The translations under genes were made by a program, and so were the position numbers. This document shows, in pieces, positions 1-64,000 of a stretch of DNA of 64,000 nt (position 1 is the first letter of the stretch; every line of letters begins with the position of its first letter). A model generated the notes under the pieces. It saw nothing but the letters and a program-made list of their open reading frames with translations, searched no databases and was not told where the DNA came from. The DNA is from Pedobacter kyungheensis (GTDB lineage Bacteria; Bacteroidota; Bacteroidia; Sphingobacteriales; Sphingobacteriaceae), in the NCBI RefSeq assembly GCF_000812965.1, contig NZ_JSYN01000012.1:1-64000 (forward strand). Direction: 5' to 3'.

Positions 1-255
<255 letters not shown>

Positions 256-582
256 AAAATGTTATTTGATGCTGACCAGTTTTAACTATTGTTAAAAATA
301 GTCTTCTTTTGTTTTGTCTGTTAGACATCACCTTTAAAATAAAGCTCCTTAATCATGTACTTCGATCAGTACTTCATTAAACCCGCTTTCGCTACATTGA
401 CATCTCTTTTAAGAACTTATTCGGCTTTAACCTCACGGTTGCCTTTTATATATCTTCGGGTTTTGGTTTCAGCCGGTCTTTATCATCCAGCCTTCATGTT
501 TCGTCCGTTTCAATCTTTTTTGTTTGCCTTCTGCGACATCCGCCGCTTCAGCTTTTTTTGCCCTTCCTTTCGGTTGGGAGTG
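256..582 (-). other. rRNA leader (spacer between the rrn promoters and 16S)
   Basis: This is about 330 bases of leader between the nearest rrn promoter and the 16S 5' end, on the minus strand. A GTTCTTAAAA block (about 407-418, minus strand) loosely resembles the boxA antitermination element GTTCTTTGA often found in rRNA leaders, but the match is partial. An open frame at 355-591 on the plus strand is antisense to the leader and is not believed to be a gene. Confidence 0.6.
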
Positions 583-613
583 CAAAGGTAGGAATCTTTT
601 TTTAACTTCCAAA
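583..613 (-). promoter_or_regulatory. rrn promoter, proximal copy
   Basis: On the minus strand this reads TTTG, 19 bases, TACCTTTG, an exact fit to the Bacteroidota primary-sigma consensus (TTG-N19-TAnnTTTG). The -7 box is 583-590 and the -33 TTG is 610-612. It points toward the 16S gene and is followed by a C-rich then GGAAGG-like initial transcript shared with the other two copies. Confidence 0.9.
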
Positions 614-709
614 TAAAATAATTTTTATTTTTTCGTCCTTCTTTTTTCCTTCTTCGCTATTTCAATACACTGCTTTTAATCAGCTTCCCGTTCCTTCCGA
701 AGCGGGCTG

Positions 710-739
710 CAAAGGTAGCAATCTTTTCTCATCTCGCAA
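710..739 (-). promoter_or_regulatory. rrn promoter, middle copy
   Basis: Minus strand: TTG (737-739), 19-base spacer, TACCTTTG (710-717). It is followed by GCAGCCCGCTTCGGAAGGAA, nearly the same initial transcribed sequence as at the distal copy. It lies 127 bases upstream of the proximal copy. Confidence 0.9.
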
Positions 740-820
740 GGATTATTTTAAAATAAATCCTGCTCCTCTTTCTCTATTGCCAGCTTTTCAGTTTATTGCC
801 CTCTCCTTCCGAGCGGGTTG

Positions 821-850
821 CAAAGGTAGAAAAAATTAATACCCACGCAA
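821..850 (-). promoter_or_regulatory. rrn promoter, distal copy
   Basis: Minus strand: TTTG (848-851), 19-base spacer, TACCTTTG (821-828). It lies 111 bases upstream of the middle copy and is followed by GCAACCCGCTCGGAAGGAGA. All three copies have the same box sequences and the same spacer length, so tandem initiation for rRNA is well supported. Confidence 0.88.
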
Positions 851-1187
851 AGGCTTTTGGCTGTTTTATCGGCAGGTTTATGCTAAATAATTGGTTTACA
901 GCTGAAAATAATATTCATCGGGATAAAACAATTGGGGGATTGGGGTGTTATGTGGGGATTTTTAAGCGCCGGCCGGCCGTTTTTTCACCATTAAGGGGTA
1001 AAGGAAATTAAGGGTTGGGAGGTTTTTTGTTTTTAGACGCCTTGACGGGGTGCTTTGTACCGGCTGTGCCACCTAAACCCCTGCCTGCAGCAGGAAGGTG
1101 ATAGAAGGTAAAGCCCGGAGCGAGGTACGAGTGAGGACTTGAAGGAATAGCGGGACGACCACATGCTACAATTCACAGGAACCTGCT
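851..1187. other. Intergenic region between rrn promoters and comF; possible dispersed repeat
   Basis: No gene is seen here. The part from about 1077 to 1160 is richer in G+C than its surroundings. It contains a CCTGC..GCAGG palindrome and a CCCG...CGGG-bounded block with the pattern AGCGAGGTACGAGTGAGG then GGAATAGCGGGAC. This style resembles short intergenic repeats dispersed in Bacteroidota genomes, but only one copy is visible in this window. Confidence 0.35.
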
Positions 1188-1217
1188 TTGCTAAAAAATA
1201 GACCTTACTTATATTTA
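1188..1217 (+). promoter_or_regulatory. Likely comF promoter
   Basis: TTG (1188-1190), 19-base spacer, TATATTTA (1210-1217): seven of eight positions of TTG-N19-TAnnTTTG, including the spacing. It lies about 35 bases upstream of the comF ATG, giving a short 5' UTR. Confidence 0.55.
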
Positions 1218-1251
1218 TTTATTATTGATGAAAAATCGATAAATTAGGAAT

Positions 1252-1950
1252 ATGGGAACAATAAAACGCCTGACATCGGATTTAATTTCATTGCTGTTCC
1301 CTGAACTCTGCAATGCCTGTGGCACAACTTTATTTCATAATGAGAAGCTTATCTGCATCAAGTGCCTGTATGATCTTCCTTTTACAGATTACCATCAGTA
1401 TGCAGAAAACCGTGTTGCCAAACAATTGTGGGGTCGCGTGCCACTGAATGCCGCCATGGCCATGCTTTATTTTAGAAAAGGTGCAAAAGTTCAAAACCTG
1501 ATTCATAGCCTAAAATACAATGGGAAAACTGATGTTGGGCTATTACTAGGGAAAATGATGGGCGAAAGGTTAAGAAACAGCGTGCTTTACCAAGATGTTA
1601 ACGTGATTATCCCGGTTCCATTACATCCGAAAAAACATAAACAAAGAGGATATAATCAAAGTAGCTTTATTGCAAAAGGGCTTGCTGAAAGCATGGGAAC
1701 TTGTTTTAATGAGCGCAACCTGATTAGAAGTGCTTTTACCGAGAGCCAAACCAAAAAGAGCAGGTACAACCGCTACGAAAATATGCAGGATGTATTTAAA
1801 GTAATATCGCCTGTGGAGATTTTAAATAAGCATATTCTGCTGATTGATGATGTAATTACTACCGGCGCAACACTCGAAGCCTGTGCCAACGAACTACTGA
1901 ATGCCGGAGCTGCAAAAGTAAGTGTTGCAGCTGTGGCTTTTGCAGAATAA
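1252..1950 (+). CDS. comF: ComF family protein (phosphoribosyltransferase fold)
   Basis: The 232-residue protein starts with a four-cysteine zinc-finger-like motif, C20-x2-C23 and C35-x2-C38, typical of ComF proteins. It ends with a type I phosphoribosyltransferase PRPP loop, LLIDDVITTGATL (about residues 196-208). ComF proteins are linked to DNA uptake or processing of incoming DNA; outside naturally competent species the substrate is not established. The length is usual for the family. The ATG at 1252 follows a likely promoter at 1188-1217, and the next gene begins 59 bases after the stop, so co-transcription is possible. Family assignment is firm; physiological role in this organism is inferred. 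Confidence 0.9.
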   Translation: MGTIKRLTSDLISLLFPELCNACGTTLFHNEKLICIKCLYDLPFTDYHQYAENRVAKQLWGRVPLNAAMAMLYFRKGAKVQNLIHSLKYNGKTDVGLLLGKMMGERLRNSVLYQDVNVIIPVPLHPKKHKQRGYNQSSFIAKGLAESMGTCFNERNLIRSAFTESQTKKSRYNRYENMQDVFKVISPVEILNKHILLIDDVITTGATLEACANELLNAGAAKVSVAAVAFAE

Positions 1951-2009
1951 AGCCCATCATCTTGATCCTTGTTGTTGCAACTACTGGAACATTTTTATAA
2001 GTTTGATTT

Positions 2010-3383
2010 ATGCGTTTCAATATTGGCCTGCTATTATTGTTTATTTTCATGGTATCGGCCTGCCGGAAAGGAGAACGCATAACCACTGATCCAAATGCCA
2101 AACTCAGTATTTCGAATCCGGAAATTTTATTCGATACCATCTTCACTTCAGTAGGCTCCGTAACTAAAAGGATAAAAATTGCCAATAAACATAACGACGC
2201 TCTTAAAATTTCTGAAATTAAATTGGCTGGCGGCAATACTTCCCCCTTTAGTATTAACATTAACGGAGAAAACCTCCTGAACAAAAACGACCTGATTATC
2301 AATGGTCAGGATTCAATTAACCTGTTTGTGAAGGTTACGATTAACCCTAACGCGCAGAACCTGGCTTTTCTGGTTCAGGATTCTATTATTTTAAACACCA
2401 ATGGCAACAGGCAGGTGGTGCAACTTCTGGCTTACGGCCAAAATGCCATATTTGTTAATAATGCAGTTATTAATAGCAATGCTGTTTGGGTAAAAGCTTT
2501 ACCGTATATTATTAATGGTACACTAACGGTAAAAAGTGCTTCTACTCTTACTATGCAGCCAGGCACCAAAATTTATTTCCATAAAGATGCCAACCTAAAC
2601 ATAGAAGGGAGCCTTAATGTTAATGGCACAGTTAGCGAGCCGGTTATGTTCTGCAGCGACAGGCTGGAAAAAATATATCAAGACGAACCCGGACAATGGA
2701 AGGGAATTTTTATTAAACGAAACGGCAATGGACTCATCAAACATGCCATCATCAAAAACGCATCGGTTGGCATCACCTCCGATTCCTTATCGCTAAATGC
2801 AAATCCTAAATTGATTTTAAGCAGTAGTATTATTAAAAACATGCAGGTTGCAGCCTATATAGGTTATCATTCTGAACTTTTAGCTTTTAATAACCTGATG
2901 TACAATTGCGGCAATTACCTGATTTATGCCGTAGGAGGAGGAAACTATAACCTGAAGCAAAACACTTTTGCCGGTTACAACCTAAATTTTCCAAGAAAAA
3001 CCGCAGCTTTAAGCTTTTCCGATTACTTATCTGCAAATGCTTACAATAAACTTCAGTTAGATTTAACCAATAATATTATCTGGGGAAGTTTAACCAATGA
3101 GCTCGATATTCAAAGAAAAACATCGGCAGTAGTGCAACTTGGCCTGTGGAATAACATTATCAGAACCACCAGCAACAGCTACAACAATAATGGCAACATT
3201 TTAAACACAAATCCACTATTTGTTGACAAGACCATGGAGAATTTTGAAGTGCAAACCAATAGTCAGGCAGTAAAAAAGGGAAAAGATTTAAGCACTGACC
3301 TGTATTTCAGTAATTATTTGAATAAGGACATGAAAGAAAATTCAAGATTTTATCCCTCAACCTTAGGCTGTTACGAAAAATAA
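2010..3383 (+). CDS. Lipoprotein with right-handed beta-helix (pectate-lyase-like) fold
   Basis: The 457-residue protein opens with a lipoprotein signal: hydrophobic residues 5-14, then the lipobox VSAC with the acylated cysteine at residue 18. Charged residues follow and no LES-like retention signal is obvious. The first 130 or so residues after the signal look beta-rich. The remainder has short repeating strand segments with many Asn ladders (LTNNIIWGS, LWNNIIR, NNLMYNC), typical of right-handed parallel beta-helices. No catalytic residues could be recognised. It is probably anchored to a membrane and exposed to the periplasm or surface. The function is unknown: a structural, adhesin-like or polysaccharide-binding role is equally possible. 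A strong terminator follows at 3461. Confidence 0.75.
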   Translation: MRFNIGLLLLFIFMVSACRKGERITTDPNAKLSISNPEILFDTIFTSVGSVTKRIKIANKHNDALKISEIKLAGGNTSPFSININGENLLNKNDLIINGQDSINLFVKVTINPNAQNLAFLVQDSIILNTNGNRQVVQLLAYGQNAIFVNNAVINSNAVWVKALPYIINGTLTVKSASTLTMQPGTKIYFHKDANLNIEGSLNVNGTVSEPVMFCSDRLEKIYQDEPGQWKGIFIKRNGNGLIKHAIIKNASVGITSDSLSLNANPKLILSSSIIKNMQVAAYIGYHSELLAFNNLMYNCGNYLIYAVGGGNYNLKQNTFAGYNLNFPRKTAALSFSDYLSANAYNKLQLDLTNNIIWGSLTNELDIQRKTSAVVQLGLWNNIIRTTSNSYNNNGNILNTNPLFVDKTMENFEVQTNSQAVKKGKDLSTDLYFSNYLNKDMKENSRFYPSTLGCYEK

Positions 3384-3460
3384 TCACTTTTTTTCACTTC
3401 CTTGAAAACAATTTGGCATAAACTCTCGTTTATATATTCGAGAGCGTTAATTTAGATGGT

Positions 3461-3502
3461 AAGGGTCGATATTTCTTCAAAGAATATCGGCCCTTTACTT
3501 TT
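3461..3502 (+). terminator. Rho-independent terminator after the beta-helix lipoprotein
   Basis: AAGGGTCGATATTT (3461-3474) pairs with AGATATCGGCCCTT-like sequence (3482-3495) in a stem of about 13-14 bp with two G-U pairs and a short loop, followed by TTACTTTTT. It lies 78 bases downstream of the stop codon. A smaller CTCTCG/CGAGAG hairpin precedes it at 3423-3444. Confidence 0.8.
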
Positions 3503-3621
3503 TAGCAAATCAAAGCGTAAAAAGAGATGAAGCGCTGTTGAAAGTTAATGGCATATAGTTGATAGACGCCTAAGCCAAAAACTCAGTAAACATCAAACTT
3601 TTTCTTAATGTACCTATAAAC

Positions 3622-3652
3622 AAAAAGAGCCCTGCATATTGCAAGGCTCTTT
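3622..3652 (-). terminator. glyA terminator
   Basis: AAAGAGCC (3624-3631) pairs with GGCTCTTT (3645-3652), extended inward by TGCA/TGCA around a three-base loop with one mismatch. On the minus strand the stem is followed by TTTTTG. It begins 24 bases past the glyA stop. Confidence 0.85.
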
Positions 3653-3675
3653 CTATAAAAACGCTTAATGCGATA

Positions 3676-4947
3676 TTATTTATACAATGGGAATGCACTA
3701 ACCAGGTTAATAACCTCGGCTTTTACCGCATTGATGTTGGCTTCATCTTCAGGATTTGTTAACACCTGATCGATTAAATCAACAATTTTTTCCATTTCTG
3801 CTTCTTTTAACCCCCTTGTGGTAACTGCTGCAGTTCCTACACGGATACCTGAAGTTACAAATGGCGATTTATCATCAAATGGCACCATGTTTTTGTTTAC
3901 CGTAATTTCAGCTCTTTCTAAAGCATTTTCGGCAACTTTACCGGTAATGTTTTTATTGCGAAGATCGATTAACATTAAGTGATTATCGGTACCACCAGAA
4001 ATAATGCCGTATCCTTTAGCAACAAATGCTTTGGCCATAGCCTGTGCATTGGCCGCAACCTGTTTGATATAAGTTCCGTATTCCTCGCTTAAAGCCTCGC
4101 CAAAAGCAATTGCTTTAGCCGCAATAATGTGCTCTAAGGGGCCACCTTGCGTACCAGGGAAAACAGCCATATCCAATAAGTTGCTCACCATACGGATTTC
4201 GCCCTTAGGTGTTTTTAATCCCCATGGATTTTCGAAATCCTGTCCCATCATAATCATACCACCACGCGGACCGCGTAAAGTTTTGTGGGTTGTAGTAGTT
4301 ACAATATGGCAATGCGGAAGTGGGTTAGCCAACAAACCTTTTGCAATTAAACCAGCCGGGTGAGAAATATCAGCTAAAACCAAAGCTCCGATTTTATCAG
4401 CTACCGAACGGATAAAAGCATAATCCCACTCGCGCGAGTAAGCAGATGCACCGCAGATAATTAATTTTGGTTTTTCTGCTAAAGCAACTTCTTCTAATTT
4501 TTTATAATCGATCAATCCGGTTTCTTTCTCTACACCATAAAACAATGGTTGATATAATTTACCAGAAAAATTTACCGGCGAACCGTGAGTTAAGTGACCA
4601 CCGTGAGAAAGATCAAAACCTAATATTTTATCGCCTGGCTGAAGAATAGCAAGCATAACAGCCGCATTAGCCTGTGCTCCAGAGTGTGGTTGTACGTTAA
4701 CCCATGCTGCACCAAATAATTGTTTTGCCCTATCGATAGCAATTTGCTCTACTACATCCACTACCTGGCAACCGCCATAGTAACGCTTACCTGGTAAACC
4801 TTCAGCATATTTATTAGTTAATACTGAACCAGCAGCTTCCATTACCTGCTTGCTTACAAAGTTTTCTGATGCAATAAGCTCTAAACCATGCTCCTGGCGG
4901 TTTAACTCCTTATCAATAAGTTCAAAAATTTGGTTGTCGCGTGTCAT
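3676..4947 (-). CDS. glyA: Serine hydroxymethyltransferase
   Basis: The 423-residue PLP enzyme interconverts serine and glycine, charging tetrahydrofolate with a one-carbon unit in the cytoplasm. Family signatures are [11 protein letters not shown] near the N-terminus, KRYYGGCQ, the substrate-site [11 protein letters not shown], and the PLP-lysine motif [14 protein letters not shown]. The length matches bacterial GlyA. The reading frame extends further upstream, but only to a TTG that sits inside the promoter. The ATG at 4947, giving [12 protein letters not shown], matches the usual N-terminus. The gene is single, with its own promoter and terminator. Confidence 0.97.
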
Positions 4948-4974
4948 CGTTATATTAGGTTTGTATTTTTTTTG

Positions 4975-4982
4975 CAAAAGTA
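4975..4982 (-). promoter_or_regulatory. glyA promoter (-7 box)
   Basis: Minus strand TACTTTTG, an exact TAnnTTTG match, 28 bases before the glyA ATG. A TTG lies upstream but with a spacer of about 24 bases, longer than the usual 19, so only the -7 box is claimed. Confidence 0.6.
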
Positions 4983-5009
4983 AGCAATTCAAACTTAATA
5001 TAAGCGCAA

Positions 5010-5753
5010 TTACGATAATGCTTTCACATTAAAGTTGTTAAAGCCACTTCCGATGGTTATCTCTACAATTTGTTGCTGCAACATTTCTAAAATGGCAAGG
5101 AAATTATATACGAAATGTACTTTATTTTCTGAGTTTTTAAGCACCAGGGCAAAATCGATCTGCTTATTGATATCTAAAAGATTGGCAATAAAGTGTTTTT
5201 GCTGCTCGATAGTATAAGGATATTGAACTACGGTATGTTTTACTTCTTCGCTCCGCAATTCATACTTTTGCATGGTACGGTGATAAACTGTTAAAAGTTT
5301 ATACAGATCGAGTGATAAGAGTTCATCCTGATGGGTTGAAGATGCTGCTGCCAAGCCTAAGTCGAAAGCAATGTTACCCCGCTGGTCCTGTTTCATCCGG
5401 CCATCCTCTAAAACCTTCATTTCTTCGGCAGCCGATTTAAACTGCTTATAGGCAATCAGGCGGGCAATCAGGTCTTGTTCGGCATTAATTTCGTTTCCTG
5501 CTTCATCAATCTCAATCCTTGGCAGAAGCATTTTCGATTTAATGCGCATCAGCGTAGCTGCCACCAGAATAAATTCGCTGGCCACTTCTACATTCAGCGC
5601 CAATAATTGATGAATATAGGCAAGGAAATCGTTAGTAATTTTCGCGATCTCCACGTCCTGAATATTCAGTTCATCGCGTTCAATAAAGAACAACAACAAA
5701 TCGAAGGGACCTTCAAAAACCGGAAGTTTTATTTCAAAATTCTCTGCCTGCAT
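5010..5753 (-). CDS. scpA: Segregation and condensation protein A
   Basis: The 247-residue protein is the kleisin subunit that bridges Smc heads in chromosome condensation, normally with ScpB. The N-terminus has the family signature [35 protein letters not shown] spread over about residues 8-42; [11 protein letters not shown] lies near residue 90. The C-terminus has the short winged-helix-like end that contacts Smc. The frame opens at a TTG at 5765, but that TTG is part of a promoter -7 box, so the ATG at 5753 (MQAENFEIK) is chosen. No scpB or smc gene is in the window. It lies 62 bases upstream of glyA on the same strand, but glyA has its own -7 box between them. Confidence 0.93.
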
Positions 5754-5762
5754 GCGTAGCGG

Positions 5763-5770
5763 CAAACATA
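5763..5770 (-). promoter_or_regulatory. scpA promoter (-7 box) very close to the start codon
   Basis: Minus strand TATGTTTG, an exact TAnnTTTG match, ends only 9 bases before the scpA ATG. With initiation about five bases downstream of the box, the mRNA would have nearly no 5' UTR. No TTG at the right distance is visible, so the -33 element is weak. Confidence 0.5.
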
Positions 5771-5984
5771 GTAAAAAATTTCAGGTCCTGATAACCTAAT
5801 CCAAAGTGCTAAATACCCATCATCGCGGCACCTCATGGAGCACCAAACGCCACACGCTTGTCTCCCGACGCTAAACCGTTAAACACTAACCGCTTAACCA
5901 TCAATAATAAACCACTAATTTTTCTCTTCTATATTAAAACAAATTTACCTTACTTTGTATCTTGTTTTTTACCACAAATTTCGA

Positions 5985-7913
5985 ATGCAAGTAAAAGCTG
6001 GCCCCCTGCTTTCAAAAATCAACTATCCCGCTGATTTGAAGCAATATAACGAGTCTGACTTAGAACAAATAAGTCAGGAATTACGACAATACATTATTGA
6101 TGTAGTGAGTGTGAATGGTGGCCATTTTGGTGCCAGTTTAGGTGTTGTTGAACTCACGGTAGCACTCCATTATGCATTAAATACACCCTACGATAAGCTG
6201 GTTTGGGATGTAGGCCACCAGGCTTACGGACATAAAATTCTTACCGGCCGAAGAGACTTATTCCACACCAACCGCGTGTATGGTGGTATTAGTGGCTTTC
6301 CAAAAATTTCAGAAAGTGAGTACGATACCTTTGGGGTGGGCCACTCTTCTACATCCATATCTGCAGCTTTGGGTATGGCGGTAGCTTCACAATTAAAAGG
6401 CGAAACCAACAGGCAGCACGTTGCCGTAATTGGCGATGGTGCCATGACAGCAGGTTTGGCTTTTGAAGGATTAAACCATGCTGGGATTGAAAACAGCAAT
6501 GTACTCGTTATCTTAAACGATAATTGCATGTCTATCGACCCTAATGTTGGTGCGCTGAAAGAATATTTAACCAGCATTACCATTTCCAAATCTTATAACA
6601 GGTTCCGCGATGATATTTCACATGTGCTTACCGGCCTTTCTAAACTTGGCCCTAATGCGCATAAGTACGTGAAGAAAATTGAAAAAAGCATTAAAGGCAC
6701 ACTGCTTAAACAAAGTAATTTATTCGAAGCGCTAAATTTCAGATATTTTGGCCCAGTAGATGGTCATGATGTGAAACGTTTGGCACAGGTGATCAAAGAT
6801 CTCTCGGCGATTCCTGGTCCTAAATTATTGCACTGCGTTACCGTAAAAGGTAAAGGCTTTGCATTGGCTGAGAAAGATCAGACCAAGTGGCATGCTCCGG
6901 GCCTTTTCGATAAAATTACCGGCGAAATTAAAAAGAGTACCCCTGATAAACCTCAGCCGCCAAAATACCAGGATGTTTTCGGGCATACTATGGTCGAACT
7001 TGCGGAGGCAAATGATAAAATTGTAGGCATTACTCCGGCAATGCCTTCCGGCTCATCATTAAACATCATGATGAAAGCTATGCCTAAACGCGCCTTTGAT
7101 GTCGGTATAGCCGAACAGCATGCGGTAACATTTTCTGCAGGTTTAGCTGCGCAGGGTTTGGTTCCATTCTGTAATATCTACTCCAGCTTTATGCAAAGGG
7201 CTTATGACCAGGTGATTCATGATGTAGCCATCCAAAAACTCAATGTTGTTTTTTGTCTGGATAGGGCAGGCCTTGCAGGTGCCGATGGGGCAACGCACCA
7301 TGGAGCTTATGATATTGCCTATATGCGCTGCATCCCTAATCTGGTGGTTTCTTCACCTATGAATGAAGAAGAGCTTCGCAACCTGATGTTTACCGCGCAA
7401 CAAGATAATATTGGTCCATTTGTAATCCGATATCCACGCGGTAATGGGGTAATGCCCGATTGGAAAAGACCATTTAAAGCTTTAGAGATTGGAAAAGGCC
7501 GTAAAATATGTGATGGCGAAGATGTAGCGTTGTTAACTATTGGTCATGTGGGTAATTTTGCAGTAGAAGCACGTGCCGAACTCAATACAGAGGGATTCTA
7601 TCCGGCACATTACGATTTACGTTTTGTTAAGCCTTTGGATGAGCAAATGCTGCACGAGGTATTTGCCAAATATAAACATGTAATTACAGTAGAAGATGGT
7701 TCATTACAAGGTGGTGTAGGGTCTGCGGTACTAGAATTTATGGCCGACCATGGCTACCAGGCCAACGTAATCCGCTTGGGTATTCCAGATCAGTTTATCG
7801 AACATGGAGAGCAACCGGAACTTTGGGCAGAATGTGGTTACGATAAAAATGCCATTATAGAAACAGTAAGAAAAGTTGCTGTAAAAAGAACAACTGATAG
7901 TATGGCTGGCTAA
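5985..7913 (+). CDS. dxs: 1-deoxy-D-xylulose-5-phosphate synthase
   Basis: The 642-residue thiamine-diphosphate enzyme condenses pyruvate and glyceraldehyde 3-phosphate, the first step of the MEP isoprenoid pathway. Diagnostic sequences are the N-terminal GGHFGASLGVVELTVALHY, WDVGHQAYGHKILTGR, the TPP-binding GDGAMTAGLAFEGLN followed by NDN, the pyrimidine-domain DRAGLAGADGATHHGAYD, and the transketolase C-terminal EDGSLQGGVGSAV. The frame extends upstream to a TTG at 5955, but the ATG at 5985 (MQVKAGPLL) gives the normal length. A near-consensus TTACTTTG at 5949-5956 fits a promoter. It is divergent from scpA and closed by a strong terminator. Confidence 0.97.
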   Translation: MQVKAGPLLSKINYPADLKQYNESDLEQISQELRQYIIDVVSVNGGHFGASLGVVELTVALHYALNTPYDKLVWDVGHQAYGHKILTGRRDLFHTNRVYGGISGFPKISESEYDTFGVGHSSTSISAALGMAVASQLKGETNRQHVAVIGDGAMTAGLAFEGLNHAGIENSNVLVILNDNCMSIDPNVGALKEYLTSITISKSYNRFRDDISHVLTGLSKLGPNAHKYVKKIEKSIKGTLLKQSNLFEALNFRYFGPVDGHDVKRLAQVIKDLSAIPGPKLLHCVTVKGKGFALAEKDQTKWHAPGLFDKITGEIKKSTPDKPQPPKYQDVFGHTMVELAEANDKIVGITPAMPSGSSLNIMMKAMPKRAFDVGIAEQHAVTFSAGLAAQGLVPFCNIYSSFMQRAYDQVIHDVAIQKLNVVFCLDRAGLAGADGATHHGAYDIAYMRCIPNLVVSSPMNEEELRNLMFTAQQDNIGPFVIRYPRGNGVMPDWKRPFKALEIGKGRKICDGEDVALLTIGHVGNFAVEARAELNTEGFYPAHYDLRFVKPLDEQMLHEVFAKYKHVITVEDGSLQGGVGSAVLEFMADHGYQANVIRLGIPDQFIEHGEQPELWAECGYDKNAIIETVRKVAVKRTTDSMAG

Positions 7914-7937
7914 AAGCAAAATACATCAAAACATAGG

Positions 7938-7975
7938 AAATCCCGTTGTAAAAAAAATTACAACGGGATTTTTTA
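7938..7975 (+). terminator. dxs terminator
   Basis: AAATCCCGTTGTAA (7938-7951) pairs perfectly with TTACAACGGGATTT (7958-7971) around a short A-rich loop, followed by more T residues. It begins 25 bases after the dxs stop. Confidence 0.92.
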
Positions 7976-8164
7976 TGCGTATAATTTTATCACTAAAAAA
8001 TAACCTTTTATAGCTAATTAGACATATCAGTAGTGCTTATTCAATATAGCATCATTGTAAACCAATGTAAACACCGTAACAATTACGCTACCATAATTAG
8101 CAAAAAAACACTAAACAAACGTTTGATTTACTATATTAGCAGCCTAATTAAATCTAAATTTATT

Positions 8165-10003
8165 ATGTGTGGAATAGTAGGCTACATCGGCTTTAGAGAA
8201 GCCTGGCCAATTGTATTAAAAGGGCTTAAAAGATTAGAGTACCGTGGTTATGATAGTGCAGGTATTGCTTTAATGAATAACACCGGGCAGCACATTTACA
8301 AAAAAGCTGGTAAAGTTGCCGTTTTAGAAGAATTTGCGGCAGCACAGGATAAGTCTGGCACTATTGGAATAGGCCATACCCGTTGGGCAACCCATGGCGC
8401 ACCTTCTGATCGGAATTCGCATCCCCATACCTCAAATAATAATAAACTTTCTATCATACATAACGGTATTATCGAAAACTACGCCACCCTAAAAGAAGAA
8501 TTACTGGAGCGTGGTCATGAATTCAAAAGCGATACCGATACGGAGGTCTTGATTCATCTGATTGAGGAAATCCAGAAGATTGAGCAAATTGATTTGATGG
8601 AAGCCGTGCGTTTGGCCCTGCAGGAAGTAAGCGGTGCTTATGCCATTGTAATTATGGACCAGGATAATCCTGATCGTTTAATTGCGGCCCGCAAAGGAAG
8701 TCCGATGGTAATTGGGGTTGGAGCAGGCGAATATTTTATTGCCTCAGATGCCACTCCGATTATCGAATACACCAAAAACGTAATCTACCTAAAAGATGGA
8801 GAGATTGCATTGATTACCAAAAACGACCTTTTAATTAAACAGCTGGATAATGTGGTACAAACACCATTAATCCAGGAACTCGAATTGAAGCTTGAAATGC
8901 TTGAGAAAGGTGGCTTCGATCACTTCATGTTAAAAGAAATATACGAACAGCCCCGGTCAATAAAAGATTGTATGCGCGGGCGTATTTATCCACAAGAAGG
9001 TAAAGTTCAGTTGGGTGGCATAAAAGAATTTGCAGATAAATTAAAAAACATCGACAGGATTATTATTGTCGCCTGCGGAACATCGTGGCACGCAGGTTTG
9101 GTAGGAGAGTACCTGATTGAAGAATATGCACGTATCCCGGTTGAGGTGGAGTATGCATCAGAGTTTAGATACCGTAACCCAATCATTACCGAAAAGGATG
9201 TAGTAATTGCCATTTCGCAATCAGGCGAAACTGCCGATACCATGGCAGCAATCGAAATGGCTAAAGAACGTGGTGCAACCATCTTTGGTATCTGTAACGT
9301 TGCTGGTGCTTCTATCCCACGATTAACGGATGCCGGTGTCTATACACACGCAGGGCCTGAGATTGGTGTAGCCTCAACCAAGGCCTTTACTGCTCAGGTT
9401 ACCGTACTTACGCTTATGGCTTTTTATATGGCGCAGCAAAAAGGCACCATTACCACTTCCAAATTAATTGAGTTATTAACTGAACTAGACCATATCCCTG
9501 AAAAAATTGAGCTTGCGCTCGAATCTAATGACTTGATCAAAGAAGTTTCCGAAAAAATTAAGGATTCTACAAACTGCTTGTTTTTAGGTCGCGGTACGGG
9601 CTTTCCCGTTGCTTTAGAGGGCGCTTTAAAACTTAAAGAAATTTCATATATCCATGCGGAGGGCTATCCTGCAGCCGAAATGAAACATGGCCCTATTGCA
9701 CTGATTACCGAAGAAATGCCTGTTGTATTTATCGCAACGCAAAATTCATCATACGAAAAAGTGATTAGTAATATCCAGGAAGTAAAAGCCCGAAAAGGAA
9801 AAGTAATTGCCATTGTAACAGCAGGGGATACAGAGGTAAAGAAAATGGCTGATTATTGTATCGAGATACCTGATGCAAATGAAGCTTTCTTACCGCTACT
9901 AGCAACTATTCCACTTCAGTTACTTTCTTATCATATTGCCGTGATGAGAGGATGTAATGTAGATCAACCTCGCAATTTAGCAAAATCGGTAACGGTAGAA
10001 TAA
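8165..10003 (+). CDS. glmS: Glutamine-fructose-6-phosphate aminotransferase (isomerizing)
   Basis: The 612-residue enzyme makes glucosamine 6-phosphate, the entry to UDP-GlcNAc for peptidoglycan, LPS and capsule. The start is fixed by the maturation and catalysis requirement for Cys2: MCGIVGYIG begins at 8165, while the frame upstream opens only at a GTG. The N-terminal Ntn glutaminase domain shows RGYDSAGIA, GHTRWATHG and the SDTDTEV motif. Two SIS isomerase domains follow, with CGTSWHAG and SQSGETADTMAA, and GRGTGFPVALEGALKLKEISYIHAEGY in the second. The C-terminal end QPRNLAKSVTVE is the typical GlmS ending. No glmS ribozyme was recognised in the leader. It ends at a bidirectional terminator. 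Confidence 0.97.
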   Translation: MCGIVGYIGFREAWPIVLKGLKRLEYRGYDSAGIALMNNTGQHIYKKAGKVAVLEEFAAAQDKSGTIGIGHTRWATHGAPSDRNSHPHTSNNNKLSIIHNGIIENYATLKEELLERGHEFKSDTDTEVLIHLIEEIQKIEQIDLMEAVRLALQEVSGAYAIVIMDQDNPDRLIAARKGSPMVIGVGAGEYFIASDATPIIEYTKNVIYLKDGEIALITKNDLLIKQLDNVVQTPLIQELELKLEMLEKGGFDHFMLKEIYEQPRSIKDCMRGRIYPQEGKVQLGGIKEFADKLKNIDRIIIVACGTSWHAGLVGEYLIEEYARIPVEVEYASEFRYRNPIITEKDVVIAISQSGETADTMAAIEMAKERGATIFGICNVAGASIPRLTDAGVYTHAGPEIGVASTKAFTAQVTVLTLMAFYMAQQKGTITTSKLIELLTELDHIPEKIELALESNDLIKEVSEKIKDSTNCLFLGRGTGFPVALEGALKLKEISYIHAEGYPAAEMKHGPIALITEEMPVVFIATQNSSYEKVISNIQEVKARKGKVIAIVTAGDTEVKKMADYCIEIPDANEAFLPLLATIPLQLLSYHIAVMRGCNVDQPRNLAKSVTVE

Positions 10004-10020
10004 GTATCCATAAACATATA

Positions 10021-10063
10021 AAATAAGAAAGCCTGATCGGTTGCGATCAGGCTTTCTTATTTT
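10021..10063. terminator. Bidirectional terminator between glmS and the Wzi/RemB-like gene
   Basis: AAATAAGAAAGCCTGATCG (10021-10039) pairs perfectly over 19 bp with 10044-10062, with loop GTTG. A/T tracts lie at both ends of the stem, so it can stop both the plus-strand glmS transcript and the convergent minus-strand gene that ends at 10096. Confidence 0.93.
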
Positions 10064-10095
10064 AGGCTATAATATTTATTAGCGGAATTCCTATG

Positions 10096-11703
10096 TTAAA
10101 AATCTGAATATAGATTTCTGAATGAACTTCTTAAACCAAAAGTAATTAAACCGGTATTGTTTTTACCTAAGCTGTTACTTTCACGCCTGATGATACCGCC
10201 CAATTCCAAACGCAGGTTGTATTTAGGGTTAATCACATAAGCAACCCGGCCCTCGGCATAAAAAAGATCAGTTCGAATTCCCTGAGTAGTATAATTTCCA
10301 TTAGCTTTTACCGCATCGGTGTAGGGCTCAAAAATGTTTTTGCCGTAATTCTGGCCAGCCTCATCTAATCCGTACTTAGCATACATCAATTCTCCGCTAA
10401 AATCAAAACGCTTATAAGAATAATTTAATAAACTAACCAGTTCTCTAAAGTTAGCGCCCATCGGGTGTGCTAAAGGTTCATTATAATTAGCGTAATTGCC
10501 TATGCGCGTTCTCGAAGAAAAGGTATAAGGCTTCGCAGTATTATATTCCAGTAAATAATTTAAACCCTCAACTTTAAAAATATCTGCTCCCCTTATACCC
10601 AACTGCCAGCCATATTTATTCCTCGAACTACCAGAACTCGAAAAGAAATTCTTGGCTTCAAATTCATCTAACGAAAACTGCCCATAAGCAACCAGTTCTT
10701 TCATAAACTTATACTTAGCAGTAAAACCTAATAAGGCGTTATCAGGCGAACCGCTCGAGGCTTCAACTGGCCTCAAAAAAATAATAGGGTTAGCATAGCC
10801 CCAGTCAAATCCTCTTCTATTTCCTGCTTCATCGGTTTGTGCCCACACAATAGAATCAAAGAAACCGATAGATAGGCGGTTATTCACATTCCAGTCTAAA
10901 TAATGGAAAACGCCTCCCTTTTTACGGTTGCCAGCATCATAAGATAATTTAGTCGCACCAGGGTCTTGCATCGAAGTCCACATGGCCATATATTGCACAT
11001 TTCCCAAATTCCCAGTAAGCTTTAAAAAAGGAGCCGGAGAAGAAAAATCAGATAACAACAAAGAACGATAACCATCACCTATAAATGTTTTATCGTAACC
11101 AGCTGTAATATTCAAATATTTTATAGGGGTATAAGATATTGTTGCGGTTACATACGACCAATCTAATGAAGTCTTTCCACCATTAAAGCCATAAGCACGG
11201 TTGTAAGATTGTCCAGGCACTACGCCAGTAGTGTTCACATAATCGTTATAATATTTAGAAAATTGCCCTTGATTTTCAAAACCACTCGTATAAAAAGAGA
11301 ACTTTTTACCGACTGTACCACCCACTTGATACCCCCTTGTATTTAACCACACGTTTTGTTTACCTGAGAAATCTTTACCAATTTGAAAATCAGGCAAAAA
11401 ATCAGCGTAAACAGTAAAGTCTTCTTTTTGGATATCCAGTAAATGTTCCTGAAATAGCTTCCTTGATACCCAGCTATGCCGGCTAGAATCTACTCCTACA
11501 CTCAGCAGAAGGTTACTTTTATCTCGCAATAAGCTATCATCAATAAAGAAAGGTTTTAACGCACTATGGATACGGATATTAGGATTATATACTTCACCGC
11601 TTAACTTCTGATAAAACTGATAAGAATAGGGCTGATACACGGCTTGAGCTTTTAGCTCACGGATAGAAATAACTAAAAATAGGAGCAACAAGATTTTCTT
11701 CAT
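10096..11703 (-). CDS. Outer-membrane beta-barrel protein, Wzi/RemB-like
   Basis: The 535-residue protein has a cleavable signal peptide (MKKILLLLFLVISIRELKAQ, cut after Ala-Gln region near residue 20). It continues as alternating aromatic and polar strands and ends in a terminal Phe, as expected for an outer-membrane barrel. The segment FIGDGYRSLLLSDFSSP (about residues 205-221) resembles a motif shared by capsule assembly protein Wzi and the gliding-associated RemB group in Bacteroidota. Wzi anchors or organises capsule at the cell surface, and the position next to the polysaccharide locus fits that role. It is separated from the locus by a terminator at 11781, so it probably has its own promoter. 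Barrel character is well supported; the Wzi link is inference. Confidence 0.6.
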   Translation of the reverse strand: MKKILLLLFLVISIRELKAQAVYQPYSYQFYQKLSGEVYNPNIRIHSALKPFFIDDSLLRDKSNLLLSVGVDSSRHSWVSRKLFQEHLLDIQKEDFTVYADFLPDFQIGKDFSGKQNVWLNTRGYQVGGTVGKKFSFYTSGFENQGQFSKYYNDYVNTTGVVPGQSYNRAYGFNGGKTSLDWSYVTATISYTPIKYLNITAGYDKTFIGDGYRSLLLSDFSSPAPFLKLTGNLGNVQYMAMWTSMQDPGATKLSYDAGNRKKGGVFHYLDWNVNNRLSIGFFDSIVWAQTDEAGNRRGFDWGYANPIIFLRPVEASSGSPDNALLGFTAKYKFMKELVAYGQFSLDEFEAKNFFSSSGSSRNKYGWQLGIRGADIFKVEGLNYLLEYNTAKPYTFSSRTRIGNYANYNEPLAHPMGANFRELVSLLNYSYKRFDFSGELMYAKYGLDEAGQNYGKNIFEPYTDAVKANGNYTTQGIRTDLFYAEGRVAYVINPKYNLRLELGGIIRRESNSLGKNNTGLITFGLRSSFRNLYSDF

Positions 11704-11780
11704 CGGATAAAATTTAATTCAAAGGGCAAAGAACGTAATTAATTATGAAATTAACCGGGTTACACAGATATTGGCAAAAG

Positions 11781-11799
11781 AAAAAGCCCTTTCGGGCTT
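11781..11799 (-). terminator. Terminator of the initiating glycosyltransferase gene
   Basis: AAGCCC (11784-11789) and GGGCTT (11794-11799) form a compact stem with a TTTC loop (GAAA on the minus strand), followed on the minus strand by TTTTTCTTTT. It lies just beyond the stop codon at 11813. Confidence 0.8.
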
Positions 11800-11812
11800 C
11801 TTATGAATTTTG

Positions 11813-13204
11813 TCAGAATGCATTCTCTTCTCCTTTGGCCATGTTAATAACGGTCATAAAAATAATCTTCACATCCAACATGGCACTCCAGTTCTCCAGA
11901 TACCAGATATCGTGTTCAACACGTTTTACCATTTTATAATCTTCTTTTGTTTCACCACGGTAACCATTTACTTGAGCCCATCCGGTAATACCCGGTTTTA
12001 AAAAATGGCGCACCATAAATTGATCTACAATACCTTTATATTGTTCTGTATGGCTTAACATATGTGGCCTTGGGCCCACAACACTCATGTGCCCCATAAA
12101 TACATTAAAAAATTGTGGCAATTCATCCAGGCTCGATCTTCTCAGGAATTTTCCAATTGGGGTAATCCGGTCATCATTTTTGCTCGCCTGCCGCTTATCA
12201 CTATCGGCATTCATCCGCATACTCCTGAATTTAAAACACCAGAAAGGCTCGTCATCACGCCCACTCCTTAATTGTTTAAACAATACTGGCCCTTTACTCT
12301 GTAATTTAATCAGAATGGCGATAATCGGATATAGCCAGCTTAATACAAAAAGAATAACCAAACCACTAAAAACCACATCAATTACCCGTTTTTTAAACCG
12401 GTTATGGATTTTCTCCAAAGGTTCCGATCGTAAAGAGATCACCGGAAACTCATTACCTAAATAACTTACGGTGTAAGGCGATAATAAGGCCCCACTAATA
12501 TCAGGTATAAATTTTAAACGCACACATTGCCTTTCTGCTTCTTCCGTTAATAAAGTCATATCGCTCATTCGATCAGGTGCAATCGTTACATATATATCTT
12601 TAATCCCTTTATCTACAGCCATCTTAAACTGCCGTCCTACCATATCAGATATCTGGCCATTTCGATCCAGATAATCTTCTGGTACATCATTAATAAAGCC
12701 ATGAAATTCAATATAGTGCTGTTTTTCAAAATAACTGGCCAATTGCATACCGGTAGCATTATTACCCATAATTGCTACCGATTTAACCCCACGTAAATGG
12801 TTAAATAGCAAAAATTGAAAAGAAGTACCAATAAAACGGTTAATCAAAAATAAGATGGCCAGCATGCCATAGAAAACTACCAGGAAAGATCTTGAGAAAT
12901 CATTTTGTCTGGAAAAGAAAAGGTAAATAGAAAACAATACAGCATGTAAAACCACACTTTTCCAGGTGCCCCTGTAAATCCGCTCTATCCTACGCGAGCC
13001 ATATTCGCTATACAAACCAAAACTTGTGGTGCTTACAATCCAGATCAAATTACACACCACCACATAGTGCCATTGCAGTTCCGAACTGACTGCTTTGCCC
13101 ATATACGCCGTAAATTGGTAGGCAAAAAAGTACACGATATTAACCATAATCAGGTCAGTTACCGGTAAAATATATTTAAGTATAAATAAGTAACGTGTTT
13201 GCAT
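11813..13204 (-). CDS. Initiating sugar-phosphate (polyprenyl glycosylphosphotransferase) enzyme, WcaJ-like
   Basis: The 463-residue membrane enzyme would start repeat-unit synthesis by moving a sugar 1-phosphate from a UDP-sugar to undecaprenyl phosphate. The N-terminal half has about four membrane helices and a Rossmann-like CoA-binding-type segment (SVAIMGNNATGMQLASYF). A further membrane helix (VIDVVFSGLVILFVLSWLYP) leads into the catalytic core: KLQSKGPVLFKQLRSGRDD, CFKFRSM, RSSLDELPQFFNVF, SVVGPRPHM, KPGITGWAQVNGYRG. All family motifs are present. The frame extends to a TTG at 13282, but the first ATG is at 13204 (MQTRYLFILK), preferred here. The sugar is most likely glucose or galactose, but the sequence does not settle it. 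Confidence 0.9.
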   Translation of the reverse strand: MQTRYLFILKYILPVTDLIMVNIVYFFAYQFTAYMGKAVSSELQWHYVVVCNLIWIVSTTSFGLYSEYGSRRIERIYRGTWKSVVLHAVLFSIYLFFSRQNDFSRSFLVVFYGMLAILFLINRFIGTSFQFLLFNHLRGVKSVAIMGNNATGMQLASYFEKQHYIEFHGFINDVPEDYLDRNGQISDMVGRQFKMAVDKGIKDIYVTIAPDRMSDMTLLTEEAERQCVRLKFIPDISGALLSPYTVSYLGNEFPVISLRSEPLEKIHNRFKKRVIDVVFSGLVILFVLSWLYPIIAILIKLQSKGPVLFKQLRSGRDDEPFWCFKFRSMRMNADSDKRQASKNDDRITPIGKFLRRSSLDELPQFFNVFMGHMSVVGPRPHMLSHTEQYKGIVDQFMVRHFLKPGITGWAQVNGYRGETKEDYKMVKRVEHDIWYLENWSAMLDVKIIFMTVINMAKGEENAF

Positions 13205-13292
13205 AGGCTTAAAGTGAGAACTTAAACATTTAGTTTGTATTTTTGTTTTAACTGAATTACAATGAACAAAATTGATGCCCAAAAATTCACTT

Positions 13293-13300
13293 CAAAGTTA
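13293..13300 (-). promoter_or_regulatory. Promoter -7 box upstream of the initiating transferase
   Basis: Minus strand TAACTTTG, exact TAnnTTTG, about 88 bases before the chosen ATG. No TTG lies 17-23 bases upstream, so the match is incomplete. Confidence 0.4.
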
Positions 13301-13464
13301 AAAAATCATTACCAATATAAAAACGGGTAATAATTATGCAATATATAATTAAAATAAGTGACTGATAAATCGAGTATCGTTATCTGGATAAATAGTAGAT
13401 TAACAAATCAATTCAGTAGAAACAAAAAAGTTTACAAAGTGCATTTTTTTTATTTAATGCTGGC

Positions 13465-13570
13465 TTAAGCATATTTAATTCCATGGTCAGCAACCATGTC
13501 TTTAGCTACGTGTTTAATTTCTGTTCCTCCGGTTTTGGATAGATCAAAAGGATTCAATTATCAGCAACTA
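13465..13570 (-). pseudogene. Degenerate remnant of a manC 3' end
   Basis: This segment aligns base for base with the last 100 or so bases of the intact manC gene (16809-16913), at roughly three quarters identity by eye. It includes the shared stop region CTTAAGCATAT and the block TTTTGGATAGATCAAAAGG. Translated on the minus strand it gives LLIYPKPEEQ, then after a one-base deletion KHVAKDMVADHGIKYA and a stop. The intact copy reads LLIYPKSEEQEIKKVAEQMINNHGTRYA. Weak similarity may continue to about 13607. The rest of the gene is gone. It lies on the opposite side of the O-acyltransferase pair from the live manC. Confidence 0.85.
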
Positions 13571-13607
13571 CATTGTTGTTCAGTCATCTGATTTACCACT
13601 CTTTATC

Positions 13608-13864
13608 CACAATTCGATATCTCATTTAGTAATTATAGTGAACCAGTAAAGATTTTTGGTCATAAGTTTTGCAGATAATCATCTTTACTTTGCATAGAGG
13701 TTCGATTACAATTTACATCAGTATTAAGTACAATGGTAATTTTTAATTAAATGTTACGCTATAGCAATCCTTTTTCATTAATTATACAGGCATCAAAAAG
13801 CAGAATCTATCCATGCTCGTTTTTAATTCATTACGTTTATGGTGTTACATTATTGAAAATTAAA
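13608..13864. other. AT-rich intergenic stretch before the MBOAT gene
   Basis: Together with the manC remnant this makes a gene-free stretch of more than 700 bases (13205-13937). Apart from the remnant and the promoter boxes, nothing coding was recognised; a short open frame at 13751-13948 has no recognisable features. Confidence 0.5.
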
Positions 13865-13872
13865 TATATTTG
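13865..13872 (+). promoter_or_regulatory. Promoter -7 box for the O-acyltransferase pair
   Basis: TATATTTG, an exact TAnnTTTG match followed by C, 65 bases before the MBOAT ATG. The -33 region is not a clear TTG. Confidence 0.55.
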
Positions 13873-13937
13873 CGACCAAACGTTCGAATTCTTTGAATTG
13901 AATCCTGCAGATCATTGTTTTATTAATAAAAAATCTC

Positions 13938-15344
13938 ATGCTTTTTAATAGCGCCATTTTTATATTATTACTAGTATTAACCTTTATTGTCTATTATATT
14001 CCTTTCTTAAAAAAGCTGCAGGTACAAATATTAATTCTATCAAGTTTAATTTTTTATGCCTACAGCCAACCTAGTTTATTACTTTTGTTAATTGTTTCAG
14101 CATTAATAAACATCGCTGTAAGCTATCTTATTGTTAATGGCAACCCCAAAATGCGCAGATTTTATGCAACAACAGGGGTTATTATCAACCTAGCAGTCTT
14201 GGTCTTTTTTAAATATAGCCCTTTATTTGCTAAAACGTTTCTAAATACCGACGCAGGTTTCGGCCAATTCTTATTAATGCTTCCTTTACCTATTGGTATA
14301 TCATTTTATACTTTTGAAGGGTTAAGTTTACTGATAGATGTATATTCAAACAAACATAAAGATATATTAACTATCGAGAAATCACTTTCCAAGCATTTTT
14401 ATAAAACCTTGTTTTTCATTTCATTTTTCCCACACTTAATAGCGGGTCCTATCTTAAAAGCATATGAATTTTACCCACAAATTGGCGAGAAAAAATTTAA
14501 GAATATCAATTGGAGTTATGTGTTTGAAAAATTGGTACAGGGATATTTTCTAAAAATGGTTATCGCCGATAATTTGACCAATTTCACATTTTGGATGGAG
14601 TATCCTTATTTTAAAACGATTGCTTCTTTTGATCTTATTCTTATTGTTTTTGGGTATTCTATTCAAATTTTCTCAGATTTTGCCGGTTATTCTTTGATCG
14701 CTCTCGGGATTGCAAAATTATTTGGTTATGATTTGATAGACAATTTCAATTTCCCATACATATCTTCGTCTTTTTCTGAATTTTGGAGAAGATGGCATAT
14801 ATCTTTATCAACTTTTTTGAAGGAGTATTTGTATATTCCGTTGGGGGGGAATCGAAGAGGACGCGTACGTACATACACAAACTTAATTATTACTATGGGG
14901 CTAGGTGGCTTATGGCACGGCGCGGCTTGGAGTTATGCCATATGGGGGCTATACCATGGTTTGGCTTTAGCCATTGAAAGATTTTTTTTAAATAACTTTA
15001 AATTACCCCAAAAAAATACTTTCACAAAGATTCTGATGGGAATTGTAGTTTTTTTAGTGGTTACCATTTCCTGGGTATTTTTTAAACTGCCTGTTGAAAA
15101 TGTGATAGAATATTTTAAATCCATTTATGCCAACCAGCATCTTGCACACAATGGTACACTTATCGTTTTTATATTACTTTATTCAACGCCAGTTGTTATC
15201 TATCATTTTTTATACTTAGCTAATCAGAATCCAATGATAGCGAACATCACCCAAAAGTATAAATTCATTGCTTACGGCTGCATGTTATTTATGATAGCGG
15301 TCAATTCAGGGCCGTCTGGATCATTCATTTATTTTCAATTTTAA
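13938..15344 (+). CDS. MBOAT family membrane O-acyltransferase (AlgI-like)
   Basis: The 468-residue polytopic membrane protein belongs to the membrane-bound O-acyltransferases, which move acyl groups across the membrane to decorate polysaccharides. Family motifs are FFPHLIAGPI (about residues 155-164), EFWRRWHISLSTFLKEYLYIPLGGNRRG, and GLWHGAAWSYAIWGLYHG containing the catalytic His of the LWHG motif. The length matches AlgI/DltB relatives. It is followed eight bases later by an SGNH-like partner, the usual two-component arrangement. A run of seven G (14843-14849) lies inside the LGGNR codons. The pair runs on the plus strand, opposite to the surrounding capsule genes. Acetyl is the likely acyl group, but that is inferred. 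Confidence 0.92.
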   Translation: MLFNSAIFILLLVLTFIVYYIPFLKKLQVQILILSSLIFYAYSQPSLLLLLIVSALINIAVSYLIVNGNPKMRRFYATTGVIINLAVLVFFKYSPLFAKTFLNTDAGFGQFLLMLPLPIGISFYTFEGLSLLIDVYSNKHKDILTIEKSLSKHFYKTLFFISFFPHLIAGPILKAYEFYPQIGEKKFKNINWSYVFEKLVQGYFLKMVIADNLTNFTFWMEYPYFKTIASFDLILIVFGYSIQIFSDFAGYSLIALGIAKLFGYDLIDNFNFPYISSSFSEFWRRWHISLSTFLKEYLYIPLGGNRRGRVRTYTNLIITMGLGGLWHGAAWSYAIWGLYHGLALAIERFFLNNFKLPQKNTFTKILMGIVVFLVVTISWVFFKLPVENVIEYFKSIYANQHLAHNGTLIVFILLYSTPVVIYHFLYLANQNPMIANITQKYKFIAYGCMLFMIAVNSGPSGSFIYFQF

Positions 15345-15352
15345 TATAAAAA

Positions 15353-16198
15353 ATGATAAAAAAAGGTTTATTCGTTTTTGCTTTATTGTTTGCAGCCTAC
15401 AGCATTTTTTTAGTTTTAAATAAACAACAATGGAGATCTGTACAGTACCAATATCAGGGGAATATCATCAAATCTGACAGATATATTTACGCTGATGTGA
15501 CACCCAAGGCTGCAATGATCGGGACATCATTATCTGGATTGATAGAAAATGATAGCATTCCAGGTGTCTACAATTTAGCAATGCCCGGCATGTCGATGTT
15601 TGATGGTTTTAATATCATTAGCAAACGGAAAGAAGCACCTTCAAAAATTTTTATTGAAATCAACTATTTTTTCAAGGGTCAAAACAATGATTTCGCTCAT
15701 GCTTATGATTCTCCAATTAGCATTTTTTTAAATAATAATTTCCGTGCCATGCGCCCCGAAAATCAACCAATGGGAATTTTAAGACATATTATTACTTCAA
15801 AACCTGATGGTAAAAAAAATGCTGCGGCAATAGAAGAAAAAGAATTACCGGCAACTGTATTTAATGAATTGTTGCAAAATGAAAAGAAAAAGTATAATCA
15901 TCCAGATACGAACGTGATAAAAAATGCAATAATAAATTTGAGAGCAGCGATAAAAACAATACAAGAAACTAATCGCAATACTAAGTTCTACTTTTTTGAA
16001 ATGCCTGTTAATTCATCTCTTGAAAATTTGCCCTTGGCTATTTTTACACGTGAATCCATCAAAAAAAACTTCCCTAGCATTCCCTTAATGCACCTACCTC
16101 CAACATCTTTCAAGTCAAGAGACGGGATTCACCTTGAAAAAAAGGAAGTTTCGATTTACCTAAAATACTTTAGGGAATTTCTGGAAACAGGAAAATAA
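15353..16198 (+). CDS. SGNH/GDSL-like accessory protein of the MBOAT O-acylation system
   Basis: The 281-residue protein has one N-terminal membrane segment (about residues 4-22) and an extracytoplasmic domain. AMIGTSLSGLIEN (about residues 54-66) corresponds to the GDS block with the nucleophilic Ser. SRDGIHLEKKEV (near residue 258) corresponds to the DxxH block V with catalytic Asp and His. This layout is that of AlgJ/AlgX or DltD-like partners that take the acyl group from the MBOAT protein and place it on the polymer. The 8-base gap to the MBOAT gene implies co-translation. Overall similarity to named families could not be judged, so the role rests on motif and context. Confidence 0.75.
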   Translation: MIKKGLFVFALLFAAYSIFLVLNKQQWRSVQYQYQGNIIKSDRYIYADVTPKAAMIGTSLSGLIENDSIPGVYNLAMPGMSMFDGFNIISKRKEAPSKIFIEINYFFKGQNNDFAHAYDSPISIFLNNNFRAMRPENQPMGILRHIITSKPDGKKNAAAIEEKELPATVFNELLQNEKKKYNHPDTNVIKNAIINLRAAIKTIQETNRNTKFYFFEMPVNSSLENLPLAIFTRESIKKNFPSIPLMHLPPTSFKSRDGIHLEKKEVSIYLKYFREFLETGK

Positions 16199-16808
16199 TA
16201 GAACATTTACTTTGTCAAAATGCTATTAATAGTCTACCGGTTTGCATGGTCAAAGATATTTCATGTGGAGTAAGTATTGAACTCAATTTGCTGAAGAAGG
16301 CGGGTAAAACTAATTTAAAATCAACTACAACTATACTAGTTAAGGAGAGCTAAAATCCATTCTTTTAGTACCCTATTTGCAGAAATGATTTTCCATTGCA
16401 TGTTATTTTTGAGGACGATGCGCACCTCTGTATTAACCTAGTTATACCACATTTCATTTTCAGTCTGTTCGCTTGAGTACAGATTGCTACACATCATTGT
16501 TTTTTTAGATCAAAAAGTGCTTTCGTAACATACTATTAATTAACTAAAACACATGAGCCAAAAAAAGCTACAGCCACCTTAAAGAACTTAGAATTTGAGT
16601 AACACATACTATTTAGCCGATTAAAATGAATAAATTAATTACCCTCATTAAGATATGCAATAATACAAACTAAATAAAGAAGTTGTGCAACAGCTTCAAA
16701 AGAAACGAGCGATTAGGCAGGACAGAGTTTGTCACTTTTGAAAGATTAGAGCTTAAGCTAAAAGCTAGATTAACGAATGATTTATTACCGACCAACTTAC
16801 TAACTCAC
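16199..16808. other. AT-rich intergenic stretch between the O-acyltransferase pair and manC
   Basis: About 610 bases between convergent genes. No terminator hairpin, RNA or convincing reading frame was seen. It may be decayed sequence from the rearrangement that left the manC remnant at 13465. Confidence 0.5.
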
Positions 16809-17897
16809 TTAAGCATATCGCGTGCCATGATTGTTAATCATTTGCTCGGCTACTTTTTTAATTTCCTGTTCTTCCGATTTTGGATAGATCAAAAGGACTT
16901 CACCATCATCAACCACAATATAATTATCTAAACCTCTAATCACCGCAGCTTTATCTTTAGATAAATGAATAACGCAATTGGTCGTCTCTTGCAAGTACAC
17001 TTTATCTAAATTAACCATATTACTATTCTCATCTTTTTCACCCACCACGTGTAGTGAAGCCCATGTACCCAAGTCAGACCAACCAATATCAGCCGGAATG
17101 GTATATACATTACCTGCTTTTTCCAATATGGCATAATCAATAGAAATATTGGGGCTTAATGGATATTTTTCCGTGATGAATTTAGTTTCTGCATCTGTGT
17201 TGTAAAATACCGAACCGCTTTCAAATAGAAAAGCAATTTCAGGAGCATACTTTTTAAATGCTCTCTTTAATGAATTAACTGACCAGATAAAAATGCCTGC
17301 ATTCCACGCATAATCTCCACTAGCCAAATATTCCTTTGCTTTAGCTAAAGCAGGTTTTTCCATGAAAGCATCGACCTTTTTGATATCTTGATGCCCGCTA
17401 CCTGCTACTTGATACTTGATGTATCCATAGCCCGTATCTGGCCTCGTTGGGCTGATACCCAAAGTCAATAAGGCATCGTTTTTTTCACTAAAGCTTAAAG
17501 CTTGTTGAATTTTATCTAAAAAGACATCTTCCTTTAAAATCAAATGATCGGATGGCGTCACAACAATATTGGCATCAGGATTTTTTTCCCCAATCTTATA
17601 TGCCGCATAAGCAATACAAGGAGCAGTGTTGTTACGACTTGGTTCCAACAAGATATTCTCCGCTAAAACATTTGGCAATTGACAGGCAACCAAACTGGCA
17701 TAGCTCGTATTGGTTAATATATAAATTTGCTCGTTTGGACAAATCTTTAAAAACCTCTCATAAGTTAATTGCAATAAAGATTTCCCCATACCCAAAATAT
17801 CAATAAATTGCTTAGGAAAATGGTTTCTACTTTTTGGCCAGAAGCGGGAGCCTACTCCTCCAGCCATGATTAATATATATTTATTTTCTACATTCAT
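16809..17897 (-). CDS. manC: Mannose-1-phosphate guanylyltransferase
   Basis: The 362-residue cytoplasmic enzyme makes GDP-mannose from mannose 1-phosphate and GTP. The N-terminal nucleotidyltransferase signature IMAGGVGSRFWPKSRNHFPKQF is at about residues 10-31. LEPSRNNTAPCIAYAAY, VVTPSDHLI, FMEKP and WNAGIFIW follow. The protein stops without the C-terminal isomerase domain, so it is the monofunctional form. Its first 17 bases overlap the end of the upstream glycosyltransferase gene, indicating translational coupling as the last gene of the long minus-strand cluster. GDP-mannose feeds Gmd and the fucose synthase encoded elsewhere in this locus. Confidence 0.95.
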   Translation of the reverse strand: MNVENKYILIMAGGVGSRFWPKSRNHFPKQFIDILGMGKSLLQLTYERFLKICPNEQIYILTNTSYASLVACQLPNVLAENILLEPSRNNTAPCIAYAAYKIGEKNPDANIVVTPSDHLILKEDVFLDKIQQALSFSEKNDALLTLGISPTRPDTGYGYIKYQVAGSGHQDIKKVDAFMEKPALAKAKEYLASGDYAWNAGIFIWSVNSLKRAFKKYAPEIAFLFESGSVFYNTDAETKFITEKYPLSPNISIDYAILEKAGNVYTIPADIGWSDLGTWASLHVVGEKDENSNMVNLDKVYLQETTNCVIHLSKDKAAVIRGLDNYIVVDDGEVLLIYPKSEEQEIKKVAEQMINNHGTRYA

Positions 17898-18984
17898 AAA
17901 TTATCGAATTAAAATGTTGTTCATATAGGTCAACGATGTGTTCCCAAGAGAATGTCTGGACAATCTTCTTATTATTTGATTCAATGGCTGATTGATAATC
18001 CCCCTTATTTGTGTTATTTAATAACTCAGCAACATCCTTCGCATTTTCAAAATAAAAAGCATCATCTTCTAGAATCGATTCATTAAAGATATTTTTATTT
18101 GCGGCTATTAATGCCTGGGAGGCCATAGCTTCTAATAAGGATGGATTGGTACCCCCAACCGTATGACCATGAAAATAAAGCCTGGAGAAATGGCGTAAAT
18201 TATTCAATACATTAATATCGTACACGCCGCCAACAAAAATGATATTATCGTATCCTTTGAACTTATCTTTTAAATATGTTCCAAATTTGGTCTCATGCTT
18301 ACCAATGACTAAAAATTTCTCATATTGTTCTGCCTGGACAACACCATCCAAAATCATCTCGATACTATTTTCGGGTTCTAACCGTGCTATAAGCATACTG
18401 TACTGCTGCATTTCAACTCCATATTTCTTCAAACAAGATTTATCAGGATGGGTAAACAAATCTGCTCCATAGGGAATATAAAGTGACTCTTTTTGATAAG
18501 TAGCTTTTAAATAATCCTGGATACCAATGGAATCTGAAATTAAATAATCGCTGTACTTGATTCCTAACTTTTCCGCGTACTTTAAAAACCGCTTTACCTT
18601 TGGTGAAAACTTCGTGCGTTTCCACTCCAAACCATCAACATTGGTGGTAATTACAGTTTTTTTTCGAGGGAACAACCAACCCCAAATCGAACTGCTCGTA
18701 TAACCTAATTGCAGAATAATGTCGAAGCCTCTTTTTCTACTATCCAAAATACAATTAAAATCATATATAAATTGACCAGCAGGACCCATTTTATTTTCAG
18801 GGTCGTAACAATGAATAATCTTTACCTCATTCCATATAGATTCCTGATAGGGATGATCATTTGAATTATAAACGGTAACCTCGTGCCCACGCTCAACCAA
18901 GCCCAAAGATAAATATTCAGCAAATTGTTCGAACCCGCCGTAATGGTTAGGGATACCCCGTGTGCCTAAAATGGCTATTTTCAT
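17881..18984 (-). CDS. Glycosyltransferase family 4 with DUF1972 N-terminus
   Basis: The 367-residue protein starts with MKIAILGTRGIPNHYGGFEQ, the hallmark of DUF1972 glycosyltransferases, which have a GT-B fold. EKLGIKYSDYLISDS lies mid-protein and the GT4 donor-site region is IARLEPENSIEMILDG with GTNPSLLEAMASQ near the C-terminus. It would add one sugar to the lipid-linked repeat unit on the cytoplasmic face. Relatives are often annotated as rhamnosyltransferases, which would fit the dTDP-rhamnose genes here, but donor specificity cannot be read from sequence. It ends inside manC and starts 3 bases after the upstream GT2 gene. Confidence 0.88.
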   Translation of the reverse strand: MKIAILGTRGIPNHYGGFEQFAEYLSLGLVERGHEVTVYNSNDHPYQESIWNEVKIIHCYDPENKMGPAGQFIYDFNCILDSRKRGFDIILQLGYTSSSIWGWLFPRKKTVITTNVDGLEWKRTKFSPKVKRFLKYAEKLGIKYSDYLISDSIGIQDYLKATYQKESLYIPYGADLFTHPDKSCLKKYGVEMQQYSMLIARLEPENSIEMILDGVVQAEQYEKFLVIGKHETKFGTYLKDKFKGYDNIIFVGGVYDINVLNNLRHFSRLYFHGHTVGGTNPSLLEAMASQALIAANKNIFNESILEDDAFYFENAKDVAELLNNTNKGDYQSAIESNNKKIVQTFSWEHIVDLYEQHFNSIIYECRK

Positions 18985-18987
18985 AAA

Positions 18988-19824
18988 TTATTTTAACATT
19001 CTCTTAAAAGTAAAAAAAACCTTATACATTATAAATTCAATAGAGCTTATTTTAAAACTTAATTGTGAAAGTAAATCAGAATAAATCCTCATCTGTTTCA
19101 AAGGGCTTTTTAATTTATTGTAAAAGTATTGAAATGCAATTTTATTTGACCCTACAACATTATTTGAATGTTGCCTATAAAGTATAGTTGGCTGAGAAAC
19201 ATATGATATTTTTCCATATTTTGAAATATTAACAGCCATCCACTGATCATGAATTATATTTTTTGACGTAAGAGGTAATACACATTTTACTGCTGCCCGA
19301 TTAATCATAATTGTACATCCAGCTACAACATTTAAGGCTGCAAGTTTTACAGGTTTGTTAATTACAGAAACATCCAACTTTTGGCTTTTAATCATCGAAT
19401 CGGATAAAATAGCTAAGTTTTGATCGACAACCTTCAAATCTGTAAATACCATTAATGGTATTTTGCCAAAGTTCATCTCCAAATTAGACATTTCATTCAA
19501 CGTTATTTCAATTTTATTATCCAACCATACATCATCTTGATCACAAAGCATTATATAGTCACCGTTGCAATTTTCAATCAGTTGCGAAAACGAAAGTGTT
19601 GAACCTAAATTACCTCCAAGGTCTTTAAGCAAAAAGAACTTATCTGGATAATTTCTTACATAACAATCAATAATACTAAGTGTATTATCAGACGAACCGT
19701 CGTCTCTTATGATAATTTTCCACTGACTATTAGTTTGACTTAAGATAGAATTTAACTGCTCGTCTAAATATTTTCCACCATTATAGGTTGATAGAAGAAT
19801 ATCAATTTCGATATTTCTATCCAT
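18988..19824 (-). CDS. Glycosyltransferase family 2, rhamnosyltransferase-like
   Basis: The 278-residue GT-A enzyme has DILLSTYNGGKYLDEQLNSI at about residues 8-27, IIRDDGSSDNT, and MLCDQDDVWLDNKI carrying the metal-binding aspartates. The DQDDxW form is typical of the GT2 group that contains rhamnosyltransferases. HDQWMAVNISKYGKISY fits the acceptor side. It overlaps the neighbouring GT2 gene by 8 bases, and the region is clearly A+T-rich compared with the flanking housekeeping genes. Substrate is inferred only. Confidence 0.88.
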   Translation of the reverse strand: MDRNIEIDILLSTYNGGKYLDEQLNSILSQTNSQWKIIIRDDGSSDNTLSIIDCYVRNYPDKFFLLKDLGGNLGSTLSFSQLIENCNGDYIMLCDQDDVWLDNKIEITLNEMSNLEMNFGKIPLMVFTDLKVVDQNLAILSDSMIKSQKLDVSVINKPVKLAALNVVAGCTIMINRAAVKCVLPLTSKNIIHDQWMAVNISKYGKISYVSQPTILYRQHSNNVVGSNKIAFQYFYNKLKSPLKQMRIYSDLLSQLSFKISSIEFIMYKVFFTFKRMLK

Positions 19825-20587
19825 AAATAATTTTCTTTATATAAATAATAGTATGATAATAAGAATTAAAAAAGAGATATTCTAGTTTGTGTTTGAATTT
19901 TTTCCCAAAATGATTCTCTTTTATTATCAGAGCTTCCTTCATCGATTTTGTAATTAGTTGATTACTCACACCTCCATATCGCATATTAACTATGTTTTCA
20001 TCTATAAATTTGAAATTTATTTTTGCAAGATAACATCGGATAACAAAATCATAATCCATAAGAATTTTTATATCAATATTGTAAAGCCCTATTTCGTCGT
20101 AAATCTCTTTAGGACAAAACATTCCGGGATGCCAAACATTCATCACAGATTCGATGCTATCAATCGAACTCTTCTTAATTTTAAAATTATTTAGATTATT
20201 ATAAAGTTTTACGTTACCACAAAGAACAGTATATTTATTTGTATAATTTTCAACAACTTTTTTTACAGCATCTTTTTCATACCAGTCATCTGCATTTAAT
20301 AACGCAATAAGATTTCCAGATGAGAACTTAATTCCTTTATTAAAGGCATCAGAAATTCCATTATCGGGTTCGCTAATCCATTTTGTAATTTTATCTTTAT
20401 ATTTATCTATTATTTTTAATGATCCATCTGTAGAGCCGCCATCAATAATAATATATTCAATATTTGGATAGGTTTGTGCTAAAACACTTAAAATTGTCTG
20501 TTCAATTGTTGATTCCGCATTATATACAATCGTAATTACTGAAACTAAAGGTATATTCTGTTTATTGATATGCGCTGTGAGCATCAT
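19817..20587 (-). CDS. Glycosyltransferase family 2 (WcaA-like)
   Basis: The 256-residue GT-A enzyme carries VSVITIVYNAESTIEQTILS, IIIDGGSTDGSL, WISEPDNGISDAFNKGI and the metal site LNADDWY. The EPDxGIxDAxNKG motif is common to a GT2 subgroup found in colanic-acid-type loci. Two ATG codons stand at the start (20587 and 20584). It overlaps the next GT2 gene by 8 bases. The donor sugar is unknown. Confidence 0.88.
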   Translation of the reverse strand: MMLTAHINKQNIPLVSVITIVYNAESTIEQTILSVLAQTYPNIEYIIIDGGSTDGSLKIIDKYKDKITKWISEPDNGISDAFNKGIKFSSGNLIALLNADDWYEKDAVKKVVENYTNKYTVLCGNVKLYNNLNNFKIKKSSIDSIESVMNVWHPGMFCPKEIYDEIGLYNIDIKILMDYDFVIRCYLAKINFKFIDENIVNMRYGGVSNQLITKSMKEALIIKENHFGKKFKHKLEYLFFNSYYHTIIYIKKIIYG

Positions 20588-20596
20588 AATTTATGT

Positions 20597-21817
20597 CTAA
20601 TTAATTTGCCCTACAGGCTGTAAATATTTAGTTTTTTTAGACCCATTGATTATAATGGAAGCTAAAATAAAAAAGAAAAAGAAACCTGTTCTTGAGATTG
20701 GCTCTGAAAAAAGTGCTATTATTATGACGCAAATAAATACATTTCTTATTTTTTTATTTTCGAACAAATTAAAGCAGAATGCCTTATACAATAAATAGCC
20801 ACCAGCAATCAAACCAAAATCCAATAAAAATATCATAAAACCATTAACCATCTCGGCATCCAAATAACCACTTTTATCACCTTCAACCGCATCATTCCAT
20901 ATACGCTCACGTGTATTTAAAATAAGTAGATCCGATGAATTAAATGTTGTTTTGGGGTCTTCTCCGATAATAGGACTTCTCTTTAACATTTCAAGACCAA
21001 CATAAAAGTCTCCAAATCTTACAGATGAAGATGTTGCGCCGCTACCGGATAGTTTTTCATTGATATTAGAAGAAATTAAAGAAAATAAAAAGAAAAATAA
21101 AATTGCGGGGATAATTAATGTTTTTGCTCTTTTAATAGGGCTCAAATAAAGAACGTTTGCAGCTAATATAAATACCATAATAAACAAACCAGTAGTGGAA
21201 AAAGTAAACACAATGGATATTATTGAGAGAATAACTTCTTTAGTTGGCCGCTTACTGGAAAGGATAAGGATAAGATTGAGATTTAGAAATAATTGCCAAA
21301 CCCCAGGCTCCCATGCCAAACCACATAATCGATAGTGGTTGAGAAATGAAGGCCCACCTGAGTCTATATACCAAAAAATATAACCTATTTGTCGTAAAAA
21401 TGGCCATAGATAAGCAGGGCTAAACAATGATTGGCCAAAAATTAGAAAAAATATACTTATTAAGGTAAAATGCATATAGAATTTAAATAAATTCGAAATA
21501 TCTACCAAAAATATTTGTTTATAATTATTTGTCCTATAATTCAATAATACTATATATGCCGATGCTATAGCAACGAAAACAAAATATGGAATTTCGTTAC
21601 TTTTTATCAAATAGAATACAGTTAAAATCAAGATTAGAGAACTTAACACAAGTAAATCCTTTAATTTAATTCTTAAGAAATTATTTTTATTTAGAATTAT
21701 TAGAATAAAAAACCAAAATATGATTCCACCATCAAAAAAGTGCAAACTGGTTCCAGAAAAGAACAGAATCCCTAAAGAGAGGCTCCTTTTAAACTGATTC
21801 CTTTTAATTTTGAACAT
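20597..21817 (-). CDS. Wzy-like repeat-unit polymerase (O-antigen ligase/polymerase family)
   Basis: The 406-residue protein is made of about 10-12 hydrophobic helices with a longer polar loop in the second half (about residues 255-320). LCGLAWEPGVWQLFLN in the middle resembles the conserved acidic/Pro segment of Wzy-type polymerases. Very low G+C content and lack of strong motifs are normal for Wzy. It is the only candidate polymerase in the cluster, where wzx, wzc and wza are also present. It would join lipid-linked repeat units in the periplasm. It overlaps the upstream fucosyltransferase gene by 14 bases. Confidence 0.75.
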   Translation of the reverse strand: MFKIKRNQFKRSLSLGILFFSGTSLHFFDGGIIFWFFILIILNKNNFLRIKLKDLLVLSSLILILTVFYLIKSNEIPYFVFVAIASAYIVLLNYRTNNYKQIFLVDISNLFKFYMHFTLISIFFLIFGQSLFSPAYLWPFLRQIGYIFWYIDSGGPSFLNHYRLCGLAWEPGVWQLFLNLNLILILSSKRPTKEVILSIISIVFTFSTTGLFIMVFILAANVLYLSPIKRAKTLIIPAILFFFLFSLISSNINEKLSGSGATSSSVRFGDFYVGLEMLKRSPIIGEDPKTTFNSSDLLILNTRERIWNDAVEGDKSGYLDAEMVNGFMIFLLDFGLIAGGYLLYKAFCFNLFENKKIRNVFICVIIIALFSEPISRTGFFFFFILASIIINGSKKTKYLQPVGQIN

Positions 21818-22655
21818 CTTTATTATTTAGTAAAAAGAATATTTTATTTTTAACCAACTGCATTACTGATTTTAAATACCCAACAAAACTGTATTTATTA
21901 ATTATGACGATATAATCTCGAGGTAGTAAATCTTTTGTACTGAAATTAGCTTTATAACCAAACCACAAGGAAGGTACAATAACTTTTTTATTAATATGCT
22001 TATTTAAATATGCACCCCACCAACTAAATGAGCTATTGCTGAGTATATTATTTTCACAGTAAGATTGTATATATAGATCGATAATTGGAGAGGTGTTTTC
22101 AGCAAATATTACATTTTTCAATTTTATATTATTTTTACACCATGTAATATCATCACTGACGATAATAAAATTTTCATTTTTACCAATTAGATCAATAGCC
22201 TTTTTATAATATTTTAATCCACAAAAAGGATGCTTGTACAACATTTTAAGATAATCTCCTCTTCGAATATGAATACTGGTATATCCGCCTTTTAAGATTT
22301 CTGGATATTTTTTTTCAATAAAGAAAATAGTATTATCATCGATAGAGTATTGTTTTAAAACCAGAGACCTATCAAAATATCTGTGCGACTGGAAGTACCC
22401 CTTTATAATCAAATCAGTACCTTCAGTATATGGAACGGAATTATAGTGGTAAAATGGTTCTTCATAAACCGGTATTCCATCTGGAATATAATTTAAGATA
22501 TCAAAACCTTTAAAAAAAGTATCCTTATACTTTAATGTAGCAGAATACTCTTCTTGTAGTGGTACGCATATTGTTATTTTTTCACTTAGAGACAGAGCTG
22601 CAGCCATCTGAAAAAGATTATTTCCTAGTCTATCACTAAAGACAACATAAATCAT
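21804..22655 (-). CDS. Glycosyltransferase family 11, probable alpha-1,2-fucosyltransferase
   Basis: The 283-residue protein shows the GT11 order of motifs. It has an N-terminal RLGNNLFQMAAALSL (canonical form GRLGNQMFQYA), the GDP-binding HIRRGDY at residues 129-135, and SNSSFSWWGAYLN near residue 205. GT11 enzymes transfer L-fucose from GDP-fucose to an acceptor hydroxyl. This matches the GDP-fucose genes manC, gmd and fcl in the same locus, so fucose is very probably part of the polymer. Family is firm; alpha-1,2 linkage is by family analogy. Confidence 0.85.
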   Translation of the reverse strand: MIYVVFSDRLGNNLFQMAAALSLSEKITICVPLQEEYSATLKYKDTFFKGFDILNYIPDGIPVYEEPFYHYNSVPYTEGTDLIIKGYFQSHRYFDRSLVLKQYSIDDNTIFFIEKKYPEILKGGYTSIHIRRGDYLKMLYKHPFCGLKYYKKAIDLIGKNENFIIVSDDITWCKNNIKLKNVIFAENTSPIIDLYIQSYCENNILSNSSFSWWGAYLNKHINKKVIVPSLWFGYKANFSTKDLLPRDYIVIINKYSFVGYLKSVMQLVKNKIFFLLNNKDVQN

Positions 22656-22657
22656 AT

Positions 22658-23278
22658 CTAATTAAAATTAATTTTTTTTATCACTTTAGCAGGATTCCCT
22701 GCTGCTATGCAATCTTCCGGGATGTCATTCACTACAATACTTCCACTCCCAATAATACTACGCGCACCAATGTGAACACCTTTTAAAATGATACACCGAG
22801 TTCCTATTAAAACATCATTATCAATAATAATGGGTTTATTAACTTTATGATTCAGATCATTCTCTATGTTACGTCGATCAAAATAAGATAAAGAATGAGC
22901 ATCTGAGTCCATAATAATAGTGTCCGCTCCAATATTAACTTGATTCCCAATTGTTATTGATTGATGCGACCATAAACATACAGAACTAAAGCCACAGTTG
23001 TTACCAATAAGCAAAGTTGCTTTATCTTCAACACTTATTGAGCCTTTAATATTTCGACTTAAAGGATTTAGGCCTCTGCCACTTTTAAAAGTACAGGAGT
23101 CACCAATTATAATATTAACATCCTTTCCTATCTGAATATCTAAAACTCCCTGCACGATCAGGTTTTTGCCATATGCAATACCATGTACCTTCATCATAAA
23201 TCTACCCCATCTCCAGTTGACAGAGTTGAAAATTCTAGTTCTATATTTCGTGTATGTCTTATAAATCTTAATTAACAT
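22658..23278 (-). CDS. Hexapeptide-repeat (left-handed beta-helix) sugar O-acetyltransferase
   Basis: The 206-residue protein has the isoleucine-rich hexapeptide repeats of left-handed beta-helix acyltransferases from about residue 55 on (VNIGADTIIMDSD, VLIGTRCIILKGVHIGARSIIGSGS). It closes with IPEDCIAAGNPAKVIKKI, the usual end of acetyl-CoA-dependent sugar acetyltransferases of the WcaF/Maa type. The frame extends upstream to a TTG at 23326, and the ATG at 23278 (MLIKIYKTYTKY) is preferred. It would acetylate a sugar in the cytoplasm, separate from the membrane MBOAT system at 13.9 kb. Confidence 0.85.
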   Translation of the reverse strand: MLIKIYKTYTKYRTRIFNSVNWRWGRFMMKVHGIAYGKNLIVQGVLDIQIGKDVNIIIGDSCTFKSGRGLNPLSRNIKGSISVEDKATLLIGNNCGFSSVCLWSHQSITIGNQVNIGADTIIMDSDAHSLSYFDRRNIENDLNHKVNKPIIIDNDVLIGTRCIILKGVHIGARSIIGSGSIVVNDIPEDCIAAGNPAKVIKKINFN

Positions 23279-23409
23279 ATAGCTTTTTGTAAATGGAGAA
23301 GTTGATTTTAGCTTTCCCGAAATCAATATTTCTGTCGGAAAACCGTGGTTTCAATTTTGAATAACAGCTTTACTAATTAGAGTAAATAAAACTGGCAGAT
23401 ATATTAATC

Positions 23410-24435
23410 TCAAAAATTTCTCCTTTTATGATAAAAATTAACCATTAACATATTTAACCTGAAAGGAAGCATCTTTATCATCAATAATAAAACGAATTTT
23501 TTCTTTTTTGCTAATAATAATGAAAAAAAATCTTTCAACCCTATAACAGGTGTTTTAAAAGCTTTTCTACACAGTTCTGGTTTATCCTGATCGGTAATCC
23601 TTTTACTTTTGTACGAATCCCTAACAATCATGGTATAACAAAAGTTGAAAACATCGATATTACTACACACATCTTCAAATATTTTAGGATTATTAATAGA
23701 ATATTCGAAATCGCGTATCGAAATGTAAATCTCAGCCGTTTCTAATGACAAATCATTATACATGATGGCGTTTGTAATCGATGTATTGCGGATCAGATAA
23801 TCTAATGTAATATCAGGAAGTAACACGATCTTTGTCAGGTGCCGGATCTCTAAAAAAGAAAATACGGCATCTTCAACTACGTTATGAATGTATCTTAAAT
23901 TATTGTCTTTTAAAAAAGTGGTTTTATATAATTTATTCCAGGAATACACTGAAAAATATCCATTCTCAACATAAACATGTTTTTTAAATGATCCATTATC
24001 AAATACCTTTTTCTCATCATACTGAAAAACCTTAGTTATTATCCCTTCCTCATCTACAGCACGATGGGAAGCTGCCACAATATCTGCATTATTTAATTCT
24101 GCTTCCTTTACAAGTAAACTGATTGTATGTGAAACTATATAATCGTCACTATCAATAAAAAAAAGATAATCACCTGTTAAATTATCCAAAATAATATTTC
24201 GGGATTTTCCAATACCCTTATCAACCTCGTTTTTTTTAATTACCCGAAAAGGAAATTTACTGCTCACTAACGTATCCATAGCTACTTGCAGACTATTATC
24301 GTCGCTAACATCATAAACGATTAAAATCTCTATTTGATCATAATCCTGATCAAAAACAGAATTCAAACAGTTGGCAATATGAGCTTCAACATTATAAACA
24401 GGTATTGCTACCGTAACTTTAGGATTAAATGACAT
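23410..24435 (-). CDS. Glycosyltransferase family 2
   Basis: The 341-residue GT-A enzyme has VTVAIPVYNVEAHIANCLNS at about residues 7-26, IEILIVYDVSDDNSLQ, GIGKSRNIILDN and the metal-binding FIDSDDYI. The usual DDGS is altered to DVSDD. A C-terminal extension of about 100 residues follows the catalytic domain, with a basic hydrophobic end (KKKKFVLLLMIKMLPFRL) that may sit on the membrane. Neighbours are the acetyltransferase and a GT4 gene. Donor and acceptor are unknown. Confidence 0.87.
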   Translation of the reverse strand: MSFNPKVTVAIPVYNVEAHIANCLNSVFDQDYDQIEILIVYDVSDDNSLQVAMDTLVSSKFPFRVIKKNEVDKGIGKSRNIILDNLTGDYLFFIDSDDYIVSHTISLLVKEAELNNADIVAASHRAVDEEGIITKVFQYDEKKVFDNGSFKKHVYVENGYFSVYSWNKLYKTTFLKDNNLRYIHNVVEDAVFSFLEIRHLTKIVLLPDITLDYLIRNTSITNAIMYNDLSLETAEIYISIRDFEYSINNPKIFEDVCSNIDVFNFCYTMIVRDSYKSKRITDQDKPELCRKAFKTPVIGLKDFFSLLLAKKKKFVLLLMIKMLPFRLNMLMVNFYHKRRNF

Positions 24436-24503
24436 TTAATTTTATTCATTATGTATTGATATCACCATCTATTAAAGTAAGAGGTAAAAAAATTCAAATT
24501 TCA

Positions 24504-25739
24504 TTACAAATCTATGATAGTTTGATAAATCCTAGACAAATCATTTACTATATTTTCTTTGTTATGCCTTTCGATCGCAAGAACTCTAGCATTGTTTCCA
24601 ATTTTCGATGCAAGTTCTTTATTATCAACGATTTCTTTAATATAAGATGCTGCCATATAAGGATCATTTGCCGGAACCAAAACACCTGTTGTTAGGTGCT
24701 CTATTAGTGTAGAAACTCCCCCTACATTACATGCGATAACTGGCACACCTAGAAGTTGGGCTTCACAAACACTATTTGGACTATTATCAATGTATGAAGG
24801 ATGTACAAAAACATCACAATTACCAAGTGCTTCTTTTATTATATCAGACGAGGCAATACCTTTAGGATAAACAGAAACAGCTTCAAGATGGATTCCTGTT
24901 TTAAAACTTGCAAAATCCATCTCATTAACTCCATAAACTAGCCATTCGAAGTTAAGCTTCAACTCGTTTTTGAGTATCTGCGCTGTTTTTAACAACATAT
25001 CAGCACCTTTATAAAGCGGATTTGAAATGGTTGTTACAATGATGACCATATTTCTATTGGTTATAACTTGCCAAGGCCTTGCATTAAAAAAAGATTCGCG
25101 TAGCATTTCACTGCAATAATAATAATGCGATTTTGGCGAATAAATTTTAGTGATTCTTTTGTCCCATTCCGTCCGCCCCATGAAATAATTGCAACCGGCA
25201 AAAATCCTTTTTTCCCTTTCAACAGAAGTTTTCCATCCCTTCAATTGCCCGTAATTTGAAAGCAGCCTTAAAGGATTTAATCCATTTGAACGAAATATAT
25301 CCCATTGAGAATAAAATGGTGGAACAAGTGCATTTAAGCAAGGAATAAGCAGACCTTGCAAATGAATAATTGTAGGAATATGTGTATATTGAGCAATGAG
25401 CCCAAAAGTTCGTTCCGACCCAAAAACATGTATAATATCAGGCTTAAAATCATCAATTACCGATTTAAAAGCGCTTACATGTGAAGCTTCTTGTTTACTT
25501 TTAGAGAATGCTCTTTTAAACCTATCTTGTATGCCTCTAGCAATAGAAATTGGATAATAAATTACATTTTCTTGTTCAACTTTAAATGGCTCATCTTGAA
25601 AAAAGAAGGATATTGCCAACTCAAGATTTGGCAATTTTCTAACTTCCTTTTCCAAAGAAGTAATCCATCCGCCTCCGTTATATCCATTTAAATCCGAATT
25701 ATAGCCCGCTTGATTATTGGTAAACCATAGAACCCTCAT
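24504..25739 (-). CDS. Glycosyltransferase family 4
   Basis: The 411-residue GT-B enzyme has an N-terminal Rossmann region (MRVLWFTNNQAGYN) and a GT4 C-terminal domain with IIVTTISNPLYKGADMLLK, CDVFVHPSYIDNSPNSVCEAQ, and LGVPVIACNVGGVSTLIEH. The last two are the EX7E-like nucleotide-sugar site region. It would extend the repeat unit in the cytoplasm. The gene sits in the low-G+C cassette, with 55-70 base gaps on either side and no obvious promoter. Confidence 0.88.
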   Translation of the reverse strand: MRVLWFTNNQAGYNSDLNGYNGGGWITSLEKEVRKLPNLELAISFFFQDEPFKVEQENVIYYPISIARGIQDRFKRAFSKSKQEASHVSAFKSVIDDFKPDIIHVFGSERTFGLIAQYTHIPTIIHLQGLLIPCLNALVPPFYSQWDIFRSNGLNPLRLLSNYGQLKGWKTSVEREKRIFAGCNYFMGRTEWDKRITKIYSPKSHYYYCSEMLRESFFNARPWQVITNRNMVIIVTTISNPLYKGADMLLKTAQILKNELKLNFEWLVYGVNEMDFASFKTGIHLEAVSVYPKGIASSDIIKEALGNCDVFVHPSYIDNSPNSVCEAQLLGVPVIACNVGGVSTLIEHLTTGVLVPANDPYMAASYIKEIVDNKELASKIGNNARVLAIERHNKENIVNDLSRIYQTIIDL

Positions 25740-25795
25740 CTTTTACATATCATTTTAAGTTAAAATCAAAATATACCCGAGAAACAGTATAATTA

Positions 25796-26815
25796 TTAAA
25801 AATTATTTTTGAACCTTATTAATTTACACAAGATTGGAATTGACTTGAAAGCAATTTTGTTAAAAATGTTTATGTCATTTTCCATTCTGAATATTTGTTC
25901 TGAATATATCTTTAAAAATTCATCCGATACTTCACATAATAATTTATATTGCCTTAACTCTATTGCTTTTTGTGCCAAAGTTATGATACAACTTAGTGAA
26001 GGGTAAATAATTTTAAATGAATTTCTGATTTTTTTATCAGTTTCAATAAACCCCTGAAGAGTAGCTATTTTTATTGATTCATTAAACCCAATACGATAAT
26101 TAGTTAACGAGGAATTTAAGTAAAATACATTATTAAAGTTGACCAAATACTGCACTAAAAACATATAATCTGATGAGGGATAAAATTTTTCATTATACCC
26201 CCCCATTTTTAACAGACTACCCCTCGTAAATAAGATCCCAAGCGATCCTGGGTTTACATTACCGAGGTGTAAATCTAAAGGAATAACTTTATTAATTTTT
26301 AGTTTATCATTTTTGTGCTCAAAAATTAGATTCCCATCAGAATCAATTACTTTATGTCCAACTATAATAGCATTCAAATCTGTCATTTTTAAAAGGATCC
26401 CTTGAACAGATTTTAAATAATTTAACTCCAACGTATCATCATCGTTCAAAATTGACAGATATTGCCCAGAAGAAAGCGAAATGCACCTGTTCCAATTACC
26501 AAACATTCCAATGTTTTGTGAATTCTTATAATAACTTATGCGAGGGTTGTTATAAGAATTCATTATTTTTTCAGTATCACAACCACGTTCTGGGTTATTA
26601 TCTACTACAACTATATCGAAATCATCGTATTCTATTTGATTAATGGCGCTATTTAGAGATTCCTTCAATAAATCTGCCCTTTTATAGGTGGGTATTGCAA
26701 TCGTAATTTTGGGCTTAAAACTTAACTTTGATTGAATTATGGGAATAGATTCAACACTTTTTGTCTTTGCAAAATTATCTTCAATTTTAAAAAAATCAGT
26801 GCTTTTATCTACCAT
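25796..26815 (-). CDS. Glycosyltransferase family 2
   Basis: The 339-residue protein has an extra N-terminal 30 residues before the GT-A start KITIAIPTYKRADLLKESLN. DIVVVDNNPERG, NIGMFGNWNRCISLSSG and ILNDDDTL (metal site) follow. A run of seven G (26198-26204; C on the plus strand) encodes the Gly-Gly of KMGGYNEKF. The start overlaps the end of the flippase gene by 11 bases, so the two are translationally linked. Sugar specificity is unknown. Confidence 0.87.
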   Translation of the reverse strand: MVDKSTDFFKIEDNFAKTKSVESIPIIQSKLSFKPKITIAIPTYKRADLLKESLNSAINQIEYDDFDIVVVDNNPERGCDTEKIMNSYNNPRISYYKNSQNIGMFGNWNRCISLSSGQYLSILNDDDTLELNYLKSVQGILLKMTDLNAIIVGHKVIDSDGNLIFEHKNDKLKINKVIPLDLHLGNVNPGSLGILFTRGSLLKMGGYNEKFYPSSDYMFLVQYLVNFNNVFYLNSSLTNYRIGFNESIKIATLQGFIETDKKIRNSFKIIYPSLSCIITLAQKAIELRQYKLLCEVSDEFLKIYSEQIFRMENDINIFNKIAFKSIPILCKLIRFKNNF

Positions 26816-28226
26816 AAGAGTATGTTTTTAATCTATAAAATACTTCCGAAACAGCTAATCTTAAAAAGCTGAATAAACTTATATTATATTTATTCAAAAT
26901 AACAAAAGGCCATTTCCAATTATTATATGCCAATTGCACAATACCCTGCACTAATACCAAACCCAATAAACCATAATTTGTAAAGGATAAGGAAAAATAA
27001 CTTCCTAAAGCAATAAATCCACCCGTAATCAATGAAACCCACATAAAGGGAACAGAATTACCAATAACGATCATTGTTGCAAAAAAAGAATGATTGGTTT
27101 CGAGTAACATTATAATCAAATATAAAATAAGGATACCTGATACAGGTAATACTGCCTTTGCTTTAATTAATATTAATAATTCGGGTACGGCCAATACTAG
27201 AAAAGCGCCGCCAATAAGGAACAGTAGATAAAAAATCCCCATGGCAAAAGCAAATTCTTTTTTTAGATCATTAATATTTCCTTTAATATTTAGTTCAGCA
27301 AAACGTGGATTATTAATCATAAAAAGGGTACTAGCAATACCAGAAATTATTCCAACGAGTTGTACCATTAAGCCATAGGAAGCAATATCCGATAAACTCA
27401 AATACAAACCTCCTAAAAACATTGCAAAACGGGTAATTGCATAAGATCCGATAAAAACTAGCCCCAGTTTGCGTGCATTATGCCAAACGATATTAAACAA
27501 ATCTAGTTTTTCTTTTTTGGTGATTACAAATTGATCGATTTTACTCTTGAATTCCTTTGTAAAGAAATAATAGTGAGAAATAAGCCTTTCTACAAAAGGG
27601 GCCAGCAAATTGGCAATTGCTATAGAGAGTAAACCAACTCCTAATAACAACAAAGAGACATTTATAACAATGTACACAATTCTGGAATAGACCATGGCCT
27701 TTTTTGATTCCATTATCATCCCTTTTCCTATTAATAATGAAGCATAATAGGTATAATACATATTGAAGAAAGTTGATATGGAATAAACTATCCAAATAAA
27801 TAAGGATCGATGTACATTTGTAAAACCATTAGTTACCTTATAAATATAGAGCGTTCCGAAGGAAAGCATAACAACTAAAACTATAAGTGACAACCTACGA
27901 TAAACAAATCGAACAGTATAGATCATCGTAGCTAATAGTCGATAGTTAATTTGTTTTTCACCTTCTTCATTAGTATGAATACCTTCTTTTTTTAACTCTT
28001 GTGCTCCGCTAAAGATGTAAGTAATATTCCGTCCAAATTGTGGGCCAAAACCGAAATCAAATAATGCAACCAATGATCCGACAGTTAGCATCAAATAATT
28101 CATGCCAATCTCTTCTGGACTAAGTAAATGAAGTATTAAGGGTAAAACCAAAACTCCCGATGCGATTGAGAAAAATTGGGCACCATAACCCCAAATAATG
28201 TCTTTTTTTGAAATGTTCTTAATCAT
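26805..28226 (-). CDS. wzx: Wzx-like polysaccharide flippase (MOP superfamily)
   Basis: The 473-residue protein has about 12 predicted membrane helices and the N-terminal pattern KDIIWGYGAQFFSIASGVLVLPLILHLLSPEEIG seen in polysaccharide-specific MOP transporters, with LLSPEEIG followed by a basic loop. It would flip the completed undecaprenyl-linked repeat unit to the periplasm for the Wzy-like polymerase. It lies between the UGM-like gene and a GT2 gene and overlaps the latter. The symbol is used for role, as Wzx sequences are poorly conserved. Confidence 0.85.
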   Translation of the reverse strand: MIKNISKKDIIWGYGAQFFSIASGVLVLPLILHLLSPEEIGMNYLMLTVGSLVALFDFGFGPQFGRNITYIFSGAQELKKEGIHTNEEGEKQINYRLLATMIYTVRFVYRRLSLIVLVVMLSFGTLYIYKVTNGFTNVHRSLFIWIVYSISTFFNMYYTYYASLLIGKGMIMESKKAMVYSRIVYIVINVSLLLLGVGLLSIAIANLLAPFVERLISHYYFFTKEFKSKIDQFVITKKEKLDLFNIVWHNARKLGLVFIGSYAITRFAMFLGGLYLSLSDIASYGLMVQLVGIISGIASTLFMINNPRFAELNIKGNINDLKKEFAFAMGIFYLLFLIGGAFLVLAVPELLILIKAKAVLPVSGILILYLIIMLLETNHSFFATMIVIGNSVPFMWVSLITGGFIALGSYFSLSFTNYGLLGLVLVQGIVQLAYNNWKWPFVILNKYNISLFSFLRLAVSEVFYRLKTYSYGR

Positions 28227-28232
28227 CTAAAT

Positions 28233-29600
28233 TTAATTAGAACCAAGTTTATCGGCAATAAATTTTCCCCTCAAAATGCAATCATCTGTCCAAAAATACT
28301 TCCACTGGCCGAACCTGCCTGCTAAAACAATATCGCCTATTTTACTAGCATCATTATTTTCTAACTTTTTATCCCAATCTGTCATAGGCTCCAAATCATC
28401 GCTTTCTCTTACTAAGCCATATTGCTCCAAGTAAGAAAAAATGGTTTCGAGAGCCTGTCTTCTAGGCAAATCACAGATCACATTTGCATACTTAATATAT
28501 TGAGTATTGCTATTCTCTAAGAAATCCCTGCTTTCAACTAATCTCATTTCAATTAATTCTTCGAGTACACGATTAACAATAATTTCAACAGGCTCAATCT
28601 GTGGCCGATATTTTGAAAAATATACCTCGACCTGAATTCCGGTTTTACCCTCTTGCCCATTTTGGGGAGATAAAAGCTCCGTAAAGTTTACACGTGTTGC
28701 GTACTTATCTGCATCGTACACATAAAACCAATGGGCATCTATTTTTGCACGATGATTTATTACATAATTAATCAACAAAAGTTCAGAGCATGCCAGATCA
28801 TCAGCTGCCTTGTTCACTTCAGGCGTTGCCTCAATATAACGCACAAACTCGGGTAGAGGCAGGGTATTAATGAGTTTTGAATATTCTATATTAGACCCAT
28901 CAGCAAAATAAACTGTTTTTGAAGCTAACGAAATTCGCTCAACTGTTTTGTTCAATTCAACATTCATTCCTTCACGTAAACCATTGGTATAACTAAAGTA
29001 TCCGCCCTTTTCAGGATATCTGACAGAAGTAATATAATGTGTTGATTGATCCAAAGGAGCTAAGAAGCCTTGTTTCACGGTTTCTACATCAGGAAAAAAA
29101 ACTCTCCCCCCCACCCAATCTGTTGTTAAATCTTTCGGTTCGACAGTCCAATATTTTTTGGTATAAGATTTTACGAACTCCTCATAAAATGCCTTTCCAA
29201 AAGCCAAAATTGACCAATCTTCATAGTTCTTGGGTACAATTTCTTCCTGATTTTCATTTCTACTGGATAAAAAATCATTTAAACATTTGGTCCGTATCGG
29301 CTCAGGAACAGCATAAAGATTTGATTGCGCAGGATGGTTTATCCAATAACCTTTGTAATAGTTGGTAGGGAACACCGGATATTCTAAATATTTGCCATTC
29401 AAACTTTTTGCAAACAAATCTTTCACATATTTATGTTTCGTAAAGGAAACATGAGGGCCCTCATCCCATGTAAAACCATCAATTTGATGGGAATAGATAT
29501 GGCCTCCGATGTGATGTTTTTTTTCTACAACTAAACATTCATGATCTAAATGATATGAACTACTAATCCCTGCCAATCCCGCACCCAAAACCAAAATCAT
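28233..29600 (-). CDS. FAD-dependent UDP-galactopyranose-mutase-like / amine-oxidase-like protein
   Basis: The 455-residue flavoprotein begins with the dinucleotide-binding motif MILVLGAGLAGISSSYHL and then VVEKKHHIGGHIYSH, as in UDP-galactopyranose mutase and its relatives. HVSFTKHKYVKDLF and the motif FVKSYTKKYW fit the UGM-like branch (KYWxxxxxxLxxxWVGGRV). At 455 residues it is longer than classical bacterial Glf (about 370-390), so it may be one of the protoporphyrinogen-oxidase-like paralogues often found in surface polysaccharide loci rather than a true mutase. A G7 tract (29106-29112) followed by an eight-T tract lies in the WVGGRVFF codons. Confidence 0.7.
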   Translation of the reverse strand: MILVLGAGLAGISSSYHLDHECLVVEKKHHIGGHIYSHQIDGFTWDEGPHVSFTKHKYVKDLFAKSLNGKYLEYPVFPTNYYKGYWINHPAQSNLYAVPEPIRTKCLNDFLSSRNENQEEIVPKNYEDWSILAFGKAFYEEFVKSYTKKYWTVEPKDLTTDWVGGRVFFPDVETVKQGFLAPLDQSTHYITSVRYPEKGGYFSYTNGLREGMNVELNKTVERISLASKTVYFADGSNIEYSKLINTLPLPEFVRYIEATPEVNKAADDLACSELLLINYVINHRAKIDAHWFYVYDADKYATRVNFTELLSPQNGQEGKTGIQVEVYFSKYRPQIEPVEIIVNRVLEELIEMRLVESRDFLENSNTQYIKYANVICDLPRRQALETIFSYLEQYGLVRESDDLEPMTDWDKKLENNDASKIGDIVLAGRFGQWKYFWTDDCILRGKFIADKLGSN

Positions 29601-29603
29601 AAC

Positions 29604-30878
29604 CTAACTGTTTATATATTTCCTAATCACATCGGCGATATAATCGTAATGTACGGCATCTAATCCGGGCCAAACGCCTAACCAAAAAGATTGGTTCATG
29701 ATGATATCAGTATTAGCTAAATCTCCAACAACCCTATGCTCAACATTAGCGTAAGCCGGTTGCCTCAACAGGTTACCTGCAAATAATAAACGGGTACCAA
29801 TTTTATTTTCTTCCAAATACTGAACTAACATGTGACGATCGTTTGCATCTCCTTCTCTCAAAGTCATCAAAAATCCGAACCAAGAAGGCTCTGAATCTGG
29901 GGTTGGTTCAGGCAGAATGAAAATATCTTCGAACTCTTTCATGCGCTCATACAGCATTGCATAATTTTCGCGCCTTTTTTGCACAAAACGATCAATTTTA
30001 CGCATTTGAGATACGCCAAGCGCTGCTTGCATGTCTGTTACCTTTAAATTAAAGCCTATATGAGAATAAGTATATTTATGGTCGTAACCGTAAGGTAAAG
30101 AGCCTAACTGCTGCCCAAAACGACAACCACATGTATCATCTTTTCCTGGCAAACAATAACAATCTCTTCCCCAATCTCTAAAGCTTTCTGCTATTTTAGA
30201 AAGTTCAGGATTATTTACAATTACAGCACCACCTTCGCCCATGGTAATGTGGTGTGCCGGGTAAAATGAGAAGGTCGAAATATCTCCAAATGTCCCGGTT
30301 TTTTTACCCTTATAAGTTGCACCTAACGAATCGCAATCATCTTCAACTACCCATAGGTTATATTTTTTTGCCACACGCATTACCTCGTCCAAATCGAATG
30401 GATTACCCAAAGAGTGTGCAATCATAATTGCTTTCGTTTTTGGAGAAACAGCAGCTTCTATCATGTCAGATTTCAGATTATGCGTAGCAACATCCACATC
30501 GATAAACACAGGGATAGCTCCAAATTGGACGATTGGATTTACAGTTGTAGGAAAACCAGCAGCAACAGTGATCACCTCATCTCCCGGTTTGATTGCTCTA
30601 TCACCTAGTTTCGGAGAGGTTAAAGCATAAAATGCGACCAAATTGGCAGAAGAACCAGAGTTTACCAACAAAGCCTTCGCCGCTCCAAAATATTTTGCAA
30701 ATTCTGCTTCGAATTCAGTAGCAAACCTTCCAGCTGTTAACCATCCATCTGCGACTGACTCCATGCAAAGCAGTAAGTCGTCTTCTTCAATAATTTTTCC
30801 AGTTACTGGAATATAATCTTGTCCCGGAACTGATGCCTTAAAAACTTTAAGATCATAATTAACGTTCACTGTACCCAT
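29604..30878 (-). CDS. rfbH: CDP-4-dehydro-6-deoxyglucose 3-dehydrase (E1, RfbH/AscC/DdhC type)
   Basis: The 424-residue enzyme removes the C3 hydroxyl of CDP-4-keto-6-deoxyglucose with PMP and an iron-sulfur cluster. It has the DegT aminotransferase fold, but the usual PLP lysine is replaced by His (H209-H210 in [14 protein letters not shown]), the signature of E1. Four cysteines at about 240, 242, 250 and 252 (CYC...CGC) match the [2Fe-2S] ligands of this subfamily. The length matches RfbH. The start overlaps the end of the reductase gene by 20 bases. Its partner reductase (E3) is encoded at 34167-35198. Together they create the 3,6-dideoxy configuration. Confidence 0.93.
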
Positions 30879-31752
30879 TTTGTAATTGTTTATATTTTAA
30901 AATCAATCCTTTTTCTAATGTTATTTCTGGTTCCCAATTGAGCAATATTTTCAATTTCCCAATAGGTGCATTTGCATAAACCGTATCACGTAACCTTGGA
31001 GGATATGCTCCCCAATCTAATTTTAGTTTTGAGTGTGTAATTTCCTCAATTTTTGCTGCTACCTCTCTAAGATTATGAACCTTTCCTGTGCCCAAATGCA
31101 AAACATCATTGTGGTCTATTTTTTCAAATCCATCAATCAATTTATGGAAAAAATTAATCAAATCAGAGATATAAATAAAATCGAGGTACTGCAAACCTTC
31201 CGAAATTTTAACCGGTTCAGTTGCATGTATTGCATCAAATAAAATATCTATTATCTTTTTTTGAGTATCCTGCCCACCATAGATTGTATAGGGGATTACA
31301 TGAACAACCTTAAAGTTATTTAATGCAGCATAATAATTTAATATTGACCTGAATGCGGTTTTGGTTGCAGCATATAGATAGGTTGGATTTAAATTTCCAT
31401 CGCTAAAATGGTATTCTGAAAATGATCCCACATTTATAAAACATTTAATTTTTACTTTTTGAAGTGCATTTAATAATAAAGTTCCAAAAGTAATATTTGC
31501 ATTTATTAACTGATGAATATCATTTACTTCAGATCTCGCTGTGAGGTAAGATGCAAGATGAATAACAATATCGGGTTGTAACTTAATTATTTCATCTTCA
31601 AGGTTATCATCATCTTTTATGACAACAACTTTGCTATCCAACTCAACTTCCCGCCTTGTGATAGCAAAAAGTTTATGATCAGAAGAATTTACTAGATACG
31701 AAATCAAATTTCTACCTACATACCCTGTTGCTCCAGTTAGTAATATGTTCAT
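30859..31752 (-). CDS. NAD(P)-dependent SDR reductase, probable CDP-3,6-dideoxyhexose C4 reductase (AscF/RfbJ type)
   Basis: The 297-residue extended short-chain dehydrogenase has GATGYVG (residues 7-13) for cofactor binding and the catalytic pair Tyr127-Lys131 in [14 protein letters not shown] supplies the upstream Ser. It sits between the RmlC-like epimerase gene (stop and start codons overlap) and rfbH. That is the position where CDP-abequose, CDP-paratose or CDP-ascarylose synthases are found. It should reduce the C4 keto group to give the final CDP-dideoxysugar. The stereochemical outcome cannot be read from sequence. Confidence 0.78.
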
Positions 31753-32288
31753 TAAAAATATTGCTTTGATGGGATAAAACCTTCAAAAGCCATATCACGT
31801 ATGGACAAAATTGGTTTATCTATGGTCCACTTGAATCCAAAGGAATCATACTTTATACCGCCTTCTGCTTCTTTGTCTTGAGAAGTCGTGGTGTGATATT
31901 CAACCGTAGTATCTTTTTCGAGCGCTAAAAATCCGTGAGCAAAACCTTTTCCAATATAAATTCCCTTACGATTTTCTGCTGATAGTTCGACAGAAAAAGC
32001 TTGACCAAATGTTGGAGAATTTTGCCTGATATCAAGCACAACATCAATAATTGCACCTGTAATCACATAAACCAACTTTGCATGATCAGCAGGTGGCTTT
32101 TGATAGTGCATGCCACGTATTACATTTTTATCAGAAACGGAGTAAAAACTTTCTGTAAATTTCGAGTCTAATCCATGTTCAGCAAAAGTTTCTTCATGAA
32201 TTGTTTTCACAAACTCCCCCCTGTTGTCTTTATATGAGGCGTATTCCATAATGAAAATATCCTGAAATTCAGTTTTAACTATTTTCAT
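31752..32288 (-). CDS. RmlC-like cupin epimerase in the CDP-sugar operon (AscE candidate)
   Basis: The 178-residue cupin resembles dTDP-4-dehydrorhamnose 3,5-epimerase: NRGEFVKT, VIRGMHYQKPP with the catalytic-base His61, DVVLDIRQNSPTFG, and GKGFAHGFLALE. It differs from the RfbC at 45808 in the active-site loop: YHTTTSQDKEAEGG has no Tyr where RmlC uses Tyr as acid (position 137 is Gln by simple alignment). It overlaps both neighbours by one base, inside the rfbF-rfbG-epimerase-reductase-rfbH run. A C5 epimerase here, as AscE in the ascarylose pathway, would convert the D- to the L-series. A redundant RmlC for rhamnose is less likely because a full rml operon is present. Confidence 0.72.
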   Translation of the reverse strand: MKIVKTEFQDIFIMEYASYKDNRGEFVKTIHEETFAEHGLDSKFTESFYSVSDKNVIRGMHYQKPPADHAKLVYVITGAIIDVVLDIRQNSPTFGQAFSVELSAENRKGIYIGKGFAHGFLALEKDTTVEYHTTTSQDKEAEGGIKYDSFGFKWTIDKPILSIRDMAFEGFIPSKQYF

Positions 32289-33379
32289 TATTCAGACCAA
32301 TTAATTTGTTTCATTTTTGCTTTTTCGGTAAATATTTCAATTTGTTCTTTCCTTGAAGCGTAAACATCTTTAGTATTATCTAGATCTGCTAAATAACCTG
32401 TTAGTGTAAATTCCACCGTATCTTCAAAACTCAATACTGGTTTCCATTTCAGAAAGTTTGCGGCTTTTGAAATATCAAGCTTCAATAATACCGCCTCATG
32501 TAATTTGCTGGTACCTTCCGGCACAAAATAACCACCTTTATTATCCAGTTTCAACATGCAGTCTATCAATTGTTTTACTGAATAATTGGTCATGTCTTCT
32601 GGTCCAAAATTCCAACCTCCACTAAAAGCTTTTCCTTGAATATATAATTCTGCACCGAGATTTAAATAACCACTTAACGGCTCAAGCACGTGCTGCCATG
32701 GGCGGGTGGCATGTGGATTTCTAACTTCCAATTTTTCACCCTTTTTAAAAGCCCTAAAATAATCAGGGATAATTCTATCTAATGCCCAATCGCCTCCACC
32801 AATCACATTTCCGGCACGGGCAGATGCAATATTTGCGGTTCCCTCGGCTTTGAAAAATGATTCAAGGTAAGAACTGGTAATCAGCTCCGAACAGCCTTTG
32901 GATGCACTATAAGGATCTTTTCCGCCCATAGGATCATTTTCACGGTACCCCCAAACCCACTCCTTATTATCATAACATTTATCAGTGGTAACGTTAACTG
33001 CGGCTTTTACGGATAAGGTAGCCCTTACAGCCTCCCAAAAGTTAACTGTACCCATTAAGTTGGTATCAAAAGTACCTACTGGATCTTGATAGGATAGTAA
33101 TACCAAAGGTTGTGCAGCCAAATGAAAAGCGAAATCAGGCTGTACTTCCTTAAAATATTGCTTTAGTTTTGCCCCATCTCTAACATCTCCTTCCTGGTGA
33201 TGAATGAGACCAGATAGTTTAGTCGTTACAAAATTGTCCATATCAGAATATGGCGCTAATGCATAACCGTAAACTTCAGCCCCAAGTTCTTTTAGCCAAA
33301 TGGCTAACCATGACCCTTTAAACCCTGTATGCCCGGTAACTAATACTTTTTTCCCTTGATATATATTTTGAAAACTCAT
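32288..33379 (-). CDS. rfbG: CDP-glucose 4,6-dehydratase
   Basis: The 363-residue SDR enzyme converts CDP-glucose to CDP-4-keto-6-deoxyglucose. The N-terminus has GHTGFKGSWLAIWLKELGAEVYGYAL, characteristic of CDP-glucose rather than dTDP-glucose dehydratases. NVTTDKCYDN and the catalytic YSASK follow, then SARAGNVIGGGDWALDRIIPD. The frame extends upstream to a GTG at 33409, but the ATG at 33379 lies one base after the rfbF stop and gives the usual N-terminus. Tight coupling with rfbF and the epimerase gene indicates one translational unit. Confidence 0.95.
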   Translation of the reverse strand: MSFQNIYQGKKVLVTGHTGFKGSWLAIWLKELGAEVYGYALAPYSDMDNFVTTKLSGLIHHQEGDVRDGAKLKQYFKEVQPDFAFHLAAQPLVLLSYQDPVGTFDTNLMGTVNFWEAVRATLSVKAAVNVTTDKCYDNKEWVWGYRENDPMGGKDPYSASKGCSELITSSYLESFFKAEGTANIASARAGNVIGGGDWALDRIIPDYFRAFKKGEKLEVRNPHATRPWQHVLEPLSGYLNLGAELYIQGKAFSGGWNFGPEDMTNYSVKQLIDCMLKLDNKGGYFVPEGTSKLHEAVLLKLDISKAANFLKWKPVLSFEDTVEFTLTGYLADLDNTKDVYASRKEQIEIFTEKAKMKQINWSE

Positions 33380-33380
33380 C

Positions 33381-34157
33381 TTACCAGATTTTCCATTTTG
33401 CTTCACCACTGCTCCACAATGCTTCTAGTTCAATTCTGTCTCTCAAAGCGTCCATTGGCTTCCAGAAACCCTCATGTTTAAACGCTGCAAGTTGGCCATT
33501 GTTAGCAATTTCTTTAAGCGGCTTATTTTCCCATTGAACATCTTCAACATCTCCTTCCAAATATTTGAAAATACCCGGTTCCAATACAAAGAATCCTCCA
33601 TTAATCCACATTCCATCACCTTGAGGCTTCTCCACAAAGTGCTCTACCCCTCCATTTTCATCCATTTCTATGTTCCCAAAACGGCCAGGTGTTTGTATGC
33701 TGGTTAAAGTAGCTAAACGGCCATGGCTTTTATGGAATTTTACTAGTTCAGAAATGTTAACATCAGAAACACCATCTCCATAAGTAAGCATAAATGTTTC
33801 TCCATCAACATACTTCTGGATCTTTTTGATACGCCCAGCCGTATTGGTTTTTAATCCAGTATCTACTAGTGTTACCTTGAAAGACTCTGAGTTTGAAAAA
33901 TGAACATCAACTTTATTTTTTTCTATATCAATTGAAACGTCGGAGTTATAAAGATAATAGTTTAAAAAATATTCTTTAACAGATTGCGCTTTATAACCTA
34001 AGCAAAGTACAAAATCATTGTAGCCATAAGCTTCATAGATTTTCATGATGTGCCACAAAATCGGCTTACCACCGATTTCTACCATTGGCTTCGGACGAGC
34101 TTCTGTTTCTTCCATTAATCGGGTACCTAAACCGCCTGCTAGTATTACTACCTTCAT
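33381..34157 (-). CDS. rfbF: Glucose-1-phosphate cytidylyltransferase
   Basis: The 258-residue nucleotidyltransferase makes CDP-glucose, the entry point to CDP-3,6-dideoxyhexoses. The N-terminal VVILAGGLGTRLMEETEARPKPMVEIGGKPILWH is the RfbF/DdhA/AscA signature. TYGDGVSDVN carries the catalytic aspartate; FVEKPQGDGMWINGGFFVLEP follows. Length is normal. It is the first of five overlapping or abutting CDP-sugar genes and begins 9 bases after the E3-type reductase gene. Confidence 0.96.
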   Translation of the reverse strand: MKVVILAGGLGTRLMEETEARPKPMVEIGGKPILWHIMKIYEAYGYNDFVLCLGYKAQSVKEYFLNYYLYNSDVSIDIEKNKVDVHFSNSESFKVTLVDTGLKTNTAGRIKKIQKYVDGETFMLTYGDGVSDVNISELVKFHKSHGRLATLTSIQTPGRFGNIEMDENGGVEHFVEKPQGDGMWINGGFFVLEPGIFKYLEGDVEDVQWENKPLKEIANNGQLAAFKHEGFWKPMDALRDRIELEALWSSGEAKWKIW

Positions 34158-34166
34158 ATTTTTACG

Positions 34167-35198
34167 TTATATACTTATTTGTACGTTCTCTGTTAAAGGA
34201 TGTGTGCAGCATAATAAAAATTCACCTGCGACAAGATCATTACGCTCTTTACTTAATCCAATCATTTTAGCATCGCCCGAAATCAGCTTACCCTTACAAG
34301 TACTACAATTACCGGTTTGGCAAGAGTAAGGCAATTCAATATCGGCGTTCAATGCAGCTTCTAAAATACTTTTGCCTTTTGCAATCTCTAATGGATATTG
34401 ATTACCACCAAAATTTATTAAAATTTTTTGTGTATATACATCTTCAAAATCTTTTGGGTCCTTAACCAGCTCAAAATCCTCGGAGAATACATTTGCTAAA
34501 AATCCATATTTAGTTTGTAGCGCCTTTTTTACTGACTCTTTTAAACCTGCAGGACCACAGATATAATGTGCACATTGATTCGGATCAAGTTCATCTTCCA
34601 GTATTTGTAAAGCTTTATCTTGGTCAATTCTGCCTTGAATTAAATATGGATGGCTTTCATCTACAAATATTTTAGTATGAAAATTCCTCACCACTAAACG
34701 TTCAGGGTATTGTGTATTTAATTGTTGAATCTGATCCCTAAAAATGGTTGTTTCATGGTTTTTATTGCCATAATTTAAGTGTACCCTTACATTTTCTTTC
34801 GCAGTTAGTATATATTTAATGATGGAGATCAGTGGTGTAATACCACTACCTACTCCCCAAAAAAACACATCAGTGAAAGCATAATCTTCTTCAAAAACAA
34901 AGTCGCCCATAGGCGGCATCACTTCAATGGAATCGCCAATCTTAACCATATCATTGATATGATTGGATACCAGTCCATTTTCTACCCGTTTAACTGTAAT
35001 CTCTAAAAAAGAATCAATTCCAGGGCATGAAGAAAAAGAATAGGGGCGAATATAACGCCTCCCATTAATTCTAAAGATTAATGTCAGGTACTGCCCTGCC
35101 AAATATTTGATTTTCTTTAGCCCCGGTTGCTTAAAGCACAAAGTAACTGTGTCTTCAGTTTCCTTTCTAATATCAGCAACTTTTAGCGTATAGTTCAT
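34167..35198 (-). CDS. CDP-6-deoxy-delta-3,4-glucoseen reductase-like (E3) flavin/iron-sulfur protein
   Basis: The 343-residue protein joins a ferredoxin reductase module to a plant-type [2Fe-2S] ferredoxin. RRYIRPYSFSS (about residues 47-57) binds FAD, GVGSGITPLISI (about 114-125) and CGPAGLKES bind NAD(P)H. The C-terminal domain has Cys ligands at about 293, 298, 301 and 331 (SCQTGNCSTC...C). E3 delivers electrons to E1 (RfbH). In known AscD/RfbI proteins the ferredoxin domain is N-terminal; here it is C-terminal, as in PaaE/Hmp-type reductases. Role is therefore assigned by context as well as domains. Confidence 0.8.
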   Translation of the reverse strand: MNYTLKVADIRKETEDTVTLCFKQPGLKKIKYLAGQYLTLIFRINGRRYIRPYSFSSCPGIDSFLEITVKRVENGLVSNHINDMVKIGDSIEVMPPMGDFVFEEDYAFTDVFFWGVGSGITPLISIIKYILTAKENVRVHLNYGNKNHETTIFRDQIQQLNTQYPERLVVRNFHTKIFVDESHPYLIQGRIDQDKALQILEDELDPNQCAHYICGPAGLKESVKKALQTKYGFLANVFSEDFELVKDPKDFEDVYTQKILINFGGNQYPLEIAKGKSILEAALNADIELPYSCQTGNCSTCKGKLISGDAKMIGLSKERNDLVAGEFLLCCTHPLTENVQISI

Positions 35199-35284
35199 TA
35201 TTGATGCGTATTTTCTATCAGTGAAGAAAATAGTGATTTAAAATTTTTATTGGCAGCTTAATGATTGCATGGTTAAAGCCTCTC

Positions 35285-36412
35285 TTAATCAAACTGATTT
35301 TTGATTTTATATCCGTGCGATTTAAGCAAAGTTTCTTTTCTGAAATGCTCTACATCAGTAGCAACCATTTCTTTTACCAAAGCAGCCAAATCGTATTTCG
35401 GCTCCCAGCCTAACTTCGTTTTTGACTTAGTAGGATCACCGATTAACAAATCTACTTCTGTTGGACGGAAGTAAGCCGGGTCAACACCAACTACCTCTGT
35501 TCCCGCTGTGATCTGAAAGTCTGGATTTGAACAAGATACAACATAAGCTATCTCCTCAACACCTTGCCCCTTGAATGCTAAAGTGATACCTACCTCTGCA
35601 AAAGCCATTCTAACGAAGTCACGAACTTTTGTGGTTACGCCGGTTGCAATAACATAATCATCAGGAACATCTTGTTGCAAAATACGCCACATGGCTTCCA
35701 CGTAATCTTTGGCATGTCCCCAATCCCTTTCTGCCTCTAAATTGCCTAAGTACAATTTTTCTTGCAAGCCCTGAGCAATTTTCGCAACCGCACGGGTAAT
35801 TTTACGAGTTACAAATGTTTCCCCCCTTAATGGACTTTCATGGTTGAATAGAATTCCATTACAGGCGAACATACCATAAGCTTCACGATAGTTTTTAGTG
35901 ATCCAAAAACCATAAATCTTAGCTGCTCCATATGGAGAACGTGGATAAAAAGGAGAATTTTCATCATAAAATCCTTTATCATTTTTATTCTCTGGCATAC
36001 CACCATATAACTCAGAAGTCGAAGCCTGGTAAACCCTGGTTTTCTTTTCCAAACCCAGGATTCTTACTGCTTCTAATATCCTTAGTGTTCCGATACCATC
36101 TACATTGGCAACATATTCAGGAGAATCAAACGATACCTTAACATGGCTCATCGCGCCTAAATTATAAATCTCATCAGGCTGTACTTCCTGAACAATTCTG
36201 ATTAAATTAGTCGAATCGGTTAAATCACCATAGTGAAGTTTAAATCTAATTTTTTCCTCATGCAGATCTTGATACAAATGATCGATACGATCTGTATTGA
36301 ATAAGGAACTTCTTCTTTTGATGCCGTGTACGATATACCCCTTTTGCAATAACAATTCGGCCAAATATGCGCCGTCTTGCCCCGTAATTCCAGTAATTAA
36401 TGCTGTTTTCAT
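35285..36412 (-). CDS. gmd: GDP-mannose 4,6-dehydratase
   Basis: The 375-residue SDR enzyme converts GDP-mannose to GDP-4-keto-6-deoxymannose. Motifs are [20 protein letters not shown] at the N-terminus, [29 protein letters not shown], the catalytic [10 protein letters not shown], and [17 protein letters not shown], all diagnostic for Gmd. The frame opens at a TTG at 36433, but the ATG at 36412 (MKTALITG) is clearly the start. It works with manC upstream in the pathway and with the fucose synthase at 41281 downstream to give GDP-L-fucose for the GT11 enzyme. Confidence 0.97.
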
Positions 36413-36439
36413 TTTATATTTATAATGAGCCAAATATCT

Positions 36440-38788
36440 CTAACGCTTGATCTTCAACTTTTGCCAAATGCTCTTTTCTGCACTTTCGCCATAATTTCCG
36501 TAGCCATAACCATAACCATAGTCTTTACTGATAATGTCATTAACTACGATACCAATATTTTTCATTTTTGCACTGGTATATAATTCTTCAACAATACTAA
36601 GTTGTGCTTTCTGTGTAACTTTTTGCCTAACCAGGTAAAGTGTTACATCTGCATAATTAGAAAGTAATTGTGCATCAGTTATAATACCTACCGGGGGGGC
36701 ATCCATAATGATATAATCAAACTGTTTTTTTAATTCTTCTATCAATACAGGAGTCCTTTCACTTAATAATGTTTCAGCTGGGTTAGGTGGCAATGGACCA
36801 GAAGAAATAATGAACATATTTTTATTAATTGTTAGCGGCTTTACAATATGCTGTATTGTAATGTCAGGATCAATTGTAAAATTACTAAAACCAACTCCAT
36901 TATTGACATTTAGTTTTGCTGACAAGCCAGGCTTTCTCAAGTCCAGCTCCATTAAAAGAACTTTTTTCCCCGCTAAAGCTAAAATATTACCTAAATTAAT
37001 AGCTGTAAAAGATTTTCCCTCCCCACTCATACTCGAAGTTAACAGAATAACTTTCTCTTCTTCTGTTTTCAGATAAAACGAAAGATTAGTTCGAAGTGCT
37101 CTAAATTGTTCAGAGATTGCAGAACGGCCTTGATTGGCTACAATCAAATTGTCCGAACTTCCGTTATGACTGATTTCTCCAATTACTGGTACACGGGTGT
37201 GTTTTGTGATCTCTTCCTTAGTCTTAATACTTGTACTTATAAGTTCCTGTCCAAAGATAAGGATCAATGGAAATATTAACCCTGCAAAAAGGCCTGCTAA
37301 ATAAATAACATTCTTTTTGGGACTAATTGGAATCACTTGAGCTTTTGGTGGATCTATTATTTTAGCAACTGAAATATTAGAAGTCTTTGAGATAGCTGTT
37401 TCCTCTGCCTTTTGCATCAAAAAAATATACAATTCCTGCTTAATTTGCTGATTTCGAGCCAATTTAAGGTAATTTTTTTCAATTTGTGGAACGCCAGAAA
37501 CTTCGTTTTCAGCCGCTTGCAATTGCGATTTGAATTTGTCTCGCATCGCAATATAACTATTTTTAGAAGTTTCAATATTTGAAAGAATATCTTTCCTCAA
37601 ACCTAAAATCTGCTTATCTATACTCTGAACAAATGGGCTTTCTTCTGTAACACTTAACAACTGCCGTTCCCTTTCCATCAATAAGGAATTGTATTGCCCC
37701 AACAAATTCGAAAAAACTAAATCTCCTGGAATCATAGAGGAGGGGAATACGCGCTTGGTGCCGTTGGTGTCTTTTAGATAAGACTCTATCTCGGTTAATA
37801 TTTTAACTTGTGTTTCAGCCTTTGCTAGTTCAGAGGTATATTCTCCTGTATTCTTCACCAACAACTTACCTTGCTCAGACATATCAGCTAATCTGTTACG
37901 CTGTTTAAAACTTTCTACTTTATCTTCTACATCTCCAAGTTCAGAAGCTATTACATTAAGTCTCTCCTTAATAAACTTATAAGTACTGTCTGCAATAGCA
38001 TTTTTATCCCCAAGATTTGCAGATGTATATTTGTGTATCAATGCGCCTAAAATATCCTCGCCTTTATCTTGTAAAGGATACGACAGGCCTAAATCAATTA
38101 TACTGACTTGCTTATTAGTGACAGTAACTGAGAGCTGTTGCATTAAAGACGCTACCCGCGAGTCAATCGAGCTTACAAACACAAAATATTCTTTTTCGTC
38201 AAGCGGTTCTATTTGTCCCTTATCAATCTGGATAGTGCCAACTCCATTTACGCTAAAGGGTTCTCCCCATTGAACGACTTTCTCAAAGCTATTAGTTTTA
38301 ACCTGAAGTTTATTCCCCGCAGTTCTACGAATGTCAAAGCTAGTGGCCAAGATAGTATCTACCCCCTTAACGACATTCAGTTTAAATGGCGGACTATATA
38401 ATTCACGTCTTACAAGACCTGATTTACTAGAGTAAACAATATTCAATTGCATCTGACGTACCACCTGCTCCATTAAATACCTGGTTTTTAAAATCTCCGC
38501 CTCATTATCAACAGAGTTCTTAGCCCCCAATAACCCCCCAAGGTCCATTAGACCGCTGGTTTTTCCTCCTAAACCTCCTCCTTTTTCATCGTCATTAACT
38601 AATATCTTCGCATTAATTTGATAGGTAGGCGGCGTAAACTTGCTATATAAAAATGCTATTAGTAGGCAGATGAATACACTTATCAAAAACCAAGGCCATT
38701 TATCAACAAGTTTATTCAGTATTTCTTTTAAATTGATGCTTTCTTCTTCTTCTGCATGTATCATGCTTCTATCCATCGAGTTATTCAT
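36440..38788 (-). CDS. wzc: Polysaccharide co-polymerase / tyrosine autokinase (Wzc type)
   Basis: The 782-residue inner-membrane protein combines a Wzz-type chain-length domain and a cytoplasmic BY-kinase. A first helix is near residues 34-51. A long periplasmic coiled-coil region follows (about 250-420), then the PCP proline segment and second helix (about 490-515). The kinase has Walker A SSMSGEGKSFTAINLG, Walker A-prime VLLMELDLRKPGLS, and Walker B YIIMDAPPVG. The C-terminal tail has a Tyr cluster DYGYGYGYGNYG for autophosphorylation. A G7/C7 tract (36693-36699) lies in the APP codons. It pairs with Wza directly upstream and the CpsB-type phosphatase. Confidence 0.95.
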   Translation of the reverse strand: MNNSMDRSMIHAEEEESINLKEILNKLVDKWPWFLISVFICLLIAFLYSKFTPPTYQINAKILVNDDEKGGGLGGKTSGLMDLGGLLGAKNSVDNEAEILKTRYLMEQVVRQMQLNIVYSSKSGLVRRELYSPPFKLNVVKGVDTILATSFDIRRTAGNKLQVKTNSFEKVVQWGEPFSVNGVGTIQIDKGQIEPLDEKEYFVFVSSIDSRVASLMQQLSVTVTNKQVSIIDLGLSYPLQDKGEDILGALIHKYTSANLGDKNAIADSTYKFIKERLNVIASELGDVEDKVESFKQRNRLADMSEQGKLLVKNTGEYTSELAKAETQVKILTEIESYLKDTNGTKRVFPSSMIPGDLVFSNLLGQYNSLLMERERQLLSVTEESPFVQSIDKQILGLRKDILSNIETSKNSYIAMRDKFKSQLQAAENEVSGVPQIEKNYLKLARNQQIKQELYIFLMQKAEETAISKTSNISVAKIIDPPKAQVIPISPKKNVIYLAGLFAGLIFPLILIFGQELISTSIKTKEEITKHTRVPVIGEISHNGSSDNLIVANQGRSAISEQFRALRTNLSFYLKTEEEKVILLTSSMSGEGKSFTAINLGNILALAGKKVLLMELDLRKPGLSAKLNVNNGVGFSNFTIDPDITIQHIVKPLTINKNMFIISSGPLPPNPAETLLSERTPVLIEELKKQFDYIIMDAPPVGIITDAQLLSNYADVTLYLVRQKVTQKAQLSIVEELYTSAKMKNIGIVVNDIISKDYGYGYGYGNYGESAEKSIWQKLKIKR

Positions 38789-38796
38789 GGGTTAAA

Positions 38797-39603
38797 CTAT
38801 TTAAAACTAGTAATGGCAAGAACAATTACTGAGATTACAGATGCTAGTACTCCAATGGTTTGAATTTGAGCAGAATTCGAGGCTGAAACTTTTCGCTTGT
38901 TAGGCTCAACATAAATAACATCATTTTGCTTTAAATAATAAAATTGGCTATTAAAGATATTCGAAGAGTTCAAGTCTAAGCGTGCAAATTCTTTTTTACC
39001 ATCGTTATCTCTGACAATCAAAACGTTATCTCTTTTACCGTATATTGTCAAATCACCAGCCAAACTTAAAGCATCTAAAATAGTTACTTTTTCATTAGGC
39101 AAAGTATAGGCCGATGGGGCATTTACCTCCCCTAAAACACTAACTTTAAAGTTTGCAAAACGCAATTGTACGTTGGGTTGCTTATAAACGTCGGCGGCTT
39201 TTTCCCTAATTAATTCACGAGCTTGATAAGTCGTCAATCCGGAAACTTTTAATTTCCCAATTAATGAAAGCTCAACCTCACCATTTTTATCAACCAAAAA
39301 ACCAGTGCTTTGAGTAGCTAAACTAGTATTCGTATTTCCTCCTAGCGTAGGTGTTGCAGCAGCTTGATTAATAATAGAACCGGTTTGTGGATTAAGTGTG
39401 AATATATTAATACTTAAAATATCATCAGGCTGAATAGTTGGGGCTGTAAAAACTGCAGCATTCTCCAATTTTGCTTGATTCACTGTTTGAATGTCCTGAA
39501 AGTATGCTATCTTTTTATTGCTCACACAGGAAGAACTTAGGGTTATCGTTGAAAATAAGGAAGCGATAAAGAACCCTTTAATTACGTTATTTTGTTTATT
39601 CAT
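38797..39603 (-). CDS. wza: Polysaccharide export lipoprotein (Wza type)
   Basis: The 268-residue outer-membrane lipoprotein has a signal peptide ending in the lipobox SSSC (cysteine about residue 26). The poly_export domain starts at QPDDILSINIF, followed by VDKNGEVELSLIGKLKVSGLTTYQARELI and one SLBB-like domain (VSVLGEVNAPSAYTLPNEKVTILDAL, GDLTIYGKRDNVLIVR). A C-terminal hydrophobic helix (about residues 248-266) matches the membrane-crossing end of short Bacteroidota Wza proteins. It forms the export channel for capsule, contacting Wzc, whose gene follows after 8 bases. Confidence 0.93.
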   Translation of the reverse strand: MNKQNNVIKGFFIASLFSTITLSSSCVSNKKIAYFQDIQTVNQAKLENAAVFTAPTIQPDDILSINIFTLNPQTGSIINQAAATPTLGGNTNTSLATQSTGFLVDKNGEVELSLIGKLKVSGLTTYQARELIREKAADVYKQPNVQLRFANFKVSVLGEVNAPSAYTLPNEKVTILDALSLAGDLTIYGKRDNVLIVRDNDGKKEFARLDLNSSNIFNSQFYYLKQNDVIYVEPNKRKVSASNSAQIQTIGVLASVISVIVLAITSFK

Positions 39604-39651
39604 AGATAAATTTTGCTGTCAAGAAATAGAATTTACACAACAGACAGGGTG

Positions 39652-39659
39652 CAAACTTA
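39652..39659 (-). promoter_or_regulatory. Promoter -7 box for wza-wzc and the long capsule operon
   Basis: Minus strand TAAGTTTG followed by C, an exact TAnnTTTG match, 49 bases before the wza ATG. No TTG is visible at the usual distance. All genes from wza to manC (39603 down to 16809) follow on one strand with gaps of 0-132 bases and no terminator seen, so this may drive the whole cluster. Confidence 0.5.
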
Positions 39660-39760
39660 ATCATTTAATTGTAATATCTAAAAGATATGAATTTGATAGT
39701 GTTCTACTCCTCCTTATTGATCAAAGCGGATAGGTAAACTTTAGCCAATCTTATTTCCGT

Positions 39761-40501
39761 TCAAATCAATACCTGCCCAAAAATTTCCTGATTCTTGAAT
39801 CCATACGCTCCTATTAACTCATATAACTTGCCTGATTCTACAGCGTTAGTGAGCGTGATTAAATGCTTATCATGATGCAAGTCAGTGCCAGCCAAATCAT
39901 ACATCTTTTCCTTTATTAAAATTTCGGCCAATTGCTTAACTTCTTTACCATAATAACCAACTACAGATAGCAAATTCAACTGCATTAGGCAACCTTTTTC
40001 CTTAAATCGTTTTAACCTGTTTTGATCTTTGAAATAAAAAGTATACCGTTCTGGGTGTGCTAGTATCGGCTGATAGCCAGCAATTTCGATATCGAATATG
40101 GTTTTACTAATCTCAGGAGATTCATTCAAATAAGACATTTCGATCAATACATGTTTATGATCCAGCTTACAAAGCGGTTGGTTCAAGGTAAAATCCTGAT
40201 CGACCATATACTCTGCTGCAGCTCCTAATTTTAATGTAATGTTTTGCTTTGTCATTTCTGACTGCAATAAAGCTTTTGCATCTCCAATAGTTTTTGGAGT
40301 ATTCGGATACAATTCTTTGAAAATGTGTGGTGTAGCAATCAATTGATCGAAACCCAATTCTTGTAAACTCTTCACGAAACGAATAGAGGTGGCAACATCA
40401 GGCGAACCATCGTCAATACCTGGTAAGATATGAGAGTGCATATCTACTCCGAGCCAGGAAATATCCGTAATCTTATTTTTCCTATTAAAAAAGCTAAACA
40501 T
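39761..40501 (-). CDS. CpsB/CapC-type tyrosine-protein phosphatase (PHP domain)
   Basis: The 246-residue metal-dependent phosphatase has PHP motifs: VDMHSHILPGIDDGS (about residues 19-33), IATPHIF, LAHPERYTFY, and GTDLHHDKHL near the end, supplying the His and Asp ligands for the metal cluster. CpsB enzymes dephosphorylate the tyrosine tail of the Wzc/CpsD kinase and so tune polymer length and export. The gene is the first of the minus-strand export genes, 157 bases before wza, and a long control region lies upstream. Confidence 0.92.
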   Translation of the reverse strand: MFSFFNRKNKITDISWLGVDMHSHILPGIDDGSPDVATSIRFVKSLQELGFDQLIATPHIFKELYPNTPKTIGDAKALLQSEMTKQNITLKLGAAAEYMVDQDFTLNQPLCKLDHKHVLIEMSYLNESPEISKTIFDIEIAGYQPILAHPERYTFYFKDQNRLKRFKEKGCLMQLNLLSVVGYYGKEVKQLAEILIKEKMYDLAGTDLHHDKHLITLTNAVESGKLYELIGAYGFKNQEIFGQVLI

Positions 40502-41280
40502 ATTATAGCGAAAGCATTTAAATCAACTGTCTTAAATTTGACTAACCAACATCTTAATCCAGACATCCACGCAAAATAAAACGAAATATTTGGCGAGAAC
40601 GTCTTTAAGATGTCGTAAATCTAGGTTAATTTATATAATTTTCAAATAAACAGTAGAGTAAATCAGACATACCTTAGAAATAACATTCTTAAATACAGGG
40701 TTCAATTGCTAATAACACGCAATTTTAACAAGAAATTAACTTGCAATAGTTTTTCATTTTAAACTGAACTAACAGCTACTGTATGTTGTTGATTATCCTA
40801 ATTTAAAATTTTCATCACAATAATTAGATATAAACAAGAGTGGCTTAATCCCGTTACAAAATTCTTTTGTAAATTGTGACAAACGCGAAACGCCACCGTT
40901 TCACAATCAGGCATGCGCAAGCACTCTTTCAATAAAAAATTTGGGGAATTAAATATCTATTGTCTACTGCATAAGGAATTTTTTCTATTTATACCTCAAT
41001 ATTCTTTTTATATTGACGAATAGTCAGGCCCTGTTCACATTCAGCATCAAAAAATTAGCTCATTTTTCAAGTAGAAATTCTATACACTGTCTACCATATC
41101 TTTTCATTAATCTTTCTATTTTTTTAACCAGAAAAGAACAATTAAATATAAATAGTTTGCGCTATAATCTGACGTTGGTAATCAAAAATAGCTAACATCT
41201 AAAAAAAACGAGCATCGCATCTTTTTTTTATGTCATCTACTTAATCTATTGTATTTTCGTATACATTTAAAAAAATTAAA
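40502..41280. other. 780-base AT-rich control region between divergent cpsB-type gene and fcl
   Basis: No gene was recognised. Two inverted structures are visible. ACATCTTAA (40549-40557) plus AGAC (40561-40564) can pair with GTCT (40601-40604) plus TTAAGATGT (40605-40613) around a 36-base loop in the leader of the phosphatase gene. TTGTGA (40874-40879) faces TCACAA (40901-40906), with a nested perfect GAAACG-CCAC-CGTTTC (40887-40902). An A7...T8 pair (about 41202-41229) lies close to fcl. No NusG-like antiterminator gene is present. Confidence 0.5.
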
Positions 41281-42207
41281 TTGGAAAAAGAAGCTAAAAT
41301 TTTTATTGCAGGTCACAGAGGAATGGTTGGCTCTGCTATTTATCGCAAACTTCAGAAAGAAGGTTACAATAATCTTCTCACGAAAACATCATCAGAATTA
41401 GACCTCCGCGATCAGCAAGCCGTAGCTCATTTCTTTAGAGAAAACCAACCTGACTATGTGTTTCTTGCAGCAGCAAAAGTTGGTGGTATAGTAGCAAACA
41501 ACACCTATCGGGCCGATTTTCTTTTCGAAAACTTAGCCATTCAAAATAATATAATAAATAATTCCTATTTGAATAAGGTTAAAAAATTAATGTTTTTAGG
41601 TTCAAGCTGTATCTATCCCAAAATGGCTCCTCAACCTTTAAAAGAGGAATATCTTTTGACCGGCCTTTTAGAGTATACAAATGAACCTTATGCCATTGCC
41701 AAGATTGCAGGAATAAAAATGTGCGACGCTTATCGTGAACAATATGGCTGCAACTTTATATCAGTAATGCCGACTAACTTATATGGTTATAATGACAACT
41801 ATCACCCACAAAACTCTCATGTTCTGCCTGCTTTGATTCGTAGATTTCATGAAGCAAAAATCAACAACGAGAAACAGGTAGTAGTATGGGGTTCTGGTGC
41901 CCCCATGCGTGAATTTCTTTTTGCAGATGATCTGGCTGATGCTTGTTTTTTCCTGATGGAAACCTATAACGAACCTAATCTGATAAATATTGGCACAGGA
42001 GAGGATTTAACAATTAAGGATTTAGCCCTTTTAATTAAAGATATTGTCGATTTCAAAGGAGAACTGGTTTTCGATTCGACCAAACCCGATGGGACACCAA
42101 GAAAATTAATGGATGTAAGTAAACTTCACAATCTTGGATGGAAACATAGTGTAAATTTAGAGAATGGGATTACATTAGCTTATGAGGATTTTTTAAAAAG
42201 AAACTAA
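41281..42207 (+). CDS. fcl: GDP-L-fucose synthase
   Basis: The 308-residue SDR enzyme epimerises and reduces GDP-4-keto-6-deoxymannose to GDP-L-fucose. [20 protein letters not shown] is the N-terminal cofactor motif, [19 protein letters not shown] and [21 protein letters not shown] the substrate side, and YAIAKIAG contains catalytic Tyr and Lys. [15 protein letters not shown] follows. The start is a TTG: no in-frame ATG or GTG exists between the preceding in-frame stop (41242-41244) and the conserved N-terminus. It is on the plus strand, separate from gmd and manC, with which it completes the GDP-fucose pathway. Confidence 0.95.
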
Positions 42208-42275
42208 TATAAATTCAGTGGCCTTCTTATAAATCAACTAAATGTTTAAAGAAGCCAAATACTACCAACTACAAG

Positions 42276-42312
42276 CAAACGGGACATATTCGATATGCCC
42301 GTTTGTTGTTTC
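42276..42312 (+). terminator. fcl terminator
   Basis: CAAACGGG (42276-42283) pairs with CCCGTTTG (42298-42305), extended inward after one bulged A by CATAT/ATATG around a TCG loop, followed by TTGTTTCTT. It lies about 70 bases after the fcl stop. Confidence 0.75.
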
Positions 42313-42404
42313 TTCCTATTTCCAATGCCAGCAGGTAGAATTATAATACCCAGGTCAGTGCTGTGTATTGATTTTTTAATATGAATAGGTAAAAGACATA
42401 TAAT

Positions 42405-43688
42405 CTATAATCTGGCATCGGTTAAATCTCTGTTGATGAAAGATTTGGTATCAAAAATCAGTGTTCCTTTTTTCCTGAAACTGTCATAATCGAATGCTAA
42501 AAATTGCTGATGTGCCACCGCTAAAATTACCACATCATATTGTCCAAATTGGTTCTCTTCAATTAATTGGATTCGATATTCGGCTTTTACTTCTTGAACA
42601 TTTGCCCAGGGATCGCAAACATCAACCTCCATACTGAATGATCTCAATTCTTTATAAATATCAATCACGCGGGTGTTTCGTGTATCAGGACAGTTTTCTT
42701 TAAATGCAAAGCCTAAAATCAACGCTCTGGCTCCATTAATTACCTTATTCCTTGCCGCCAGCATTTTAACCACTTTGTTGGCCACAAAAAGCCCCATGTT
42801 GTCATTTACCCTACGGCCGGATAAGATCACTTCAGGTTTGTAACCCAATGCTTCTGATTTATGCGCTAAATAATAAGGATCAACACCGATGCAATGCCCG
42901 CCCACGAGCCCCGGTTTATAATTCAGAAAATTCCATTTGGTAGCGGCGGCAGCTAGTACATCAGCCGTATCAATGCCCATACGGTCAAAAATTAAGGCCA
43001 GCTCATTAACAAAAGAAATATTAACGTCACGCTGGGCGTTCTCTATTGCTTTTGAAGCCTCAGCTACTTTGATACTGGGTGCCAAATGGGTTCCTGCAGT
43101 GATAACTGAAGCATAGAGCTGATCGACTTCAGATGCAATGGCTAGCGTAGAGCCTGAGGTAACCTTTTTAATTTTAGTAAGTGTATTGATTTTATCACCC
43201 GGATTGATGCGTTCTGGAGAGTAACCGCAGAAAAAGTCAATATTGTATTTTAGTCCTGATTTTTTTTCCAAAACAGGTACACAGTCTTCTTCGGTACAGC
43301 CTGGGTAAACAGTGGATTCGTAAATGACGATATCCCCCCTTTTAAGCACAGTTCCCAACATACTGCTGGCAGCGAGTAAAGGTTGCAAATCTGGCCGTTT
43401 AAGATGATCGATAGGGGTAGGAACAGTAACAATATAAATGGTACAGGTTTTTAAATCACTCAGCTCAGCACTTAATTTTAATCGAACGCTTTTGTCTTCG
43501 GCATTAAGTACAAATTTTAAATCATTGAGGTTGGCTTCGTTAGTGCGGTCTTCGAGCTGATTGAGTTCTGCTACCCGAATTTGGTTAGTGTCGAAACCTA
43601 TCACATTATATTTTTTAGCAAATTCGATCGCCAATGGCAATCCCACATAACCTAAACCTATAATGGCAATCTGCTTTTTTGAATTCAT
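42405..43688 (-). CDS. Nucleotide sugar dehydrogenase (TviB/WbpA-like UDP-HexNAc 6-dehydrogenase)
   Basis: The 427-residue NAD-dependent enzyme oxidises C6 of a UDP-sugar to a uronic acid. IAIIGLGYVGLPLAIEFAKKY binds NAD, TVPTPID and YESTVYPGCTEE are family motifs, SPERINPGDK follows, and the catalytic Cys lies in GLVGGHCIGVDPYYL. ALILGFAFKENCPDTRN marks the C-terminal domain. SPERINPGDKINT and the overall pattern are of the TviB/WbpA kind that act on UDP-GlcNAc or UDP-ManNAc rather than UDP-glucose. The product would be an acidic sugar of the polymer. It is a single minus-strand gene, convergent with fcl. Confidence 0.9.
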   Translation of the reverse strand: MNSKKQIAIIGLGYVGLPLAIEFAKKYNVIGFDTNQIRVAELNQLEDRTNEANLNDLKFVLNAEDKSVRLKLSAELSDLKTCTIYIVTVPTPIDHLKRPDLQPLLAASSMLGTVLKRGDIVIYESTVYPGCTEEDCVPVLEKKSGLKYNIDFFCGYSPERINPGDKINTLTKIKKVTSGSTLAIASEVDQLYASVITAGTHLAPSIKVAEASKAIENAQRDVNISFVNELALIFDRMGIDTADVLAAAATKWNFLNYKPGLVGGHCIGVDPYYLAHKSEALGYKPEVILSGRRVNDNMGLFVANKVVKMLAARNKVINGARALILGFAFKENCPDTRNTRVIDIYKELRSFSMEVDVCDPWANVQEVKAEYRIQLIEENQFGQYDVVILAVAHQQFLAFDYDSFRKKGTLIFDTKSFINRDLTDARL

Positions 43689-43804
43689 TTTTCTTACGGT
43701 GACAGCGCAAAGATAAGATAAATCGGTAAAGCTGAGGAGGCTTTCGGCAATCAGATAGCCGTTACACTGTCCTGATATTCCTTTGGATTAGTTACTATGA
43801 AGAG

Positions 43805-43825
43805 ATGCTGAAACGCGTTCAGCAT
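43805..43825. repeat. REP-like palindrome in the spacer between rfbA and the UDP-sugar dehydrogenase
   Basis: ATGCTGAA-ACGCG-TTCAGCAT, a perfect 8-bp inverted repeat with a 5-base loop, preceded by AGAG and followed by GACG. The form GATGCTGAA..TTCAGCATGACG is a common dispersed intergenic palindrome in Pedobacter-like genomes as I recall it. The open frame at 43751-43957 across it is not a gene. Confidence 0.65.
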
Positions 43826-43908
43826 GACGTGAAAAGGAAATGTTCGCGATAGAGTGTTGCTTCCAACTCTCTTGCTCAAGAGAATTTCATAATAAAATGA
43901 AAAACTTA

Positions 43909-43951
43909 AAAATAAAAAATCACCAACCAGCATAACCTGAATTGGTGATTT
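43909..43951 (-). terminator. rfbA / rml operon terminator
   Basis: AAATCACCAA (43917-43926) pairs with TTGGTGATTT (43942-43951); on the minus strand it is followed by TTTTTTATTTTTAAG. It begins 27 bases past the rfbA stop and closes the dTDP-rhamnose gene group. Confidence 0.85.
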
Positions 43952-43977
43952 ATGCAATCCTAATATCTTATAATGGT

Positions 43978-44838
43978 TTATTTAATCTGCTTCAGCAAAT
44001 AACTGCCATAACCACTTTTAACCAATGGTGTGGCAATAGCTTTTAGTTGCTCTGCATCAATAAAGCCCATGCGATAGGCAATCTCCTCAATGCAGCCAAT
44101 TTTTAAGCCTTGTCTTTCTTCAATAATCTGTACAAACTGCCCGGCCTGCATTAAAGAGGTAAATGTACCGGTATCTAACCAGGCAGTACCGCGGCTCAAT
44201 ACGCCAACCTTCAACTTACCGCGCTCCAAATAAATGCGGTTTACATCGGTAATTTCGTATTCACCTCTTGGAGATGGCTTAATATTTTTCGCAATTTCTA
44301 CTACTTCGTTATCGTAAAAATATAATCCAGGCACCGCATAGTCTGATTTAGGCTTTACAGGTTTTTCTTCGATCGAAATCGCTTTTTTGTTTTCATCAAA
44401 TTCAACTACGCCATAACGTTCCGGATCTGACACTTGGTATGCGAATACTACACCACCATCAGGATCAGAACTGGCTTGTAATAATTTAGCCATTCCATCA
44501 CCATGAAAAATGTTATCGCCCAATACCAGGGCAACCTTATCCTGACCAATAAATTTCTCGCCAATTACAAAAGCCTGTGCTAAGCCATTGGGTTCTGCCT
44601 GTACCGCGTAACTGAATTTACAGCCCAATGCTGCACCATCGCCTAATAATTTTTCGAAATTAGGTAAGTCGTGCGGGGTAGAGATAATCAGGATTTCCTT
44701 TATCCCAGCCAACATCAAAGTAGAAAGCGGATAATAAATCATGGGTTTATCGTAAACAGGCATCATTTGTTTACTACAAGCCAATGTTAAAGGATGCAAA
44801 CGTGTGCCGCTACCACCGGCTAAAATTATACCTTTCAT
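43978..44838 (-). CDS. rfbA: Glucose-1-phosphate thymidylyltransferase
   Basis: The 286-residue enzyme makes dTDP-glucose. [46 protein letters not shown] is the full RmlA N-terminal signature with the nucleotide-binding glycine loop. [39 protein letters not shown] and [11 protein letters not shown] are further diagnostic blocks. It is the last gene of the rfbB-C-D-A run, 118 bases after rfbD, and is followed by a strong terminator. Confidence 0.97.
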
Positions 44839-44956
44839 AGTATGGTTGTTAGTTCATTTGTTCAATAGTCATTGGTAACGACTAAAGCTTATTAATTTAC
44901 TATATTTCTTGATGTTTATCATTAACAGCCCACTGCTAATTGTTAACTGAAAACGG

Positions 44957-45811
44957 CTAATTGAGCTTGGCTATACATGCAATCAAACTATCTCTCCAGT
45001 AAGGAATCTTGATTTTAAATGTACTTTTTATTTTGGATTTATCCATCACTGAAAATGGAGGCCGGATAGCTTTAGTAGGATAAGCTGATCCTGGAATTGG
45101 ATTTACCTTAACCTGCGTTTTACTAATATCAAATATGGCAGTTGCAAAATCGAACCATGACGTTACCCCTTCATTGCTGTAGTGGTAAATACCATAATCT
45201 TTTTGACCAGATTCGATGATATCATAGATGGCATTAGCCAGATCTATGGCGTAAGTTGGTGTACCTATCTGATCGGCTATAATATTCAGCTCATCCCGTT
45301 CAGCACCCAGCTTCAGCATGGTTTTAACAAAGTTATTGGCATACTCTGAATATAGCCAGCTGGTACGGATAATAAAATGAGCAGGCAAAATAGCTGCAAC
45401 AGCCTTTTCTCCATCCAGTTTAGTTACACCATAAACATTGATGGGTTTAGCCTCATCATCTTCTGTCAAAAGTTTTACTGCATTGCCTTCAAAAACAAAA
45501 TCAGTAGAAATATGCACCAAAGTTGCGCCAATTGCAGCGCAAGCTGATGCCAGGTAACCTGCGCCAGTTTCATTGATGGCTTTAGCTAACTCAACTTCAT
45601 CTTCTGCTTTATCTACCGCGGTATACGCAGCACAGTTAATTACGAAAGCAGGTTGTTCTTTTGCCAGAAGCGCTTGAAGCACAGCCTCATCTAAAATATT
45701 GGCATCCTGCTCAGCCGGGAAAACAATTTCAGTAATTTCCCTACGTTCAGCTACAATTTTCAGGCATTGGCCAAGCTGACCACCTGCTCCAATTACTAAT
45801 ATTTTACTCAT
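44957..45811 (-). CDS. rfbD: dTDP-4-dehydrorhamnose reductase
   Basis: The 284-residue SDR enzyme performs the final reduction to dTDP-L-rhamnose. KILVIGAGGQLGQCLKIVA binds NADPH, VINCAAYTAVDKAEDE and ISTDFVFEG are RmlD motifs, and the catalytic pair is in YGVTKLDGE. IIRTSWLYSEYANNFVKTML and IADQIGTPTYAIDLA follow. The start overlaps the rfbC stop by 4 bases (ATGA type), indicating coupled translation. Confidence 0.96.
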   Translation of the reverse strand: MSKILVIGAGGQLGQCLKIVAERREITEIVFPAEQDANILDEAVLQALLAKEQPAFVINCAAYTAVDKAEDEVELAKAINETGAGYLASACAAIGATLVHISTDFVFEGNAVKLLTEDDEAKPINVYGVTKLDGEKAVAAILPAHFIIRTSWLYSEYANNFVKTMLKLGAERDELNIIADQIGTPTYAIDLANAIYDIIESGQKDYGIYHYSNEGVTSWFDFATAIFDISKTQVKVNPIPGSAYPTKAIRPPFSVMDKSKIKSTFKIKIPYWRDSLIACIAKLN

Positions 45812-46356
45812 ATATGCTGTAATGCAGAAAAAGGTTTTAAAAGCAGATCTTTTTCAGATACTTCCTGATCACCTTCCGGGATTAACCAGTCAATATTCAA
45901 ATCAGCATCGTTATAAATCACTCCAGTTTCTGAAGCTTTATTGAAAAAATTATCGCATTTATATAAAAACTCAGCAGTTTCACTCAGTACGGAGAAGCCA
46001 TGCACAAAACCTCTCGGAATATATAACTGAAGCTTATTTTCAGCACTTAAACGCACGGCAACATGTTTGCCATAAGTTGGCGAACTTGGGCGCACATCAA
46101 CTGCAACATCCAGTACCTCGCCTTTGGTTACACGCACCAATTTGGCCTGTGCAAATTCTCCTGTTTGTGCATGCAAGCCCCTGATTACCCCATAGGAAGA
46201 ATAAGATTGGTTATCCTGAACGAATCGGCCAGATAAGCCGGTTTTCTCTTCAAAGGTATTTTGATTAAAGCTTTCAAAAAAATAGCCTCTGGCATCTTCA
46301 AATACCCGGGGTTTAATAATCAGACAGTCTTTTAATCCTGTTTGTTCTATTTCCAT
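45808..46356 (-). CDS. rfbC: dTDP-4-dehydrorhamnose 3,5-epimerase
   Basis: The 182-residue cupin converts dTDP-4-keto-6-deoxyglucose to the L-lyxo form. EDARGYFFESFNQNTF, VIRGLHAQ with catalytic-base His62, DVAVDVRPSSPTYG, and PRGFVHGFSVL are all RmlC motifs. In the active-site loop, YKCDNFFNKASETG carries Phe where the acid Tyr of RmlC is expected, judged by eye. It overlaps rfbB by one base (stop and ATG share TAATG) and rfbD by four. Role in rhamnose synthesis is secure from context. Confidence 0.95.
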   Translation of the reverse strand: MEIEQTGLKDCLIIKPRVFEDARGYFFESFNQNTFEEKTGLSGRFVQDNQSYSSYGVIRGLHAQTGEFAQAKLVRVTKGEVLDVAVDVRPSSPTYGKHVAVRLSAENKLQLYIPRGFVHGFSVLSETAEFLYKCDNFFNKASETGVIYNDADLNIDWLIPEGDQEVSEKDLLLKPFSALQHI

Positions 46357-47408
46357 TATTTATGGCTGTACTGTTGTTCGTAATAAGATTGATAGTTACC
46401 CGAGGTTACATTGTTTAACCAGTCTTCGTTTTGTAAGTACCAGTCAACCGTTTTAGCCAGACCTTCTTCAAACTGTAAACTTGGTACCCAGTCTAACTGC
46501 TCCTGGAGCTTCGTAGAATCGATGGCATAACGCAAATCGTGCCCAGCACGGTCAGTTACATAGGTAATCAGTTTAGCCGATTCACCCTTTTCGCGACCTA
46601 ACTTTTCATCCATGATGGTACACAACAAGTTAATCAGGTCAATATTTTTCCATTCGTTATGGCCGCCAATATTGTAGGTATCGCCGGTTTTCGAGTTATG
46701 GAAAATCACATCAATGGCACGGGCATGATCTTCAACCCATAACCAGTCGCGCACATTTTCGCCTTTACCATAAACGGGTACAGGCTTATTATTTTTAATA
46801 TTGTTAATGGCTAGCGGGATCAGTTTCTCAGGAAAATGATGTGAACCATAATTGTTTGAACAGTTAGAAATTACACAATCCATACCATAGGTATCGTGGT
46901 AGGCACGCACAAAATGATCAGAACTGGCTTTTGAAGCCGAATATGGGCTATGTGGATCGTACGAGGTACTTTCGGTAAACATGCCTTCTTCACCTAAGGC
47001 ACCATAAACCTCATCGGTACTTACATGGTAGAAACGTTTCTGGTCATAGCTACCTTTCCAATAAGCCCTGGCTGCATTTAATAAATTTACCGTACCAATC
47101 ACATTTGTCATTACAAAAGCGGTTGGGTCAGAAATAGAACGATCTACATGGCTTTCTGCGGCTAAATGAATTACGGCATCAAAATTTTCGGTTTCGAAAA
47201 GCGCATCAATCGCCTGAGCATCTGTAATATCTTCTTTTACAAACCTGTAATTTGGTTTATTTTCGATATCGGTTAAATTAGCCAGATTACCTGCATAGGT
47301 TAATTTGTCTAAGTTTACAATCTCATATTGAGGGTAGTTATTAACGAAACGGCGAACTACATGAGAGCCAATAAAGCCCGCTCCACCAGTGATCAATATT
47401 TTTTTCAC
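46356..47408 (-). CDS. rfbB: dTDP-glucose 4,6-dehydratase
   Basis: The 350-residue SDR enzyme makes dTDP-4-keto-6-deoxyglucose. ILITGGAGFIGSHVVRRFV binds NAD, AAESHVDRSISDPTAFV is diagnostic for RmlB, HVSTDEVYGALG contains the catalytic Thr-Asp-Glu, and YSASKASSDHFVRAYHDTYG has the Tyr and Lys. The start codon is GTG at 47408; an in-frame stop lies two codons upstream, so no longer form exists. It is the first gene of the rml operon, with a probable promoter at 47433-47463. Confidence 0.97.
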   Translation of the reverse strand: MKKILITGGAGFIGSHVVRRFVNNYPQYEIVNLDKLTYAGNLANLTDIENKPNYRFVKEDITDAQAIDALFETENFDAVIHLAAESHVDRSISDPTAFVMTNVIGTVNLLNAARAYWKGSYDQKRFYHVSTDEVYGALGEEGMFTESTSYDPHSPYSASKASSDHFVRAYHDTYGMDCVISNCSNNYGSHHFPEKLIPLAINNIKNNKPVPVYGKGENVRDWLWVEDHARAIDVIFHNSKTGDTYNIGGHNEWKNIDLINLLCTIMDEKLGREKGESAKLITYVTDRAGHDLRYAIDSTKLQEQLDWVPSLQFEEGLAKTVDWYLQNEDWLNNVTSGNYQSYYEQQYSHK

Positions 47409-47432
47409 AGTTATTAAATGATTTTCAGTTGG

Positions 47433-47463
47433 CTAAAATAAGCTAGTTTTCGTCAAGAAACAA
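47433..47463 (-). promoter_or_regulatory. rml (rfbB) operon promoter
   Basis: Minus strand TTG (47461-47463), 20-base spacer, TATTTTAG (47433-47440), one mismatch to TAnnTTTG. It lies 25 bases before the GTG start. Confidence 0.5.
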
Positions 47464-47550
47464 CTTAATTGTGACATAAGACGAAAAGTGAATGAAATAG
47501 TTTAGAAGCAATTAGCCTATTTTAAGGTGAATATTTATTATAGATGAAAA

Positions 47551-48117
47551 CTACATCGCCGCTACCGAACTTTCCAGCTCCTTGTACCAGGCTTCGCCGT
47601 ACTTGCGGATAAGTGGTCCTTTTAAAAAACTGTAAACAGGCACTTTAAGTTCACGCCCAAAGGTGCAGGCATCGTGGCAAATGTGCCAGCGGTCGTAATT
47701 GAGCACATCAAATTCCGGATATTTGGTAATGCGGATAGGGTACAGATGGCACGAAATGGGTTTCTGCCAATCGACCAGGCCCTGCTCATAAGCCTTTTCA
47801 ATGGCGCATTTGGTTATTCCTCCTTCAAAAAGCACATAAGCGCACTCTTTATTTTTATCTACGCAGGGAGTGGTTAGATCACCATCTTCATCCACTACAT
47901 AAACGCCTTGCTCTTCTATGGCTTTAATCCCTTTTTCATTTAGCAAATGCTTGATTTTAGGATAAATATCTTCTAAAATCGCTTTCTCCTCATTATCAAG
48001 CGGAGCACCAGAATCGCCTTCCACACAACAAATCCCCTTGCATTTGCTTAAATTACAAACAAAGTTTTCTTTCAATACATCCTCGTGCACCAGCACTTGT
48101 TCAACTTCTATCATCAT
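47551..48117 (-). CDS. DUF3109 family cysteine-rich protein
   Basis: The 188-residue protein matches the DUF3109 family of Bacteroidota. Cysteines are grouped as CNLSKCKGICC (about residues 22-32), then single Cys in TTPCVDKNKECAY, TKCAIE, ISCHLYP and ICHDAC, a pattern like the YkgJ/Fe-S or zinc-chelating cluster proteins. No signal peptide is present, so it is cytoplasmic. The biochemical function is unknown; metal binding is inferred from the cysteines. Its ATG overlaps the stop of the DUF3108 gene (TAATG), and a second ATG follows at once. Confidence 0.88.
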   Translation of the reverse strand: MMIEVEQVLVHEDVLKENFVCNLSKCKGICCVEGDSGAPLDNEEKAILEDIYPKIKHLLNEKGIKAIEEQGVYVVDEDGDLTTPCVDKNKECAYVLFEGGITKCAIEKAYEQGLVDWQKPISCHLYPIRITKYPEFDVLNYDRWHICHDACTFGRELKVPVYSFLKGPLIRKYGEAWYKELESSVAAM

Positions 48118-48905
48118 TACTCTTTTGCTAAAGCGTATTTTAGCCCATCGGCCGATTTTAATTCCATGGTTACTGCGCCAACCAATATTTCTACCTGCGC
48201 TTTTACGGGTACCCGATTTCCATCATCAGTTACCCACAGATACAATCTGCTGTCTTTTTTAAAGATCCGGCCCGGCTTAATAGATGGACTGAATTTTAAA
48301 CAGCGGATATTACCCAGCTTACTTTTGATTGTTTCTTTACCTATATATTCTACTTCGAGGGCCGAGATTTCATCGCCCAAAAAATAGTTTAACTTGAATT
48401 TATCGCCCACCTTAATTTTACTCATATCCAAGCTACGGGCAAAATAATAGGCCGATACCAGATCGAAAGTCTGAGTAGTCGGGGTGGTAAAAGTGCCTCT
48501 GTTCGATACCACCTTTTTTCCATCCTGGTTAAATCTAGCCTTATCTTGCCTGCGGTAACTGGCTTCGCGGATGTTTTCCTGATAGAAATAAGGCAAAAGA
48601 TCCGTTTTATCAATATAAGAGTCGTAATGGTCTCTTATTTTATAAAAGATATCGAATGTTCCTGAGGTTTCTGCATCTACGGTAAGTTTAAAAGTAGGCT
48701 TGTTATCAAATTTTAAATCTGAATTGGCAACCTTTATGGTAGCCTCTGCGGCAGTAATAAAACCATATCGCAGTTTATACGTTAAAACTTCTCCTTCCTG
48801 AAATACAGCTTCTTTCTTGAGGGGGAGCTCCTGCGCCAGTGCAGCAAAACTGCACAATGCCGCCGTGACTATTAAAAACAGTTTTTTCATCGCTTTTGTA
48901 TTCAT
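48117..48905 (-). CDS. DUF3108 domain-containing secreted protein
   Basis: The 262-residue protein has an N-terminal signal peptide (hydrophobic 9-23, AALAQ cleavage region) and a DUF3108 domain, with the typical opening GEVLTYKLRYGFITAAEATIKV, then KIRDHYDSYID and VTDDGNRVPVKAQVEILVGAVTMEL near the end. It is expected in the periplasm. A second ATG at 48890 (MKKLFLIV) is an equally good start. Function is unknown; relatives occur in envelope contexts. It is translationally coupled to the DUF3109 gene. Confidence 0.88.
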   Translation of the reverse strand: MNTKAMKKLFLIVTAALCSFAALAQELPLKKEAVFQEGEVLTYKLRYGFITAAEATIKVANSDLKFDNKPTFKLTVDAETSGTFDIFYKIRDHYDSYIDKTDLLPYFYQENIREASYRRQDKARFNQDGKKVVSNRGTFTTPTTQTFDLVSAYYFARSLDMSKIKVGDKFKLNYFLGDEISALEVEYIGKETIKSKLGNIRCLKFSPSIKPGRIFKKDSRLYLWVTDDGNRVPVKAQVEILVGAVTMELKSADGLKYALAKE

Positions 48906-48990
48906 TTGTGTGTACAGAAAAGAACCATTGTCTTTAAAAAAGGAAATAGATTCTTTTCTTCATGAAGATATACAAAAAGCAAACCAATTT

Positions 48991-49506
48991 TTAATCTTTT
49001 CGTTTATAAACGGGAACAGTAGAACACGGCTCGCCAAACATGATGCTTTTAACCACTGGTGTTAACAGGTTAGTCACCTCTACATAAGCAGAAACAGGTA
49101 TCTCAAGATCGCCACATCCTTTTACCACTACACGCTCATTGGCATAATCCTGCAGATTAATTTTAGCCAGTGCCTTCGAAAATAATACAGCCTCCAAAGT
49201 ATCCAATCCACCAAACACCACCTCATTGGCATAGGGTTTCATCCTGTTGGCCAAAAGCATATAAGCCCAGGTTGGCACAATGGCATCGGCAGAACAGATA
49301 ATGGCTATATTTTTATCCTGGTACTGTGCCCAGTCGTGATTTTTGATAAACTCCCTAAAGTCTTTCTCCTTCAGCATCAAACCATGAAAAAGATTATCTA
49401 CAATATCATAAAGCACTCTTTCGCCCTTATGATAAAAGTCTTCGAGGTTTAAGGTGATTAAACCACTGTTTGCTACTTTATTGATGATGTTTTCCTGAAT
49501 TTCCAT
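48991..49506 (-). CDS. DUF2480 family protein
   Basis: The 171-residue cytoplasmic protein matches the Bacteroidota family DUF2480: INKVANSGLITLNLEDFY at the N-terminus, FREFIKNHDWAQYQDKNIAIICSADAIVPTWAYMLL mid-protein, and VKGCGDLEIPVSAYVEVTNLLTPVVKSIMFGEPCSTVPVYKRK at the end. No catalytic motif is evident and the function is unknown. Its ATG stands only 15 bases after the terminator stem of the upstream foldase gene, so read-through or a promoter within that gene must supply its mRNA. Confidence 0.88.
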   Translation of the reverse strand: MEIQENIINKVANSGLITLNLEDFYHKGERVLYDIVDNLFHGLMLKEKDFREFIKNHDWAQYQDKNIAIICSADAIVPTWAYMLLANRMKPYANEVVFGGLDTLEAVLFSKALAKINLQDYANERVVVKGCGDLEIPVSAYVEVTNLLTPVVKSIMFGEPCSTVPVYKRKD

Positions 49507-49514
49507 GGCCTTAA

Positions 49515-49550
49515 ATAAAAAAACCGTTCCAACGAATCATCGGAACGGTT
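49515..49550 (-). terminator. Terminator after the PpiD-like gene, abutting DUF2480
   Basis: AACCGTTCC (49522-49530) pairs with GGAACGGTT (49542-49550) around an 11-base loop; on the minus strand TTTTTTTATTT follows. It starts 21 bases past the foldase stop and ends just before the DUF2480 start codon. Confidence 0.87.
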
Positions 49551-49571
49551 ACAAAATTACGTATTTTCTAA

Positions 49572-51656
49572 TTAATAGAATTTCACACGATTGTCTTTTA
49601 TCTGTGCATTATCTTGTAAAGCCTGGAAAGCTGCTCCTAAAGAACGCTGACCTAAGCTTAATAACATACCTTCTTTTTGTTTAAACATGTTGGCAATTGG
49701 TGCAGGGTTTGTAAATCCATCAACTGAGAATACATATACACCACGCTCGCCCTGAACAGGAGCAGATAGTTTACCTGGCTGAGAACCGAATACGCTACCA
49801 ACCAAAGCATTTTCTTGTGCTACGCCCGGAATTACAGGGTTAGCAAATACAATGTTCTGTACTGGACTAACCGGACGGCCAACTTTAGCAGCAACCTGAT
49901 CGATATTTCCTTTACCAGCGTTAGCCAGTTTTTCTTTTAACTGTTTTGCTTTAACGGCATTGCGCACCATTGGCTCGATTTCTTTCTTAACATCAGCTAA
50001 TGATAGGGTACCTTTAGGGCTAACATTGGTTAAACGTGCCACTACATAAGCATTGCTCATGGTGTAAATTTCAGGTAATACATCACCTTTATCAGCTGCA
50101 TAAGCATCCTGAATTAATTTACGAGGGTTATCTAAACCTGCTGCAAAGCCCTGCGTTGCTGCTACTCTATCGGCAACAGCAACTTTTAAACCTTTTTGGG
50201 TAGCCAATTTAGCAAAATCAGCACCTTTTACATCGGCAAGGAAATTACTTGCTGCTTTGTAAGCTGCTGCTTGTGTTTTGCTGCTAGCCGCTAATGTTTT
50301 CTCCACGTAAGCGAGCTTAGCTACTTTAGAAGAACCGATTTGTTTCTCGATTTTGATTACATGGTAACCGAACTGAGATTTAACTACTTTAATATCGCCA
50401 GCCTTACCATCAAAAGCAGCATTTTCAAACTCAGGCACCATAGCACCACGTGCAAATGTGCCTAGCTCTCCACCTTTATCTTTTGAACCATCAACACTGT
50501 AGTTTTTAGCCAGTTCCGCAAAATCACCACCTTTTAGAATTAAGCCTTTTAATGAATCGGCTAATTTGCTTGCTTTATCTTCACCGCCAACTTTAGCCGG
50601 ATCGATTAAGATGTGGCTTGCTTTTACCGAATCAGGAGAGAAACGGCTGGCTACAACTTTTACGATTTTATAAGAGTTACCTGATAATTTAGGGCCATAG
50701 AAACTGCCTGCCGGTAATGCAAATACTGCAGAATCAACAGCCGGATCTAATTTACCTTTTGAAAGGTAAGTAAAAGGAACTTTAACATCAGAATTGATTG
50801 CTGCGAAAAGTGAATCGTTTTTAGCTACCTGGAAATCTGCAGCAATTTTATCAACCTGAGCTTTAATCGCCAATGAATCGGCTTTAGTTGGGCTAATGCT
50901 GAAAGTTACATATTCGAAAGCACGGGTTTCAGTTGGATTATTGAAACGCGCTTTGTTTTGATCATAATATTCAGAAAAATCGCCGTCAGTTAATTTAACT
51001 GATGCATCAGGAATAGAAGTATAATCTAAACTTACATATTTAAAGTTAGCCAGTTTGTTACGGTTGTTATATTCATCTGTAGCTTCTAAAGAAGTTACAT
51101 AAACCGAATTACGGATTAAGTTAGAATATTTAGTTTGTAAAGCCTGGTTTTTAATCTCCTGCTGTAACATATCAGATTGCTGTAAGGCCTGAGGTTCTTT
51201 TGATTTTAAGAAGTTCATCAGGGTTACACGGTCTAACTGTCCGGTTTGAGGATTAGAGAAATATTGTTTAATTAGTGGGCTAGGGTTCTGGCCTTGCAAT
51301 AAATCATACAATTCATCTTCTGATACGGTTAAACCTAAACGATCGTACTCTTTTGTTAACAATACTTTAGCCAGCTCTGCATTCCAGGCCTGATCTACAG
51401 CCATAGCAGTCATTTGTGCATTTGCACTACCGCCATATTGTTGTTTCATTTGGTTTACACCCTGATCAACCTTTGGACCGAACTCATCAATGTTGATTTC
51501 GTTACCATCAATAGATCCGACAACTTTTTGATTTGCAGACCAAAAAGGTTTACCTACGTTAATTGCATCACCTACTAAAAATGCAACAATTGCAAAACCG
51601 ATTGCAAAGACCAGGATATAGCCTGCACGGTTACGCAAAAATGTCATTAATCCCAT
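49572..51656 (-). CDS. ppiD: PpiD/SurA-like periplasmic peptidyl-prolyl isomerase
   Basis: The 694-residue protein is anchored by one N-terminal helix (about residues 12-31, GYILVFAIGFAIVAFLVGDA) and faces the periplasm. A SurA-type chaperone region follows (VGSIDGNEINIDEFGPKVDQ), then a parvulin rotamase domain at about 340-435 (VKASHILI, GGDFAELAKNYSVDGSKDKGGELGTFARGAMVPEFENAAF, VKSQFGYHVIKIEKQ). A second, degenerate parvulin-like region lies in the C-terminal third. It helps fold outer-membrane proteins, fitting the nearby LptC and barrel genes. Codon use and base composition are like the housekeeping flank. Confidence 0.9.
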   Translation of the reverse strand: MGLMTFLRNRAGYILVFAIGFAIVAFLVGDAINVGKPFWSANQKVVGSIDGNEINIDEFGPKVDQGVNQMKQQYGGSANAQMTAMAVDQAWNAELAKVLLTKEYDRLGLTVSEDELYDLLQGQNPSPLIKQYFSNPQTGQLDRVTLMNFLKSKEPQALQQSDMLQQEIKNQALQTKYSNLIRNSVYVTSLEATDEYNNRNKLANFKYVSLDYTSIPDASVKLTDGDFSEYYDQNKARFNNPTETRAFEYVTFSISPTKADSLAIKAQVDKIAADFQVAKNDSLFAAINSDVKVPFTYLSKGKLDPAVDSAVFALPAGSFYGPKLSGNSYKIVKVVASRFSPDSVKASHILIDPAKVGGEDKASKLADSLKGLILKGGDFAELAKNYSVDGSKDKGGELGTFARGAMVPEFENAAFDGKAGDIKVVKSQFGYHVIKIEKQIGSSKVAKLAYVEKTLAASSKTQAAAYKAASNFLADVKGADFAKLATQKGLKVAVADRVAATQGFAAGLDNPRKLIQDAYAADKGDVLPEIYTMSNAYVVARLTNVSPKGTLSLADVKKEIEPMVRNAVKAKQLKEKLANAGKGNIDQVAAKVGRPVSPVQNIVFANPVIPGVAQENALVGSVFGSQPGKLSAPVQGERGVYVFSVDGFTNPAPIANMFKQKEGMLLSLGQRSLGAAFQALQDNAQIKDNRVKFY

Positions 51657-51909
51657 ATTGTAATTATAAATTTATTTAGTTCTTTTTTAAGAGGGCGCAA
51701 GATACAAATTTGCGTTAAAAAAGAAAACACAAAATTTTATTTATCAAACGCTTAATTATTAGTGCAATGGAAGAAGTAAAATGGCAGGTGGAAGACCGCT
51801 GAATTTGCCTGCAAAGCTGGCTCCAAAACCACTGTATTTTGATGGTTTCTTAATGCATCATCTATTTTATCTCTTCCACATTATATCAAGTTAAGGGCCA
51901 CCACTCCGG
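51657..51909. other. Intergenic region between the PpiD-like gene and lptC
   Basis: About 250 bases with no recognised gene. A TATCTTG-type box lies near 51700 on the minus strand and may belong to the foldase promoter, but spacing to a TTG is poor. Confidence 0.35.
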
Positions 51910-52476
51910 CTATAAAGTTCCCTTCGAATTAATTTCACCGGTTCCAGGCCCCATTTCATAGGTACTGAAATCCTGAGGGGCTTTAAAATCTTTTGCCCTG
52001 GTAAAATCTCCGTTCACACTCAAAATATCAACTGTTTGGGTTGAATAAAAAATTTTCTTCGATTCATCCCAGATTAATTCCTGCGAAGAAAAAGTATCGC
52101 CCTTGCTATTTTTTACGACTACATTTTTGCGGAATTCGGTTTTGAGCTCGGTATCTTTTCTGATGGCATAATCACAAACCAGGTTTCCATCTATCGTACC
52201 CTGGGGATTATAAAAATCGATCTTTACACCTTTAATCATTTCCTGGTAAGCACCTCCATTAGAAGGGGTAATCTTATCCAGTATGGGTGCATAGCCTTTT
52301 GCCTTTACCCTAGCCGAATCACTGTAAATGATTTCGACACCGATAGTACGGTCGCGGGTTAAAGTAACCTTTCCTGCTGAAACCGAATTGGCATTTTTTA
52401 GATCGTCGTCTCCACAAGAAGCCAAAAACAATGGCAACGCCAGAAACAGACCATATAAAAATGTTTTCAATTTCAT
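51910..52476 (-). CDS. lptC: LPS export ABC transporter periplasmic protein LptC
   Basis: The 188-residue protein has a lipoprotein signal (LFLASC, cysteine about residue 21) followed by DDD, and an LptC/OstA-like beta-jellyroll domain: SDSARVKAKGYAPILD, MIKGVKIDFYNPQGTIDGNLVCDYA, VVVKNSKGDTFSSQELIWDESKKIFYSTQTVDI. The pattern of asking which strand bears the modified backbone is typical of LptC in Bacteroidota. It passes LPS from LptBFG to LptA. Its ATG overlaps the stop of the upstream outer-membrane protein gene, so the coaX-OMP-lptC run is one unit. Confidence 0.87.
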   Translation of the reverse strand: MKLKTFLYGLFLALPLFLASCGDDDLKNANSVSAGKVTLTRDRTIGVEIIYSDSARVKAKGYAPILDKITPSNGGAYQEMIKGVKIDFYNPQGTIDGNLVCDYAIRKDTELKTEFRKNVVVKNSKGDTFSSQELIWDESKKIFYSTQTVDILSVNGDFTRAKDFKAPQDFSTYEMGPGTGEINSKGTL

Positions 52477-53774
52477 TAATCTACGCGGTACTTACGGAAC
52501 CAGGTATCGTTTAAGGTAAAGCCCAGATGGAAATTAATGTACTGCTCTTTAACCAGATTATTGTTTAAAGTTCCTCTTTGGCCAACCTCGGTTGTAAAGT
52601 TGATTTTATAAAATGCAGTACCTCCGTTTGCTGATGGCAGCGGGAAACCAAACCCCAAAGAAGCACCCATTTGTTTAATATTCTGATTGTTTACCTGAAT
52701 ATAGGTCTTATCGTAATTGAAACCTAAGCGGTAATCAACACGTTTCATATAGCTGTTGTAAGAATAAGCATCGGGAGTCCACTGGCCACCTAAAGATGCT
52801 CCCCAGCTATCCTGCAAGCCCTGGCTTACGTTATTAATGGTAGTTTGCGACCATTTGCTCATTCTAAAATCGGCACCGATCATCCATTTATCATTTTGCT
52901 GAATGGCAATACCAAAGTTATGTGTTAGTGGCAGGGTTAGGTTCGATTTTCCTTTGTCAATTCTGCTCAAAGTATCTAATGCGGTCTGCTCATTTCCATT
53001 TGCATCTCTAAGATAACGGGTAGCAAAAAAAGTCTGGCTTGAATTTACTTTACCAGAAGTACTGCCCGAATAGCCCAGTGTTACCAATGTTTTCTTACCT
53101 ACGTTAAAATCATACTGGATACCGTATGAATAAGCTAAACCACCAACACTGTTTTTATTTTGAAGTTTGGCATTATAAGCACCAACGATAGTATTGCTGT
53201 ATTCAGTTGAACGGGTAGTTTGCAGGTTACCAAAAATATACTCTAAGTTAGCCCCAATTCTTAAATGATCGCCAAAACGATAGCCATAACCGAAATATGC
53301 TTTCGATAGGCCACCTTCACCTTCATAAAGCTGATCAACTGAAGTGGTATCGATTTTAACTGTGTTGCGGTAAGCATAACCTAAATCTGAATAAGGCAAA
53401 ATACCAAAGCTCAAAGCAGATTTCCGACCTACTGGTGCAGCAAAAGCCAAATGGCTGAAAGTAGCGTTAAAAGTATTCTCGCTTAAACTGCCACGGCTTA
53501 AGTTATTAACGGTAGCACTCATACCAATATCGATAGTGGTTAACGAGATACCAGCGTAAGATGCAGGATTCTGCATGTTGATGTAGTTAAACCCGCTTAC
53601 TTTGTTTACAGCAGTAGAAATACCACCCATTGCCCGCAATTGCGGCAACAAAGAGCCTTTTATATTACCGAGCCCATATCTTGAATATGGCGATGATGTA
53701 GTAACCTGTGCCTGAGCACTTAAACCACCAACTAAAACGAGTATGGCTGCAATATAATTTATTCTTTTGTACAT
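52476..53774 (-). CDS. Outer-membrane beta-barrel protein (FadL/PorV-like), function unknown
   Basis: The 432-residue protein has a signal peptide (MYKRINYIAAILVLVGGLSAQAQ) and then SSPYSRYGLGNIKGSLLPQLRAMGGISTA, the start seen in a Bacteroidota family of FadL/PorV-like barrels (the AMGG motif). Alternating strand patterns run to the end, although the final residues are WFRKYRVD rather than a terminal aromatic. An in-frame ATG at 53795 would add seven residues inside coaX; the ATG at 53774, one base after the coaX stop, is preferred. Co-transcription with lptC suggests an envelope role. Confidence 0.7.
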   Translation of the reverse strand: MYKRINYIAAILVLVGGLSAQAQVTTSSPYSRYGLGNIKGSLLPQLRAMGGISTAVNKVSGFNYINMQNPASYAGISLTTIDIGMSATVNNLSRGSLSENTFNATFSHLAFAAPVGRKSALSFGILPYSDLGYAYRNTVKIDTTSVDQLYEGEGGLSKAYFGYGYRFGDHLRIGANLEYIFGNLQTTRSTEYSNTIVGAYNAKLQNKNSVGGLAYSYGIQYDFNVGKKTLVTLGYSGSTSGKVNSSQTFFATRYLRDANGNEQTALDTLSRIDKGKSNLTLPLTHNFGIAIQQNDKWMIGADFRMSKWSQTTINNVSQGLQDSWGASLGGQWTPDAYSYNSYMKRVDYRLGFNYDKTYIQVNNQNIKQMGASLGFGFPLPSANGGTAFYKINFTTEVGQRGTLNNNLVKEQYINFHLGFTLNDTWFRKYRVD

Positions 53775-53775
53775 T

Positions 53776-54510
53776 TTAATCTGCAATAGCTTCATTTAAT
53801 CCTTTTAATACCAAGTAGGGATCTTTTATAATTTGAGGCGCAAAGATGCTGTTTTGTAATTGCTTATACAAAAAATTAGCATCGCCACCCGTTATAATTA
53901 CCTTCAAAGCACTTTCTTTTTTATTATTTAGGGCAATAAAGCCTTCAATTTCATTTATTATACCTTGTAAAACGCCGTTTTTAATTGCCGATTGTGTGTC
54001 TGTTCCCTCTGTTATTTCTTCCTGGTCATTCCATTCGACTAAAGGCAGGCGGCCGGTAAACTCGTGCACAGCCCTGAAACGCATCTTTATGCCGGGGCTT
54101 ATGCTGCCACCAAAATACATTTTCGCCTGACTTAAAACATCGTATGTAATACAAGTACCCGCATCTACAATTAAACTTGCACCTGTCGGGAATAATCCGT
54201 TTGCACCCAACACAGCAGCCCATCTGTCTAATCCTAAAGTTGCGGGTGTTTTATACCTGTTCTGCACACCGTTGGTTAACAAAGTAGAAAAACGGGTATA
54301 TTCAGTATGTTTTTTTAAAAATCCTTCAAGCTGGCCAATTTCCTGATTAACACTGCTGATGATGGATTTATCTGGTGAAAATTTCTCTATCAGCTGAGCC
54401 AGATCAATAATACCCAGTTTATTAAAACGCTGATGGTGAACGATTTCTTTATTTGAAAAAACAGCCACTTTAGCTGCTGAATTTCCAATATCAATGCTTA
54501 ACGTGCGCAT
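53776..54510 (-). CDS. coaX: Type III pantothenate kinase
   Basis: The 244-residue ASKHA-fold enzyme phosphorylates pantothenate, the first step of coenzyme A synthesis. LSIDIGNSAAKVAVF (phosphate 1 loop), GLDRWAAVLGA, LIVDAGTCITYDVL and FGGSISPGIKMRFRAVHEFTGRLP are CoaX signatures; VIITGGDANFL closes the ATP site. The length is usual. It starts 18 bases from a good promoter and leads the three-gene run with an outer-membrane protein and lptC. Confidence 0.95.
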   Translation of the reverse strand: MRTLSIDIGNSAAKVAVFSNKEIVHHQRFNKLGIIDLAQLIEKFSPDKSIISSVNQEIGQLEGFLKKHTEYTRFSTLLTNGVQNRYKTPATLGLDRWAAVLGANGLFPTGASLIVDAGTCITYDVLSQAKMYFGGSISPGIKMRFRAVHEFTGRLPLVEWNDQEEITEGTDTQSAIKNGVLQGIINEIEGFIALNNKKESALKVIITGGDANFLYKQLQNSIFAPQIIKDPYLVLKGLNEAIAD

Positions 54511-54527
54511 TTAAAATTTCCCTTTAT

Positions 54528-54560
54528 CAAATTTACAATTAGAAATTCCGAAGATCTCAA
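54528..54560 (-). promoter_or_regulatory. coaX promoter
   Basis: Minus strand TTG (54558-54560), 22-base spacer, TAAATTTG (54528-54535), an exact -7 match with a spacer at the long end of the accepted range. The ATG follows 18 bases later. Confidence 0.6.
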
Positions 54561-54662
54561 TTCTATCCATCAAATTAAAACCTAAAAAAGCTTTAACGCT
54601 AAAATCATGCACAAAGCTATTAATCTTTGTCAAGTTTCGTTCCGGTTATTTGTTAAAAAAGG

Positions 54663-55643
54663 TTAAACAAACAGAAAGTACTGTACCGAAAGCACAAATA
54701 AAAGGAACAATGTTTCGTAAAACCAGCGTTTTTTGGCATTGCTAAAATAGTAAGCCAAGAGTACTGCGCCCGGTGGTACACAGAGCAAAAAATGCCAGGT
54801 ACGGAAATTGGGTTTAAGGTAAAAACTGGCAATAGAAACAATAAACATAAAAAAAAGCAATTGAAAACTTTTTCGTGTACTGATAAAGCTTCTGAAGAAA
54901 TTTTCGCGCAGCTGCAACGATGCCAGAATAATGATAATCGCAACCGGAATAAGTACCAGATAATCGTTATAGTTGATTTTAAACACAGATGGAAACTTAT
55001 TCCCTAGTGGTTTCCAGATTTGATAAAAAGAACTCAAATTATCTTTCCAATAGTAAAATACCGCCAGAAAAAAGAATACGGTTATAAAACCGACCAATCC
55101 CGCAACCCATTCGCGCCAGTTAAAAGACCTGAACAGGAGCAAGGCTAAAAATATCATGAGCAACATGCCCATAAAAGGAAAATACACCAGTGTACCAATG
55201 GCAATAATCATCCCGATATCGAAAACAGTGTTAATCGAATTGGCACTTTTACCCAGTTTCAAAAACTTATCGATAATCCAGATCAGGAGGAAATTACAAA
55301 TCAATGCCGGGTTCAAAGTCATGAAGGGCATAAACAAACTGGTTCCGGTTACGAACATTAAACCGGGCAGAAAGCTTGGTTTACCCAATAAATTGTGATT
55401 ATTAACAATCCGATTAAAGATTAAAGCCTGAACATAAACCAACACTGCGGCAATAAAAATATTGGTTTGTGCAGTAAAAGCATTGTCGAGATCTACATTG
55501 ATTAACAACCTTGCAAAGGGCTCCAGAAAATCGAAATTTAAATGCGCCGGGGTTTCATAAAAAATAGCCACACGCATAAAAAATGTGTAGGCCAGCAAAA
55601 ATATGAGGTTAACTGGATTTAGCTTTCGAAACTGATTAATCAT
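54663..55643 (-). CDS. DUF6427-like polytopic membrane protein
   Basis: The 326-residue protein has about nine hydrophobic helices with short loops and is very rich in Phe and Leu. The N-terminus MINQFRKLNPVNLIFLLAYTFFMRV and the segment NWREWVAGLVGFITVFFF resemble the Bacteroidota family DUF6427. No catalytic motif is visible, and the function is unknown. It is a stand-alone gene between coaX and the glycosyltransferase pair. The spacer upstream holds a 21-bp direct repeat (55690-55750). Confidence 0.75.
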   Translation of the reverse strand: MINQFRKLNPVNLIFLLAYTFFMRVAIFYETPAHLNFDFLEPFARLLINVDLDNAFTAQTNIFIAAVLVYVQALIFNRIVNNHNLLGKPSFLPGLMFVTGTSLFMPFMTLNPALICNFLLIWIIDKFLKLGKSANSINTVFDIGMIIAIGTLVYFPFMGMLLMIFLALLLFRSFNWREWVAGLVGFITVFFFLAVFYYWKDNLSSFYQIWKPLGNKFPSVFKINYNDYLVLIPVAIIIILASLQLRENFFRSFISTRKSFQLLFFMFIVSIASFYLKPNFRTWHFLLCVPPGAVLLAYYFSNAKKRWFYETLFLLFVLSVQYFLFV

Positions 55644-55689
55644 GCCTTTTTAACGATTAGGCAAAGTAAAGAAAATAATTTAAGAGTAC

Positions 55690-55750
55690 AGCTAAAAGCA
55701 TAAAGACTAGAGCTAAAAGCGGAAAGACTAAAGCTTAAAGACCAAAGCGG
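55690..55750. repeat. Tandem 21-bp direct repeat (about three copies)
   Basis: AGCTAAAAGCATAAAGACTAG (55690-55710), a copy with two to three changes at 55711-55731, and a shortened third copy at 55732-55750. The unit is built on AAGACTAAAGC. It lies in the spacer between two minus-strand genes and has no coding content. Confidence 0.75.
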
Positions 55751-55754
55751 AATA

Positions 55755-56744
55755 CTAAATTCTCGCGTATTTCTTCACCATGTCATCAATAATCTGCGCA
55801 GTTTCATCCGGAAAATCAAATTCGTGCTTTTGAGGGTTTTCGACCCAGTTTTTAACAATGGGTAACCAGTTGCGGGTGCTCCCCCAGATAACGGGTAAGC
55901 CAAACTGCTTTAAAGCATAGGCATTGCATTGCTGTTCAAACTGAAAGCGCATAGGGGCTACAAGCAGCTTTTTCTTTAAATAAAGCGCCTCGGCTGGTCC
56001 TTCAAAACCACCACCGGTAAATAAGCCTTCGCAGCTGGCTAAGCTTTTATTGAATTTTTCGTTGTTTACAGGTTCTACAAAAACATTGCCTTCCTGATAA
56101 GCTACTTTGCTGTGTTTAGAAAAAACTTCCCATTTCACATTCGGGATTTGGGTAAAAAGTTTTACCAGACGTTTATCATCAATAGCCGGAAGGTATACGG
56201 TATAATGCCCTAAATTTACACTTTCCAGGTTTCTGATCTCGGCCCTGATTACCGGGGTATGGATAAAACTATCGTAACGATCGAAATGGAAGCCAATATG
56301 GTATTTGGTAGGTGCATAACGGCTTAAAATCAGTTTGCCCCAGTCTAAAGTTTTAGGGCGGGGTACTTTTTTCGATTTAAAAGCTGCCTGATGACTTAAC
56401 GACACACTTTCAATACCCTGCAGTTTGCAAGCCCAGGCACTTACCGGTTCAAAATCGTTAACTATGAGGTTATAATCTTTTAAAGGAAGTGTTTTCATGT
56501 CTTTCCTGAAACGGAAAAGATTCATGTTTAGCCAGGTTTTATAATGGTCAACCCCACCTTTCTTACCAAAAATAAAGCTAAAACCATGCAACTGGTATTT
56601 TACCGGCTGACTGAGTTTAACATCGGCCTGTGTACCACTCACTAAAATATCCAGTTCACCATATTTTTGAAGCAAAGGAATAATTTCTCTTGCTCTGCTG
56701 ATATGACCGTTACCGGTGCCCTGTATCGCGTAAAGTATCTTCAT
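55755..56744 (-). CDS. GT-B glycosyltransferase (MurG/GT28-like)
   Basis: The 329-residue protein begins ILYAIQGTGNGHISRAREIIPLL, with the glycine-rich acceptor loop GxGxGHxxRA of MurG-like and family 28 enzymes. The C-terminal half has CEGLFTGGGFEGPAEALYLKKKLLVAPM, the nucleotide-sugar site, followed by EQQCNAYAL. No membrane helix is present, so it acts at the inner face of the membrane. It is paired with the LpxH-like phosphoesterase gene 20 bases upstream, suggesting a joint task in envelope glycolipid metabolism. The substrate is unknown. Confidence 0.82.
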   Translation of the reverse strand: MKILYAIQGTGNGHISRAREIIPLLQKYGELDILVSGTQADVKLSQPVKYQLHGFSFIFGKKGGVDHYKTWLNMNLFRFRKDMKTLPLKDYNLIVNDFEPVSAWACKLQGIESVSLSHQAAFKSKKVPRPKTLDWGKLILSRYAPTKYHIGFHFDRYDSFIHTPVIRAEIRNLESVNLGHYTVYLPAIDDKRLVKLFTQIPNVKWEVFSKHSKVAYQEGNVFVEPVNNEKFNKSLASCEGLFTGGGFEGPAEALYLKKKLLVAPMRFQFEQQCNAYALKQFGLPVIWGSTRNWLPIVKNWVENPQKHEFDFPDETAQIIDDMVKKYARI

Positions 56745-56764
56745 TTATGCCCGAATATCTAAAA

Positions 56765-57619
56765 TTATTGGGCAATTTCATATTTTATATTCTGTAAAAG
56801 AATATTTATATCCAGTTTACTCTTTAAATCTTCGGCATCAGATAGTAGTCCTTCATCCAATTCATCTTTGGTAAAATGCTGGTGCTCATATTTAAAAATA
56901 GTCCAGTTTTGATTTTCGTACTCTAAAGCCGTTAAACTTTCTACCCAATCACCACTGTTCAAATAAGTAACACTTCCTGCTTCGGCAGTAATCTCCCTTT
57001 TTTCTGCCTGATGGATATGTCCGCAAACCACATACTGATAGCCTTTCTCGATCGCCAGTTCTGCAGCTGTTTGCTCAAAGCTATTGATGAATTTAACGGC
57101 GTCTTTAAACTTAGCCTTCACTTTTTTAGAGAAACTCATCTTTTCCCTGCCGAAAGCCGTAAGCACCCAGTTTACAAAACTGTTAATCAGGATCAGGGTA
57201 TCGTAACCTACTGCCCCCAACTTAGCCAGCCATTTGGAGTGCTGCATGGTTACATCGAAAACATCGCCATGGAAAAACCAGGCTTTTTTCCCATCCAGCT
57301 CCAAGATCAATTTATTCTGCAAATGAAAGGTTCCCATTTCCATACCATCAAATTTCCGAAGCATTTCATCATGATTGCCGGTTAAGTAATGCACCTGTAC
57401 ACCTTCTGAAACGAATTTCATCAGCTTACGGATCACTTTCATGTGCGATTCGGGCCAGTAACTTTTACTGAATTGCCAGATATCGATAATATCACCATTT
57501 AAAATCAATGTTTTGGGTTTAATGCTTTTAAGGTACTTCAAAAGCTCTTTAGCATGGCAGCCATAGGTGCCCAAATGCACGTCGGAGATTACGACTACAT
57601 CAACATTTCTTTTATTCAT
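56765..57619 (-). CDS. LpxH-like metallophosphoesterase (UDP-2,3-diacylglucosamine diphosphatase family)
   Basis: The 284-residue calcineurin-like phosphoesterase has the metal motifs VVISDVHLGTYG (DxH), LNGDIIDIW (GDxxD), LTGNHDEML (GNHD), FFHGDVFD and VCGHIHQAE (GHxH). The order and the N-terminal half match the LpxH family, which hydrolyses UDP-2,3-diacylglucosamine in lipid A synthesis. The protein is longer than E. coli LpxH (about 240), and paralogues of this type exist in Bacteroidota, so it may act on another nucleotide-linked or glycolipid substrate. A 31-codon membrane microprotein gene precedes it on the same transcript. Confidence 0.8.
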   Translation of the reverse strand: MNKRNVDVVVISDVHLGTYGCHAKELLKYLKSIKPKTLILNGDIIDIWQFSKSYWPESHMKVIRKLMKFVSEGVQVHYLTGNHDEMLRKFDGMEMGTFHLQNKLILELDGKKAWFFHGDVFDVTMQHSKWLAKLGAVGYDTLILINSFVNWVLTAFGREKMSFSKKVKAKFKDAVKFINSFEQTAAELAIEKGYQYVVCGHIHQAEKREITAEAGSVTYLNSGDWVESLTALEYENQNWTIFKYEHQHFTKDELDEGLLSDAEDLKSKLDINILLQNIKYEIAQ

Positions 57620-57690
57620 AAACGGGAAATTTTAGGGGGAGGAATCTTATTACCGCTTGGTTTAAGCAGTTCGGAAATACGTTTACTGTT

Positions 57691-57786
57691 CTACCACTCC
57701 TCTTCCTCATCGAGTTTTACCTCAAAGGGGCTAAAGAAATAAAGTACAACAATTAACAAACACACGGCAAAAAATGATTCCAACAT
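57691..57786 (-). CDS. 31-residue membrane microprotein
   Basis: A 31-codon frame, too short for usual gene finders, encodes MLESFFAVCLLIVVLYFF then SPFEVKLDEEEEW and a stop. It is one clean membrane helix (about residues 3-18) with an acidic tail ending in Trp. Its ATG is 18 bases after the -7 box of a near-perfect promoter pointing at it, and the LpxH-like gene starts 71 bases downstream on the same strand. No homologue is known to me. It could be a regulatory or anchoring subunit for the two envelope enzymes that follow. Alternative: a translated leader without function. Confidence 0.6.
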   Translation of the reverse strand: MLESFFAVCLLIVVLYFFSPFEVKLDEEEEW

Positions 57787-57804
57787 ATCATCTGATTTAC
57801 AATA

Positions 57805-57833
57805 CAAAGGTAAGACGCTGTTTATCAAACAAA
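57805..57833 (-). promoter_or_regulatory. Promoter for the microprotein / LpxH-like / glycosyltransferase operon
   Basis: Minus strand TTTG (57830-57833 region), 17-base spacer, TACCTTTG (57805-57812). Both boxes match the Bacteroidota consensus. The predicted start site is about 12 bases before the microprotein ATG. Confidence 0.75.
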
Positions 57834-57951
57834 TGTTACGTCATTGTTAAATTATTATCCAATCTGATAAAGGATGTTAAAAGTGGTTAATTGTATAAAC
57901 TGGTTAATTGTTAAATTGCTGGTTATTCTGAGAAATAAGATTTGTTATTAA

Positions 57952-57988
57952 CAAAAAAGCCCCATAAGATTAAAATCCTATGGGGCTT
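57952..57988 (-). terminator. yfhO-family gene terminator
   Basis: AAGCCCCATA (57957-57966) pairs with TATGGGGCTT (57979-57988), extended inward by GAT/ATC after one mismatch; on the minus strand TTTTTTG follows. It lies 20 bases past the stop of the YfhO gene. Confidence 0.9.
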
Positions 57989-58007
57989 GAAAATTCATGG
58001 CTAAGGC

Positions 58008-60509
58008 TTAAGCCTTAGCCTGAGTGGCTTTCTTTTTCTTCTTTTCTTCGTTATAAAAACCGAAACCTAAACCGGCCAATAACAGGATGGAACCTGCCAA
58101 TGAAATTTTCTCACCTGCGTAGTAAGCAGTTGGATGGAAAATAAATTCGAGTTTATGGTTACCTGCCTCCAGTTGTGCTGCACGTAAAACGTAATCAGCT
58201 CTGAAATATGGTTTTTCAACACCATCAATATACATTTTCCAGCCTTCTTTGTAATAAATCTCAGAGAAAACGGCAATTACATCTTTAGCCGAAGAGTATT
58301 CGTAAGTTAAATGATCAGGATTGTAGGTGGTTAAACGAATAAAGCCTTCCTGACCGGTACCTAAACGTTTGGTATCAATTAAACCTTTGAAACTTTCATC
58401 CACAATCGCTTCTTTTTTTGCGTCAAAACTGCTGATGGCTTTCATTTCCTCATCGGCATTTTTAGCAAACTGCACACTTTGCACAAACCAGGCATTACCT
58501 GCAGCAGTAGCATTGCGCTGCATTTTGTACGATCCGTTTTGAGGATCCTGTGTAATGATGTATTTGGTATTTAACATATCCAGCACATCCTGATTGATGC
58601 TTTTGGTCATTTGTTGATCTACCAGCTCCTGGAAACGTTTTAACCTTGCTGAGTGGAAACCACCAACCGTTTTATGGAAATAAGAAGTTTCGGCACTCTT
58701 AAACGGATCGCCCAACGATAAATCGAAAACACGGAAGTTTGGATCTTTATCAGCTGAAATAAAATTATCTACATCACGTGGCTGATAGTGGCTGGCCAGA
58801 TCAGATTTATTAACAAAATTCTGATTGTTTAGATAGCGACGGTCTACCTGCCATAAATCGATTAAAACAAACAAAGCCAAAAGACCAAAAGCCAGTTGCA
58901 TGTTCATTTTTTTGGTGATAAATGCCCAGATAATACCAAAACCAATGGCGATAAACAACAAAGTACGCAAAGCATCTGCACGAGCCAAAGCAACACGATC
59001 AGCAACAATAGCATTTAAAATTTCCATTGCTGCACCTCTGTTATTTTGTAAGGTTTGCGTTAATGCATCTAATACCTGTGCCTGGTTGGCTTGTGTAAAA
59101 CTGAAAAATGCAGTAGGCATAACAGCAATTATCAAGGCAAAGCCGCCTGTAATACCTGCCGACCAGGTTAAACGCTGAACCAGATATTTCTGATCATATT
59201 TTCCTTCTTGTGCCTCTTTAATGGCCAAAATAGCCAGTAACGGAACCAGGAAGCCCACAACTGCCAAAATGGATTCTACCGCTCTGAATTTATTGTAACC
59301 AGGCAGGTAATCGAAGAAAATATCTGAAATGAACGGTAAATTACTTCCGAAAGAAAGGAACATCAATAAGATACTCGTTCCTAAAATCCACCATTTCCAG
59401 CGGTGCTTAACGATAAATAAGCCGAACACAAAAAGGAAACAGATAATGGCTCCAAAATAATACGGGCCTGCCGTACCTGGTTTATTACCCCAGTACTGGT
59501 TGGTTCCAAGGTTTTGCGCCACGTAACCAATTGCCTGACGTGGATCTACACCAGAAAGATTTTTTTCAACGGCTTTATAAGTATTGCTTTCAGGTTTAAT
59601 GATTTCGTCGATACTACTTGCTCCACCATAAATGTTAGGGATTAAGAAAGAGAAACTTTCGCCAATACCCTGGCTCCACTGGTAAGCATATTCTTTATCA
59701 AGACCGTTTGAAGGCTCTGCCTTATCAGTTGTTAAGTTCGACTTACCACGGATGGTTTCTTTACCATACTGATAGGTGGTCCACAAAGTACCTGCATTTA
59801 CCAGTACCGATAAAAATATACCGGCCACAATATATGCGATAGCCTTACCAAAGGTTGCTAACTGTTTGGCTTTAATGGCATGATACAATTCAATACCGGC
59901 TAAAATAGCCAATGCCATAAACAGGTAGTAGGTCATTTGGATGTGGTTAGAGCGGATCTCTAAAGCCATAAACAAAGCCAGCAAGCTGCCTCCAACCAAA
60001 TAACGCCCTCTGAGTGTAAGAATAATGGCAGCCAAAATAGGCGCAAAGAAACCGATGGCCAACGCCTTGTTGCTATGCCCGGCGGCAATTATAATGAAGT
60101 TATACGAAGTAAACGCAAAAGCAATGGCACCTGCCGCAGCAAGCCATGGATTTATTTTTAATACACAGAATAATAAATAAGCACCCAAAAGGTAAAGTAA
60201 AACCGTTCCAACAGGATCAGGAAACACACCTTTTATCACATCGATACCATAAGTGGTAATATTTAATGGATATTGCACCCAGATTTGATAAGCTGGCATA
60301 CCGCCAAACATCTGGTTAGTCCAAAGAGGTCCTTTACCATCTTTTTCCTTAATATCCATAATTTCTTTCTGCATGGCTTTTGCCTGCAAAACATCGCCTT
60401 GTTGTGGCGCTTTACCCTGCAAAACAGGACTGAAGTAGGCAAACGTAATGACTACAAAAAATGCAATAATGGCCAGGTGTATGCCATTTTTATTAAACCA
60501 GTTATTCAT
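58008..60509 (-). CDS. YfhO family polytopic membrane protein
   Basis: The 833-residue protein has an N-terminal helix, a periplasmic segment with GDVLQAKAMQKEI and LWTNQMFGGMPAYQIW, then about a dozen helices and a C-terminal periplasmic beta-rich domain (about residues 560-790) followed by a last helix and a Lys-rich tail. This matches YfhO (GT-C-like) proteins; in Gram-positive bacteria YfhO glycosylates teichoic acids, while the role in Bacteroidota is open. The C-terminal LTTYNPDHLTYEYSS and YYKEGWKMYIDG motifs are typical. It is a single gene with its own terminator. Confidence 0.9.
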   Translation of the reverse strand: MNNWFNKNGIHLAIIAFFVVITFAYFSPVLQGKAPQQGDVLQAKAMQKEIMDIKEKDGKGPLWTNQMFGGMPAYQIWVQYPLNITTYGIDVIKGVFPDPVGTVLLYLLGAYLLFCVLKINPWLAAAGAIAFAFTSYNFIIIAAGHSNKALAIGFFAPILAAIILTLRGRYLVGGSLLALFMALEIRSNHIQMTYYLFMALAILAGIELYHAIKAKQLATFGKAIAYIVAGIFLSVLVNAGTLWTTYQYGKETIRGKSNLTTDKAEPSNGLDKEYAYQWSQGIGESFSFLIPNIYGGASSIDEIIKPESNTYKAVEKNLSGVDPRQAIGYVAQNLGTNQYWGNKPGTAGPYYFGAIICFLFVFGLFIVKHRWKWWILGTSILLMFLSFGSNLPFISDIFFDYLPGYNKFRAVESILAVVGFLVPLLAILAIKEAQEGKYDQKYLVQRLTWSAGITGGFALIIAVMPTAFFSFTQANQAQVLDALTQTLQNNRGAAMEILNAIVADRVALARADALRTLLFIAIGFGIIWAFITKKMNMQLAFGLLALFVLIDLWQVDRRYLNNQNFVNKSDLASHYQPRDVDNFISADKDPNFRVFDLSLGDPFKSAETSYFHKTVGGFHSARLKRFQELVDQQMTKSINQDVLDMLNTKYIITQDPQNGSYKMQRNATAAGNAWFVQSVQFAKNADEEMKAISSFDAKKEAIVDESFKGLIDTKRLGTGQEGFIRLTTYNPDHLTYEYSSAKDVIAVFSEIYYKEGWKMYIDGVEKPYFRADYVLRAAQLEAGNHKLEFIFHPTAYYAGEKISLAGSILLLAGLGFGFYNEEKKKKKATQAKA

Positions 60510-60537
60510 TAAGGTTTGTTTAAGTTTAAACGAACGT

Positions 60538-60545
60538 CAAAAATA
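60538..60545 (-). promoter_or_regulatory. Promoter -7 box for the YfhO gene
   Basis: Minus strand TATTTTTG, exact TAnnTTTG, 28 bases before the ATG. The -33 region is T-rich without a clear TTG. Confidence 0.5.
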
Positions 60546-60598
60546 AAAAAATGGGCGGTATAAAAAAGTAATAAATTAAATGCAACGCGAATAAAAAC

Positions 60599-60606
60599 TA
60601 GATTTG
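60599..60606 (+). promoter_or_regulatory. Promoter -7 box for the alginate-lyase-like gene
   Basis: TAGATTTG, exact TAnnTTTG, 20 bases before the first ATG at 60627; no clear TTG upstream. Confidence 0.45.
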
Positions 60607-60626
60607 TAGAAGAGAATAAAAATTCA

Positions 60627-61739
60627 ATGTATTTAAATATGAGAAAGTTTGCTGCTACAATCGTACTACTGGGTTTGGCTTTTACTGCATTTTCGCAGGT
60701 GGTAAGCTTAAATGCCAATGAAATTAAAAACCTTAAAAAACAGATCAAAAGCAACCCCGAAACCGGGAAACTATATGCAGACTTTGCAAAAAATGCTTCA
60801 AACTGCCTTGCTGAGCAGCCTAATCCTGTTGATACCATCCGCACGGAAGGTTTATTAAAAGGCAATCCTAAAAAAGAACGTACGCGGCAGGCATTAGCCG
60901 ATATGAACAAGATGTTTGCCTTGGCTTTACAGTACCGTTTAAGCGGTGATCAAAAATATCTCCACAAATGTGTAGAATTTCTTGAAGCCTGGGCAAAGAT
61001 TAACCGGCCTAACGGCGATCCAATTGATGATACCAATCTGGATAAAGCAGTAGAGGCCTACGATCTGATTAAAGCTGACATAGAGCCTGCCGCCAAAAGT
61101 ACAATTGAAAAGTGGCTTAGCGAAACAGCGTTGACAGAAATTAACAGCAAACGCATGAAAGCGGGAAAGGGCACAGCCATTAACAACTGGAATGCCCACC
61201 GCTTAAAAGTAGTTGGTGAAATTGGTTACGCATTAAACAATGCTGATTTTATTATCTGGACTATCGAAAACCTTAAAAGCCACATCAATATTAATTTGTA
61301 CCCTGATGGCACGAGCCTCGATTTCAAAGAGCGCGATGCCATGCATTACCACATTTACGATTTAGAACCCATGCTTAAGCTGGCCATTATCATCGATCGG
61401 GCAAAAGGAACTAATTTTTACACCTACGAATCGCCAAAAGGATCATCGATCCGCAAATCGGTTAACTGGCTAATGCCTTATGTAAAGGGAGAACAGCAAC
61501 ATGAAGAATATGTACATACTAAAGTAAAGTTCGACCGCGACCGGGCGAAGAATAACGAAGCGGGATTTGCTCCTGGAACCATGTTTAAACCAGATTTAGC
61601 ACTACCCGTAATCAGGTTAGCCGTATACTTTGACCAGAGTTTACTCAGTGTACTTCAATCAGTAAATGGTAAAGAACAAAGCTGGCAGGGTGTTTTAGAT
61701 CAGTTGCAACGGGATAGCGCTAAAGTTCAAAATAAATAA
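60627..61739 (+). CDS. Alginate lyase family protein (PL5-like alpha/alpha toroid), secreted
   Basis: The 370-residue protein has a signal peptide (hydrophobic residues 9-22, cleavage near AFSQ) and an all-helical toroid domain. AINNWNAHRLKVVGEIG (about residues 188-204) matches the catalytic NNHxxW-like region of PL5 alginate lyases in altered form. RDAMHYHIYDLEPMLKLA (about residues 234-251) provides the Arg, His and Tyr expected for beta-elimination. A second ATG at 60639 (MRKFAATIV) is an equally good start. It may cut a uronic-acid polysaccharide in the periplasm; the true substrate is not shown. The gene ends directly before the GbsR palindrome. Confidence 0.8.
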   Translation: MYLNMRKFAATIVLLGLAFTAFSQVVSLNANEIKNLKKQIKSNPETGKLYADFAKNASNCLAEQPNPVDTIRTEGLLKGNPKKERTRQALADMNKMFALALQYRLSGDQKYLHKCVEFLEAWAKINRPNGDPIDDTNLDKAVEAYDLIKADIEPAAKSTIEKWLSETALTEINSKRMKAGKGTAINNWNAHRLKVVGEIGYALNNADFIIWTIENLKSHININLYPDGTSLDFKERDAMHYHIYDLEPMLKLAIIIDRAKGTNFYTYESPKGSSIRKSVNWLMPYVKGEQQHEEYVHTKVKFDRDRAKNNEAGFAPGTMFKPDLALPVIRLAVYFDQSLLSVLQSVNGKEQSWQGVLDQLQRDSAKVQNK

Positions 61740-61763
61740 ACTTTCAATAATTTTTGAAAGTTT
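61738..61763 (+). promoter_or_regulatory. Perfect palindrome, likely operator of the GbsR/MarR regulator
   Basis: AAACTTTCAA (61738-61747) and TTGAAAGTTT (61754-61763) form a perfect 10-bp inverted repeat with a 6-base spacer. Its core, ACTTTCA-N8-TGAAAGT (61740-61761), recurs upstream of the DCC gene. The right arm contains the -33 TTG of the regulator's promoter, so a bound dimer would block transcription. It could also serve as a weak terminator for the preceding gene. Confidence 0.7.
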
Positions 61764-61783
61764 AATAAAACATTATATCTTTG
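61754..61783 (+). promoter_or_regulatory. Promoter of the GbsR/MarR regulator
   Basis: TTG (61754-61756), 19-base spacer, TATCTTTG (61776-61783): a perfect TTG-N19-TAnnTTTG. The ATG begins only 3 bases after the -7 box, implying a leaderless mRNA. Confidence 0.85.
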
Positions 61784-61786
61784 TGT

Positions 61787-62293
61787 ATGGAATTAGCAGC
61801 AGCAAAATTAAAATTCATAGAAGCCTGGGGTAAACTGGGCTCAGAATGGGGCATTAACCGCACCATGGCACAAGTTCATGCTTTATTGCTAATTTCTGCC
61901 GAAGCGCTTACTACGGAAGAAATTATGGAAACGCTGAGTATCTCAAGAGGGAATGCCAACATGACCCTCCGCGATTTAATTGGCTGGGGATTGATTGAAA
62001 AACAACACAAAGCCGGCGAGCGTAAGGAATATTTTTTTGCAGATAAAGATGTATGGAATATTGCACGCCAGGTGGCCAAAGAGCGTAAAAAAAGAGAGTT
62101 GGAGCCTGTTTTGAAAGTTTTAAACGAGCTCTCCAATGTTGATGGAGACGATAAAGACCCTGAATTTAAGACTTTCAAAAAATCGATTACAGATATAAAC
62201 AAACTGGCAGGCAATGTTGATAAAACTTTGGAAACCATGCTCAAAGCGGAAGAAAACTGGTTCTGGGGATCGATATTGAAGGTGTTTAAATAG
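61787..62293 (+). CDS. GbsR/MarR family winged-helix transcriptional regulator
   Basis: The 168-residue protein has a winged-helix DNA-binding domain at about residues 22-85: AQVHALLLISAEALTTEEIMETLSISRGNANMTLRDLIGWGLIEK, with the wing KAGERKEYFFAD. A helical C-terminal dimerisation part follows. This is the GbsR-like branch of the MarR family. The frame opens at a TTG (61781) within the promoter; the ATG at 61787 is the first proper start and the next Met would remove part of the first helix. It probably controls its own gene and the DCC-epimerase genes through the shared palindrome. The ligand is unknown. Confidence 0.88.
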   Translation: MELAAAKLKFIEAWGKLGSEWGINRTMAQVHALLLISAEALTTEEIMETLSISRGNANMTLRDLIGWGLIEKQHKAGERKEYFFADKDVWNIARQVAKERKKRELEPVLKVLNELSNVDGDDKDPEFKTFKKSITDINKLAGNVDKTLETMLKAEENWFWGSILKVFK

Positions 62294-62321
62294 AGATGCT
62301 AGATGTGAGATATGAGATTGG

Positions 62322-62372
62322 AGTAGTAAGTATCAAGTAGTAAGTATTAAGTAGTGAGTATTAAGTATCAAG
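62322..62372. repeat. Tandem 14-bp repeat, three copies plus a partial
   Basis: AGTAGTAAGTATCA (62322-62335), AGTAGTAAGTATTA (62336-62349), AGTAGTGAGTATTA (62350-62363), then AGTATCAAG. It lies in the spacer between the regulator and the DCC gene. Such short tandem units are common intergenic material in Pedobacter-like genomes. Confidence 0.85.
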
Positions 62373-62469
62373 ACATATTCATCCTAAACGCTCACGATTA
62401 AGCACCAAGTGTTAAACCCTAACCCTTAAAATGCCTTACACTTAAGTTCGGCTTTATTTTTTAAACATA

Positions 62470-62491
62470 ACTTTCAGTTTTTACTGAAAAT
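62470..62491 (+). promoter_or_regulatory. Second copy of the GbsR-type palindrome, before the DCC gene
   Basis: ACTTTCA (62470-62476), 8 bases, TGAAAAT (62485-62491): same half-sites and same 22-base length as the site at 61740-61761, with one change in the right arm. It also contains a perfect TTTCAGT/ACTGAAA inverted repeat. It lies 17 bases before the ATG of the DCC gene. No convincing -7 box was found between it and the start. Confidence 0.6.
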
Positions 62492-62508
62492 ACTAAAATT
62501 TAAAGAAA

Positions 62509-63324
62509 ATGAAAACACTCCAAAATCACATCATCCTCTTTGATAATGAATGCCCCATGTGTTACGCCTATACCAAAACGTTTATTAAAACTGGTATGCT
62601 GGATAAAAATGGTCGTGAAGCTTATCAAAGCATGCCTGCTAATATTTGTCCGCTGGTTGACAGGCAACGTGCAGCCAATGAAATTGCCCTGGTGAACACG
62701 CAAACTGGCGAGGTAACTTATGGCATCCAAAGCTTGTTTAAAATTATCGGCCATGCTCTGCCAATATTTAAAAAACTATTCTCATTTGGCCCCTTTGTTT
62801 ATGTCATGCAGCGGTTTTATGCCTTTATTTCTTACAACAGAAAGGTGATTATCCCGGCAAAAATTAAAGCAAATACCATACAGCCTAGTTTTAAAATCCA
62901 ATATCGGCTGGTTTATTTACTTTTTACCTGGCTGGTTACGGCTTATATTTTAACTGCCTATGCCGGTCTGTTAACCCACTTTGTGCCTTTGGGTAGCAGT
63001 TATCGCGAATACTTGATTTGTGGCAGCCAAATATTTTTTCAGGGAATCATTATGCTCTTTTACCGGAAAGATAAACTTTGGGACTATCTGGGTAATATGA
63101 TGACTATTTCTTTTGCAGGTTCACTTTTGCTTTTGCCTGCACTTGTTGTTTCTCATTACTTTCAACTCAATCCTATACTATTTATGCTTTATTTTTTAAT
63201 GGTAGCCGGAATCATGTTTATCGAACACCTCCGCCGCAGCAGCATTTTAAACCTGGGCTTAACCATGAGTATAACCTGGGTGCTTTACCGTTTAATTGTT
63301 CTGGTCTTAATCTTAGTATTCTAA
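62509..63324 (+). CDS. DCC (DUF393) thiol-disulfide oxidoreductase-like domain protein with membrane C-terminus
   Basis: The 271-residue protein has an N-terminal thioredoxin-like DUF393/DCC domain: HIILFDNECPMCYAYTKTFIK, with the CxxC at residues 18-21, and QSMPANICPLVD. VTYGIQSLFKIIGHALP lies at about residues 70-86. The second half has four to five membrane helices (from about residue 135), so the domain is membrane-tethered. The family is thought to be redox active, but no substrate is known. The next gene starts one base after the stop, and the GbsR-type palindrome precedes it. Confidence 0.82.
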   Translation: MKTLQNHIILFDNECPMCYAYTKTFIKTGMLDKNGREAYQSMPANICPLVDRQRAANEIALVNTQTGEVTYGIQSLFKIIGHALPIFKKLFSFGPFVYVMQRFYAFISYNRKVIIPAKIKANTIQPSFKIQYRLVYLLFTWLVTAYILTAYAGLLTHFVPLGSSYREYLICGSQIFFQGIIMLFYRKDKLWDYLGNMMTISFAGSLLLLPALVVSHYFQLNPILFMLYFLMVAGIMFIEHLRRSSILNLGLTMSITWVLYRLIVLVLILVF

Positions 63325-63325
63325 A

Positions 63326-64000
63326 ATGATGAAATACAGCAAAATTGTTCTGGCTGGTGGCAATGGTTATTTAGGTCAGGTACTGGCCAAACATTTCGCC
63401 CCTATAACTAATGAAATTGTAATCCTTTCACGGAAAGCCCAGCCTGCAAAGGGTAATATTAAAACGATAGTTTGGGATGGAAGGACAGCAGGCGAATGGG
63501 CCAGTGCGCTCCAAAATGCCGACCTGCTTGTAAACCTTTGCGGCAAAAATGTAAACTGCAGATATACGCCCAAAAACAAGGAAGAAATTATCCAATCACG
63601 ATTGCAACCAACTGCTTTGCTGGGCGAAGTGATTCATCAAATGGAAAATCCACCTAAACTTTGGATCAATATTACTTCTGCAACCATATATCGCCACGCC
63701 GAAGACCGTTACCAGGATGAAATACATGGCGAAATGGGTACTGGTTTTTCAGTAGAGGTTTGTAAAGCCTGGGAAAATTACTTTTTTGAAAGCAATACAC
63801 CGAAAACCAGGAAAATTGCTTTAAGAATGGGCATTGTGCTGGGTAAAACAGATAGTGCTTTTCCACGGCTGCTTAATCTGGTAAAGGCTGGTATGGGGGG
63901 CAAACAAGGCAGCGGCGAACAGTACGTAAGCTGGGTGCACGAGCAGGACGCTGCCTTGAGTATAGCATGGTTGCTTCAACATGAAGAAATTAACGGAATT
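63326..64000 (+). CDS. TIGR01777 family NAD(P)-dependent epimerase/SDR protein (3' end beyond window)
   Basis: At least 225 residues are encoded before the window ends in the open frame. KIVLAGGNGYLGQVLAKHF is the Rossmann nucleotide-binding start. LVNLCGKNVNCRYTPKNKEEIIQSRLQPT is the characteristic TIGR01777 segment (NLxGxxVNCRYT), and INITSATIYRHAEDRYQDE with KAWENYFFE the family's central region. RKIALRMGIVLGK and YVSWVHEQDAALSIAWLL follow. Two ATG codons stand at the start (63326 and 63329), one base after the DCC gene stop, so the two are co-translated. The substrate of this family (YfcH-like) is unknown. Confidence 0.88.
   Translation, partial: MMKYSKIVLAGGNGYLGQVLAKHFAPITNEIVILSRKAQPAKGNIKTIVWDGRTAGEWASALQNADLLVNLCGKNVNCRYTPKNKEEIIQSRLQPTALLGEVIHQMENPPKLWINITSATIYRHAEDRYQDEIHGEMGTGFSVEVCKAWENYFFESNTPKTRKIALRMGIVLGKTDSAFPRLLNLVKAGMGGKQGSGEQYVSWVHEQDAALSIAWLLQHEEINGI

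Follow-up and report, generated by a model that had tools for sequence, protein, structure and literature searches.

The two palindromes that lie on either side of the REG gene in the window (the whole 64 000 nucleotide stretch analysed here, C4:1-64000 of a 6.36 Mb genome) are most likely binding sites of this adjacent GbsR/MarR-type regulator. We consider it probable that REG is an autorepressor which would occlude promoters at sites of one class (P), act as a roadblock to elongating polymerase at sites of another (D), and control a joint membrane/redox regulon. The sites, their division into classes, the promoter geometry, their conservation and their co-occurrence with REG were read from the sequences themselves, and negative autoregulation together with control of the DCC and TIGR01777 genes, as proposed in the initial annotation, appears to be the best-supported reading of them, since the site is kept at the REG promoter, tracks targets that are not linked to REG and is rare where REG is absent.

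The class P palindrome (61740-61761, + strand) is ACTTTCA-N8-TGAAAGT (ACTTTCAATAATTTTTGAAAGT), with the TTTG of a -33 element in its right arm, and the class D palindrome (62470-62491, + strand) is ACTTTCA-N8-TGAAAAT (ACTTTCAGTTTTTACTGAAAAT), in which ACTG replaces TTTG. These are, as first noted, the sole zero-mismatch matches within the window, and the only positions in it that score 13 or 14 of 14. The half-sites and spacing had been described as the same in both, which holds for the N8 spacing and the left arm; the right half-sites differ at position 21 (G or A), and the sites are of different classes. The REG gene (168 aa, winged helix; 61787-62293, + strand) lies between them. Seventeen bases (62492-62508) separate the D palindrome from the ATG at 62509 of a gene for a DCC-type membrane protein (271 aa, CPMC motif; 62509-63324, + strand), a candidate DCC1-like thiol-disulfide oxidoreductase whose CxxC motif and membrane helices were seen by eye and whose PF04134 score, 26.5 bits, falls slightly short of the cut-off of 27.8. 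It is followed by a TIGR01777/DUF1731 SDR enzyme (306 aa; 63326-64000 and on to C4:64246, + strand), a full-length SDR that belongs to TIGR01777 (254.7 bits, cut-off 207.35; DUF1731 42.5 bits versus 27), and then, just outside the window, by an SRPBCC-like gene (150 aa; C4:64252-64704) labelled by eye and with no Pfam match. The operon thus has the gene order DCC, TIGR01777, SRPBCC-like.

Upstream of REG, the stop codon of an alginate-lyase-like gene (PF05426; 60627-61739) directly abuts the P palindrome. Among Pedobacter loci such a gene often precedes REG, but it was not seen there in the other genera compared, and for this reason it is probably not part of the regulon.

Only near-exact copies of the palindrome proved to be informative, because the signal in the whole genome at up to two mismatches (90+112) was close to that of a reversed-motif control (88+83). 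Zero-mismatch matches were found at four places in the genome and a strong match with a single mismatch at one more. When the core pattern with an A/T spacer was used instead, 13 places were found (control, 2 strand hits), and those that score 13-14 of 14 are the same five strong sites; the remaining eight reach 10-12, and no family gene lies within the 3 kb stretch around them. Each of the five strong sites is just upstream of one of four units. Beyond the two in the window, a pair 113 bp apart (C9:147902 and C9:148015) precedes an operon of two small membrane proteins (115 and 128 aa), and one (C13:179535) lies 42 nt before the gene for a 302-aa membrane SRPBCC-like protein, which has a Polyketide_cyc2 match below the cut-off and is followed by a gene for a Luciferase-domain protein. 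There are seven further places with one mismatch and, leaving out C16:97597 and C18:12718, these (C12:353921, C13:163885, C14:16725, C14:81696 and C29:7133) are all inside reading frames. The search of the genome for more copies that the initial annotation had suggested thus gave no near-exact motif that is frequent without relation to promoters. The small regulon that it had predicted is supported as far as the regulator and the DCC/TIGR01777 genes are concerned, but is larger, as it also takes in the SRPBCC-like gene, the operon of the two small membrane proteins and the membrane SRPBCC-like/Luciferase-domain unit.

In favour of a chance likeness of the two AT-rich palindromes, the 38 matches with three mismatches in the window are no excess over shuffled versions (mean 31.7; 38 reached in 21 of 100). 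However, no position with a score of at least 13 and an intact TTTCA-N8-TGAAA core occurred in 60 Markov versions of the window, the strong sites in the genome sit at genes of the same families, and the site is conserved at the REG genes of relatives. Chance likeness is ruled out by this conservation, and we give it practically no weight.

The claim that the first palindrome overlaps the -33 box of the regulator gene was upheld. The TTTG at 61753-61756 in the right arm of P is followed, after 19 nt, by the -7 box TATCTTTG (61776-61783, + strand), which ends 3 nt before the ATG of REG, and the promoter matches the phylum consensus TTTG/TANNTTTG as given in an excerpt of PMC6847099; sigma-70 type promoter scans are unsuited to the Bacteroidota. 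The arrangement is kept in relatives, with the -33 TTTG within the right arm in 108 of 139 P sites, TAnnTTTG after the P site in 131 (at an offset of 35-38 in 129) and a distance of 3-4 nt from the -7 box to the ATG in 121. As 4-5 nt lie between the -7 box and the start site in probable promoters of Flavobacterium johnsoniae (PMC6847099, excerpt), the REG transcript would start at or 1-2 bases from the ATG and is probably leaderless (window 61776-61789), a geometry that the relatives share; according to the same excerpt of PMC6847099, most F. johnsoniae transcripts do have leaders. Occlusion is the simplest reading of an operator that lies over the -33 box.

A palindrome scoring at least 11/14 within 200 bp was present upstream of 139 of 141 distinct REG genes, compared to 58/2820 Markov controls and 0/141 coding controls. 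The 141 were obtained from 167 REG loci by requiring 150 nt of upstream sequence and a unique last 100 nt. In 128 of the 139 the P site starts at -46 to -49, and the core TTTCA...TGAAA is almost invariant. All 44 distinct named rows, from 17 genera that include Pedobacter, Mucilaginibacter, Rufibacter, Dyadobacter, Chitinophaga, Rhodocytophaga, Puia and Pontibacter, have a P site; they are what remains of 80 named loci after the distinctness filter and the omission of loci not titled to genus, with genus labels set by hand. In a genus of another family of the same class, P was found in 19/19 loci with the -7 box at an offset of 36-37 in all 19, and in other classes it was found in all three loci read (L319-L321), where REG is about 50 % identical. 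The rows are related by descent, and these counts are not of independent events. A simple reading-frame finder missed or mis-started REG in some loci (e.g. L113, L118 and L280), which were hence shown as 'no REG'. Across the phylum, 122 of the 395 genomes sampled have matches to the REG family (E <= 1e-30), and the site was checked in part of these, weaker matches (E about 1e-34 to 1e-48) being left out of the site reading.

The presence of the site also follows that of REG. A clear REG is found in 83 of the 119 genomes of the genus sample (85 if two weak 29 % matches are counted), and exact sites were found in 20 of 21 genomes with REG and in 3 of 10 without it; in these 31 genomes there were 56 strand matches versus 9 for the reversed pattern. 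In the sole genome with REG and no exact site (G014), REG is at the start of a contig. Among the three genomes that have an exact site without a clear REG, two have it inside a reading frame, and the third has it before small membrane protein A in a genome that is 78 % complete. Some of the exact sites in REG genomes are also inside reading frames (L063 and L069).

Sites of class D (at least 11/14 within 350 nt) were found in 121 of 139 relatives, compared to 91/2780 Markov controls, and are absent or score under 11/14 in the remaining 18. The positions that form the -33 element in P read ACTG or TCTG in 96 of the 121 D sites and TTTG in just two. No -7 box was found at a fixed place near the D sites of relatives, nor downstream of the D site in the window. 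From 45 nt upstream to 50 nt downstream of D, TAnnTTTG occurs four times in 120 loci, two of these at one position, and in the 300 nt upstream of D it occurs 14 times in 121 loci. The distance from the REG stop codon to D varies from under 10 to about 300 nt, and the logos of relatives show an orientation of D that is fixed relative to transcription, which counts against a simple roadblock, as a roadblock needs none. In addition, D is not essential, because it is missing or weak in the 18 loci above and REG is followed by the membrane SRPBCC-like gene with no D between them in L266, L268 and L270.

Of 121 loci, 93 have a run of at least five T that stops 7-9 nt short of D, compared to 4/138 for the P sites of REG. 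A T-run is found 6-10 nt upstream of D in 30 of the 38 named rows, over ten genera, though the feature is present in many lineages and not in all; in the genus from another family just one D site out of 19 has it at 7 nt. A hairpin abuts the T-run in 78/117 loci versus 513/2340 shuffles, and stems of at least five pairs do so in 77/98 loci versus 591/1960 partly shuffled sequences, an excess that is real but moderate. In the window, the corresponding element (62433-62462, + strand) is a weak hairpin, GCC...GGC (-5.0 kcal/mol, z -1.2), with a T6 run at 62457-62462 that ends 7 nt before D, and a consensus terminator scan found none. The hairpin and T-run before D look terminator-like in many relatives and only weakly so in the window.

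The leaders of the small membrane protein operons show a similar arrangement (L221 was left out of these calls). Among the 18 that have both sites, 15 have P followed by a T-run and then, after 7-9 nt, by D; in 13 of these 15 a hairpin of -3 kcal/mol or better precedes the T-run. P and D are 112-118 bp apart in 17 of the 18. Six leaders have no D (L233, L234, L236, L238, L240 and L243), and in these the T-run ends 6-7 nt before P instead. In leaders L223, L225, L226 and L229, the stretch from P to the hairpin often begins with a sequence like GTGAAAGGGAAATAG, which may be a mini reading frame of about 4-7 codons without a leader; this start is not kept in the genome to which the window belongs. 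One could speculate that in many Bacteroidota the D site is part of a composite element, in which the T-run of an intrinsic terminator stops 7-9 nt short of the operator; repressor bound to the DNA would stall polymerase at the terminator and so set the read-through from the regulator gene or a short leader into the targets, with a single regulator combining occlusion at P and a terminator-coupled roadblock at D. We regard this as doubtful, as the hairpin in the window is weak, the terminator scan was empty, the genus from another family has the T-run at 7 nt before just one of its 19 D sites, and a T-run precedes P in six leaders.

The sites go with the target genes. After omission of two distant homologues from the 32 membrane SRPBCC-like loci, a P site of its own precedes the gene at 18 of the 19 loci where it stands alone, with TAnnTTT[G/A] at an offset of 35-38 in 17 of the 18, and no site was found within 200 bp of it in any of the 11 loci in which REG, DCC or TIGR01777 comes before it. 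Similarly, the DCC gene is unlinked from REG in one genome, and there it has a P-type site with a -7 box. Elsewhere, REG, DCC, TIGR01777, membrane SRPBCC-like and Luciferase-domain genes form a single gene run (e.g. L099, L110 and L111). A second clade of the genus has a REG of about 45 % identity, which immediately precedes the small membrane proteins in each of the six loci read (L043-L047 and L050), with TIGR01777 next in three. REG is present in 36 of 37 genomes with small membrane protein A (30 of these 37 loci were taken for sequence reading) and in 31 of 32 with the membrane SRPBCC-like protein, against a base rate of 83/119, and the REG-less exceptions are genomes that are 78 % and 81 % complete. 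No TIGR01777 homologue above 32 % identity was found in the 22 genomes without a clear REG, and the 12 distant homologues (29-32 %) in REG-less genomes have no site of at least 12/14 nearby.

The two small membrane proteins (L006:9067-9817) are related to one another, sharing invariant N, Y and G and a near-invariant E; neither matches Pfam, nor does either come near an NCBIfam cut-off. A member of the small membrane protein B family was modelled as three long helices (pLDDT 79), and this predicted structure gave no significant fold match in the PDB (best E 1.4). In some relatives (L058:2309-2776 and L064:998-1486), the DCC protein is without its N-terminal redox (CxxC) part; the membrane part is kept, as is the operator, which suggests that it is the membrane part that matters. 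Neighbours in some relatives are DUF2071 (PF09844 confirmed in L308) and, occasionally, a fatty-acid desaturase (PF00487 confirmed in L189).

REG had been called GbsR-type, and this is correct in the wide sense of the MJ223-like MarR regulators, which have a MarR-type winged helix, are about 150-180 aa long and align to MJ223 over the DNA-binding and dimer domains. REG matches MarR_2 (32.5 bits, cut-off 27) and MJ223/1ku9 (E 2.5e-21, over profile positions 3-152), and belongs to this family. The name does not extend to the choline-sensing osmostress subgroup (GbsR, OpuAR, OpcR and YvaV), which is distinguished by a cluster of aromatic residues near the linker that form a choline/betaine cage. 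By eye, REG does not have this cage, W90 being the sole aromatic between residues 85 and 126 and not kept in the REG2 rows of the alignment inspected; the equivalence of positions was deduced from descriptions in an excerpt of PMC6207618, the alignment itself containing no GbsR sequence. REG also scores 41 bits against the CudC equivalog NF047500, where the curated cut-off is 218. For both reasons, choline is unlikely to be its signal. The anatomy of the operator fits a GbsR/MarR repressor that would bind an inverted repeat as a dimer and be released by a ligand. A role in defence was considered and rejected, as PADLOC gave merely weak winged-helix matches.

Three other readings accept that the palindromes are real. 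With the same regulator and operators, D could lie over a non-canonical promoter of its own, made up of the T-run and a T-rich spacer, and the DCC unit would then also be repressed by occlusion; this we hold to be a secondary, less probable possibility. It would account for the position of D right before the ATG of the next unit, for its fixed orientation and for the near-fixed distance of the T-run, and the frequent hairpin before D would insulate the unit from REG transcription. According to an excerpt of PMC6847099, promoters of F. johnsoniae have a weak -33 motif and more pronounced AT-rich elements. However, the -7 box is nearly invariant in the promoter set described there, and the four copies of TAnnTTTG near D contrast with the 131 of 139 that a similar analysis gave at P.

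A different regulator, co-inherited with REG, could bind the palindromes and REG be merely one of its targets, given that binding of REG to the sites is itself deduced from their sequence and that the genome probably has other MarR-type genes (one was recognised by eye in L010). We think this improbable, as the site is fixed at the REG promoter in 17 named genera and three loci of other classes and its presence tracks REG; a site at a regulator's own promoter is the usual signature of autoregulation. It is more improbable still that the palindromes are RNA hairpins, serving as attenuators or stability elements, rather than DNA operators. Though D would fall in a read-through transcript beside a terminator-like hairpin, P and D have the same arms and 8-nt spacer, and P, lying before the -7 box, is not transcribed with REG.

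The reading that we prefer, a single autorepressor acting at both classes of site, can be set out as follows. Dimeric REG would bind the 22-bp palindrome as its operator. At the P sites, which are those of the REG promoter, the unlinked membrane SRPBCC-like/Luciferase-domain unit, the upstream site of the small membrane protein operon and the unlinked DCC gene, it would cover the -33 element and exclude RNA polymerase, giving negative autoregulation and joint control. The D sites, which separate REG from the neighbouring gene or fall within the leader of the small membrane protein operon, have no recognisable promoter of their own, and REG bound there would most likely block polymerase that had started at the upstream P promoter. 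A ligand, or the redox or membrane state, would release REG and induce a conserved set of mostly envelope proteins, namely the small membrane proteins, the DCC redox membrane protein, the TIGR01777 SDR and the SRPBCC-like proteins, and in some relatives DUF2071 or a fatty-acid desaturase. Beyond binding, we infer repression, the roadblock, the signal and the physiological role from this arrangement. As the set comprises membrane proteins, SRPBCC-like proteins, an SDR, DUF2071 and the occasional fatty-acid desaturase, our guess is that the role is, most simply, a membrane or lipid maintenance response.

A link to light is not supported, as a photolyase-related gene was noticed next to REG in only two of the loci read (L099:4658-6166 and L110:5209-6711, in both just upstream of REG and on the same strand; PF04244 confirmed for L110) and no photolyase family was recognised by eye among the 32 most frequent REG neighbour clusters. 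LitR and CarH, unlike REG, are regulators of the MerR type. The likeness to their light regulons in Pseudomonas lies in a small regulon with an SDR, a fatty-acid modifying enzyme and a photolyase (PMC9758184, excerpt).

CydE of Alishewanella, which controls cytochrome bd with sulfate as inducer, is like REG a GbsR-type regulator without the aromatic cage (PMC6207618, excerpt), but its gene neighbourhood differs, no cyd genes being seen by eye among the same 32 neighbour clusters. The closest solved structure to REG by sequence is MJ223 of Methanocaldococcus jannaschii (1ku9), which unlike REG is archaeal and for which the excerpted texts of PMC6207618 and PMC7396694 give no established operator or function. 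A review of the GbsR family states, in the part excerpted, that the gene neighbourhoods of Bacteroidetes members give no consistent picture (PMC6207618), and among the matches listed in the open-licence literature we found no prior account of this regulon or of terminator-coupled repressors. A conserved operator with a recurring set of targets provides such a consistent neighbourhood, and a testable regulon, for Bacteroidetes members, with one switch tying together several poorly understood proteins (TIGR01777, DCC, DUF2071 and two related families of small membrane proteins that match nothing in Pfam).

A close parallel is offered by GbsR and OpcR of Bacillus subtilis, which belong to the GbsR/MJ223 lineage and are likewise small winged-helix MarR-type repressors; their operators are A/T-rich, and OpcR occludes the -35 region while GbsR acts as a roadblock (PMC7396694, excerpt). 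Since these two modes are found in GbsR and OpcR, a single regulator using occlusion and roadblock is plausible by analogy. REG seems to use both geometries, and it differs from them in targets unrelated to glycine betaine, in the absence of the aromatic choline cage and in a palindrome spacer of 8 bp versus the 4 bp reported for the GbsR operator. Comparison of P with D sites would be a natural way to test occlusion against roadblock within one regulator.
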